Below are positions 1 through 43,003 of a stretch of 43,003 nucleotides of DNA, one piece after another (position 1 is the stretch's first letter; the number at the start of each line of letters is the position of its first letter). The stretch spans positions 1 through 43,003 of the forward strand of contig JAKONR010000295.1 of the NCBI GenBank assembly GCA_022701825.1, read 5' to 3'. The translations under genes and the position numbers were made by a program. This DNA comes from Hymenobacteraceae bacterium. GTDB lineage: Bacteria; Bacteroidota; Bacteroidia; Cytophagales; Hymenobacteraceae. Under the pieces are notes generated by a model. That model ran no database searches. It saw nothing but the letters and a program-made list of their open reading frames with translations, and had not been told where the DNA came from.

Positions 1-447
1 CTGCTCAAGGCGCTGCTTAACAAAGACAAGTTTAAGGCTGGTACCAATTTGAAGGCATGGTTGTACACCATCATGCGCAATACCTTCATTAACAACTATA
101 ACAAGATTACCAAACGCAGCTCGAACATCGATTCGACTGAGTATTTCCAGTACTTCAACACAGACGAAAACTACATCACCCACAACGGTGCAACCACCGA
201 TTTTGTGGTGCGGGACATCAACGAGGCCATCGCCAGCTTAGGCTCCGACTACCGCACGCCGTTTATGATGTACTACATCGGCTACAAGTACCTGGAAATT
301 GCTGAGAAACTGCAAATTCCGATTGGCACGGTGAAAAACCGCATTCACATTGCCCGCAAAGACCTGAAAGCTGCCCTACACGTGTATGCGCCCGCCGGGG
401 CCGACCGCGCCAGCGCCGCGCTTACCGAAGAGGTCGAGCAAGACTAA
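1..447 (+). CDS. RNA polymerase sigma factor, ECF type (5' truncated by window edge)
   Basis: Frame is open from base 1 (LLKALLNKDKFKAGTNLKAWLYTIMRNTFINNYNK...). Region 2 'AWLYTIMRNTFINNYNK' and region 4 'YLEIAEKLQIPIGTVKNRIHIARKDLK' are typical of ECF sigma factors. Confidence 0.93.
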   Translation: MLKALLNKDKFKAGTNLKAWLYTIMRNTFINNYNKITKRSSNIDSTEYFQYFNTDENYITHNGATTDFVVRDINEAIASLGSDYRTPFMMYYIGYKYLEIAEKLQIPIGTVKNRIHIARKDLKAALHVYAPAGADRASAALTEEVEQD

Positions 448-473
448 CTTACGGCCGCTTTTTGCGTTGTAGA

Positions 474-514
474 GAGCCGCGCCTTCCGCCAGTTCGGAAG
501 GCGCGGCTTTTTAT
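474..514 (+). terminator. Intrinsic terminator after the sigma factor gene
   Basis: Stem agccgcgccttccg / cggaaggcgcggct followed by tttttatt. Confidence 0.85.
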
Positions 515-612
515 TAATTATGAATTGAAAATTATGAATTATGCATGTCGCTTGAGCAATAATGGCAGCCATAATCACAATTCATAATTTCTAATTCATA
601 ATCCATAATTAA
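513..612. repeat. AT-rich imperfect inverted repeat (AATTATGAATT family), copy 1
   Basis: ttaattatgaattgaaaattatgaattatg ... cacaattcataatttctaattcataatccataatta. Related copies at 16933-17050 and 25985-26073. Confidence 0.7.
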
Positions 613-618
613 AACGAA

Positions 619-2088
619 GTGCCCAAAGCAGTAGTAATAGGAGCCGGTTTTGCGGGTTTGTCGGCGGCCTCGTCCTTGGCGCAGGCCGGGTGGCAGGTCA
701 CGCTGCTGGAAAAGAACGATGGGCCGGGCGGCCGGGCACGGGTGTTTGAAGCCCAGGGGTTTACCTTCGACATGGGCCCAAGCTGGTACTGGATGCCCGA
801 TGTATTTGAGCAGTACTTCAACAAGTTTGGCAAGCGCGTGGCCGACTACTACGAGCTGGTGCGGCTAGACCCATCGTACCAAGTCATATTTGGCGAGAAT
901 GATGCCGTAGGCATCCCGGCCAAGATGGCCGAGTTGCGGCAACTTTTCGAAAGTTTAGAACCCGGCAGTGCAGCACGGCTTGACGCGTTTTTGGCACAAG
1001 CCGCCTATAAATACGAAGTGGGCATCAACAAATTTGTGCACCTGCCCAGCCGCTCGGTTACGGAGTTCATCGACTGGGAAATCGTAAAAGGCGCCGTGCG
1101 CCTCGACCTGCTGCAAAGCATGGCCAAGCACGCCCGTAAGTTTTTCAGCCATCCCAAGCTGCTCAAGCTCATCGAGTTCCCAGTGCTGTTTTTGGGTGCT
1201 ACGCCCGAGAATACGCCGGCCCTCTACTCGCTCATGAACTACGCCGACCTGGCGCTGGGCACCTGGTACCCTAAGGGCGGCATGCACCAGATAGTGCGCG
1301 GCATGGTGGCCGTGGCCAAAGAGCTGGGCGTTAAAATTGAGTACGACCACGAGGTGCGCGAGATAGTAGTCGAAAACGGCCGTGCCACCGGCGTGCGCAC
1401 CGCCAGCGGCTTCTGGCCCGCCGATGCGGTAGTGGCCGGGGCCGACTACCATCACATTGAGCAGCAGGTACTAGCGCCCGAATACCGGCACTACTCGCCC
1501 GCGTACTGGAACTCGCGCACGATGGCGCCGTCGTCGCTGCTGTTTTACTTGGGGGTAAACCGCAAGCTGGCAAATTTGCAGCACCACAACCTGTTTTTTG
1601 ACGAGGATTTCAGCCAGCACGCGCACGAGATTTACAAGGCGCCGCAGTGGCCGAGCCGGCCGTTGTTCTACGCCTCGGTGCCTAGCAAAACCGACGCCAC
1701 AGTAGCGCCCGAAGGCCAGGAAAACCTCTTCCTGCTCATTCCGGTAGCCCCCGACCTCGACGACCCTGAAGCGACTCGCGAAAAGTACTACAACTTGCTG
1801 ATGGACCGGCTCGAAAAGCACTGCGGCCACCCCGTTCGCGAGCATGTAGTGTACAAGCGTGGCTATGCCCACCGCGATTTTGTGGCCGACTACCACTCCT
1901 TCAAAGGCAACGCCTACGGCCTGGCTAACACGCTGAAGCAGACGGCTATCTTGAAGCCCACGCTGAAAAGCAAAAAGGTGAGTAACCTCTATTTCACGGG
2001 CCAGCTCACGGTGCCGGGGCCAGGCGTGCCGCCATCGCTTATCTCGGGGGAGGTAGTGGCCAAGGAAGTGCTGAGAGAACAGAAATAA
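619..2088 (+). CDS. crtI: Phytoene desaturase (CrtI family)
   Basis: N-terminal FAD dinucleotide-binding motif VVIGAGFAGLSAASSLAQAGWQVTLLEKNDGPGGRA. C-terminal FTGQLTVPGPGVPPSLISGEVVAKEV is typical of CrtI. GTG start. Confidence 0.93.
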   Translation: MPKAVVIGAGFAGLSAASSLAQAGWQVTLLEKNDGPGGRARVFEAQGFTFDMGPSWYWMPDVFEQYFNKFGKRVADYYELVRLDPSYQVIFGENDAVGIPAKMAELRQLFESLEPGSAARLDAFLAQAAYKYEVGINKFVHLPSRSVTEFIDWEIVKGAVRLDLLQSMAKHARKFFSHPKLLKLIEFPVLFLGATPENTPALYSLMNYADLALGTWYPKGGMHQIVRGMVAVAKELGVKIEYDHEVREIVVENGRATGVRTASGFWPADAVVAGADYHHIEQQVLAPEYRHYSPAYWNSRTMAPSSLLFYLGVNRKLANLQHHNLFFDEDFSQHAHEIYKAPQWPSRPLFYASVPSKTDATVAPEGQENLFLLIPVAPDLDDPEATREKYYNLLMDRLEKHCGHPVREHVVYKRGYAHRDFVADYHSFKGNAYGLANTLKQTAILKPTLKSKKVSNLYFTGQLTVPGPGVPPSLISGEVVAKEVLREQK

Positions 2089-2134
2089 AGCTGAAGCGTA
2101 TCAGTATAATGAATTTGTGCCAGATTTGCACTAA

Positions 2135-2977
2135 ATGGACCATCAGCAACTATTCACCGATACCAGCCTCGCGTGTGCGCAGCTCATTACGCGGCGCTAC
2201 AGCACGTCTTTCTCCTTGGGAATCCGCACGTTGGATAAGGAATTGCACCGGGCTATCTATGCGGTGTATGGCTTCGTGCGCTGGGCCGATGAAATAGTGG
2301 ATACCTTCCACGACCAGGATAAGGCGGCGCTACTGGCCACCTTTGAGGCCGATACCTACGCGGCCATTGCGGCGGGCTTCAGCCTGAATCCGGTGCTGCA
2401 CGCTTTTCAGTGGGCAGTGAACGAGTATGGCATTGACCATGAGTTTATTGATGCCTTTTTGCGGAGCATGGAAATGGACCTGGAAGACCGCAACTATCGC
2501 CAGGAGCTGTACGAGAAATACATCTACGGCTCGGCCGAAGTGGTGGGGCTAATGTGCCTGCGTGTGTTTTGCCACCGGCAGCCCGAACTGTTCGACCGGC
2601 TGCAAGAGCCAGCGCGGCGACTGGGTGCGGCCTTCCAAAAGGTTAATTTTTTACGGGATATTCGCTCTGACTACGAAGACCGGGGGCGCGTGTATTTTCC
2701 AGGGTTGCGCTACGAGCAGTTCGACAACGAGGCCAAGCGCCAGATTGAAGCCGACATTCGGGCCGATTTTGAGGCTGCTTACGTGGGTATCCAACAACTG
2801 CCGCGGGCGTCGCGATTAGGCGTTTATTTGGCTTACGTATATTATTTGAAGCTTTTTTACAAGCTACGCCAAGCTCCGGCCGCCCAGGTGCTGGCCGAGC
2901 GCGTGCGCCTGCCTGACAATACCAAACTGCTGCTGTTGCTGGGTACCTGGCTACGGTATCGGTTGCGAGCGGTGTAG
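2135..2977 (+). CDS. crtB: Phytoene/squalene synthase family protein
   Basis: Motifs RYSTSFSLGIRTL, YAVYGFVRWADEIVDTFHD and QKVNFLRDIRSDYEDRGRVYFP; located directly after crtI. Confidence 0.93.
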   Translation: MDHQQLFTDTSLACAQLITRRYSTSFSLGIRTLDKELHRAIYAVYGFVRWADEIVDTFHDQDKAALLATFEADTYAAIAAGFSLNPVLHAFQWAVNEYGIDHEFIDAFLRSMEMDLEDRNYRQELYEKYIYGSAEVVGLMCLRVFCHRQPELFDRLQEPARRLGAAFQKVNFLRDIRSDYEDRGRVYFPGLRYEQFDNEAKRQIEADIRADFEAAYVGIQQLPRASRLGVYLAYVYYLKLFYKLRQAPAAQVLAERVRLPDNTKLLLLLGTWLRYRLRAV

Positions 2978-3035
2978 CTCATCTCGAGTGTTTCATTAAA
3001 AACTCATAATAGGCTTCCTTCGTAGCTTTGCAGTT

Positions 3036-3596
3036 ATGAAGAAGCCCTTGTTGTGCATGGCATTGGCCCTTGCGGCACCTGCTCTAGCGTACCCAGTGCG
3101 GGCTCTCTTTTCGTTTACAGTTCCTATGTCTGCCTACTCCCCCGCCACCCTTCGCCGCCACTACGAGCAGGCCGCCGCCAGCAAAGAAGCCGGCGAAAAA
3201 TTCTACAACCTGCTGCACGATTACCGCGACCAAGATGCGCTGGTATTAGGGTATAAGGCTGCTTCAGAGGCAATTAAGGCTCGTGATGCATCGATGCTCA
3301 ATAAGCTAACATACGTGCAGCAGGCAGCTCGCACCTTCGAGCAAGCTGTAGCTTTAGCACCTACTAACGCCGAAATTCGCTTCCTACGCTTCTCGGTCGA
3401 GAGCAATCTGCCGCCCTTTTTGGGGCTAAGCAAACACGTTGATGAAGATAAATCCTTCTTGCTAGGGGCGGCCCTGCGGCACCCTGGCTCAGGGCTAGAT
3501 GATGAGGCTTTCCGCACGGTGCGTGGCTTTTTGGTCGGGCGGGGTCACGTATCGGAGGCCGATGCGCAGAAATTGGCGCAAGTAAAAGGCAGCTAG
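3036..3596 (+). CDS. Hypothetical secreted or membrane-anchored protein within the carotenoid locus
   Basis: ORF with N-terminal signal-like segment MKKPLLCMALALAAPALA. A TAGCTTTG (-7-like) lies at 3023-3030, just upstream of the ATG. Weak TPR-like character in ...AARTFEQAVALAPTNAEIRFLRF. Confidence 0.7.
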   Translation: MKKPLLCMALALAAPALAYPVRALFSFTVPMSAYSPATLRRHYEQAAASKEAGEKFYNLLHDYRDQDALVLGYKAASEAIKARDASMLNKLTYVQQAARTFEQAVALAPTNAEIRFLRFSVESNLPPFLGLSKHVDEDKSFLLGAALRHPGSGLDDEAFRTVRGFLVGRGHVSEADAQKLAQVKGS

Positions 3597-3718
3597 CGCG
3601 CCAACTAGCTGTGGTCATTTGCAGTTTCCCTAATCTTGTTAGAAATTCAGTCCGTTTTTGATTAATAACTAGCGGCGTAGGGCAACCTTCGGCCCGCCTT
3701 TATAGTTAGTTGGACGAT

Positions 3719-4573
3719 ATGCAGTCTGGCTTGCACCTTAGCGTCCGTATCGACTCGAACTCTGGCTTCTGCTTTGGCGTCATTTACGCCATTCAGATGG
3801 CTGAAGACCTGCTCGATGAGCAAGGCTATCTCTATTGCCTGGGCGACATCGTGCACAATGATGAGGAGGTGCAGCGCCTGCAAGCCAAGGGCTTACGTAT
3901 TATAGGCTACGAGCAGTTGGCGGCTCTGCGTGATGAGGCCGTGCTCATTCGGGCGCACGGCGAGCCACCAAGCACCTACCAGCAGGCGCTCGAAAACAAC
4001 CTGACGCTCATCGATGCCAGCTGCCCGGTAGTGCTCAAGCTGCAAAACCGCATCAAGGCGAGCTTCGACCGCCGCGAAAAGCTGTACATCTACGGCAAGC
4101 ACGGCCATGCCGAGGTGCGCGGCCTATTGGGCCAGACGCACGGCGAGGCCATTGTATTTGAGAACCTGGAAGAGCTACTGCACCACGAGCTGCCGCCCAG
4201 CCTCACGCTGTATAGCCAGACTACCAAGGGTACCAATTCATTCTATAATATTAAGAATGAGCTGGAAAGCCGCGGCTATCAAGTGAACGCGCACGATACT
4301 ATTTGCCGGCAGGTGAGCAACCGGGACCTTGATTTGCGGCGCTTTGCGGCGCAGTTCGACCAAGTACTATTTGTATCGGGCACCAAAAGCTCGAACGGCA
4401 AGGTGCTGTACCAGGTGTGCAAGGACACCAACCCACGCACCCATTTCATTTCCAAAACGGAGGACATTTGCCCGTCGTGGTTCGAGCCGGGGCAATCGGT
4501 GGGCATTTGCGGAGCCACTAGCACGCCGATGTGGCTGATGGAGGAAGTACGCGAGGCTCTGGTGCGCTTGTAA
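3719..4573 (+). CDS. ispH: 4-hydroxy-3-methylbut-2-enyl diphosphate reductase
   Basis: IspH motifs NSGFCFGVIYAIQMAE, IRAHGEPPSTYQ, DASCPVVLKLQNRI, YGKHGHAEVRGL and GATSTPMWLMEEV. ATG at 3719 preferred over the TTG at 3710. Confidence 0.92.
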   Translation: MQSGLHLSVRIDSNSGFCFGVIYAIQMAEDLLDEQGYLYCLGDIVHNDEEVQRLQAKGLRIIGYEQLAALRDEAVLIRAHGEPPSTYQQALENNLTLIDASCPVVLKLQNRIKASFDRREKLYIYGKHGHAEVRGLLGQTHGEAIVFENLEELLHHELPPSLTLYSQTTKGTNSFYNIKNELESRGYQVNAHDTICRQVSNRDLDLRRFAAQFDQVLFVSGTKSSNGKVLYQVCKDTNPRTHFISKTEDICPSWFEPGQSVGICGATSTPMWLMEEVREALVRL

Positions 4574-4586
4574 ATAAGGAGGTTAT

Positions 4587-5330
4587 ATGCACCTGATTAG
4601 CACGGCCATCCCGAAAGTAAAAGTGGCCCCTCAACCGTTGGCCGGAAAAGGTGTGCTAGCTGCCGGCCTTATTATCGGGGCTTGGTTCAGCCTGCTAACG
4701 TACCTGCTGGCCTTCTACCGGCCCGACTGGCACTCGCCCGCACCATATCTGCTGCTGCTGCTGCAAACGCATTTATACACTGGGCTTTACATCACTGGTC
4801 ACGATGCCATGCACGGTGTAGTGAGTCCCAATAAGCGCCTAAACAACGTCCTTGGTACGGTGGCTACGCTGCTATTTGCTTACAACTGGTTTCCGGGGCA
4901 GCTGGCCAAGCACCACGCGCACCACCGACACGTCGGCACTCCCGATGACCCTGATTTTCACCCCGAAGGCCACCCCGGCTTTCTGCCCTGGCTACTTCGC
5001 TTCGCCTGGAACTACGTGACCTGGTGGCAGGTGGTGCTGATGGCGGTGACCTATAACGTGCTGAAAATATGGTTCCCGCAGGCCAATGTTATTGCTTTTT
5101 GGATGATACCGGCCGTACTGGCTACGCTCCAGCTCTTTTTCTTCGGCACCTATCTGCCGCACCGCGGCGAGCACGACGAAGACAACCACCACAAGTCGCG
5201 CAGCCAGCGCCAATGGCCGCTGCACGTTTGGGCTTTCGTGAGCTGCTATTTCTTCGGCTACCACTACGAGCACCACGACCAACCCTACTTGCCTTGGTGG
5301 CGCCTATGGAAGGCCAAGACCGCTGATTGA
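4587..5330 (+). CDS. crtW: Beta-carotene ketolase-like (CrtW type) fatty acid desaturase family protein
   Basis: Histidine boxes HDAMHG, HHAHHRHVGTPDDPDF, TYLPHR and FGYHYEHHDQPYLPWWRLW; carotenoid gene context. Confidence 0.8.
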   Translation: MHLISTAIPKVKVAPQPLAGKGVLAAGLIIGAWFSLLTYLLAFYRPDWHSPAPYLLLLLQTHLYTGLYITGHDAMHGVVSPNKRLNNVLGTVATLLFAYNWFPGQLAKHHAHHRHVGTPDDPDFHPEGHPGFLPWLLRFAWNYVTWWQVVLMAVTYNVLKIWFPQANVIAFWMIPAVLATLQLFFFGTYLPHRGEHDEDNHHKSRSQRQWPLHVWAFVSCYFFGYHYEHHDQPYLPWWRLWKAKTAD

Positions 5331-5518
5331 CCGCAGATTCAAACGAATTAAACAGATTTCGCAGATACGCCGCTAAAGCGGTTGACTAATAAGATGTTAA
5401 TTGTCATTCAAGACGAAAAAAGCCGCCTGTAGAGGCGGCTTTTTTACTTGTTGGGTAGTTAGCTTGGCGCAGCCAGGCGTATCGGCGAAATCCGTTTAAT
5501 CCGTTTGAATCTGCGGTC
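5329..5518. repeat. Composite element: two inverted copies of a ~43-bp repeat flanking a terminator
   Basis: 5329-5371 gaccgcagattcaaacgaattaaacagatttcgcagatacgcc is the reverse complement of 5476-5518 with 3 mismatches. A third, direct-orientation copy lies at 19749-19803. Confidence 0.85.
5415..5445. terminator. Bidirectional intrinsic terminator between convergent genes
   Basis: gaaaaaagccgcctgtagaggcggcttttttac. Confidence 0.88.
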
Positions 5519-5895
5519 TAGTGGGTTTCGTTCGTCTTTTTGCAGCACTCGGGCAGGCGGTCGTAGGCGCGGGCGTCGGCGGTGGCTTGGTCGGCGTCGT
5601 AGCCGGTTTTTTGCACGGCGGTGCGCAGGGCGGCGGGGGTAGTTTTGGCCGGGTTGTAGGTCACGGTCAGGATTTTGCTGGGTACGTCGAGGTGGGCCGC
5701 TTGTACCCCTTTTTCGTACGCCAGGCTTTTTTCGAGGCGCGACTTGCACATGTCGCATACGGCCGAAGTCTTGAATTGAATTTGCTCAGCGCCCTTTTTG
5801 GCGGCCGTGGCCGTAGCCACGGGAGCAGTTTGGGCAAGGGCGGCCGAGCCGCTGAGGCTCAGCAAAGTGAGCAAGGAAAATGCAAAAGATTTCAT
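5518..5895 (-). CDS. Secreted heavy-metal-associated (HMA) domain protein
   Basis: Signal peptide MKSFAFSLLTLLSLSGSAALAQ; CDMCKSRLEKSL metal motif; VTYNPAKTTPAALRTAVQKTGYDAD is HMA-like; C-terminal CCKK. Confidence 0.82.
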   Translation of the reverse strand: MKSFAFSLLTLLSLSGSAALAQTAPVATATAAKKGAEQIQFKTSAVCDMCKSRLEKSLAYEKGVQAAHLDVPSKILTVTYNPAKTTPAALRTAVQKTGYDADQATADARAYDRLPECCKKTNETH

Positions 5896-6003
5896 CTAGT
5901 TAACTATTGTTGAATTGATAAATTGTTGGATGGTTGGCTAGCTGAGTGGTTGAGGTAGTAGGATAACCAATTTGACTATTCAACAATTCAGCCAATCAGC
6001 CAT

Positions 6004-8343
6004 TTACTCGATGCGGTACCGTAGCCCAGCGTAGGTCAGCCGCCCAAAAACCGGCCCCCACACCATGGCCGCGTCGAAGCCGGCGCTGAAGGGCATCGCC
6101 GCGTTCTGAATCGGGTCGGGCTGGCGGTAATTGGTGAGGTTTTCGACGCCCACGTACACCTCCAGGCGCTTGAAGGCGCGGGTGAGTTGGGCATTGAGCA
6201 AGGCGTAGCGCGGGGCATATTCGAGGCCGGCGGTGCCGGTGCCATGCGCGTGGCCCACGTTGCTGCCATCGGCGGGCAGGTGGGCCAGCGGGCGCTCGCC
6301 AAACCACTGCACCGTGAAATCGCCGCGCCACTTATCGAAAGCAGACGCGTAGCCCAGGTTCAAAAAGGCGCGATTTTGGGGCGTGAGCGGCTTGGGCAAC
6401 AACTGGCCGGCGTAGGTGCTTTGCACATCGAGCCACTTATAGGCGGCTTTTACTTGCAGGCCCTTGGCTGGCTCGGCCTGCACCTCGGCCTGCGCGCTGC
6501 GGGCGTAGGAGCGGGCGCCCGGCGTCAGGTTGTCCAGAATGATGTATTGCGGGCTGGTGTACATGTCCGCCACCAACTGGTTTTGGAAGGTAGTGTGGTA
6601 GTAGTCAGCTACAAACGTGGCTTGCCGCCCCAGCAGTTGGAAGTACTGCGTAAACGAGCCGCCCAGGTTCCAGGCCGTTTCGGGGCGCAGGTTGGGCGCG
6701 ATGTAAAACTCGCGGGCGCTGGCCAGCATGGCCGCATTATCGGCAATGGGATTGGGCACGCGCAGGCCCCGGCCGGCCGAGAGGCGCAACGCGGTAGCCG
6801 GGCGCAGGTCGTACTTCAAGTTGAAGCGCGGCGTTACCTGCCAGCCGTAGAGGTTGTGGTAGTCGGTGCGCAGGCCGAGCACGGCCGTCAGGTTGCGCGA
6901 GTTGTTGTAGGTATACTCGGCAAACGCGCCGGGCACGCGCTCGGTGCGGGCGCGATTTTCGCGGGCTGCGATGGTTTCAGGCGTGTCAGTCGAGTAGGTG
7001 CGGCCGGTGCCGAGGTGCTCGCGGTAGTCGTCGTAGAGGAAACTTAGGCCTGCCCGGTACACGTGCATGGTGTTCTGGATAACGCTCTGAAACAGCAGCG
7101 TAGCCTGCCCGGTATTCTGGTGGCCGGTGTACACGCGCGGTCCCGTATCCTGCTTAAAGGAATAGGTCGAGTTAAAATCGTGGCTCGTGCCATTCACCAG
7201 CAAGCCCAGGCTTTGAAACGGCCGCCCCGGCCAGGTGTAGGAGGTGCGCGCCTGTGCCGTGTAGCGCGTGGTGGCCTGCGTGGTGCCGTAGGCCGTGCGG
7301 TAGGCATTGGGGGCATCTTCCCGAAAGCCTAGCTGGCCGCCCTGCCGGGTTTCGCGCAGCGCGCCCACGCCCAGCTCCAGCACCAAGCCTTTGCCCGACA
7401 TATACTTAACTTTATCGTAGCCGTTGAACTGCGTAGCCAGCGGCAGGTCCAAAAAGCCGTCGCTGTTGCGGTCCACGCGGTTGCCGAGGTGGTCGTTGTG
7501 CAGCAGCAGCACGTTGCTCCACTTCTTGCTGAAGCGTTGCGAGGCAATGGCGTTCAGGTCGAATTTGCCCAGGTCGTTGACGTAGGCGTTGAGCAGCAGT
7601 TGGTCGGTTTTGTCGGGCTCTTTCAGTTGCACGTTTACCTGCCCCGAAATGCCCTCGTAGCCGTTCACCACCGAGCCCGTGCCTTTGATGATGTCGATAG
7701 AGCCAATCCACGGCCCGGCCAGATAACCCAGGCGGTAAGGCGCCGATAGCCCGCGCAAAGCTGGCTGGTTGTCAATAGTTAGCAGCGAATAAGCGCCATC
7801 CAAACCTAGTAGCTGAATCTGCTTGGCTCCGCTCACTGCGTCGGCGGTGCTTACCTCCACGGCGGCGTTGGTTTCGAAGCTCTCGGCCAGGTTGCAACAG
7901 GCCGATTTGGTGAGGTCGCGGGCGCTGATGGTCTGCATGTTGCCCACCGCCTTGGCCGAATAAGCGGGCGGGCGGCCAGTCACGGTAACTTCACCCAGCG
8001 CCGAGCCGCCGCGCAGATTCACCCGCAGGTAGGGCGCGGTCGTGTTGGCGGGCACGGCCACGGTATCGGCCGTGTAGCCCACGGCACTCACGATGAGCCG
8101 GCGCGTAGGCTGGGCCGGAAAAGGCAATACGAAGGTGCCGGCCGCATCGGTAGTGGTGGTGGGGCCAGTGGCACCGGCCGGCAGCAGCCAGCGCACCACG
8201 GCGCCGGGCAGCGGCCCAGCCGCGCCGCCCGTTTCGCGGACTTCGCCGCGCGCGGCAGCGCCGCTTTGGGCCTGGGCCAGCAGCGGCAAGCCGCCAAAAG
8301 AAAGCAGTAAGAAATGCGGAAATAGTCCGCTTGTAAGTCGCAT
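6004..8343 (-). CDS. TonB-dependent receptor with N-terminal carboxypeptidase-regulatory-like domain
   Basis: Plug region ...ARDLTKSACCNLAESFETNAAVEVSTADAVSGAKQIQLLGLDGAYSLLTIDNQP..., typical outer-membrane barrel sequence and signal peptide. Confidence 0.9.
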   Translation of the reverse strand: MRLTSGLFPHFLLLSFGGLPLLAQAQSGAAARGEVRETGGAAGPLPGAVVRWLLPAGATGPTTTTDAAGTFVLPFPAQPTRRLIVSAVGYTADTVAVPANTTAPYLRVNLRGGSALGEVTVTGRPPAYSAKAVGNMQTISARDLTKSACCNLAESFETNAAVEVSTADAVSGAKQIQLLGLDGAYSLLTIDNQPALRGLSAPYRLGYLAGPWIGSIDIIKGTGSVVNGYEGISGQVNVQLKEPDKTDQLLLNAYVNDLGKFDLNAIASQRFSKKWSNVLLLHNDHLGNRVDRNSDGFLDLPLATQFNGYDKVKYMSGKGLVLELGVGALRETRQGGQLGFREDAPNAYRTAYGTTQATTRYTAQARTSYTWPGRPFQSLGLLVNGTSHDFNSTYSFKQDTGPRVYTGHQNTGQATLLFQSVIQNTMHVYRAGLSFLYDDYREHLGTGRTYSTDTPETIAARENRARTERVPGAFAEYTYNNSRNLTAVLGLRTDYHNLYGWQVTPRFNLKYDLRPATALRLSAGRGLRVPNPIADNAAMLASAREFYIAPNLRPETAWNLGGSFTQYFQLLGRQATFVADYYHTTFQNQLVADMYTSPQYIILDNLTPGARSYARSAQAEVQAEPAKGLQVKAAYKWLDVQSTYAGQLLPKPLTPQNRAFLNLGYASAFDKWRGDFTVQWFGERPLAHLPADGSNVGHAHGTGTAGLEYAPRYALLNAQLTRAFKRLEVYVGVENLTNYRQPDPIQNAAMPFSAGFDAAMVWGPVFGRLTYAGLRYRIE

Positions 8344-8421
8344 ATAACTTGCAATTTAGTGATTTCTAGAAAATAAACGACCTGCCCAGTCCAGCTGGAT
8401 TGGCCTTTTCTCAGAAATCGA

Positions 8422-8886
8422 CTAAACGACGAGCGTGCAAACGAGCGTGAGCAGTACCCGCCCCGCCTTGGGTAGGCCAGGCGGCGACGAATTGGCGGCC
8501 GTGCCCACGGCCACGGTGGCGGCCAGCGGGGCCGAGCCGGGCAGCCCCGCCCACCCGGGCGCGGGCAGCAGCGCCGGGGGCAGTGCGTGCGGCGCCTCGG
8601 GCAGCCACTTGGCCAGGCCATCGGTTGCCTGCTGCACGTTGAGCTTGTGGTGCGCGTGGCTCACGTCGCAGCAGCCGCTGGTGCGGCGCTTGCCACAAGG
8701 GCGGTTTGATTTGCCCGTCTCGGGCTGCGTGCCATCGGGCTGCGCCAAGCCCGGCAAGCTCAGCGTGACCGTGCTACGCCCGCTAATGCGGCAGCGATGG
8801 CGCTCGGCCGTGAGCCCCACCGAGGTGGCAAGCACCAGTAGCGCCAGCAAGGCACTCAGCAAACGGTGGGGGAGGGGACGCGACAT
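8422..8886 (-). CDS. Small Cys/His-rich secreted protein (HYC_CC_PP-like)
   Basis: ATG (cat at 8884-8886) gives MSRPLPHRLLSALLALLVLATSVGLTAERHRC...CGKRRTSGCCDVSHAHHKLNVQQ. The longer ORF from 9069 reads through a repeat and is less likely. Confidence 0.65.
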   Translation of the reverse strand: MSRPLPHRLLSALLALLVLATSVGLTAERHRCRISGRSTVTLSLPGLAQPDGTQPETGKSNRPCGKRRTSGCCDVSHAHHKLNVQQATDGLAKWLPEAPHALPPALLPAPGWAGLPGSAPLAATVAVGTAANSSPPGLPKAGRVLLTLVCTLVV

Positions 8887-8971
8887 CTTAACGACAAAAA
8901 TACGGCCCGGCAGCCGCTTGTGTGGTGTAGGAAGCGGTTGGGAAGGTGTAAGATTAAGATTAGACCAGAGC

Positions 8972-9057
8972 CGTTTGCCCTTGCGTGCGCAGCGAGGCAA
9001 TCGTATCAAAGCGAGCCGTTCGGGTGCGATTACTTCGCTCGCACGCAAAGACAAACG
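8972..9057. repeat. Imperfect hairpin repeat with CGTTTG...GCGCAGCGAGGCAATCG arms
   Basis: 8972-9003 cgtttgcccttgcgtgcgcagcgaggcaatcg versus the reverse complement of 9027-9057, cgtttgtctttgcgtgcgagcgaagtaatcg. Confidence 0.75.
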
Positions 9058-9098
9058 ACCTCTAAACAAGCCTTTTGGGCTATGAAAGAGGTCAGGCG

Positions 9099-10082
9099 CT
9101 ACTTCCTTTTACCAGCTTTCGATTTGCCTGCTTTCTTAGCCGCCTGCACCTGCTCGTAGGCCAGCCGCTGGAGCTCTACAGCCACCGGCGGCGCGATGCC
9201 TAGTGCCGTAGCGGCCTGCTCCTGCGCGCCTAGCCGGCGCGGGTCATAGCCCGTAAGCTCACTTAGCAGCACGCAAGCGTTCAGGTACGCGCCGTAGGTG
9301 CTGGGGTGGTAGTGGTCGGGGCCCCAGAGGTCGACCTTGCCGGCCTCAATGCCATCATACGGGTTGGCGTCGGCTACGCCGGTTTGCACGGCGCGCAGCC
9401 AGGCATCGCCGGCCGGGGCCACGCCCGCAAAGTGGCCATTTTGGGCCGCCTCCTGGTAGTAGGCTGCGTGCAGGTCGTGGGTCATCGAGTCGAGTGGCAG
9501 GCCTGAATAGCCTTTGTCGGTGGGGTAGGTGAGGTCGGCCCGCGCCCAGGTTTGGTACAGGTACACCTGGGCGGCAGGGTTAGCCGTGTGCACGGCCTGC
9601 TCAAGCCGGGTAGCGTACTCGTAGAAGCGCGCCGGCTGGCCGCCGTGGCGCGTGGGTACCGGGCCGGTGCTGTAGTCGTGCAGCACCACTTTGTCCCACT
9701 TCGGCTGCTGAATCACGGCCAGCGCGCTGTCGTAATGAAACTTCAGCGTTTGCCCGCTGATGGCTTCGAGGTGCACCTCATAGTGTAAGCCCGCTTCGTC
9801 GGTGAGCTTTTTGAAGATGCCCGGAATGCCGCCCCAGGGGCCCTCCTCGTGCTCGTACTGGCGGCGGCGCTGCCCGGTGCGGTCGGGCTTATAGTTCTCG
9901 TCGGTGACGCGCTCTTTGTTGTAGCTCAGTACCGGCTGAAAGGCGCCGTGAAAGAAGCTGTTGCCGACGAATAGTATCGTTTGGGGCTTGGCCGGGTCGG
10001 TGGATTTCTGCGCCAGCGCGGGCAGGCTGAACAGGGCGCCGGCCAAGGCCAGCAGCCGGGGAAAGGAGTGGGAAAGATTCAT
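9099..10082 (-). CDS. Secreted SGNH/GDSL-like hydrolase
   Basis: Signal peptide ...ALAGALFSLPALAQ; TILFVGNSFFHG block I; later GPDHYHPSTYGAYLNACVL block V-like. Confidence 0.65.
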   Translation of the reverse strand: MNLSHSFPRLLALAGALFSLPALAQKSTDPAKPQTILFVGNSFFHGAFQPVLSYNKERVTDENYKPDRTGQRRRQYEHEEGPWGGIPGIFKKLTDEAGLHYEVHLEAISGQTLKFHYDSALAVIQQPKWDKVVLHDYSTGPVPTRHGGQPARFYEYATRLEQAVHTANPAAQVYLYQTWARADLTYPTDKGYSGLPLDSMTHDLHAAYYQEAAQNGHFAGVAPAGDAWLRAVQTGVADANPYDGIEAGKVDLWGPDHYHPSTYGAYLNACVLLSELTGYDPRRLGAQEQAATALGIAPPVAVELQRLAYEQVQAAKKAGKSKAGKRK

Positions 10083-10141
10083 CGGGCAAGTATAAGCCGA
10101 ACGAAAAGAAGGTAGGCTGACGCCGCCTGATTTAGGCTATG

Positions 10142-10297
10142 TGCAACATTGTTTCGCTCAATAAATGCCCGAATTTTTTTTGGCCAGTGCTCAGTTCAGC
10201 CCCGGCAGCCTCGTTAGAATGGCGCTTTTAGGGCAGCAACAATGTTGCATATTAATGGGAAAGTGCTTTTCTAGCTTGTTAGAGCCATTCTGAACTG
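10142..10297. repeat. Nested/interleaved inverted repeats upstream of mraZ
   Basis: TGCAACATTGTT (10142-10153)/AACAATGTTGCA (10238-10249); CAGTTCAG (10192-10199)/CTGAACTG (10290-10297); AGAATGGC (10216-10223)/GCCATTCT (10284-10291). Confidence 0.6.
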
Positions 10298-10304
10298 GGG
10301 GTAA

Positions 10305-10361
10305 GAACGTGGGAAGAAGTGGTAGAAAGTGGTGGCCTTTTTAAAAGCAACCGTACTTTTG
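10305..10361 (+). promoter_or_regulatory. Candidate MraZ-binding repeats overlapping the dcw promoter
   Basis: GTGG at 10309, 10319 and 10329 (10-bp period: GTGGGAAGAA-GTGGTAGAAA-GTGGTGGCC), followed by TACTTTTG (-7 TAnnTTTG) at 10354-10361. Confidence 0.65.
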
Positions 10362-10403
10362 TTATTCAGCCCGCGCCCTGACCGGTCGCTTTCTTTCCTT
10401 CCT

Positions 10404-10886
10404 ATGGCTACCTCTCTCACCGGCGAATACGACTGCAAGCTCGACCCCAAGGGGCGGCTTGTGCTGCCGGCGAAGGTGAAGGCCGCCCTGCCCGACGCCT
10501 ACGCCAACCAGCTGGTGCTGGTGCGCGGCCTCGAGCCCTGCCTGGTGCTGTACCCGCGCTCGGCCTGGGACGTTATTCAGGCCAAAGTAATGGCGCTGGA
10601 TGAATTTAACGAGGAATACCGGCAGTTCCAACGCAATTTTATGCGGGGCATGACCGATGTAGAGCTCGATAGTATAGGCAGGTTTTTGCTACCCGGCTCC
10701 ATGCGCCGCTACGCCGGCCTGGAAAAAGACGCCGTGATAGTGGGCATCGGTAACCGCTGCGAAATCTGGGACCCCGCCCGCTACGACGACTACCTGATTA
10801 AAGACGCTGGCGCTTTCTCGAAGCTGGCGCAGAAGTTTCTTTCCGTTTCACCCGACACGCCGGGCGCGCCGGCCCCCGCCGCATGA
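10404..10886 (+). CDS. mraZ: Division/cell wall cluster transcriptional regulator MraZ
   Basis: MATSLTGEYDCKLDPKGRLVLPAKVK... and SIGRFLLPGSMRRYAGLEKDAVIVGIGNRCEIWD. ATG at 10404 preferred over the GTG at 10329, which lies in the regulatory repeats. Confidence 0.95.
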   Translation: MATSLTGEYDCKLDPKGRLVLPAKVKAALPDAYANQLVLVRGLEPCLVLYPRSAWDVIQAKVMALDEFNEEYRQFQRNFMRGMTDVELDSIGRFLLPGSMRRYAGLEKDAVIVGIGNRCEIWDPARYDDYLIKDAGAFSKLAQKFLSVSPDTPGAPAPAA

Positions 10887-11833
10887 GCCAACTCGCCGCC
10901 CGCCCCAACGATACCGCCTACCACCGCCCCGTGCTGCTGGCCGAATGCCTCGACGCGCTCGACCTCCAGCCCGGTGGCCGCTACGTCGATGTGACCTTCG
11001 GCGGCGGCGGCCACTCAGCGCGCATTTTGGAGCAATTAGCTGAGGGGCATTTGTATAGCTTCGACCAGGACGATGCCGCCGAGCGCGAAGCCCAGGCGCT
11101 GGCCCGGCCGCAGTTCACCTTCGTGCGGGCCAATTTCCGGCATCTCACCGCCGAGCTGGCCCAGCGCGACGCGCTGCCCGTGGACGGCCTGCTGGCCGAT
11201 TTGGGCGTTTCATCGCACCAGTTCGACACGGCCGACCGGGGCTTCAGCACCCGCTTCGATGGGCCGCTCGACATGCGCATGAACCCCGAAGACGCCAGCG
11301 CGCCCACCGCCGCCGACGTGCTCAACGACTACGACGAGGCCGCCCTGCATCGCATTTTTGGCATGTACGGCGAGGTTACCAACGCCCGCACGCTGGCGGC
11401 CACCGTGGTGCAGGCCCGGCGGCAGCGCCCGCTACGCACCATTCAGGAGCTCAAGCAGGCCATTCAGCCCGTAGTGGCGCGGGGCAAGGAGAATAAATAC
11501 CTGGCGCAAGTATTTCAGGCCCTGCGTATTGAGGTGAACGATGAGCTAGCCGCCTTGCAGGAAATGCTGGTGCAAACCGCCCAGGTGCTACGGCCCGGCG
11601 GCCGGCTGGTCGTGATGAGCTACCACTCGCTGGAAGACCGGCTGGTGAAGAATTTTTTGAGCCAAGGGAAGTTTTTTGGGCAGGCCGAAAAGGACTTGTA
11701 TGGTCGCACCAGCCTGCCTTTCGAGGCGCTCACGCGCAAGCCCATTGAGGCCTCGGCCGACGAAATCGCCCTTAATAGCCGGGCCCGCAGTGCCAAGCTG
11801 CGCATCGGCGTTCGCACCTCCATTTCCGCGTAA
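10883..11833 (+). CDS. rsmH: 16S rRNA (cytosine(1402)-N(4))-methyltransferase
   Basis: YHRPVLLAECLDAL, YVDVTFGGGGHSARIL, DGLLADLGVSSHQFD and VMSYHSLEDRLVKNF. 4-bp overlap with mraZ. Confidence 0.97.
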   Translation: MSQLAARPNDTAYHRPVLLAECLDALDLQPGGRYVDVTFGGGGHSARILEQLAEGHLYSFDQDDAAEREAQALARPQFTFVRANFRHLTAELAQRDALPVDGLLADLGVSSHQFDTADRGFSTRFDGPLDMRMNPEDASAPTAADVLNDYDEAALHRIFGMYGEVTNARTLAATVVQARRQRPLRTIQELKQAIQPVVARGKENKYLAQVFQALRIEVNDELAALQEMLVQTAQVLRPGGRLVVMSYHSLEDRLVKNFLSQGKFFGQAEKDLYGRTSLPFEALTRKPIEASADEIALNSRARSAKLRIGVRTSISA

Positions 11834-11837
11834 GCTT

Positions 11838-12794
11838 ATGGCCACCAATGTTATTCGCCCCGGTGCCGGCCCAGCTCCCCGCGCCAACGTTCCGCGGCCC
11901 GTTGCGCCCCCGCCGCCTCCCGCGCCGGAGGAGGTGCCCGTGGCCGCCGCGCCCGCGCCGGCTCCCGTAGCGCCGCCGCCTGCGCCCGCTGCGGCGCCGA
12001 AGCAGGCCCCCGCGCCGCGCCGCCAGCCCGCGCCCGAACCGTATGACGACGGGCAGCCGCTGTCGTCGCCGGGCTCGACGTGGAGCCTGTTTTCGCTGCT
12101 CGACCGCTTCACGGGGCTCGATAGCTTATTTGAGGAAGGCTTGCCAGTCAAGTACTTGCCTAAGCTGTTGTTTGTGATGTTCCTGACCTTGCTCTACATC
12201 GGCAACACGCACTACGGCAACCGCATGAACCGCAACATTCAGCGCCTCAAGCTGGAGACCGAAGACCTGCGCGCCGATTATACCACGCTGTCATCTGACT
12301 ACATGGAGGCCAGCAAGCAAAGCGAAGTAGCGCGAAAGGTAGCAGCTATCGGGCTGATTGAAAGCTCGTCGCCGCCCTTTCGCATTGTAGTGCCGGCCGG
12401 CCGCCTCGACGAAGCCGAACTCGAAACCATGCCCGTGCTCACCGCCGATACGCTCGCTGCCCGTGCCACCCGCGACTCGCTGGCCGCCCAGCGCGCCGAC
12501 TCTATTCGGGGGCGCATTCGGCAGCAAGCGAATAATGCCAGCAATGCCGACGCTGACGTGCACGAGCCAGGCCCGCCGCCCCCTGGCCTAGAAGAAGATA
12601 TTGTTAATGAGGCTACTACTTCAAACAAGCCGGTAGAGCTGGCCGCGCGGCATTCCCCAACAGTTCCCACAAAAGGCCCAAAAAAGTCCAAGCCGGCACA
12701 AAATAGTCGGGAGTCCAAGCGCACTACGCGAACCAAGTCAGCGTCGGCACCTAAAAATTCTAAAAAGCCTGCGACTCATGAAAGGAAGCGTTAA
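11838..12794 (+). CDS. ftsL: FtsL-like cell division protein with Pro/Ala-rich N-terminus and Lys-rich tail
   Basis: Position between rsmH and ftsI; a single TM (LPKLLFVMFLTLLYIGNTHYG) followed by a coiled-coil-like segment. Start at ATG 11838 (MATNVIRPG...) rather than the out-of-context upstream ORF start. Confidence 0.75.
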   Translation: MATNVIRPGAGPAPRANVPRPVAPPPPPAPEEVPVAAAPAPAPVAPPPAPAAAPKQAPAPRRQPAPEPYDDGQPLSSPGSTWSLFSLLDRFTGLDSLFEEGLPVKYLPKLLFVMFLTLLYIGNTHYGNRMNRNIQRLKLETEDLRADYTTLSSDYMEASKQSEVARKVAAIGLIESSSPPFRIVVPAGRLDEAELETMPVLTADTLAARATRDSLAAQRADSIRGRIRQQANNASNADADVHEPGPPPPGLEEDIVNEATTSNKPVELAARHSPTVPTKGPKKSKPAQNSRESKRTTRTKSASAPKNSKKPATHERKR

Positions 12795-15291
12795 GAAATC
12801 CATCGTCACGCGGGTGCGACTGGCATTTCTGGGCGTGGCCGTTTTTTCGGGAGCCATTGCCTGGAAAATCTCGCATATCCAGTATCAAGAGGGGGCCAAA
12901 TGGCGTGCCTTGGAGCAGGAGCGCCGCATTAGCTACCAATCGGTGCCGGCCACGCGGGGCAATATTTTCGCCAGCGACGGCAAGAGCATCATGGCTACTT
13001 CGCTGCCCTTCTACCGGGTGGCCTGGGACCCTGGCGTAGTGGATGAGAAGCTATTCAGGGATAAAGTAGATTCGCTGGCGGGCAACCTGGCGCACTTTTT
13101 TGGCGACCGTAGCAAGGAAGAATATAAGCGCCGCCTGATAACCGCCTACAACGCTAAGGAGCCGGCCGTGCGCTACATTCGGCTGAATTCGCGGCAGATT
13201 AACTTTCAGGAAAAGAAGGAGTTCGCTAGCTGGCCCATCTTCCGGGCCAAGCGCAAGGGCGGCGTTATTTTTGAGAAAGTCGACAAACGTTTCCGGCCGT
13301 TTGGTGGGCTGGCGCAGCGCACGGTGGGCTTCGTGAACGAAGACCGTAATGGCGCGGGACTGGAATTCACTTTCCAGCAAAAGCTGGCCGGCCGGCCTGG
13401 CGAAGCGCTCTACGAGCGCGTGCCGGGCGGCATGAAGCCGGTGTACGATGGCTCCGAAATCAAGCCCCAGCCGGGCTACGATATTAAGACGACGCTTGAC
13501 ATCAACTTGCAGGATGGCGCCGAAGATGCTTTGTATAAGGCGCTTGTGGCCAACGATGCGCAGTATGGCTGCGCCATTTTGATGGAGGTGCAGACCGGTG
13601 AAATCAAGGCCGTGGCCAACCTGGGCAAGGCCAGCGACGGCACGTATAAGGAGGACTACAACTACGCCTTTGCCGACCAGGGCCGCACCGAGCCGGGCTC
13701 GACGTTCAAGCTGGCTTCGATGATGGCGCTGCTCGAAGCGCACCCCGAAATCCAGCTCGATGACATCGTGGATACCGGCAACGGCCGGATGCTCATCGGC
13801 GGGGCCGTGAAAACGGACACCCACGGCTACGGTCGCGTGACGGTGCAGCAGGTATTTGAGAAGTCGTCGAACATCGGCGTGGCCAAGCTGATAAACGAGT
13901 ATTTCAGCGGCAATCCGTCGGCCTACACCGACTACCTCAAGCGTTTTGGGCTGCCCAAGCCGCTAGGCTTCCAGATGGCCGGCGAGGCGCTGCCCTACAT
14001 CAAAGACCCCAAAGACCGCACCTGGAGCCGCACCTCGCTCACCACGATGTGCATCGGCTACGAACTGAAAATCGCGCCCCTGCAAACGCTGGCGTTCTAC
14101 AACGCCGTGGCCAATGACGGCGTGAAAGTGCAGCCTATTATCGTCAAGGAAATCAAGCAGGCCGACCAAGTGTTGGAGCAGTTTGAGGCTCCGGTACTGA
14201 ACGAGAAAATCTGCTCGAAAGAGACGCTGCGCAAGCTGCGCTCGATGATGGAAGGCGTGGTGGTGAACGGCACGGCGCGGGCTATTCGGCCCAAAGACTA
14301 CAGCATCGCGGGCAAAACCGGCACGGCCTGGAAGTTTAAGAATGGCCATTACACGCGGACGTATTGGACCAGCTTCTGCGGCTTTTTTCCGGCCGACAAG
14401 CCCAAGTACAGCTGCATTGTAGTTATCGACTCGCCGAGTAAGGGCGGCTGGTCGGGGGCCGAGGTGGCGGCACCGGTGTTCCGCGACATCGCCGACCGCT
14501 GCATGGCTCGTGACCAGGCCAGCCAGCGGCCCATGCTGGCGCGGGTACCTGCCCAGCGCACGCCCGTGCCGCTGGTGCGCGCCGGTGTGCAAGACGAAAT
14601 AGCGCTGGTGTGCCAGCGCATTGGCTTGCCCGCCAGCACCCAGGCCACCGGCGGCGAAGAATGGGTGCGCGCCACTCGCGCCGTGGACACCGCCTCGGTG
14701 ACGCGCCACGTGGAAGTTGCGCCCAACAAAACCGTGAACCGCACCGGCCGCATGCCCGATGCCCACGGCCTGACCTTGCGCGACGCGCTTTTCCTACTCG
14801 AAAACCGGGGCCTGCGCGTGCAAACCAGCGGCACCGGCCGCGTGCGCGAGCAGTCTATTGCCCCGAATGAGCGCGTGAAGCGCGGCACGCTGGTGCGCCT
14901 GGCGCTGCTGCCCACCGCCACTACCGCTGCCGCGCCCATGCCGCTGCCCGAGCCCGAGCATACCGAGATAGTAGAAAACACCTTGCTCGTGCCCGCCGAA
15001 ATGGATGGCCGCACTGCCAAGCCCGCCAAACCATCGGTAAAGCCGACAAGTGCCAAACCGGCTAGAACGGGGGAAAAGAATAAGTCTACCGCTAAGCCGA
15101 CTTCCGACAAAGCGAAAACCAACACTGCCAAAAACGCGGCCAAACCGGCCGCTGGCAAAGGCAGGCCCGCAAAAGCGAACGAGCCCAAAAAGCCGACTTC
15201 CAAGCCCCGCAAAACCCCGCCGGCCGACATCCGCACCACGCAGCGCGGCGACACCCGGTCTACTACCGATAAGCCGCGCCGCGTTTCCTGA
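12778..15291 (+). CDS. ftsI: Penicillin-binding protein / FtsI-type transpeptidase with PASTA domain
   Basis: PBP dimerisation domain, EPGSTFKLASMMALLE (SxxK), SSN, AGKTGTAWK (KTGT); PASTA domain MPDAHGLTLRDALFLLENRGLRVQ...; Lys-rich tail. Confidence 0.95.
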   Translation: MKGSVKKSIVTRVRLAFLGVAVFSGAIAWKISHIQYQEGAKWRALEQERRISYQSVPATRGNIFASDGKSIMATSLPFYRVAWDPGVVDEKLFRDKVDSLAGNLAHFFGDRSKEEYKRRLITAYNAKEPAVRYIRLNSRQINFQEKKEFASWPIFRAKRKGGVIFEKVDKRFRPFGGLAQRTVGFVNEDRNGAGLEFTFQQKLAGRPGEALYERVPGGMKPVYDGSEIKPQPGYDIKTTLDINLQDGAEDALYKALVANDAQYGCAILMEVQTGEIKAVANLGKASDGTYKEDYNYAFADQGRTEPGSTFKLASMMALLEAHPEIQLDDIVDTGNGRMLIGGAVKTDTHGYGRVTVQQVFEKSSNIGVAKLINEYFSGNPSAYTDYLKRFGLPKPLGFQMAGEALPYIKDPKDRTWSRTSLTTMCIGYELKIAPLQTLAFYNAVANDGVKVQPIIVKEIKQADQVLEQFEAPVLNEKICSKETLRKLRSMMEGVVVNGTARAIRPKDYSIAGKTGTAWKFKNGHYTRTYWTSFCGFFPADKPKYSCIVVIDSPSKGGWSGAEVAAPVFRDIADRCMARDQASQRPMLARVPAQRTPVPLVRAGVQDEIALVCQRIGLPASTQATGGEEWVRATRAVDTASVTRHVEVAPNKTVNRTGRMPDAHGLTLRDALFLLENRGLRVQTSGTGRVREQSIAPNERVKRGTLVRLALLPTATTAAAPMPLPEPEHTEIVENTLLVPAEMDGRTAKPAKPSVKPTSAKPARTGEKNKSTAKPTSDKAKTNTAKNAAKPAAGKGRPAKANEPKKPTSKPRKTPPADIRTTQRGDTRSTTDKPRRVS

Positions 15292-15332
15292 TTAGAGTTA
15301 GTTGAAAGTATGTCAACTCAAGAAAAACATTT

Positions 15333-15420
15333 GTCATGCTGAGCGCAGCGAAGCATCTCTACCGCTTCGTTGAGCAGTCCGGATGAAGCGATAGAGATGC
15401 TTCGCTGCGCTCAGCATGAC
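15333..15420. repeat. Long perfect hairpin repeat (GTCATGCTGAGCGCAGCGAAGCATCTCT family), copy 1
   Basis: 28-bp arms gtcatgctgagcgcagcgaagcatctct / agagatgcttcgctgcgctcagcatgac are perfectly complementary. Confidence 0.95.
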
Positions 15421-15478
15421 CCGTCTTTCAATAGCATAGCTAACAGCCAGTAGCCGAAAGCTAACAGCTCAAGAAACA

Positions 15479-16948
15479 ATGAACCTTCCGCTCTTTTCCC
15501 TGCTCACTGAGGTAAACGTGCTCGCGCAGCACGGCAATCCCGACGTGCCCATCAGCGGCCTCACGCTCGACTCGCGGCAGGCGGGGCCGGGCCAGCTGTT
15601 TTGCGCCCTGCGCGGCACCGCTACCGATGGCCACAAATTCATCGACAAAGCCGTGAGTCAGGGCGCGGCCGTAATCGTGTGCGAAGAGCTGCCCGCCGAG
15701 CTAAACCCGGCCACGACCTACGTGCAGGTGGCCGACTCGGCCGCCGCGCTCGGGCCGATGGCCAGCGCGTTTTACGGGCACCCATCGCGGCAGCTCAAGC
15801 TAGTGGGCGTAACCGGTACCAATGGCAAAACCACCTGCGCCACGCTGCTGCACAAGCTCTTGCGCGAGCTGGGCTACCACTGCGGCCTGCTGAGCACGGT
15901 GCAGAATCAGATTGACGAAACCGTCATCCCGGCCACCCACACCACGCCCGATGCCATCCGGCTCAATGAGCTGCTGGCGCAGATGGTGGCCGCCGGCTGC
16001 ACCCACGCCTGCATGGAGGTGAGCAGCCACGCCGTGGCGCAGCATCGCATTGGTGGCTTGCGCTTTGCAGGTGGCGTGTTTACTAATCTCACCCACGACC
16101 ACCTCGACTACCACGGTACGTTTGATAATTACCTGAAGGCCAAAAAAGGCTTCTTCGACGCGCTGCCCAAGGCGGCCTTTGCCCTCACCAACGCCGACGA
16201 CAAGCGCGGCCCGGTGATGCTGCAAAACACCGCCGCCCAGCGCGCCACGTACTCGCTGCGCACGGCGGCCACGTTCCGCGCCCGGCTGGTTGATAACGAG
16301 CTGCACGGCCTGCACCTCGAAATTGACGGCCGCGAGGTGCAATTTAGGCTCATCGGCATTTTCAATGCCTACAATCTGCTGGCCGTGTACGGTGCGGCCG
16401 TGCTGCTGGGCGAAGACCCGACCGAGGCGCTCACCATCCTTTCGGGCCTGACTACCGCGCCCGGTCGCTTCGAGCCCGTGACGGTGCCGGGCAGCGCCAT
16501 TATCGGCCTCGTGGACTACGCCCACACGCCCGACGCGCTCGAAAACGTGCTTCAAACCCTGCAGCAGACGCGCCGGCCCGAGCAGCGCATTATCACGGTG
16601 GTGGGCTGCGGCGGCAACCGCGACGCGGCCAAGCGCCCCATCATGGCCCGGCTCGCCGCGCAGCTCTCCGACCAGGTTATCCTCACCGCCGACAACCCCC
16701 GCGACGAAGACCCACAGGAGATAATCAACCAAATGCAGGCTGGCCTCACCCCGCCCGCCGATGCCCACGCGCAGCAACTGCCCGACCGCCGCGCCGCCAT
16801 CCGGGCCGCCGTAGCCCTTGCCCGCCCCGGCGACCTCGTGCTGGTAGCCGGCAAAGGCCACGAAACCTACCAGGAAATAAAAGGCGTGAAGTCGCCTTTT
16901 GACGACAGAGAAGAATTGCGCGCCGCGCTTTCGTTAATTATAAATTAA
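15479..16948 (+). CDS. murE: UDP-N-acetylmuramoyl-L-alanyl-D-glutamate--2,6-diaminopimelate ligase
   Basis: GVTGTNGKTTCATLLHKLL, HACMEVSSHAVAQHR, DYAHTPDALENVL, DNPRDEDPQEI and GKGHETYQE. Confidence 0.96.
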   Translation: MNLPLFSLLTEVNVLAQHGNPDVPISGLTLDSRQAGPGQLFCALRGTATDGHKFIDKAVSQGAAVIVCEELPAELNPATTYVQVADSAAALGPMASAFYGHPSRQLKLVGVTGTNGKTTCATLLHKLLRELGYHCGLLSTVQNQIDETVIPATHTTPDAIRLNELLAQMVAAGCTHACMEVSSHAVAQHRIGGLRFAGGVFTNLTHDHLDYHGTFDNYLKAKKGFFDALPKAAFALTNADDKRGPVMLQNTAAQRATYSLRTAATFRARLVDNELHGLHLEIDGREVQFRLIGIFNAYNLLAVYGAAVLLGEDPTEALTILSGLTTAPGRFEPVTVPGSAIIGLVDYAHTPDALENVLQTLQQTRRPEQRIITVVGCGGNRDAAKRPIMARLAAQLSDQVILTADNPRDEDPQEIINQMQAGLTPPADAHAQQLPDRRAAIRAAVALARPGDLVLVAGKGHETYQEIKGVKSPFDDREELRAALSLIIN

Positions 16949-17050
16949 AAATTATGAATTAAAAATTGCTGAATAAGAAACTGAAGGACGGCCGCTACGA
17001 GGTTAGAACGACCTTATTTTTTAATTCATAATTTTTAATTCATAATTCAA
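16933..17050. repeat. AT-rich inverted repeat (AATTATGAATTAAAAATT family), copy 2
   Basis: ttataaattaaaaattatgaattaaaaatt ... ttttttaattcataatttttaattcataatt. Confidence 0.8.
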
Positions 17051-17054
17051 ACTC

Positions 17055-18275
17055 ATGCTATACTACCTTTTTCGCTACCTTCACGAGCACTACCACCTGC
17101 CGGGCGTAGGCGTGTTTCAGTACACGACGTTTCGGGCCGCGCTGGCCGTGGTTACGTCGCTGCTCATTGCCCAGCTGTTTGGGGGAAAGCTCATCAACGT
17201 GCTGCAACGCAAGCAGGTAGGCGAAACCATCCGCGACCTCGGCCTGCAAGGCCAGAGCGAAAAGAAAGGTACGCCTACCATGGGCGGCCTCATTATTTTG
17301 CTGGCCATTCTGGTGCCGGTGTTGCTGTTTGCGCGGCTGCGCAACATCTACATTATTCTGATGCTGCTCAGCACGGTTTGGCTCGGCCTGATTGGCTTTC
17401 TGGATGATTACATCAAGGTATTTCGCAAAAATAAAGAAGGCTTGAGCGGCCGCTTTAAAGTGCTAGGCCAGATAGGCTTGGGCCTGACCGTGGGCTGGGT
17501 GCTGTATTATAGCAACGAGGTGACCGTGCGCGAATACTTATTGCCCAATGGCCAGCTTTCGGCCGTGGACGCCAGCAAGGCCTGGAAGGATGTGCACCTG
17601 ATGATAACGACCGTGCCGTTTATGAAAAACAACGAGCTGAACTACGGCGATTTATTCTCCAACGCGCAACTGGTTTTCAAGGAGTTCTACGGCCTGCTTT
17701 ACATTCCGCTGGTTATCGTCATCGTCACGGCCGTGAGCAACGGGGCCAATATTACCGATGGCCTCGACGGGCTGGCAGCGGGCACGTCGGCTATTATTGG
17801 CACCACGCTCGCCATTTTTGCCTTCGTCAGCGGTAACGCTTTTCTGGCTGACTACCTAGATATTATGTTTATCCCGGATTCGGGCGAGCTAGTTATTTTC
17901 TGCACAGCTTTCGTGGGCGCGTGCGTGGGGTTTTTGTGGTACAACTCGTACCCGGCGCAGGTATTTATGGGCGACACGGGCTCGCTGGCGCTGGGCGGTA
18001 TTATCGCGGTGCTGGCACTCATCGTGCGCAAGGAGCTGCTGATTCCGGTGCTGTGCGGCGTGTTTTTGATTGAAAACTTATCGGTTATCGTGCAGGTGAG
18101 CTGGTTTAAGTACACCAAGCGTAAATACGGCGAAGGCCGCCGCCTGCTGCGCATGTCGCCGCTGCACCACCATTACCAGAAGCTTGGCTACCACGAATCT
18201 AAGATTGTGTCGCGTTTTTGGATTGTCGGTATTATGCTGGCAGTCATTACGTTGGTGACGCTAAAATTGCGATAG
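17055..18275 (+). CDS. mraY: Phospho-N-acetylmuramoyl-pentapeptide-transferase
   Basis: [64 protein letters not shown] and [23 protein letters not shown]. Confidence 0.97.
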
Positions 18276-18280
18276 CAAGT

Positions 18281-18358
18281 GGTTGGGTAAGTGTTAGCTT
18301 GCCCAGCGGTTAAAAGATAAATAACTACTAAAACGGCAAGTTAAAGCTCGCCCTACCC
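18281..18358. repeat. Imperfect inverted repeat (TAGGGTAAGCTTTAGCTTGCC family), copy 1
   Basis: ggttgggtaagtgttagcttgcc ... ggcaagttaaagctcgccctaccc, immediately before the murD ATG. Confidence 0.6.
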
Positions 18359-18360
18359 GT

Positions 18361-19716
18361 ATGCATATCGTCATCCTCGGAGCAGCTGAAAGTGGCGTAG
18401 GTGCCGCCCTTTTGGCCCAGGCCAAAGGCCATGCCGTATTCGTGTCTGACCGGGGTGCCATTCAGCCCGATTACAAGGAAAAGCTGGCCCAGGCCGGTAT
18501 CGAGTTTGAGGAAAACCAGCACACGCTCGCCCGCATTTTGCAAGCCGATGAGGTGATTAAAAGCCCCGGGATACCCGAAAAAGCGCCCGTAATCAAGGCG
18601 TTGCGGGAGCAGAATATTCCGGTTGTTTCCGAAATTGAATTCGCCAGCCGCTACACGCAGGCGCGCTTCATCGCCATTACCGGCACCAACGGCAAAACCA
18701 CGACCACGCTGCTCACTTACCACTTGCTGAAAGAGGCCGGCTACAACGTGGGCCTGGCCGGCAACATCGGCTACTCGCTGGCCGAGCAATTGATTGCAGA
18801 TAAATTTGATTACTATGTGTTGGAACTGAGTAGCTTTCAGCTCGATGATACCGACCAGTTTCAGCCTTGGATAGCCGTACTGCTCAATATCACGCCCGAC
18901 CACCTCGACCGCTACAACTATTCGCTGGATGAGTATGCGCTGGCCAAATTACGGCTCGTGCGCAACCAGGACAGCACCGGGTATTTTATTTATAATGCCG
19001 ATGATGAGGTGATTGAGCGAAATTTTATGGCGGCGCTGCGGCCCATGCAGCAGCTGCCATTTAGCCTACACCGCCGGCCTGATTTTCAACTGGGTGGCTA
19101 CTACGAACAAGAAGAATTGCTGTGCCTCGACTTGCTGCCCGGCTACTACAGCAAAACCGAGAAAATAAGCACTGCCAACTCGCCCCTCATTGGCGAGCAC
19201 AACCGCCAAAACGTGCTCGCCGCCGTGCTCGCCGCCCGCGTAGCGGGCGTCAGCATCGCGCAAATCGAGCAAGCGCTTGGCACCTTTCACAATGCCGACC
19301 ACCGCTTGCAGCTGGTGCGCGAAGTGAATGAGGTAGAATATATTAACGACAGCAAAGCCACTAACGTGGAAGCCGCTTGGTATGCGCTCGACGGGGTGAA
19401 AGGCTCCATCGTGTGGATTGCGGGCGGCACTGATAAGGGCAATGATTATGCGCCCTTGCAGCCGTTGGTGCGGCAGAAAGTAAAAGCCCTGGTGTGCCTC
19501 GGCGTGGATAATGCCAAGCTGCGCGCCGCGTTTGCCGACTACGTGCCGCACCTTGAAGAAACCCAACGCATGGCCGACGCCGTGCAGCGCGCCGCTGCCC
19601 TCGCCGCTCCCGGCGACGTAGTGCTGCTGTCGCCCTGCTGCGCCAGTTTCGACCTGTTCAAGAATTACGAAGACCGCGGCCGCCAATTCGCCGCCGCAGT
19701 AAACGCCTTGCCGTAG
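18361..19716 (+). CDS. murD: UDP-N-acetylmuramoyl-L-alanine--D-glutamate ligase
   Basis: KSPGIPEKAPVI, ITGTNGKTTTTLLTYHLL, ELSSFQLDD, NDSKATNVEAAWYAL, AGGTDKGNDY and LLSPCCASFDLFKNYEDRG. Confidence 0.97.
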   Translation: MHIVILGAAESGVGAALLAQAKGHAVFVSDRGAIQPDYKEKLAQAGIEFEENQHTLARILQADEVIKSPGIPEKAPVIKALREQNIPVVSEIEFASRYTQARFIAITGTNGKTTTTLLTYHLLKEAGYNVGLAGNIGYSLAEQLIADKFDYYVLELSSFQLDDTDQFQPWIAVLLNITPDHLDRYNYSLDEYALAKLRLVRNQDSTGYFIYNADDEVIERNFMAALRPMQQLPFSLHRRPDFQLGGYYEQEELLCLDLLPGYYSKTEKISTANSPLIGEHNRQNVLAAVLAARVAGVSIAQIEQALGTFHNADHRLQLVREVNEVEYINDSKATNVEAAWYALDGVKGSIVWIAGGTDKGNDYAPLQPLVRQKVKALVCLGVDNAKLRAAFADYVPHLEETQRMADAVQRAAALAAPGDVVLLSPCCASFDLFKNYEDRGRQFAAAVNALP

Positions 19717-19748
19717 CGAAGCAAAAACCAAGCAAACAAGTAGTCAGC

Positions 19749-19803
19749 CCGGCGCAGCCGGGCGTATCTGCGAAATCCTACAAATCCGTTTGAATCTGCG
19801 GTC
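19749..19803 (+). repeat. Dispersed repeat (GCGTATCTGCGAAATCC...TTTGAATCTGCGGTC), third copy
   Basis: cccggcgcagccgggcgtatctgcgaaatcctacaaatccgtttgaatctgcggtc; homologous to both arms of the 5329-5518 element. Confidence 0.85.
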
Positions 19804-19819
19804 CCGTTCTGAATCTGCT

Positions 19820-21013
19820 ATGCAACCCACTATTCGACTCGGCTGGCTTCAGCGCAACCTCAAGGGTGACCCCATTCTGTGGGCCATCGTAATTCTGTTT
19901 TCGGTAATTAGTGTGGCGGTCGTGTACTCGGCTACCAGCACGCTGGCGTACCGGCAAGAACTGCACGGGCGCGGCGGTTCGGTTGAAGGTATAGCGCTAA
20001 AGCACATGGCTTTAATAGGGATGGGCCTGCTGCTGATGTGGGGTGCGCACCGCATCGATTACCGCCACTACTCGCGGCTGTCGCTCTACGCGCTACTGCT
20101 GTCGGTGCCGCTGCTGCTGTACACGTATTTCTTCGGCGGCACTACGTTCAACGATGCTTCGCGCTGGCTCACGATTCCGATTATTAATCAAACTTTCCAG
20201 CCTTCCGACCTGGCCAAGCTAGCCCTAATCACGCACTTGGCGAGTATGCTGAGCCGCCGGCAGCAGCACATCAGCGACTTCTGGAACACGTTGTTTCCGG
20301 TAATGCTGTGGATTGGCGTTATCTGCGGGCTCATTATTCTGTCGAACGCCTCGACGGCGGTTTTACTGTTTTTGACGTGCCTGTTGCTCATGTTTATCGG
20401 CCGCGTACCCCTAAAGCACATGGTGCTGATGGTGGCCATCGGCGTTACGCTGGGTGGGGTGGGGCTGTGGGCCGGGCAGCGCCTGGGTACGGTTATTTCG
20501 CGAGTTTCCAACTTCACCGATGCTAAGAAAAAGCCGCAGTTTCAGCTAGAGCACTCGTTTATCGCCATAGCCACGGGCGGCGTAAGCGGCAAAGGGCCTG
20601 GCAAAAGCACCGAGCGCAATATTATGCCGCACCCGTATTCCGACTTTATCTACGCCATCATTATCGAGGAATACGGCATGATTGGTGGCTTATTCGTGCT
20701 GTTTCTATACCTCGCTTTTTTGTACCGAGGATTAAAAACCGTGATGAATAGTCACGGCGCATTTGGCGGGCTACTGTCGGCGGGGCTGTGTTTTAGTCTG
20801 GTCTTGCAAGCGATGGTAAACATGGGCGTAGCCGTGGGGCTTGGCCCGGTAACTGGCCTGCCCCTGCCGCTGCTGAGCATGGGCGGTACCTCGCTTATTT
20901 TCACTGGGTTGAGCATTGGTATAATTCTAGCCGTGAGCCGGGGCGAGCGTGAAATTCGCCCGATGACTGGCGAAGACCCCGGAAATGCACGCATTCCTAG
21001 CAAGAGAATCTAA
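19820..21013 (+). CDS. ftsW: FtsW/RodA/SpoVE family peptidoglycan polymerase
   Basis: DPILWAIVILFSVISVAVVYSATS, QPSDLAKLALITHLA, HPYSDFIYAIIIEEYGMIGG and GLPLPLLSMGGTSLI. ATG at 19820 preferred. Confidence 0.95.
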   Translation: MQPTIRLGWLQRNLKGDPILWAIVILFSVISVAVVYSATSTLAYRQELHGRGGSVEGIALKHMALIGMGLLLMWGAHRIDYRHYSRLSLYALLLSVPLLLYTYFFGGTTFNDASRWLTIPIINQTFQPSDLAKLALITHLASMLSRRQQHISDFWNTLFPVMLWIGVICGLIILSNASTAVLLFLTCLLLMFIGRVPLKHMVLMVAIGVTLGGVGLWAGQRLGTVISRVSNFTDAKKKPQFQLEHSFIAIATGGVSGKGPGKSTERNIMPHPYSDFIYAIIIEEYGMIGGLFVLFLYLAFLYRGLKTVMNSHGAFGGLLSAGLCFSLVLQAMVNMGVAVGLGPVTGLPLPLLSMGGTSLIFTGLSIGIILAVSRGEREIRPMTGEDPGNARIPSKRI

Positions 21014-21093
21014 CCAGGTGTCTAAGCAAGCCAACTCAGAAACGTACTTACAAAAGCGACTAGTCAGCAGCTGAAAGCTAACCGTTCATAACC

Positions 21094-22182
21094 ATGAAAT
21101 TCATCATCTCCGGCGGCGGCACGGGCGGGCACATCTTCCCAGCCGTGGCCATTGCCAACGAAATTCGCCGACGCGAGCCGACCGCCGAAATCCTCTTCGT
21201 AGGAGCCAGCGGCCGCATGGAGATGACGCGCGTGCCGGAAGCCGGCTACGATATTGTAGGCCTGGATATCACGGGGTTGCAGCGCCGTCTGACGCCCCAA
21301 AATCTCATGTTTCCGGTGCGGGTATTTCGGTCGGTACGCAAGGCTGGCAAGCTAATCGAGCAGTTTCGGCCCGATGCCGTGGTGGGCGTGGGTGGCTACG
21401 CCTCGGCGCCGGTGCTGCTGGCGGCCACGTCGCGTGGTATTCCGAGCCTGATTCAGGAGCAGAATTCGTACGCTGGCTTGGTGAATAAATTACTGGCTCG
21501 CCGCGTGAGGAAAATCTGCGTGGCCTATGATGGCATGGAAAAGTTTTTTCCGGCCGATAAGCTGGTGCTGACCGGCAACCCCGTACGTACCGAAATCACC
21601 ACTGGCAGCCGCGCCGAAGCACAGCAATTTTTCAACCTCGACCCGCGCAAAAAGACGCTACTCGTGATAGGGGGCAGCCTGGGGGCGCGCACCCTCAACC
21701 TAGCCACCGCCGCCGCGCTGCCGCGCCTGCGCGAAGCCGGTGTGCAGCTGCTCTGGCAAACCGGCAAGCTATATTACCCTGAGGCACAGCAGCAAGCCGC
21801 TGAGTATACGGCTGACCACCTGCACGCACTGGAATATATCCAGCGCATGGACCTTGCCTACGCGGCGGCCAACGTGGTTATCAGTCGCGCCGGGGCACTC
21901 TCAGTATCAGAGCTTTGCCTTACTGGCAAGGCGGCGGTGCTGGTGCCGTCGCCCAACGTGGCCGAAGACCACCAAACCAAAAACGCCCTGGCCCTGGTAG
22001 GCAAAGGCGCGGCCGTGCTCATCACCGATGAGCACGCCGCCGAGCGCCTCTACGACGAAACTCTGCGTCTGCTCGCCGACCCCGTGCGCCAGCAGCAGCT
22101 CAGCGAGCGCGTGCGCGGACTAGGCCGTCCCGACGCCACCAAAACCATAGTGGATGAATTATTCGGCTTGCTAAAAAAGTAA
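21094..22182 (+). CDS. murG: UDP-N-acetylglucosamine--N-acetylmuramyl-(pentapeptide) pyrophosphoryl-undecaprenol GlcNAc transferase
   Basis: ISGGGTGGHIFPAVAIANEI, VVGVGGYASAPVLLAA, IQEQNSYAGLVNKLL, SRAGALSVSELCL and DHQTKNALAL. Confidence 0.97.
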   Translation: MKFIISGGGTGGHIFPAVAIANEIRRREPTAEILFVGASGRMEMTRVPEAGYDIVGLDITGLQRRLTPQNLMFPVRVFRSVRKAGKLIEQFRPDAVVGVGGYASAPVLLAATSRGIPSLIQEQNSYAGLVNKLLARRVRKICVAYDGMEKFFPADKLVLTGNPVRTEITTGSRAEAQQFFNLDPRKKTLLVIGGSLGARTLNLATAAALPRLREAGVQLLWQTGKLYYPEAQQQAAEYTADHLHALEYIQRMDLAYAAANVVISRAGALSVSELCLTGKAAVLVPSPNVAEDHQTKNALALVGKGAAVLITDEHAAERLYDETLRLLADPVRQQQLSERVRGLGRPDATKTIVDELFGLLKK

Positions 22183-22194
22183 AAATTCACCCCT

Positions 22195-22230
22195 TGCGAA
22201 ACCCTGCGGAAAACACTGCGAAACCCTGCG
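22195..22230 (+). repeat. Direct repeat TGCGAAACCCTGCG x2 in the murG-murC gap
   Basis: Exact 14-mers at 22195-22208 and 22217-22230 (22-bp period). Confidence 0.8.
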
Positions 22231-22256
22231 TGAAAATGCCCGCCGCCTTTATTCTT

Positions 22257-23642
22257 ATGCAGCAATTTCCCTACATATTTTTTCTCGGTATTGGCGGCAT
22301 CGGCATGTCGGCGCTGGCGCGCTGGTTTAAGGCTAATGGCCACAGCGTGAGTGGCTACGATAAAACCGAAACCCCGCTGACGCAGGCGCTGCAAACCGAA
22401 GGAATTGCCGTGCATTACGTCGACGAGGTCGAAAATATTCCGGCCGAAATAAGGGAAAATCCGGGGCAAACGCTGGTGGTGCTCACACCCGCCATCCCGG
22501 CCGACAGCCGCGAATGGGCCTGGCTGCGGGCGCAGGGCTACGATATTCGCAAGCGTAGCCAAGTGCTGGGCGTGCTCACGCAGGGCCGGCCGACTATTGC
22601 GGTGGCCGGCACTCACGGCAAGACCACGACCAGCAGCATGGTGGCGCATTTGCTGCACCACGCGGGGCTGGATGCGGGCGCCTTTTTGGGCGGTATTTCG
22701 GTGAATTTGGGAAGTAATTTACTGCTGCCCAAAAGCCCCCAATCGCCGGTGGTCGTGGAGGCCGATGAGTACGACCGCAGCTTCCTGACGCTGCACCCCA
22801 ACGTGGCCATCGTAACCAGCACCGATGCCGACCACTTGGATATCTATGGTAATAAAGAGGCACTGGTGGAGTCCTTTTGCCAATTTGTGGCGCAGCTGAA
22901 GCCGGGCGGCACGCTGCTGCTCAACCACACGGCCGATGCCCGCGTGGCCGCCGCCGCGCCAGCTGGCACGCGAGTGCTACGCTACGGCCTGACGGCCGCG
23001 CAAGGCCCCGAATTATTTGCCGAGAATATCACGCCCGAAGGCCACAAGTTTTACTTTGATTTTCATGGTCCTCAGCGCATTGTAAAAGGGCTGGAGCTTG
23101 CCGTACCGGGCTTCCACAACGTGGAAAACATGCTGGCCGCCGCCGCCGTGGCGCAGCTGTATGGCGTGGGAGAGGAGGCGCTGCGCGAGGCCGTGGCGGC
23201 TTACCGGGGCGTGAAGCGGCGGTTCGAGTTTATCGTCACGAATTCCGACAAGGTGTACGTGGATGATTACGCGCATCACCCCCGTGAAATCGAAGCTTTC
23301 CTGCGTTCGCTGCGCGCCTTGTATCCGGCTAAGCAGCTGCGAGTTATCTTCCAGCCGCACTTGTTTACGCGCACCCGCGATTTTGCCGAAGGCTTCTCGC
23401 AGAGCCTGAGTCTAGCCGACGAAGTGGTGCTCCTGGATATTTACCCGGCCCGCGAAATGCCACTGCCTGGCGTCACGTCGGCCATGTTGCTCGGCGGTAT
23501 TACCGCGCCGCGCAAATCCATTCAAACAAAAGAGGAAGTGCTCAAAAACGCCCAAAACGACGCTAATTTTGCGGTTTTGGCCACGGTCGGGGCGGGAGAT
23601 ATTGACACGCTGGTGCCTAAATTGAAAGCTATTTTGCTGTAG
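22257..23642 (+). CDS. murC: UDP-N-acetylmuramate--L-alanine ligase
   Basis: FFLGIGGIGMSALARWF, VAGTHGKTTTSSMVAHLL, VEADEYDRSFLTLHPN, VDDYAHHPREIEAFL and FQPHLFTRTRDFAEGF. ATG at 22257 preferred; the upstream ORF start runs through repeats. Confidence 0.96.
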   Translation: MQQFPYIFFLGIGGIGMSALARWFKANGHSVSGYDKTETPLTQALQTEGIAVHYVDEVENIPAEIRENPGQTLVVLTPAIPADSREWAWLRAQGYDIRKRSQVLGVLTQGRPTIAVAGTHGKTTTSSMVAHLLHHAGLDAGAFLGGISVNLGSNLLLPKSPQSPVVVEADEYDRSFLTLHPNVAIVTSTDADHLDIYGNKEALVESFCQFVAQLKPGGTLLLNHTADARVAAAAPAGTRVLRYGLTAAQGPELFAENITPEGHKFYFDFHGPQRIVKGLELAVPGFHNVENMLAAAAVAQLYGVGEEALREAVAAYRGVKRRFEFIVTNSDKVYVDDYAHHPREIEAFLRSLRALYPAKQLRVIFQPHLFTRTRDFAEGFSQSLSLADEVVLLDIYPAREMPLPGVTSAMLLGGITAPRKSIQTKEEVLKNAQNDANFAVLATVGAGDIDTLVPKLKAILL

Positions 23643-23720
23643 TACAGACTACGGCTTGTGCGGCGCAAGAAACACCAATCGACCGCCACGCAAGCTAAAG
23701 CTTACGTTGTCCCTTTTCTC

Positions 23721-24479
23721 ATGGAAAAATCCGTTCGCAATTTAATCGTCGCGCTGGCTTGCCTGCTGGGCTTGCTGGGCATTGGCGCGTTCGCGGTATT
23801 TCGGCAGGCGCACCGGCCGGTGACGGAAATCGTGGTGAATGTGGCCAACGAAGCGGATAACTATTTTATCAGCGAGCGCGGCGTTACGGCCCTGCTCACC
23901 AATGGCGGCAAGGAGTCCGTAATCGGTACCGTGCCCGAGGGCGACCGCCTGCGCGTGCTCGAACAGCGCCTCAAAGCGCACCCTTTTGTGCGTGATGCGC
24001 AAGTGTACCGCGACCTAGCTGGCAACCTGCACGCCGATATTCACCAAAACCACCCCATTGCGCGCCTAGTGCACACCGATGACCGGCTGGATAGCTACGT
24101 CGATGCGCAAGGCAAGCGCCTGCCGCTGTCGCCGCTGTACACGGCGCGGGTAGCTACCGTGAGCCGGGCGGGTGGTGGGGCGCTGGCCCCAACTTTTTTT
24201 CAAGATAGTACGGCCAGAGGGTATCTTGATTTCTTGCGTTACGTAGATGAGCATCCATTTTGGCGCGCGCAGGTGGCAGAGGTATTCGTAGAGCCCGGGG
24301 GCAAGCTCAGCTTCACGCAGCAGGTGGGCGACCAGCGAATTGAGTTTGGTCCGCCGGAGGACATTTCAGAGAAATTCGCCAAATTGATGGTATTTTACCG
24401 TCAGATTCCCTCGGTTTTAGGGTGGGATACCTACCACCGCGTAAACGTGGAATACCAAAATCAAATCATTTGTGAATGA
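23721..24479 (+). CDS. ftsQ: Cell division protein FtsQ
   Basis: Single TM near the N-terminus, POTRA-like segment (RVLEQRLKAHPFVRDAQVYRDLAGNLHADIHQNHPIARL), position between murC and ftsA. ATG at 23721 preferred. Confidence 0.85.
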   Translation: MEKSVRNLIVALACLLGLLGIGAFAVFRQAHRPVTEIVVNVANEADNYFISERGVTALLTNGGKESVIGTVPEGDRLRVLEQRLKAHPFVRDAQVYRDLAGNLHADIHQNHPIARLVHTDDRLDSYVDAQGKRLPLSPLYTARVATVSRAGGGALAPTFFQDSTARGYLDFLRYVDEHPFWRAQVAEVFVEPGGKLSFTQQVGDQRIEFGPPEDISEKFAKLMVFYRQIPSVLGWDTYHRVNVEYQNQIICE

Positions 24480-24563
24480 CAAGTGATTGTTACTTAGAAT
24501 TCTACTTTTCTAAATCTTAGCTAACTAGCTTAGTCTCCGCTCTTTCACGTTTGCCCTACCCCC

Positions 24564-25985
24564 ATGCAACAAGATAAAATCGTCGTCGGCCTCGATATTG
24601 GCACCACTAAAATATGCGCTTTGGTGGGGCGTAAAAACGAGTATGGCAAACTCGAAATTATGGGCATGGGCACGGCCGTTTCCGATGGCGTGCAGCGCGG
24701 CATCGTGCTCAACATCGATAAGACGGTGGAGGCCATTAAACGCGCCATCCGGCAAGCCGAGGAGCAGTCCGGAATCGATATCGGCGTGGTGAACGTGGGC
24801 ATTGCAGGGCAGCACATCAAGTCGCTGCAGCACAATGGCTCCATCACGCGCCCGAGCGGCGACAACGAGATTACCCAGGACGACGTGAACCGCCTCACGG
24901 CCGACATGTACCGCCTCGTGACGCCGCCCGGCTCGCAGATTATCCACGTGATGCCCCAGGACTACAAAGTCGATTTTGAGGGCGGCGTAACCGACCCGGT
25001 GGGCATGGCGGGCGTGCGGCTGGAAGGCAACTTCCACATTATCACGGCGCAGAGCTCGGCCATCAACAACATCAACAAGTGCGTGACCAAGGCGGGCTTG
25101 GCCATTTCCGACCTCATTCTGGAACCGCTAGCGTCGAGCGTATCGGTGCTGAGCGACGAGGAAAAGGAAGCCGGCGTGGCTCTCGTGGACATTGGGGGCG
25201 GCACGACTGACCTGGCCGTGTTTAAGGACGGTATTATCCGCCACGCGGCGGTGCTGCCTTTTGGGGGCAATATTATCACCCAGGACATCAAGCAGGGCTG
25301 CAATGTGACGCCCAACCAGGCCGAGCAGCTGAAGGTGAAGTTTGGCAAAGCCATTGCCGAGGAAGCCAGCGATTACGAAATCGTGAGCATTCCGGGCCTG
25401 CCCAACCGCCCGCCGAAAGAAGTATCGCTGAAAAACCTGGCGTACATCATCGAGGCGCGTATGTCGGAGATTATCGAGCTGGTATATGCCGAAATCTACC
25501 GTATGGGCCTGCACGAGCATCTCTCGGCTGGCATCGTGCTGACGGGTGGCGGCTCGCAGCTCCAGAACCTGGAGCAGCTGACCGAGTACCTCACCGGCCT
25601 CGACACGCGCATCGGCTACCCCAACCAGCACTTGGGCAAGAGCAAGGTGGAAACCGTGAAGTCGCCCATGCACGCCACCGGCGTAGGCCTCGTGCTGGCC
25701 GGCTACCAGGCCCAGGACGAGCGCAGCACTGCCCGCCCCGGCTACGCTGAGGAAGAACTGAGCAGCTACAGCTACCAGCCCGCGCCGGCCGCCCCCGCGC
25801 CGGTGGCTGCCCCGGTAATCCCAAGCTTCACGGCGGCGCCCGCCGCGCCGGCCCCCACGCCCGCGCCGGCTCCCGAAGAGCCCAAAGCGCCGAAAGGCCC
25901 CAGCAAGTTTGGCTCGTACTTGGGGGATATTACGCGCAAGCTGAAAGGCATTCTGATTGACGATTTTGACGATAAACAATATTAG
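24564..25985 (+). CDS. ftsA: Cell division protein FtsA
   Basis: VGLDIGTTKICALVG, GVALVDIGGGTTDLAVF and IVLTGGGSQLQNLEQL; Pro/Ala-rich linker; C-terminal amphipathic helix. Confidence 0.97.
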   Translation: MQQDKIVVGLDIGTTKICALVGRKNEYGKLEIMGMGTAVSDGVQRGIVLNIDKTVEAIKRAIRQAEEQSGIDIGVVNVGIAGQHIKSLQHNGSITRPSGDNEITQDDVNRLTADMYRLVTPPGSQIIHVMPQDYKVDFEGGVTDPVGMAGVRLEGNFHIITAQSSAINNINKCVTKAGLAISDLILEPLASSVSVLSDEEKEAGVALVDIGGGTTDLAVFKDGIIRHAAVLPFGGNIITQDIKQGCNVTPNQAEQLKVKFGKAIAEEASDYEIVSIPGLPNRPPKEVSLKNLAYIIEARMSEIIELVYAEIYRMGLHEHLSAGIVLTGGGSQLQNLEQLTEYLTGLDTRIGYPNQHLGKSKVETVKSPMHATGVGLVLAGYQAQDERSTARPGYAEEELSSYSYQPAPAAPAPVAAPVIPSFTAAPAAPAPTPAPAPEEPKAPKGPSKFGSYLGDITRKLKGILIDDFDDKQY

Positions 25986-26073
25986 TTGAGTTATGAGCTA
26001 TGGGTTTTGAGTTCTTAGTCGGCGGTGCCTGGCTAGCAACTCAAAACTCATAACTCATAATTCATAACTCAAC
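25985..26073. repeat. Inverted repeat (GAGTTATGAATTATGAGTT family), copy 3 of the AT-rich type
   Basis: gttgagttatgagctatgggttttgagtt ... aactcaaaactcataactcataattcataactcaac. Confidence 0.75.
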
Positions 26074-26078
26074 CCGTT

Positions 26079-27587
26079 ATGAATTTTACCTTCGATATAC
26101 CTTCCCAGAGCCGCTCCATCATCAAGGTGATTGGGGTAGGGGGCGGGGGCTCCAACGCCGTGAAGCACATGCACAAGCAGGGCATCAAGGATGTGGAGTT
26201 TATTATCTGCAATACCGACCGGCAGGCGCTGGAAAGCTCCAGCGTGCCCAATAAGCTGCAAATTGGCATTGACCTGACGGAAGGCCTGGGCGCGGGCGCC
26301 AAGCCCGAGCGCGGCCGCCAAGCGGCCCTCGAATCGCGCGAGCAAATCCGCGAGTTGCTCAGCAACGGCACCAAAATGCTGTTTATCACGGCTGGTATGG
26401 GTGGTGGCACGGGCACGGGCGCGGCCCCGGTTATTGCGCAAGTAGCGCAGGAGCTGGGCATTCTGACGGTAGGCATCGTGACGGCGCCCTTCATGTTTGA
26501 GGGCAAAAAGAAGCGCGAGCAGGCCGAGCAAGGCATTAAGGAGCTGAGCGAGAGCTGCGATACGGTGCTCGTGATTCTTAACGACAAGCTGCGCCAGCTC
26601 TACGGCAACTTGACGATGGGCCTGGCGTTCGCCAAAGCCGACACGGTGCTGACCACGGCTGCCAAGTCGATTGCCGAGATTATCACGGTGACGAGCGACG
26701 TGAACGTAGACTTTGAAGACGTGAAAACGGTGATGAAGGACTCGGGCGCGGCCGTAATGGGTAGCTCCATTACGGAAGGCGAAAACCGGGCAAAGCGCGC
26801 CGCTGAGGAGGCGCTGAACTCGCCGCTGCTCAACAACACGGATATTCAGGGCGCGCAACGGATTCTGCTCAGCATCATGTCGGGCGAGCAGGCCGAACTG
26901 GAAATGGACGAACTGTCGGAAATTACCGAATACATTCAGGGCAAGGCCGGCGAAGACGCCGAAATGATTTTTGGCCACGGTATCGATGAAACGCTGGGCC
27001 AAAGCATTCGCGTGACGGTAATTGCGACGGGCTTTGCCCGCGAGGCGCACACCATCAACGCCAATGGCCGCTCGGCCGGTGCTGCTGCGGAAGCCGCGCC
27101 CGAGCCGGTAGCGGCTCCGCAGGCCCCGGCCGCTGAGAAAGAGCGCCCCGCCGCACCCGCGCCGATGGTGCCCAGCTTTACGGCGCCGGCCGCACCCGAG
27201 CCGGCTCGCGTGACCTTCGACCTGAACGGCCCGACCTCGCCCAACACGCACGCCCCGCTGACGGGCGCGCCCATTACGGCGCCCGGCGAGCCGGTGCTTA
27301 TTACCAATAGTCAGCCGGCGCCCGCGCCGCAGCCGTTGCCGCGCCCCCGCCCGGCCGCGCTCGAAGCGCAGGCCCTGGAGCGGCGCAACCGCTTGCAGCA
27401 GCTAAGCCAAAACCAAGGCTTATCGCCGGAGGCTACGGCCCACCTCGACACGCCCGCCTACTTGCGGCGCGGCCAAAAGCTGGAGCCCGTGACGCCAAGC
27501 AACGCGCAGAATATCTCGCGGTTCAATTTGTCGGATGACAATGAGCTGCTGGGTGATAACCGGTTTTTGCACGACAACGTGGATTAA
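26079..27587 (+). CDS. ftsZ: Cell division protein FtsZ
   Basis: IKVIGVGGGGSNAVKHM, AGMGGGTGTGAAPVIAQVA and NVDFEDVKTVMKDSG; C-terminal NRFLHDNVD. Confidence 0.98.
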   Translation: MNFTFDIPSQSRSIIKVIGVGGGGSNAVKHMHKQGIKDVEFIICNTDRQALESSSVPNKLQIGIDLTEGLGAGAKPERGRQAALESREQIRELLSNGTKMLFITAGMGGGTGTGAAPVIAQVAQELGILTVGIVTAPFMFEGKKKREQAEQGIKELSESCDTVLVILNDKLRQLYGNLTMGLAFAKADTVLTTAAKSIAEIITVTSDVNVDFEDVKTVMKDSGAAVMGSSITEGENRAKRAAEEALNSPLLNNTDIQGAQRILLSIMSGEQAELEMDELSEITEYIQGKAGEDAEMIFGHGIDETLGQSIRVTVIATGFAREAHTINANGRSAGAAAEAAPEPVAAPQAPAAEKERPAAPAPMVPSFTAPAAPEPARVTFDLNGPTSPNTHAPLTGAPITAPGEPVLITNSQPAPAPQPLPRPRPAALEAQALERRNRLQQLSQNQGLSPEATAHLDTPAYLRRGQKLEPVTPSNAQNISRFNLSDDNELLGDNRFLHDNVD

Positions 27588-27600
27588 CTAAGCGCTGACG

Positions 27601-27639
27601 AAAAAAGGCCCGTCTGTTAGTTCAGACGGGCCTTTTTTC
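27601..27639. terminator. Strong bidirectional intrinsic terminator ending the dcw cluster
   Basis: aaaaaaggcccgtctgttagttcagacgggcctttttt. Confidence 0.93.
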
Positions 27640-27792
27640 GTGTAACCAGTTGAGTGTAAAGACGCGCATACTGGCGTCTCATCCCATCATTGCTGAGCCC
27701 GTCTGATACGAGGCGCAAAGACATGTCACCACGCCCAGCCTTTATCCAGTTCTGAAATAGCTTTAGCGCAGTAAACCTTAATCATAACGCAA

Positions 27793-28935
27793 TTACGGCT
27801 GTACAGGCAGCGGCACACTGGGCGGGGCGTTGTACACAAAGCGGGTTTTAAGCTTTTCGAGCGGGGCTTCCAGCCAGCGCCACGAAATAGCGCACAGCGC
27901 CAGCGCTAGCGGCGTGAGCACCAGCACCGTGGGCAGCGGCCCCAGCCACCAGTGTCGCCAGGGTGAGGCGGTGGGCAGGAAATGATAGACCAAGCGCTGG
28001 TAAAACACGGGCAGCATGAGGTGGTAGAGGTACAAGCCGTAGCTACGCTGCCCCAGCCACTGCGCCCACGCGTGCGCCAGCCAGCGTGCCTGCGGCGGCG
28101 AGCGCATCAGCCAGCGCAGGGTGAAATAGCCAGCTACGGCGCCCAGCACGGGGTACACAATAATCCAGAGTTGCTCGGCCTGCAGCGACTGCCGGGTGCC
28201 GAGCCACACCAGCGCCCACGCCGCCCAAGTAGCCAGCGCGGGCCAGGCCGGCCAAGGTGTGCCCGTGGCTTGGGTGCGGGCGGCGGCCGTGTGCAGCCGC
28301 AACAGCGCTCCCAAGGCAAATAAATCGAGGCTGGCGGGCAGCATGACCGTGGCAAAAACCGGTGTTTCGGGCACTTGGTACCACACGCTGTAGGCGCGGT
28401 AGGCCACCGATGCTAGCACCAGCAGCCAGAGCCAGCCGGCCCGGCGCTTGATGATGCCCAGCAGTAGCGGCCACAGCAAGTAAAACTGCTCTTCCACGGC
28501 CATCGACCAGTAGTGGCCCACGCCCTCGGGCCAGTGCCGCAGCTGGTAGCACAGCAGGTTGGAGGCCGGCAGCAAAAACCAACCGGGGTACTGGTGCAGG
28601 CTGGCCAGCGGCAGCAGCGCGCCCAGCGCCAGCGCGGCGTAGTAGGGCGGAATGATGCGCAAAAAGCGCCGCGTGTAGAAAATGCCCAGCCGCCGCCCCC
28701 AATCGCCGGTGCCGCCCCAGTAGATGTTATTCTTCCAGATGATGCCCGAGATGAGGTAGCCGCTCAGCACAAAAAGCGGCAGGCGGCCCACCTCACCCAG
28801 CGGAAAATCGGCCAGCGTCCAGTGCGCCAGCGCTACCAGGCTCACCGCTACGGCCCGCAGGCCCATCAGCTCGGGCTGGTAGCGGAGGGCAGTAGGGGGC
28901 GTGGGCTGAGGAAGCATGCAAGTGGGCGAGCCCAC
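27793..28935 (-). CDS. Acyltransferase family 3 (OafA/NodX-like) membrane protein
   Basis: YQPELMGLRAVAVSLVALAHW, LFVLSGYLISGIIW, RRFLRIIPPYYAAL and GHYWSMAVEEQFYLLWPLLL. Confidence 0.9.
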   Translation of the reverse strand: MGSPTCMLPQPTPPTALRYQPELMGLRAVAVSLVALAHWTLADFPLGEVGRLPLFVLSGYLISGIIWKNNIYWGGTGDWGRRLGIFYTRRFLRIIPPYYAALALGALLPLASLHQYPGWFLLPASNLLCYQLRHWPEGVGHYWSMAVEEQFYLLWPLLLGIIKRRAGWLWLLVLASVAYRAYSVWYQVPETPVFATVMLPASLDLFALGALLRLHTAAARTQATGTPWPAWPALATWAAWALVWLGTRQSLQAEQLWIIVYPVLGAVAGYFTLRWLMRSPPQARWLAHAWAQWLGQRSYGLYLYHLMLPVFYQRLVYHFLPTASPWRHWWLGPLPTVLVLTPLALALCAISWRWLEAPLEKLKTRFVYNAPPSVPLPVQP

Positions 28936-28971
28936 AAAATACGCATTCGCCGGGCTTTGGCGCGGGACCCT

Positions 28972-30096
28972 TTACGGCTTGAAGGGGTCGGAAAAGCGCT
29001 TGTCGGCGATAAACGTTGAGTCAGTCAGCGTTTTGAGGAAGGCGATAACTTGGCGCTTCTCGGTGGCCGTGAGGCCCATGCGGCCAGGATTGAAAATGGG
29101 GTCGTTGACGCCCTGAATCAGGTTGACATCGAGGCCGGGGCTGTTCATCTGCACATGGTCGGAGTAGTGGTCGAGCACCTGCTCCAGGGTCGTGAAGCGG
29201 CCATCGTGCATGTAGGGCGCCGTGAGGGTGATATTGCGCAGCGTGGGCGCCACAAACTTGCCGTTATCAGCCGGCAGGCCCGTTACGCCGCCCCGGCCAA
29301 GGTCCGTAAAGGTCATATCCAGGCCGTTGTTGAAGAACTGCGCGGCGAAGTTCGACGAGGTTAGCGGCAGCGTGTGGCAGTGAAAGCACTCGGCCCCGCG
29401 CACAATGCGCGGCGAAATGTGGGTGGAATAAAGCTTTAGTCCAGCCAACTCGTCGGCCGAAAGACCCTGCTGGGTTTTAGTGTACTTATCGTAGCGCGAG
29501 TTGCCCGAAATCAGCGTGCGCTCGAACTGGGTGAGCGCCTTCAGTAGCAAATCGCTGGTGATGGTACGGGTGCCAAAAGCCGCCTCAAACAACGGCGGGT
29601 ACGTGGTGGTGTTTTGCAGCTTGCTCACGCCCACGGCCAGCGACTGGTGCATTTCAATCGGGTTCTCGATGGGCTTGTGCGCCTGGGCGTCGAGCGTCGG
29701 AAACGCGCCATCCCAAGTCAGCGTGTTGCTCCACATCACGTTGGCCAGCGACATGGTGCCGCGGGGGTTCGCGATGCCATCAACGCCCACGGCCTTGGCC
29801 AAGCCATCGGTGAAAGCCTTGTTTTGCTGGTGGCACGAGCCGCACGACATCGTGTTATTGCTCGACAGCTTGGTTTCGTAGAACAGCATCCGGCCCAGCG
29901 CCACGCCCTCGTTGGTGAGCGGGTTGTCGGCCGGAATGACGGGAGTGGGGAAGCCCGCTGGCACCACGAGTGTGTAAGGCGTGGGGGCCGGTATCACGGG
30001 GTCGATGGCTTCTTCCTTGTCTTTTTTGCAGCTGCTCAGTGCCGTGCCAGCCAGCAGCAAAATGGAAACCCCGATGTGAGTAAAGCGCCGCACCAT
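28972..30096 (-). CDS. Di-heme cytochrome c peroxidase / MauG-MbnH family lipoprotein
   Basis: Heme motifs CGSCH (MSCGSCHQQNKAFTDG) and CFHCH; TAPYMHDGRFTTLEQVLDHY; lipobox ...AGTALSSCKKDK. Confidence 0.9.
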   Translation of the reverse strand: MVRRFTHIGVSILLLAGTALSSCKKDKEEAIDPVIPAPTPYTLVVPAGFPTPVIPADNPLTNEGVALGRMLFYETKLSSNNTMSCGSCHQQNKAFTDGLAKAVGVDGIANPRGTMSLANVMWSNTLTWDGAFPTLDAQAHKPIENPIEMHQSLAVGVSKLQNTTTYPPLFEAAFGTRTITSDLLLKALTQFERTLISGNSRYDKYTKTQQGLSADELAGLKLYSTHISPRIVRGAECFHCHTLPLTSSNFAAQFFNNGLDMTFTDLGRGGVTGLPADNGKFVAPTLRNITLTAPYMHDGRFTTLEQVLDHYSDHVQMNSPGLDVNLIQGVNDPIFNPGRMGLTATEKRQVIAFLKTLTDSTFIADKRFSDPFKP

Positions 30097-30132
30097 GCTG
30101 TTAAATTAAAATAACTAAGGCGAAATATACAA

Positions 30133-31257
30133 CTAGTTTGCGCTCAACTGCATGCCGCGCGGGTTAGTTTCTTGACGGGCCGCGGGCGGCGCAAAGCGCG
30201 GGTTGGTCAGCAGTTCGGTATCGGTGAGGGTAGCCAAAAAGGCGAGTATTTCTCGCTGCTGAACTTCGGTTAGGGCGATACCCAAGCGGCCATCGGGCTG
30301 GCGTAAAAGCGGGTCGAGGGTGCGCGAGGGGCGCACGCCGTAGGCATAGTGGGCGAGCACGTCGGGTAGCGTTTGGAAGCGGCCGTCGTGCATGTAGGGC
30401 GCGGTGCGCGCCACGTTGCGCAGGCTCGGCACCCGGAAGCGCCCCGCATCGGTGGGGGCCAGCGTGATGTGGGCGCGGCCCGAGTCAAGGGGAAATGCCG
30501 TGTCCAGGCCGTTGTTGCGGAACGACTCGTCGGTAAACAAATCGGTGGCGTGGCAGCCACTGCACTTGGCCTGAAATAGCGCCTGCCCGCGCCGCTCGTC
30601 GGCCGACAGCGCGCCGCCCGGCTCGTGGCGCACGTACTGGTCGTAGCGCGAATTAGTAGAGGTGAGGGCCGACGTAAACTGCGCCAACGCCTTGAGGAAC
30701 TGCGGTGTATCAATCTTGCCCGGTCCGTAGACGGCCGCGAAGCGGCGGCGATATTCGGGGTTGGCATTCAGCTTGGCCAGCGCCTCGGCTAGCGGCGTGT
30801 TCATTTCCTGGGCGCTGGTGAGTGGGGCCAGCGCTTGCAGCTCTAGCCCGCGCACGCCGCCGTCGGCCATGAAGCTGCGGTGCCAGGCCAGGTTTTGCAG
30901 CGCCGGCGAGTTGCGGGGGCTGCGGCGGCCGGCCACGCCCACCGCCAGCGCCTGCCCATCGGTGAAAGCGCGCGCCTGCTGGTGGCAGCTCCCGCACGAG
31001 ACCCGCCCGTCGCTCGACAGGCGCGGGTCGTAGAACAGCATCCGGCCCAGCTCGAAAGCCGCTTCATTGGGCTGGTTTTTGGCCACCTCGTACACCGGCG
31101 CCGGGAAGTTGGCGGGCGGCGCGAGCAGCACCGCCGCGGCCGCCGGTTGCCGCCAGTGTGCCACGGCCGCGCTGCCCACCGCCACCAGGGCAGCCAGCAG
31201 GAGCCAGCCCAGTGGCTGGCGCACCCACGTTTTGGGGCTTGGCGCGGCCACGGGCAA
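30133..31257 (-). CDS. Di-heme cytochrome c peroxidase / MbnH-like enzyme
   Basis: Heme motifs CGSCH (VSCGSCHQQARAFTDG) and CSGCH; RTAPYMHDGRFQTLPDVLAHYAYG; N-terminal TM anchor; starts 5 bp after the mbnP-like stop codon. Confidence 0.9.
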   Translation of the reverse strand: MPVAAPSPKTWVRQPLGWLLLAALVAVGSAAVAHWRQPAAAAVLLAPPANFPAPVYEVAKNQPNEAAFELGRMLFYDPRLSSDGRVSCGSCHQQARAFTDGQALAVGVAGRRSPRNSPALQNLAWHRSFMADGGVRGLELQALAPLTSAQEMNTPLAEALAKLNANPEYRRRFAAVYGPGKIDTPQFLKALAQFTSALTSTNSRYDQYVRHEPGGALSADERRGQALFQAKCSGCHATDLFTDESFRNNGLDTAFPLDSGRAHITLAPTDAGRFRVPSLRNVARTAPYMHDGRFQTLPDVLAHYAYGVRPSRTLDPLLRQPDGRLGIALTEVQQREILAFLATLTDTELLTNPRFAPPAARQETNPRGMQLSAN

Positions 31258-31262
31258 CGGGC

Positions 31263-32090
31263 TTAGTTAGTGTTGATTTGGGTGACGCTGAACATGCCGG
31301 CCGCGTAGTTCTGGGCTATTTGTACCGACTGCGCGCTGGGCATGTGCGCGCCCATGAAAGTGCTGAGCGTAACCGGGTTAGGGCCGTCAAATAGCTTCGC
31401 CACGTTGGCTTGCAGTGCGATGGTCGGGGCCTTGTCGGTGCGCACGGTCAGCTTATTGCTGCCGAATGCAGGCGTGGCCGTGACGATGGCATTGGGGGTG
31501 CTGTTATTGCCCCAGCCCCCGATATGGCAGGTGAGCGGCTTCGTGGGGTTGGTCGAGGTCAGCGTGCCTTCCATCTTCAGAAAGATGTGGCCGCTGTTCC
31601 AGGTCCAGTACATATTATAAGCCTGGTTGAGGGCTTCGAGCTTGCCGGTAAAATCGAGCGGGTTGGTGAGGCCAGTTCTTTGGGCATCAACGCCCACGAT
31701 GAAGCTCACGCCGGTGTAGTCGCCCGTCGGCACGTTGGGCACCGTGAAGCTCAGGGTTTTGGCCGTGGCCTGGTCTACCAGAAAGTACGTGTCGGGCGCG
31801 GCGTAGGTCGTGCCGTCGCTTTTCGTAAACTTGATGTTAGACAGGTAATACTCGAACGTGCTGACGGTGAACGTTTCACCGGTCGAGGTAGTGGCGACTG
31901 AGCTATTGAGCACGAGCGGCGTGGGCGGCTGCACGCCCACGACGTTGGTGTTGGGCACCACGTTTTGCACCGTAAAATTGACCGAGCCCGTGCTGGTAGC
32001 TTCGGGCGTATCGCTGTCTTTTTTGCAGCCGCTGAATAGGGCCAGCGGCGCGGCCAGCAGAAAAAGTGCGGAAAGGGTACGGTTTTTCAT
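31263..32090 (-). CDS. MbnP-like copper-binding lipoprotein
   Basis: From ATG at 32088-32090: MKNRTLSALFLLAAPLALFSGCKKD (lipobox); TVSTFEYYLSNIKFTKSDG; MYWTWNSGHIFLKMEGT; adjacent di-heme peroxidase genes. Confidence 0.8.
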   Translation of the reverse strand: MKNRTLSALFLLAAPLALFSGCKKDSDTPEATSTGSVNFTVQNVVPNTNVVGVQPPTPLVLNSSVATTSTGETFTVSTFEYYLSNIKFTKSDGTTYAAPDTYFLVDQATAKTLSFTVPNVPTGDYTGVSFIVGVDAQRTGLTNPLDFTGKLEALNQAYNMYWTWNSGHIFLKMEGTLTSTNPTKPLTCHIGGWGNNSTPNAIVTATPAFGSNKLTVRTDKAPTIALQANVAKLFDGPNPVTLSTFMGAHMPSAQSVQIAQNYAAGMFSVTQINTN

Positions 32091-32347
32091 GAAGCGCAAA
32101 CGTAAGAATGAAGATTCAGCCAACGCCACCGCCCGGTGGCTACCACCTGTTTGCTGGCCGCGTAGGTCGCTTTTTAGGCCACCTCTTGCACACGCGCCAG
32201 CGTCAGAAAGTTCAGCACTAACTACTGCTAAACTAGTGCACTTCGCTGAGTAAGCTGTGAAGCACCAGCTCAGTTTCGACCGAGCCCGTAGCGTAAAGTT
32301 GCAACAGATTGAGCGGATTGTCCTTTTTAAAGCCAAAAAACAGCCTG

Positions 32348-32355
32348 TACCTTTG
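32348..32355 (+). promoter_or_regulatory. Candidate Bacteroidota -7 element
   Basis: TACCTTTG (matches TAnnTTTG) 30 bp upstream of the small Cys protein; no clear -33 element. Confidence 0.35.
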
Positions 32356-32384
32356 TAGCCGAAAACCCTATCGTTTCCTGCCGC

Positions 32385-32759
32385 GTGAAATCATTTTTCG
32401 CCTATTTGCTGGTGGCCCTGGTGCTGCTGCAAACCTTCAGCCGCGAGCTGTTGGTGGTGGATTTCACGCTCAACCAAGCCACCATCACGGCGCGCTTTTG
32501 CGTAAACAAAGCCCGCCCCGCGCTGCACTGCGACGGTAAGTGCTACTTCGCCAAAAAGCTGAAGCAGCAGGAGGAGCGCGAAAACAAAGCCCCCAGCCCC
32601 CTGAAAGAGCGGCTGGAAATGCTGCCCGCTGCCTTTGGCGGTGGCTGGCAGGCGCCCGCCGTGGCCCGCGTGCCGCAGGCGGCCCAGCGCTACGCACCGC
32701 TGGTGGCGGGGCACTACGCCGCGCCGCTGGGCGCGGTTTTTCACCCGCCTTTAGGCTAA
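32385..32759 (+). CDS. Small secreted or membrane protein with C-x(10)-C-x3-C motif
   Basis: GTG start; hydrophobic N-terminus MKSFFAYLLVALVLLQTFS; FCVNKARPALHCDGKCYFAKKLKQQ. Confidence 0.65.
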   Translation: MKSFFAYLLVALVLLQTFSRELLVVDFTLNQATITARFCVNKARPALHCDGKCYFAKKLKQQEERENKAPSPLKERLEMLPAAFGGGWQAPAVARVPQAAQRYAPLVAGHYAAPLGAVFHPPLG

Positions 32760-32777
32760 AACAACCTTCGTGGGAAT

Positions 32778-32846
32778 GGTGTAGGGCACGCTTTAGCTTG
32801 CCTTTTTGAAGCTATGCGCGTGGCAAGCTAAAGCTTACCCTACACC
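32778..32846. repeat. Inverted repeat (TAGGGTAAGCTTTAGCTTGCC family), copy 2
   Basis: ggtgtagggcacgctttagcttgcc / ggcaagctaaagcttaccctacacc, 23 of 25 complementary. Confidence 0.8.
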
Positions 32847-32874
32847 CTTGTGTTTTTAGCTTAATCAACAGGGG

Positions 32875-35211
32875 ATGAAATCATTATTTATTACTGCCGG
32901 GCTGGCCGCGACCAGCCTGAGCAGCGCCTACGCGCAGCAAATCGGGCTGCGCGGTACCGTTTTGGATGCCCAAACCCAACAAGCCCTGCCGGGCGTCACG
33001 GTCATGGTGCCGGGCACCAGCCTGGGTACTACCACCGATGCGCAAGGCCGCTTCGATTTGCCCGCCACTGATGCGCGGGAGCTAACCATAACATTTATAG
33101 GATATAACGCGCAAAAGGTGCGCGTGCCCGTCGATGGCCGCCCGCTCACGGTGCGGCTCGAAGCGGCGCCCGTGTCGCTGCAAGGCGTGGTGGTGTCGGC
33201 CAGCCGCGAGCAGGAAAAGCGTACCGAGGCCCCGGTCGCCATCAGCCAGGTTTCGCCGCAGCTCATTGCCGACACCAAGGCCACGGCCCCGTACCAGCTG
33301 CTCAACAAAGTGGCGGGCGTGTACATGGTGAATCTCGGCAACGAGCAGCACATGATGGCTATTCGCCAGCCCATTAGCACCAACGCGGTGTACCTGTATT
33401 TGGAGGACGGCTTGCCCATCCGGCCCATCGGTATCTTCAACCACAACGCGCTGTACGAGATAAACCAGGCGGGCGTGCGCAGCATCGAAGTGGTGAAGGG
33501 GCCGGCCTCGTCGCTCTACGGCTCCAACGCCATTGGCGGGGCCATCAACTTCCTGAGCCAGCGGCCGACGCCGCTGCCCACGGCGGGCGTGTCGGTGCAG
33601 GGCGACAATTTTGGCTACCGCCGCGCCGATGCCAGCGCTAGCGGCACGATGGGCAAGCTGGGGCTGTACGCGGGCGGCTACGCGGCGCGCCAACGAACTG
33701 GCTGGCAAGATTATACGAATTTCGATAAGCAGTCGTGGACGTTGCGGGCTGACTACGCTTTCAGCCCCAAAACCCGGCTTATTGGCACCGGTACCTACAA
33801 TTACCTCAACACCCAAACGCCCGGCACGCTCGACAGCACCCGCTTCTACAGCCGCCGCTACCAGAGCAACAACCGCTTCACTAACCGCGTGGTGACGGCC
33901 GTGCGCGCCAGCCTGCGCCTGGAGCACGAGTGGAGCCCAAGCCAGCAAACGGCCCTCACCGGCTTTTATCGCTACAACTCGACGGGCCAGCTGCCGAGCT
34001 ACTTCATCAGCGACGTGCGGCTGAATGGCGTGTACCAAAGCTCGAGTGGGCAGGTCAACAATCAGTCCTTCAACAGCTACGGGGCGCTGGTGCAGCACCG
34101 CGCCGACCTGGGTTTTCTGAATTCGCGGCTCATCGTGGGCGGGTATTTCGACTACAGCCCTAGCACGTATTGGGCGCGCTTTCTGAGCATTCAGAAAGAC
34201 GTGGCCAATAACTACTATACCGGCTACACCGACACGGGCCGGCTGCTCGACGACTACCAAACCGACCTATACAACGCGGCGGCCTACGCCCAATACGAGG
34301 TGCAAGCCACTGAAAATCTGCGCGTAGTGGGCGGCGTGCGCTACGACCGGGTGCGGTACAACTTCGTGAACCACCTCAGCGGCAGCCAGACGTCCAAAAA
34401 GGCGGCCCAGAACAATACATACAACATCGTGGCCCCCAAACTGGGTCTGACTTATGCGCTCGGCGCCAGCCAGGGCGTATACGCCAACTTCAGCACCGGT
34501 TTTCAGCCGCCCGAAACGGGCAGCTTGTATAGCTCGCGCCAGCAGATTGAGCTGAAGCAGGCCAATTTCAAGAACTACGAGGCCGGCGGCTGGGTGGCGC
34601 TGTTTGAGCGCAAGCTGTACGCCGACGTGAGCCTTTACCAGATGGAGGGACGCAACGAGATTGTGAGTGTCTTGCAGGCCGACAACACGACGCAGAGCGA
34701 AAACGTGGGCGCTACGCGCCACCAAGGCGTAGAATACACGTTGACTTATGCGCCTATTTCGGAGGTGAATTTCCGCCTCAGCGGTACCAATGCCCGGCAC
34801 AGCTACGTGGAATACAGTGAAGTAGTGCAGGGCCGCAACCGCGACTACTCGGGCAACCGCATGCTGAACGCGCCCAACTGGATTGCCAATGCGGAGGTGT
34901 TCTACAAGCCGCGTTTTGTGTCCGGCGCCCGCCTCGGGCTGGAGTACCAGCGCGTCGGGAAATACTACACCGACCCGGCCAATACCAAAACCTACGCCGG
35001 CTACCACCTGCTAAACCTGCGCCTGGGCTACCGCCTGCCGCAAGCCAGCCTGCGCGGCCTAGAGCTGTGGGCCAACGTGGTAAACCTCAGCAACGAGCTG
35101 TACGCCACCACGGTAACGACCAACCAATACGGCACCACCTACCAGGCCGCCGCGCCGCGCACCTACACGCTGGGCCTGGGCTACGCCCTCGCGGCCAAGG
35201 CTCGGGACTGA
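32875..35211 (+). CDS. TonB-dependent receptor with carboxypeptidase-like N-terminal domain
   Basis: GLRGTVLDAQTQQALPGVTVMVPGTSLGTTTDAQGRFDLP, plug VKGPASSLYGSNAIGGAINFLSQ and a C-terminal beta-barrel. Confidence 0.93.
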   Translation: MKSLFITAGLAATSLSSAYAQQIGLRGTVLDAQTQQALPGVTVMVPGTSLGTTTDAQGRFDLPATDARELTITFIGYNAQKVRVPVDGRPLTVRLEAAPVSLQGVVVSASREQEKRTEAPVAISQVSPQLIADTKATAPYQLLNKVAGVYMVNLGNEQHMMAIRQPISTNAVYLYLEDGLPIRPIGIFNHNALYEINQAGVRSIEVVKGPASSLYGSNAIGGAINFLSQRPTPLPTAGVSVQGDNFGYRRADASASGTMGKLGLYAGGYAARQRTGWQDYTNFDKQSWTLRADYAFSPKTRLIGTGTYNYLNTQTPGTLDSTRFYSRRYQSNNRFTNRVVTAVRASLRLEHEWSPSQQTALTGFYRYNSTGQLPSYFISDVRLNGVYQSSSGQVNNQSFNSYGALVQHRADLGFLNSRLIVGGYFDYSPSTYWARFLSIQKDVANNYYTGYTDTGRLLDDYQTDLYNAAAYAQYEVQATENLRVVGGVRYDRVRYNFVNHLSGSQTSKKAAQNNTYNIVAPKLGLTYALGASQGVYANFSTGFQPPETGSLYSSRQQIELKQANFKNYEAGGWVALFERKLYADVSLYQMEGRNEIVSVLQADNTTQSENVGATRHQGVEYTLTYAPISEVNFRLSGTNARHSYVEYSEVVQGRNRDYSGNRMLNAPNWIANAEVFYKPRFVSGARLGLEYQRVGKYYTDPANTKTYAGYHLLNLRLGYRLPQASLRGLELWANVVNLSNELYATTVTTNQYGTTYQAAAPRTYTLGLGYALAAKARD

Positions 35212-35215
35212 GCAT

Positions 35216-35281
35216 GTAAAACGGAGTGGCACTCCGTTTTTACGGTAGTAGAGCAAAAAACGGAGTGCCACTCCGTTTTAC
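35216..35281. repeat. Pair of AAAACGGAGTGSCACTCCGTTTT palindromes in inverted orientation
   Basis: gtaaaacggagtggcactccgttttt and aaaaaacggagtgccactccgttttac. Each is self-complementary apart from a central base, and the two are reverse complements. Confidence 0.9.
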
Positions 35282-35293
35282 ATTCTTGCTTAT

Positions 35294-36940
35294 ATGGCTA
35301 GTAATCAATATTATATCAAAGAGCCGGCCGTGGCTGCGCCCACGCGCCCGGCCTCGCCCGTGCGGCGCTTCGTGGGCCGCTACATGTACCGCTGGCACCG
35401 GCTGCTGGGTTTGCTCACGGTGGTGCCGGTGGTGCTGTGGGCGCTCAGCGGCCTCTCGCACCCGTTGATGTCCAACCTGTTGCGGCCCACCATCGCGCAC
35501 GAAACGGTGCCCGCGCCGCCGCTCACGGCGGCCGCCCTGGCGGTGCCCGTGGCGCAGGTGCTGGCGTGGCACCATTTGCCCACCGTGCAAAACGTGCGCG
35601 TGGTGTGGGCTAATAAACAGGCTTATTACCAGGTTACTACGGCTTCGGGCAAGCTGCGCTACTTTGGCACGGCCGATGGCCGCGAGCTGCCCGGTGGCGA
35701 CCGTGCTTACGCCGAAGCGGTGGCCCGCTACCTGCTGGCCGACTCGACCAGCGCCGTGGCCAGCGCCGAGCGCCTGACCCGCTACACGGCCGATTACAAG
35801 TTTATCAATCGCCTGCTGCCAGTCTGGAAAATCACATTCGCCCGCCCCGATGGCATGGCCGTGTTCATCGAAACCGGGCACAGTCGCCTGGGCACGTTTA
35901 ATAACCACGCTCGCGCCACCTTTTTGTGGGTGTTCGGGATGATGCACAACTGGGATTTTCTCGACGGGCTGCCCCGGCCGCTGCACCTAGGTATTATGTT
36001 GGTTTTCACGACTATAATCTGGCTGTCGGCCCTGAGCGGCTTGGTTATTTACGGCTTCGTGCGGGGCAAAATGCGGCAGCCGCGCTCGGCGCAGGATGCC
36101 GTGGGCTGGCTGCGCAAGCGGCACCGCACGCTGGGGCTGTGGGTGGCGTTCGTCACGTTCACGTTTGCCCTCAGCGCCTCGTACCATCTGTGGCAAAAGT
36201 TCACGCCCGACCGCCGCGACGACGTGGCGCGGGTATCGCTGTTTGCCGCTAAAGACCTGACAATACCTCTAGCTGGTTCGTTGGCTTATGGCGACCTTGC
36301 TACCCTTCCGATAACGCAGGTATCGCTGGCGCGGGTGGGCGGCCAGCCTTACTACCGCTTGGTGAGCAAGGCGGCCGACGGCCACCCCACCGTGCAGTAC
36401 CGCAGCACCCGCGACGGCCAACTGCTGCCCGACGGCGAGTTTCGCTACGCCGCCGAACTCGGCCAGGAATTCATGGCCAAGCTGAATACCACCGTGCCCG
36501 GCGCGGCCAGCGCCACCAACCCCGAAAGCCTATCGGCCGCCGCCGACTGCTGCGAAGCGCCCGGCCTCGTGGCCGAAACTAAAACGACTATTGGCACGCC
36601 GGCCGCCAGCCCGGCACCCGCGCAGGCTAATTTGGCTAGCCCCGAGCTGGTTACGAAGTTCGCCGGTGAGTATGGCTTCGTCAATAAGCGCCTGCCCGTG
36701 GTGAAGCTGGCCTTTGCCGGCGCGGGCCACCCGGCGCTGTACGTGGAGCCGGCCACCGGCCGCCTGGCTGCCTACGTCACCGACGATGCCCGGCGCGAAG
36801 GGCTGTCGTTCGCCGTGCTGCACAAGTTCTTTTTGATGGACTGGGCCGGTAAAACCGTGCGCGACTTCGTTGCCATGTTTTCGGCGCTGGGCGTGCTGGT
36901 AGTCACGCTCTACGGGCTGGTGCTGCTGCTGCGCCGGTAA
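35294..36940 (+). CDS. PepSY-associated transmembrane protein
   Basis: YMYRWHRLLGLLTVVPVVLWALSGLSHPLMSNL, repeated PepSY-like segments, AGKTVRDFVAMFSALGVLVVTLYGLVLLLRR; follows the TonB receptor. Confidence 0.88.
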   Translation: MASNQYYIKEPAVAAPTRPASPVRRFVGRYMYRWHRLLGLLTVVPVVLWALSGLSHPLMSNLLRPTIAHETVPAPPLTAAALAVPVAQVLAWHHLPTVQNVRVVWANKQAYYQVTTASGKLRYFGTADGRELPGGDRAYAEAVARYLLADSTSAVASAERLTRYTADYKFINRLLPVWKITFARPDGMAVFIETGHSRLGTFNNHARATFLWVFGMMHNWDFLDGLPRPLHLGIMLVFTTIIWLSALSGLVIYGFVRGKMRQPRSAQDAVGWLRKRHRTLGLWVAFVTFTFALSASYHLWQKFTPDRRDDVARVSLFAAKDLTIPLAGSLAYGDLATLPITQVSLARVGGQPYYRLVSKAADGHPTVQYRSTRDGQLLPDGEFRYAAELGQEFMAKLNTTVPGAASATNPESLSAAADCCEAPGLVAETKTTIGTPAASPAPAQANLASPELVTKFAGEYGFVNKRLPVVKLAFAGAGHPALYVEPATGRLAAYVTDDARREGLSFAVLHKFFLMDWAGKTVRDFVAMFSALGVLVVTLYGLVLLLRR

Positions 36941-36973
36941 TAGCGCAGGCCGGACTCCGCGACTTGGGTTAGC

Positions 36974-37032
36974 AAAAAAAAACGCCTCCCCGCGTCTCAG
37001 CGCTAGTCAGCGCCGGGCGGCGGGGAGGCGTT
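36974..37032 (-). terminator. Intrinsic terminator, minus orientation
   Basis: 13-bp perfect arms aacgcctccccgc (36981-36993) and gcggggaggcgtt (37020-37032), with a U9 tract on the minus strand (A9 at 36974-36982). Confidence 0.85.
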
Positions 37033-37162
37033 GCTGCGTCGCCTGGTACTCACCCCCGGCAAGCCAGCGACAACCGGGCCCAAAAGCCCGCTTTTTGACC
37101 TGGTTTCGGCCCGCGCCTACCAGCTTTTCAATTGGGCTTGGAGGCCACCGGTGAAACCAAGT
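36974..37162 (-). ncRNA. Candidate structured minus-strand RNA ending in an intrinsic terminator (5' end unknown)
   Basis: Minus strand: ACUUGGUUUC/GAAACCAGGU helix (37153-37162 with 37098-37107), GUCGCUGG/CCAgGCGAC helix (37064-37071 with 37038-37046), then terminator. No minus-strand CDS lies upstream. Confidence 0.45.
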
Positions 37163-37251
37163 AGGTTGCCTTTCTCAATAGCTCAGCTTACACGAATGAA
37201 CTGATAGCTGGCTAAAGATGATATCATAAATATGCAAATGAAATGAGTTTG

Positions 37252-37269
37252 GCTATTTAGCTAAATAGC
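37252..37269. repeat. 18-bp perfect palindrome gctatttagctaaatagc
   Basis: Reads identically on both strands; upstream of TATTTTTG (37306-37313). Confidence 0.8.
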
Positions 37270-37409
37270 TTGATAAAAATTTGTAAGCTATTGAAAGTAA
37301 ATGCTTATTTTTGTCATGCCTGGCTGATTGTATACAGGCTGCGTAAAATATTTTATTGAATTAGTGCAAAATAATAGTTTAGTCCCCTATACTTCCCGTT
37401 TCAGTTTAA

Positions 37410-40388
37410 ATGAAAAATTCATTACCCTTCGGCACTCTTTTGCTGCCCGCGCTGCTGGCCGCCGGCTTCGTCACCAGCGCCCAGGCGCAGGCCCCCGGCG
37501 CGGCGCTCTACGTGAACGACGGTAGCCTGAGCGGCGACGTGTTTACCACGGCCGCCGGCAGCGATGCCACTGGCGACGGCTCGGCTGCCGCGCCCTTCGC
37601 CACCGTGGCGCAGGCCCTGGCCCAGGCCGGCGCGGGCACCCAAACCATCTTTATCGACGCGGGCACCTACGCCGAGCGGGTGGTGCTCGCCAAGGCCATC
37701 AGCCTGCGCGGAGCGGGCACGGCGGCGGGCCAGCCGGCCCACGCCACCATTTTTGAGGGTGGGCTGCTGCCGGCCGCCACCCAAACCAGCGAGGCGGGCC
37801 TGCGCCTCACCGTGAGCGGTGGCACCAGCGGCCAGCCGCTCACCATCGCGGGCATCACGTTTCAGGGCTACGATTTTGGCATTCAGTCGGAAGGCAGCGG
37901 CGCGCAGACCTACCTGCTGCTCGAAGACGTAGAAACGACGCACAACCGCCGCCAGGGCATTTTTTGGAACAGCCTGGCGGGCGTGCAGCACCTCACGCTG
38001 CGCCGCGTGCGGGCCACCTACACGGCCGAGGGCAGCAACACGACCGCCAACGGGGCCGGCCGGGGCTTCTTTTTGGTGAATGGGACCAAGACGGCTATCG
38101 TGGTCGAAAACAGCGTGTTCTCGTTTAATCGCCGCAGCGGCGTCGATGTCAACGACGGCAGCGTAAGCGACCTGACGGTGCGCAACTGCCAGTTTGAGCA
38201 GAATGAGGAGCCGGCGCTGGCCGTGCTCGGCGCCGGGGGCGCGCGGGCGGCCGATGGCAGCTACACCGGCCCGGCCGCGCTCATCGAGGGCAACCGCATC
38301 AGTACCAGCGCCAGCGGGCTGGAGCTGAAATCGTGCACCGGCACGGGCCTCGGCAGCGGCCCCGGCAGCCTGGTGGTGCGCGGCAATACCATAGCGCGCC
38401 CGGCCGGCGCGTCGGCCAGCCTGAATGCCGACAAAGCGGGCATTTTGTTCATCGACCGCGACCGCAACGTAATCGCGGGCGGCGGGGGCAGCACCGGCGA
38501 CCTCGTAACGGGCGGCGCCTTTATCGCCAATAACACGGTGCGCGGCTTCGGGGCCGACGCGGCCAGCTCGGCCGCCAATAACAACGGTTTTGGGCTGGTG
38601 CTGGAAGGCGCGAATAACAAGGTTTTTGGCAATGTGCTAGCGCAGTGCCAGCACGCCATTCAGGTGCAGGACCGCCCGGCCAACAGCACGGGCGCGACGC
38701 CGTTCTTCGACATTAGCCGCAACGGGCTGATTGTGTCGAGCGGCGACAGCATTCGGGGCAACCGACTCGATAGCTGCGCCGTCGCCATTCGGGCCGTGAA
38801 TTTGACGAATCCCGTGGAGGCGTCGCTCAACTGGCTGGGTACCAACGAGGCGACCGCCGTGCGCGGCGCAGCCGGCCTGGGCGGCCGCGTGGTCACGCTG
38901 GGCGGCCCGGCGGCGGGCTTTGCCGAAGCGTCGGCGCTGGCCCCCACGGGCCTGGTCGACTACTCGCCGTGGCTGAACCGTGCGGCGGCCGCTTCGGCCA
39001 CGCCGGGCTTTCAAACCCCACTCGACTACCTCAACATCGACCACGCCAGCCCGCAAACGGGCAGCACCACGCCGCTGGCCGAAGGCCTGGCGCTGGTGGC
39101 CGAAAACGGCACCTTGCGCCTGAGCGCCGGTGCTTACGAGGAAGGCATCAGCGTAGCCAAAAACCTGACGCTGCAGCCCACCGGCCCCACCACCCTGCGC
39201 GACCTCACGCTGGCCGGGGCCGGCAAAGTGCTGACGCTGGCCGCGCCGCTTACCCTCACGGGCACGCTCACGCTGAATGCTGGCCTGGTGCACACCACGC
39301 CTGCCACGCTGCTCACGCTGGCCGACCAGGCCAGCGCCACGGCGGGCAGCGCGACTTCCTACGTCGATGGCCCGCTGCGCAAAGCCGGGCAGCAGGCCTT
39401 CGTGTTTCCGCTGGGTAAGGGCGGGCACTGGGCGCGCCTGGGCATTTCGGCCCCGGCCAGCGCTGGCACGGCTTTCACGGCCGAGTACGTGGCCGACGCC
39501 CACCCGGTGCGCACGGCGGCCAGCCCGCTCAGCGAAGTGAGCCAGGTAGAACACTGGACCCTCGACGGTGACGGCACCTCCGATGTGGTGCAGGTGCGCT
39601 TGTTCTGGGAAGATGCTTTCCGCAGCGGCCTCGACGATTTTTCGGCTGATATCCAGGTGGCCTCGCTCGCGGGCACGCAGTGGGAGACGGCCGGCCACGG
39701 CGGCCTCGGCGGCAGCCTGAGCGCGGGCTCGGTAGTGTCGGCGCAGGCCGTGGGCACCGGCGTCTACACGCTGGGCTCGCTCTCGCCCAGCGTCAATCCG
39801 CTGTCGGCGCAGCTGCAAACCTTTGCCGCCAGCCAGCCCAGCCCCCAGACAGTTGACCTGAAATGGACGCTCTCGGAGGAAACCAACACCTACGGCTACG
39901 CCGTGGAGCGCTCGGCCAATGCCGCCCCTACGGCGGCCACCTGGCAGCAAATCGGCTTCGTACCCAGCCAAGGCCTCACCACACAGGCGCGCACCTACAC
40001 CTACCGCGACCAGGCGGTGCAGGGCCTGACCCAAGCCTACTACCGCCTGCGCCAAACCACGCCCACGGCGGCGGCCCGCTACTCGGCCATTGCGGCCGTC
40101 GCGCTCGCGGGTAGCCCCCTAGCCACGGTAGCCGGCGCCAAAACCGAGCTGTCGGTATTTCCGAACCCCGCCAGCGGCCAGGTAACCGTGCAGCTGCCCA
40201 CGGCGGCTAGCGGCGCGGCCCAGGTAATCCTCACCGACCTCAGCGGCCGCACGGTGCTGACCCAACCGCTGGCCGGGGGCACCAAGGCCACCGTGAACCT
40301 GCCCGCCTCGCTGGGCGCCGGCATCTACCTGCTGAAAGTGCAGGGCGCGGGCGTGGCCAGCAAGCCGCAGCGCCTGGTAGTGCAGTAG
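37410..40388 (+). CDS. Secreted right-handed beta-helix protein with T9SS type A C-terminal sorting domain
   Basis: Signal peptide; DGSAAAPFATVAQALAQAGAGTQTIFIDAGTYAERV (DUF1565/pectate-lyase-like); C-terminal LSVFPNPASGQVTVQLP...GIYLLKVQGAGVASKPQRLVVQ. Confidence 0.88.
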   Translation: MKNSLPFGTLLLPALLAAGFVTSAQAQAPGAALYVNDGSLSGDVFTTAAGSDATGDGSAAAPFATVAQALAQAGAGTQTIFIDAGTYAERVVLAKAISLRGAGTAAGQPAHATIFEGGLLPAATQTSEAGLRLTVSGGTSGQPLTIAGITFQGYDFGIQSEGSGAQTYLLLEDVETTHNRRQGIFWNSLAGVQHLTLRRVRATYTAEGSNTTANGAGRGFFLVNGTKTAIVVENSVFSFNRRSGVDVNDGSVSDLTVRNCQFEQNEEPALAVLGAGGARAADGSYTGPAALIEGNRISTSASGLELKSCTGTGLGSGPGSLVVRGNTIARPAGASASLNADKAGILFIDRDRNVIAGGGGSTGDLVTGGAFIANNTVRGFGADAASSAANNNGFGLVLEGANNKVFGNVLAQCQHAIQVQDRPANSTGATPFFDISRNGLIVSSGDSIRGNRLDSCAVAIRAVNLTNPVEASLNWLGTNEATAVRGAAGLGGRVVTLGGPAAGFAEASALAPTGLVDYSPWLNRAAAASATPGFQTPLDYLNIDHASPQTGSTTPLAEGLALVAENGTLRLSAGAYEEGISVAKNLTLQPTGPTTLRDLTLAGAGKVLTLAAPLTLTGTLTLNAGLVHTTPATLLTLADQASATAGSATSYVDGPLRKAGQQAFVFPLGKGGHWARLGISAPASAGTAFTAEYVADAHPVRTAASPLSEVSQVEHWTLDGDGTSDVVQVRLFWEDAFRSGLDDFSADIQVASLAGTQWETAGHGGLGGSLSAGSVVSAQAVGTGVYTLGSLSPSVNPLSAQLQTFAASQPSPQTVDLKWTLSEETNTYGYAVERSANAAPTAATWQQIGFVPSQGLTTQARTYTYRDQAVQGLTQAYYRLRQTTPTAAARYSAIAAVALAGSPLATVAGAKTELSVFPNPASGQVTVQLPTAASGAAQVILTDLSGRTVLTQPLAGGTKATVNLPASLGAGIYLLKVQGAGVASKPQRLVVQ

Positions 40389-40445
40389 CGTGCGCTAGGG
40401 CCGATTCTGGACAATAAGGGTGGCTCGTTGAATTGCAGATTTTGC

Positions 40446-40540
40446 TAAAAGCGAGTCATGCTGAACGCAGTAAGCATCTCTACCGCCTCGTTAAACGGTG
40501 CGGTAGAGATGCTTACTGCGTTCAGCATGACTCGCTTTTA
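40446..40540. repeat. Long perfect hairpin repeat (GTCATGCTGAACGCAGTAAGCATCTCTACCG), copy 2
   Basis: 40-bp arms 40446-40485 and 40501-40540 are perfectly complementary with a 15-nt loop. Confidence 0.95.
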
Positions 40541-40567
40541 TAGTTCTATCAACGTAAAAATCAAGGG

Positions 40568-41095
40568 CTACCAGCTCAGCAGCGCTTCGGCCTGCTGGCG
40601 CAATACCTGGCGCAGCAGCGGGTCGGTTATCTCACCTTCTTTAGATAAAACCTGGCTGATGTAGGGCAGCCGCACGCGCTGCGGCAGCACGCCCGTACCC
40701 AGGTAAAACAAGATGTCAGTCAGGTGGCTCAGTGCCAAAAGGCCGCCCTGGCCGCCCGAGCTGAGCGATACCAGGGCCGCCTTTTTGCCGCCCAGGCCGC
40801 CGGGGTAGGGCAGGGCGTCGATAAAGGACTTGAGCGCGCCGGGGATGGAGCAGTTGTACTCGGGCGCGAAAATGACCAGCTTCTCCGACGCCGCGAGCGG
40901 CGCCACGAGGCGGTTGAACTCGTCGTGCTGGCCGGCTTTGTGGTAGAGCGCCTCGGTGAGCAGGTCGGCGGGCAGGTCGGTGAGGTCCAGAAACTGGTAG
41001 GCCGCGCCCAGCTCGTCGAGCAGGGTGGCGTAGAACTCGGCCACGCGCCGGGTGCGCGAGTGGGGGCGGCTGGTGCCGATGAGGAGCGTGAGCAA
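40568..41095 (-). CDS. NADPH-dependent FMN reductase family protein
   Basis: LIGTSRPHSRTRRVAEFYATLL; VIFAPEYNCSIPGALKSFIDAL is the flavin-binding motif. Confidence 0.9.
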   Translation of the reverse strand: MLTLLIGTSRPHSRTRRVAEFYATLLDELGAAYQFLDLTDLPADLLTEALYHKAGQHDEFNRLVAPLAASEKLVIFAPEYNCSIPGALKSFIDALPYPGGLGGKKAALVSLSSGGQGGLLALSHLTDILFYLGTGVLPQRVRLPYISQVLSKEGEITDPLLRQVLRQQAEALLSW

Positions 41096-41171
41096 GGGAA
41101 ATAGTTTTAGCTGTTAGCTTATAGCTGTCAGCGGTTGGCTTTTGTTTTAGGAGTAGTAGTCGCTTACGGTT

Positions 41172-41269
41172 GTCATGCAGAGCGCAGCGAAGCATCTCGC
41201 GTGGCGCAGTAATTCCAGACGTTTGATTTTACTGTGCTACGCGAGATGCTTCGCTGCGCTCTGCATGAC
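41172..41269. repeat. Long hairpin repeat (GTCATGCAGAGCGCAGCGAAGCATCTCGCGT), copy 3
   Basis: 41-nt arms (41172-41212 and 41229-41269) with two mismatches, both G.U-compatible in RNA. Confidence 0.93.
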
Positions 41270-41300
41270 CAACAATTGTTGTTGCAGGCCGAAAATCAGC

Positions 41301-42956
41301 CTACTGCACGCTTTCGGCCAGCTGCACGGGCGGGCTGGGCACCTCCACGTTGGCCGTTTTGGGGAAGGCCAGGAAATGGGAAACCTGCGGCGGCTCGGGG
41401 CCGCGGTGCAGCTGCCGCACCTGCGCCTCCACGGCCTGGTCGTCGCGGGTGAAGCGGCGGTGCTGGCGCAGGTGCTCGGCCCAGGTGGCCACGTAAAAAA
41501 ACTCGGTAAGGCGCGTGGGCTCGGCCACGTCGGTGAAGACGCCGGCCCGCAGCGCGCCGTCGCGCAGGCGCAGGCGGGTGAGCTGCCGGGCCGCGTCGCG
41601 GAAGGCAGGCTGGTCGGCCAGGGCCACGCTGTACGTTATCATCACCACCACGGGGCCGTCTTCGGGGTCGATGATTTCGCCCGCCGGGGTGGCAATGGTG
41701 GGGTCGGTGCGGCTGTCGGCCGGGGCCAGGTCGAGGCCCTCGGGCTGGTGGATGGGGAAGGGCAGGGCCAAAAGCAGGCTGGCGAGCATCCAGCCGGCCG
41801 CGATTAGCAGAGCCGTTTGCAGGCTGAGATGGTCGGATAATTCGCCCCAGGCCACGCTGCCTAGGCTCATGCCGGCCTGAAAAACCAGCATGTAGATGCT
41901 CACCACCCGGGCCTGCACCCACTTGGGCACGTGCAGTTGCACGGTGGTGTTGAAGCTGGTCATTACAATGAGCCAGCAGGTGCCGGCCGCGAACATGACC
42001 GGGAACAGCCAGTACTCGCTCGGCACCAAGGCCAGGGCCAAATTGGTGCCCACGAAGCCCAGCGTGCCCAGCAGCACCCGCTGGTTCATGGAGAGCTGCT
42101 GCCCGGCGCGGCCCATCAAAAACGCCCCCGTGATGGCGCCCGCGCCCAGCCACGACAGCATCACGCCGTAGGTGCCCGAGCTGAGCTGGAGCCGCCGCGC
42201 CACCACCACGCTCAGCAGCGCCCACATGGCGCTGGCCCCGAAGGAGAACGCGAACGTGCGCGCCAGCACGCCATAAATGGCCGGCGAATACTGCACGTAG
42301 CGCAGCCCCGCCCGCAGCGCACCCGTGAAGTTTTCGGCCGGGCCGCTGGTGGGCTCGGCCGCGCGCCGCCAGCGATATACCACCAGCCAGGTGCCGATGA
42401 AGGACACGCCATTTAGCAAAAACACGTAGCCCGGCGAGTAGTGCGCGATGATGAGCCCGCCCAGCGCCGGCCCGATGGCGCGGGCAATGTTGTTGCTCAC
42501 GCCATTGAGGGTGATGGCAAACGGCAGGATGGGCCGCGGTACCAACTCGGTAGCCACGGCCTGCCAGATGGGGCCATTGAGGGCCGCGCCCATACCCAAC
42601 AAAAAGGTGAAGCCCAGCACCTCCAGCGCCGAAATGTGCCCCCCGAGCGTGAACGCGCCCAGTGCCACGGCCACCACCGCCATAAAGCCCTGTGTGCCCA
42701 GCAGCAGCTTGCGCCGGTCGATGAGGTCGCCAATGGCCCCGGCCGGCATACTCAGTAAAAAAGCCGGCAGGCTGGTGGCCGTTTGCATCAGCGCTACCAG
42801 CAGCGCCGAGGTCGTAAGAGTCGTCACGAGCCACACGCCGGCCACGTTCTGCATCCAGGTGCCCACGTTCGACACCACCGAGGCCAGCCAGATGGCCCGA
42901 AACAGGGCAAACGTGAACGGCGTGAGCATCGACGGCTTGGGCGCGGCAGGAGACAT
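41301..42956 (-). CDS. MFS transporter (MFS_3-like) with C-terminal soluble domain
   Basis: N-terminal FALFRAIWLASVVSNVGTWMQNVAGVWLVTTLT is typical of the family; ~12 hydrophobic segments; C-terminal ferredoxin-like region VVVMITYSVALADQPAFRDAARQLTRLRLRDGA. Confidence 0.9.
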   Translation of the reverse strand: MSPAAPKPSMLTPFTFALFRAIWLASVVSNVGTWMQNVAGVWLVTTLTTSALLVALMQTATSLPAFLLSMPAGAIGDLIDRRKLLLGTQGFMAVVAVALGAFTLGGHISALEVLGFTFLLGMGAALNGPIWQAVATELVPRPILPFAITLNGVSNNIARAIGPALGGLIIAHYSPGYVFLLNGVSFIGTWLVVYRWRRAAEPTSGPAENFTGALRAGLRYVQYSPAIYGVLARTFAFSFGASAMWALLSVVVARRLQLSSGTYGVMLSWLGAGAITGAFLMGRAGQQLSMNQRVLLGTLGFVGTNLALALVPSEYWLFPVMFAAGTCWLIVMTSFNTTVQLHVPKWVQARVVSIYMLVFQAGMSLGSVAWGELSDHLSLQTALLIAAGWMLASLLLALPFPIHQPEGLDLAPADSRTDPTIATPAGEIIDPEDGPVVVMITYSVALADQPAFRDAARQLTRLRLRDGALRAGVFTDVAEPTRLTEFFYVATWAEHLRQHRRFTRDDQAVEAQVRQLHRGPEPPQVSHFLAFPKTANVEVPSPPVQLAESVQ

Positions 42957-43003
42957 TTTGGGGGTGGTGAGGTAAGTAGTAGCTTGGACTTTGTAGTCCG
43001 AGC

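Follow-up and report, generated by a model that had tools for sequence, protein, structure and literature searches.

The window, by which we mean the whole 43,003-nucleotide stretch of Hymenobacteraceae DNA that was analyzed, encodes an MbnP-family lipoprotein, two di-heme enzymes of the MauG/MbnH type, and a divergent operon consisting of a short leader gene, a TonB-dependent receptor, and a PepSY_TM membrane protein. The explanation that best accounts for this locus, and that we consider likely, is an MbnP-MbnH kynurenine-copper module facing a copper-acquisition-like operon with a leader sensor. The MbnP-MbnH pair represents an already known system in a form that is common among Bacteroidota; the leader, which lies outside the region treated in the first-pass annotation, is the less expected and the most interesting part.

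In the mechanism that we propose, the genes at 31263-32090, 30133-31257, and 28972-30096 would form a Bacteroidota MbnP-MbnH module in which MbnP resides in the envelope as a lipoprotein. With H2O2 as the oxidant, MbnH1 and possibly also MbnH2 would convert W162 (the first of the two WxW tryptophans in MbnP) to kynurenine, which would join a Met and a His, most likely M160 and H189, to complete a Cu(I) site. The module and the copper-acquisition-like leader-TonB-PepSY_TM operon diverge from a shared intergenic region. The Cys motif of the leader, once emerged, would bind copper and alter stalling at the C-terminal Pro-Pro, with a resulting change in receptor expression.

Gene organization of the locus

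The mbnP gene (31263..32090, minus strand) encodes a 275-amino-acid lipoprotein of family PF20243 with lipobox Cys22. The automatic call had placed the start of this open reading frame at 32336, which was rejected as an over-extension; the ATG at 32090 yields a lipoprotein signal whose lipobox Cys is residue 22. Next comes the gene for MbnH1, a di-heme MauG/MbnH-type enzyme of 374 amino acids (30133..31257, minus strand). The first-pass annotation had reported a 5-bp gap between the two genes, and this was confirmed, with the MbnP stop ending at 31263 and a TTG start of the enzyme at 31257; the gap is 11 bp instead should MbnH1 start at the in-frame GTG two codons further on. The motifs that it had quoted were also found in place, FEYYLSNIKF and MYWTWNSGHIFLKMEG in the open reading frame at 31263-32090 (minus strand) and CGSCH and CSGCH in that at 30133-31257 (minus strand). 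It had overlooked MbnH2 (28972..30096, minus strand), a second di-heme enzyme directly downstream of MbnH1 that has a lipoprotein-like N terminus and belongs to a separate deep paralogue lineage, as well as the divergent leader-TonB-PepSY operon (32385-36940).

The operon opens with the leader gene (32385..32759, plus strand), a candidate copper-sensing arrest peptide of 124 amino acids with a GTG start, a hydrophobic N terminus (signal peptide judged by eye), C39, and a CDGKC motif at residues 49 to 53. The gene for the TonB-dependent receptor (32875..35211, plus strand; 778 amino acids, with a CarbopepD_reg_2 domain) lies 115 bp downstream and is followed by that for the PepSY_TM membrane protein (35294..36940, plus strand; 548 amino acids). 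By sequence the receptor resembles siderophore-type receptors, and no solved relative of the PepSY_TM protein was found by sequence. The order of leader, TonB receptor, and PepSY_TM protein on one strand was found in the window and in loci L230, L235, L241, L252, and L253, and Pfam domains confirm the receptor and the PepSY_TM protein behind the leader in L230, L235, and L241. The genome is Hymenobacter-like, with Hymenobacter supplying the named sequences nearest to this MbnP, and the locus adjoins ftsZ. The full arrangement, PepSY, receptor, and leader, then MbnP, MbnH1, MbnH2, and ftsZ, is kept in H. setariae (L252) and Hymenobacter sp. BT559 (L253).

A hairpin in the gap between the leader and the TonB receptor gene (32775-32849; RNA fold z, -5.6) was considered as an attenuator and dropped, as it is a genome-wide palindromic repeat: about 200 half-sites of its arm (GGCAAGCTAAAGC, at most 1 mismatch) occur in the genome versus 6 for the reversed control. 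An Rfam search found nothing. Further long inverted repeats lie at 15333-15420, 40446-40540, and 41172-41269; two have the common core GCGCAGCGAAGCATCTC and are probably another dispersed palindrome family.

A leader family with a fixed Cys-to-Pro-Pro distance

All 116 distinct members of the leader family contain CxGxC (C49-C53 in the window; 32529..32543, plus strand) and a Pro-Pro within the last 13 residues (P121-P122 in the window, in FHPPLG-stop, two residues short of the C terminus; 32745..32750, plus strand), although the leader HMM was trained on family members and some selection for these two features is possible; a Pro-Pro so placed is expected in about 9% from shuffling. Across the 116 leaders, the spacing between CxGxC and Pro-Pro is 66 ± 1.8 residues, and the Pro-Pro is mostly preceded by H, R, or Q, and these in turn by F. 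The sole invariant columns of a 44-row alignment are C39, C49, G51, C53, P121, and P122, and dN/dS values of about 0.17 to 0.28 between the window leader and three relatives indicate purifying selection.

The window leader has no Pfam match even at an E value of 10, and eight members of the family gave no credible Pfam match. The family was detected in 134 of 247 genomes of the class, with PF11162 (DUF2946) present in 2 of 149, and occurs also in other classes of the phylum. Leaders head MbnP(-MbnH) operons or TonB receptor operons. Among loci fetched for MbnP only, 49 of 130 MbnPs have a same-strand leader no more than 2.5 kb upstream. The 40 loci that were retrieved for their leader contain 44 leaders, of which 43 are followed by a same-strand gene; within three genes of the leader there is a TonB receptor in 18 cases and an MbnP in 12 of the 44; in L215, Pfam identified a YtkA-like protein and a receptor behind the leader.

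In Bordetella pertussis, the gene order is cruR-bfrG(crtA)-bp2921(crpH), with cruR being a copper-responsive upstream open reading frame (PMC9426467). CrtA is an importer of copper chelates (PMC12914433), CrpH supports heme-copper oxidase function (PMC13038864), and CruR arrests in vitro at RAPP (PMC12992588). By analogy, the leader described here is probably a nascent-chain metal sensor, because its terminal Pro-Pro, its Cys motif at a fixed distance, its hydrophobic N terminus, and its place as the first gene of a metal-related operon are features of CruR and CutF, and the window receptor may likewise carry copper. Given the known lengths of the ribosomal tunnel and the channel, a spacing of 66 residues would, as a rough estimate, put the Cys motif at about the distal end of the translocon by the time the Pro-Pro is decoded.

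A conserved Cys cluster, a hydrophobic N terminus, and purifying selection would also suit a small membrane-anchored, copper-binding envelope protein that regulates nothing. We regard this as rather unlikely: apart from Cys, the invariant residues are the Gly of CxGxC and prolines at the extreme C terminus at a fixed distance, and the leader opens its operon, followed by a same-strand gene (43/44), traits of an arrest leader and not of a chaperone. With the leader read as a sensor, a broader proposal seems to us evenly balanced, namely, that Bacteroidota own a large family of co-translational copper sensors, in which the CxGxC of an exported leader, 66 residues before an F[H/R/Q]PP arrest site, arrives at the far side of the translocon just as stalling occurs, reads envelope copper, and controls MbnP-MbnH and receptors for copper chelates, and that the Hymenobacter MbnPs with a WxM motif (see below) are natural versions without enzyme-made kynurenine. 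If true, this would extend nascent-chain copper sensing into Bacteroidota, and uncharacterized TonB receptors of this phylum would gain a testable link to copper.

Two further Cys-rich protein types were noted in these loci. The 682-amino-acid TonB receptors that follow the leader in L215, L220, L225, and L238 have a Cys-rich segment near the N terminus (CDCVGECSC or a similar sequence) that may be a metal site. Proteins of about 300 to 390 amino acids with CDxCGC or CDICGCFMGITPYDNQS near the N terminus recur behind MbnP/MbnH or the leader in L037, L039, L050, L099, and L228, and the members tried gave no credible Pfam match.

The MbnP lipoprotein and its candidate copper site

The assignment to the MbnP family, which the first-pass annotation had proposed from short motifs, is borne out by the Pfam domain search (PF20243; E value, 1.1e-45; 156.3 bits versus a gathering score of 27) and by structure. 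The AlphaFold2 model of the protein (pLDDT, 89; built on 74 sequences) matches all six chains of 7l6g (E values, 6e-7 to 9e-6; probability, 1.00); the next-best PDB chain has an E value of 0.17, leaving 7l6g as the only significant match. The TM-scores are modest at 0.43 to 0.52, with about 12% identity in the structural alignment. A phmmer search with this MbnP as the lone query found no solved relative, and the 74-sequence profile reaches 7l6g weakly by sequence (E value, 0.011), aligning GMxWxW and the HxG segment after it with that structure.

The structure 7l6g is the MbnP of Methylosinus trichosporium, and M160 and H189 are matched to it as candidate ligands. The 2021 MbnP paper reportedly describes a copper site in which a His and a Met are joined by a kynurenine that derives from the first WxW tryptophan. 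The residues that would correspond to such a site, for which an oxidizable Trp had been suggested earlier in the YWTW segment, are present: M160, W162, W164, and H189 align with M147, W149, W151, and H182 of 7l6g. The segment M160-Y-W162-T-W164 (31599..31613, minus strand) holds the candidate Met ligand and the WxW motif, with W162 as the candidate kynurenine precursor, and H189 (31524..31526, minus strand), the best-conserved His in the family, is the candidate Cu ligand aligned with H182. Among the 74 aligned Bacteroidota MbnPs, M160 is conserved in 71, W162 and W164 in all 74, and H189 in 66. The four-Cys motif of the Methylosinus type is absent; the lipobox Cys is the sole conserved Cys, and the next best Cys column reaches 6/74.

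The protein scores below the NCBIfam equivalog cutoff of TIGR04052 (46.3 versus 140 bits). As it also lacks the four-Cys motif, it is a divergent branch of the MbnP family; both MbnP and MbnH of the window fall below the NCBI equivalog cutoffs. The window MbnP is a probable copper-holding lipoprotein, and kynurenine chemistry at W162 appears to be the best reading of its conserved site.

Two di-heme enzymes of the MbnH type

The neighboring di-heme peroxidase of the first-pass annotation proved to be a member of PF03150 (CCP_MauG; E value, 3.4e-52), as did MbnH2 (1.6e-53), and both CXXCH heme sites are present in each enzyme. Those of MbnH1 are CGSCH (C88-H92; 30982..30996, minus strand) and CSGCH (C232-H236; 30550..30564, minus strand). 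The clade of the enzymes, on which the suggested MbnH-like identity depended, is not set apart from MbnH: the MbnH model (TIGR04039) gave 238 and 271 bits and the MauG model (TIGR03791) 185 and 169 bits, and TIGR04039 is the best-scoring model for both enzymes even though neither its cutoff (363) nor that of TIGR03791 (444) was reached. A FastTree phylogeny of 115 sequences sets MbnH1 apart from MbnH2: the two lie in distinct lineages, where each groups with its counterpart from L097 and L121 (support, 0.97 and 1.00).

The nearest solved relative of MbnH1 is 6e1c (2.6e-52), an entry titled "Di-heme enzyme" that is presumably the MbnH of Methylosinus; classical peroxidases follow at 1e-40 (3o5c) and MauG at 5e-24. 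The match to 3o5c and the membership of the CcP/MauG superfamily agree with an alternative in which the two enzymes serve as ordinary periplasmic peroxidases for H2O2 detoxification and MbnP is a mere neighbor whose unmodified residues bind copper or some other ligand. We consider this unlikely. Where 3o5c carries its axial Met, MbnH1, MbnH2, and 6e1c have Tyr (Y304 in MbnH1; 30346..30348, minus strand), and the Tyr is invariant among 29 homologues; the excess of the MbnH-model over the MauG-model scores points the same way, as does the distribution of the WxW motif.

Co-occurrence of WxW and MbnH

The fetched loci hold 143 MbnPs, and an MbnH no more than 3.5 kb away (here called linked) was found for 100 of the 121 with WxW versus 3 of the 22 without it (Fisher P of about 6e-10, uncorrected for shared ancestry). 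In two of these three WxW-less cases, the MbnH belongs to another MbnP of the same locus. The MbnP of L115 (7214-7957; NMAWPDQMGGGY) is a real exception and the only WxW-less protein that has an adjacent MbnH of its own. The genomes of all 21 WxW loci without a linked MbnH encode MbnH elsewhere (21/21).

Of the 22 WxW-less MbnPs, those of 8 loci form a Hymenobacter clade with WxM (support, 0.98) and those of 12 loci a second clade (support, 0.99); no MbnH was found within 400 bp in either. The WxM group retains the first Trp, at the W162 position, and has lost the second; the His is also retained and mostly the Met. That W162 persists in MbnPs without an adjacent MbnH is a point in favor of unmodified ligands and ordinary peroxidases, and since the first Trp is kept in WxM, conservation of W162 alone is no proof of oxidation. 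The strong co-occurrence of WxW with a linked MbnH argues against that alternative, and because it is the second Trp that WxM lost, the co-occurrence backs a functional link without telling which Trp is oxidized. Judged from their sequences, WxM MbnPs may hold copper without the kynurenine modification. One locus, L109 (G394:C39), has two MbnPs, one with WTW and an adjacent MbnH and the other with WDM and no MbnH of its own, and thus offers a natural comparison.

It is improbable that the kynurenine site forms and serves another metal or a redox role instead of copper storage or delivery: CutF-like leaders with a His-rich motif have been reported from nickel and cobalt contexts too (PMC9973294), but the leader motif described here is Cys-based, and the receptor and PepSY_TM protein fit the copper-linked crtA-crpH order (PMC12914433, PMC13038864).

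Distribution in Bacteroidota

The first-pass annotation had implied that such a pair is a rarity, which does not hold: MbnP is encoded in 179 of the 247 sampled genomes of the class and in 96 of the 151 genomes of the family, and MbnP-MbnH pairs outside methanobactin operons were already described in 2013 (PMC3621798). A link to methanobactin in this genome was considered and rejected, as its one PF05114 gene is on another contig, beside a short open reading frame ending in CPGCGLG, and looks like part of a different peptide system. This PF05114 (MbnB/TglH/ChrH) gene (L262, G000:C77, 907-2325) follows the short open reading frame, whose product ends in NCPGCGLG, and the two may represent a modified-peptide system. 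If the MbnP-MbnH reading is true, enzyme-made kynurenine copper sites would be routine in a major environmental phylum and not a specialty of methanotrophs, and the split of Hymenobacter MbnPs into WxW and WxM would be a natural control for the effect of the modification.

Comparison with known systems

The window proteins share with MbnP and MbnH of Methylosinus trichosporium OB3b (7l6g, 6e1c) a common fold, the WxW motif, the Met and His positions, and an adjacent di-heme enzyme with Tyr at the axial position. They differ in that identity is about 12%, the four-Cys motif is missing, MbnP is a lipoprotein, the MbnH paralogues are in tandem, and no methanobactin operon adjoins. The methanotroph systems MopE/SACCP and CorA/CorB likewise combine a copper protein with a di-heme peroxidase-like enzyme, and MopE contains kynurenine; MopE and CorA are reported to have no marked similarity in sequence to MbnP (PMC3621798). 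MauG, of tryptophan tryptophylquinone biosynthesis, belongs to the same di-heme superfamily, but its substrate differs, and the MauG model scores lower with the window enzymes.

The window leader has the traits by which CutF-like proteins were operationally recognized, with fewer than 150 amino acids, a hydrophobic N terminus, a PP in the last 15 residues, and the next same-strand gene within less than 1,000 nucleotides (PMC9973294). That study counts many Bacteroidota among CutF-like proteins, which, together with these traits, counts against the novelty of the leader; no link of CutF-like proteins to MbnP/MbnH was found in that main text (PMC9973294).

Unlike CruR of B. pertussis, the window leader does not match DUF2946; it has CxGxC in place of CXXC and F[H/R/Q]PP in place of RAPP, and its motifs are separated by 66 residues as against 45. 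A 2025 survey of RAPP/RGPP leaders found the copper-related ones missing from Bacteroidota (PMC12992588), and the present family, with F[H/R/Q]PP, would have escaped a search by that motif. The window receptor is likened to CrtA by its place in the gene order. Both the window operon and cruR-crtA-crpH start with a small exported leader that carries a Cys motif plus a terminal Pro-Pro, and both continue with a TonB receptor and a PepSY_TM protein (PMC9426467, PMC12914433, PMC13038864).
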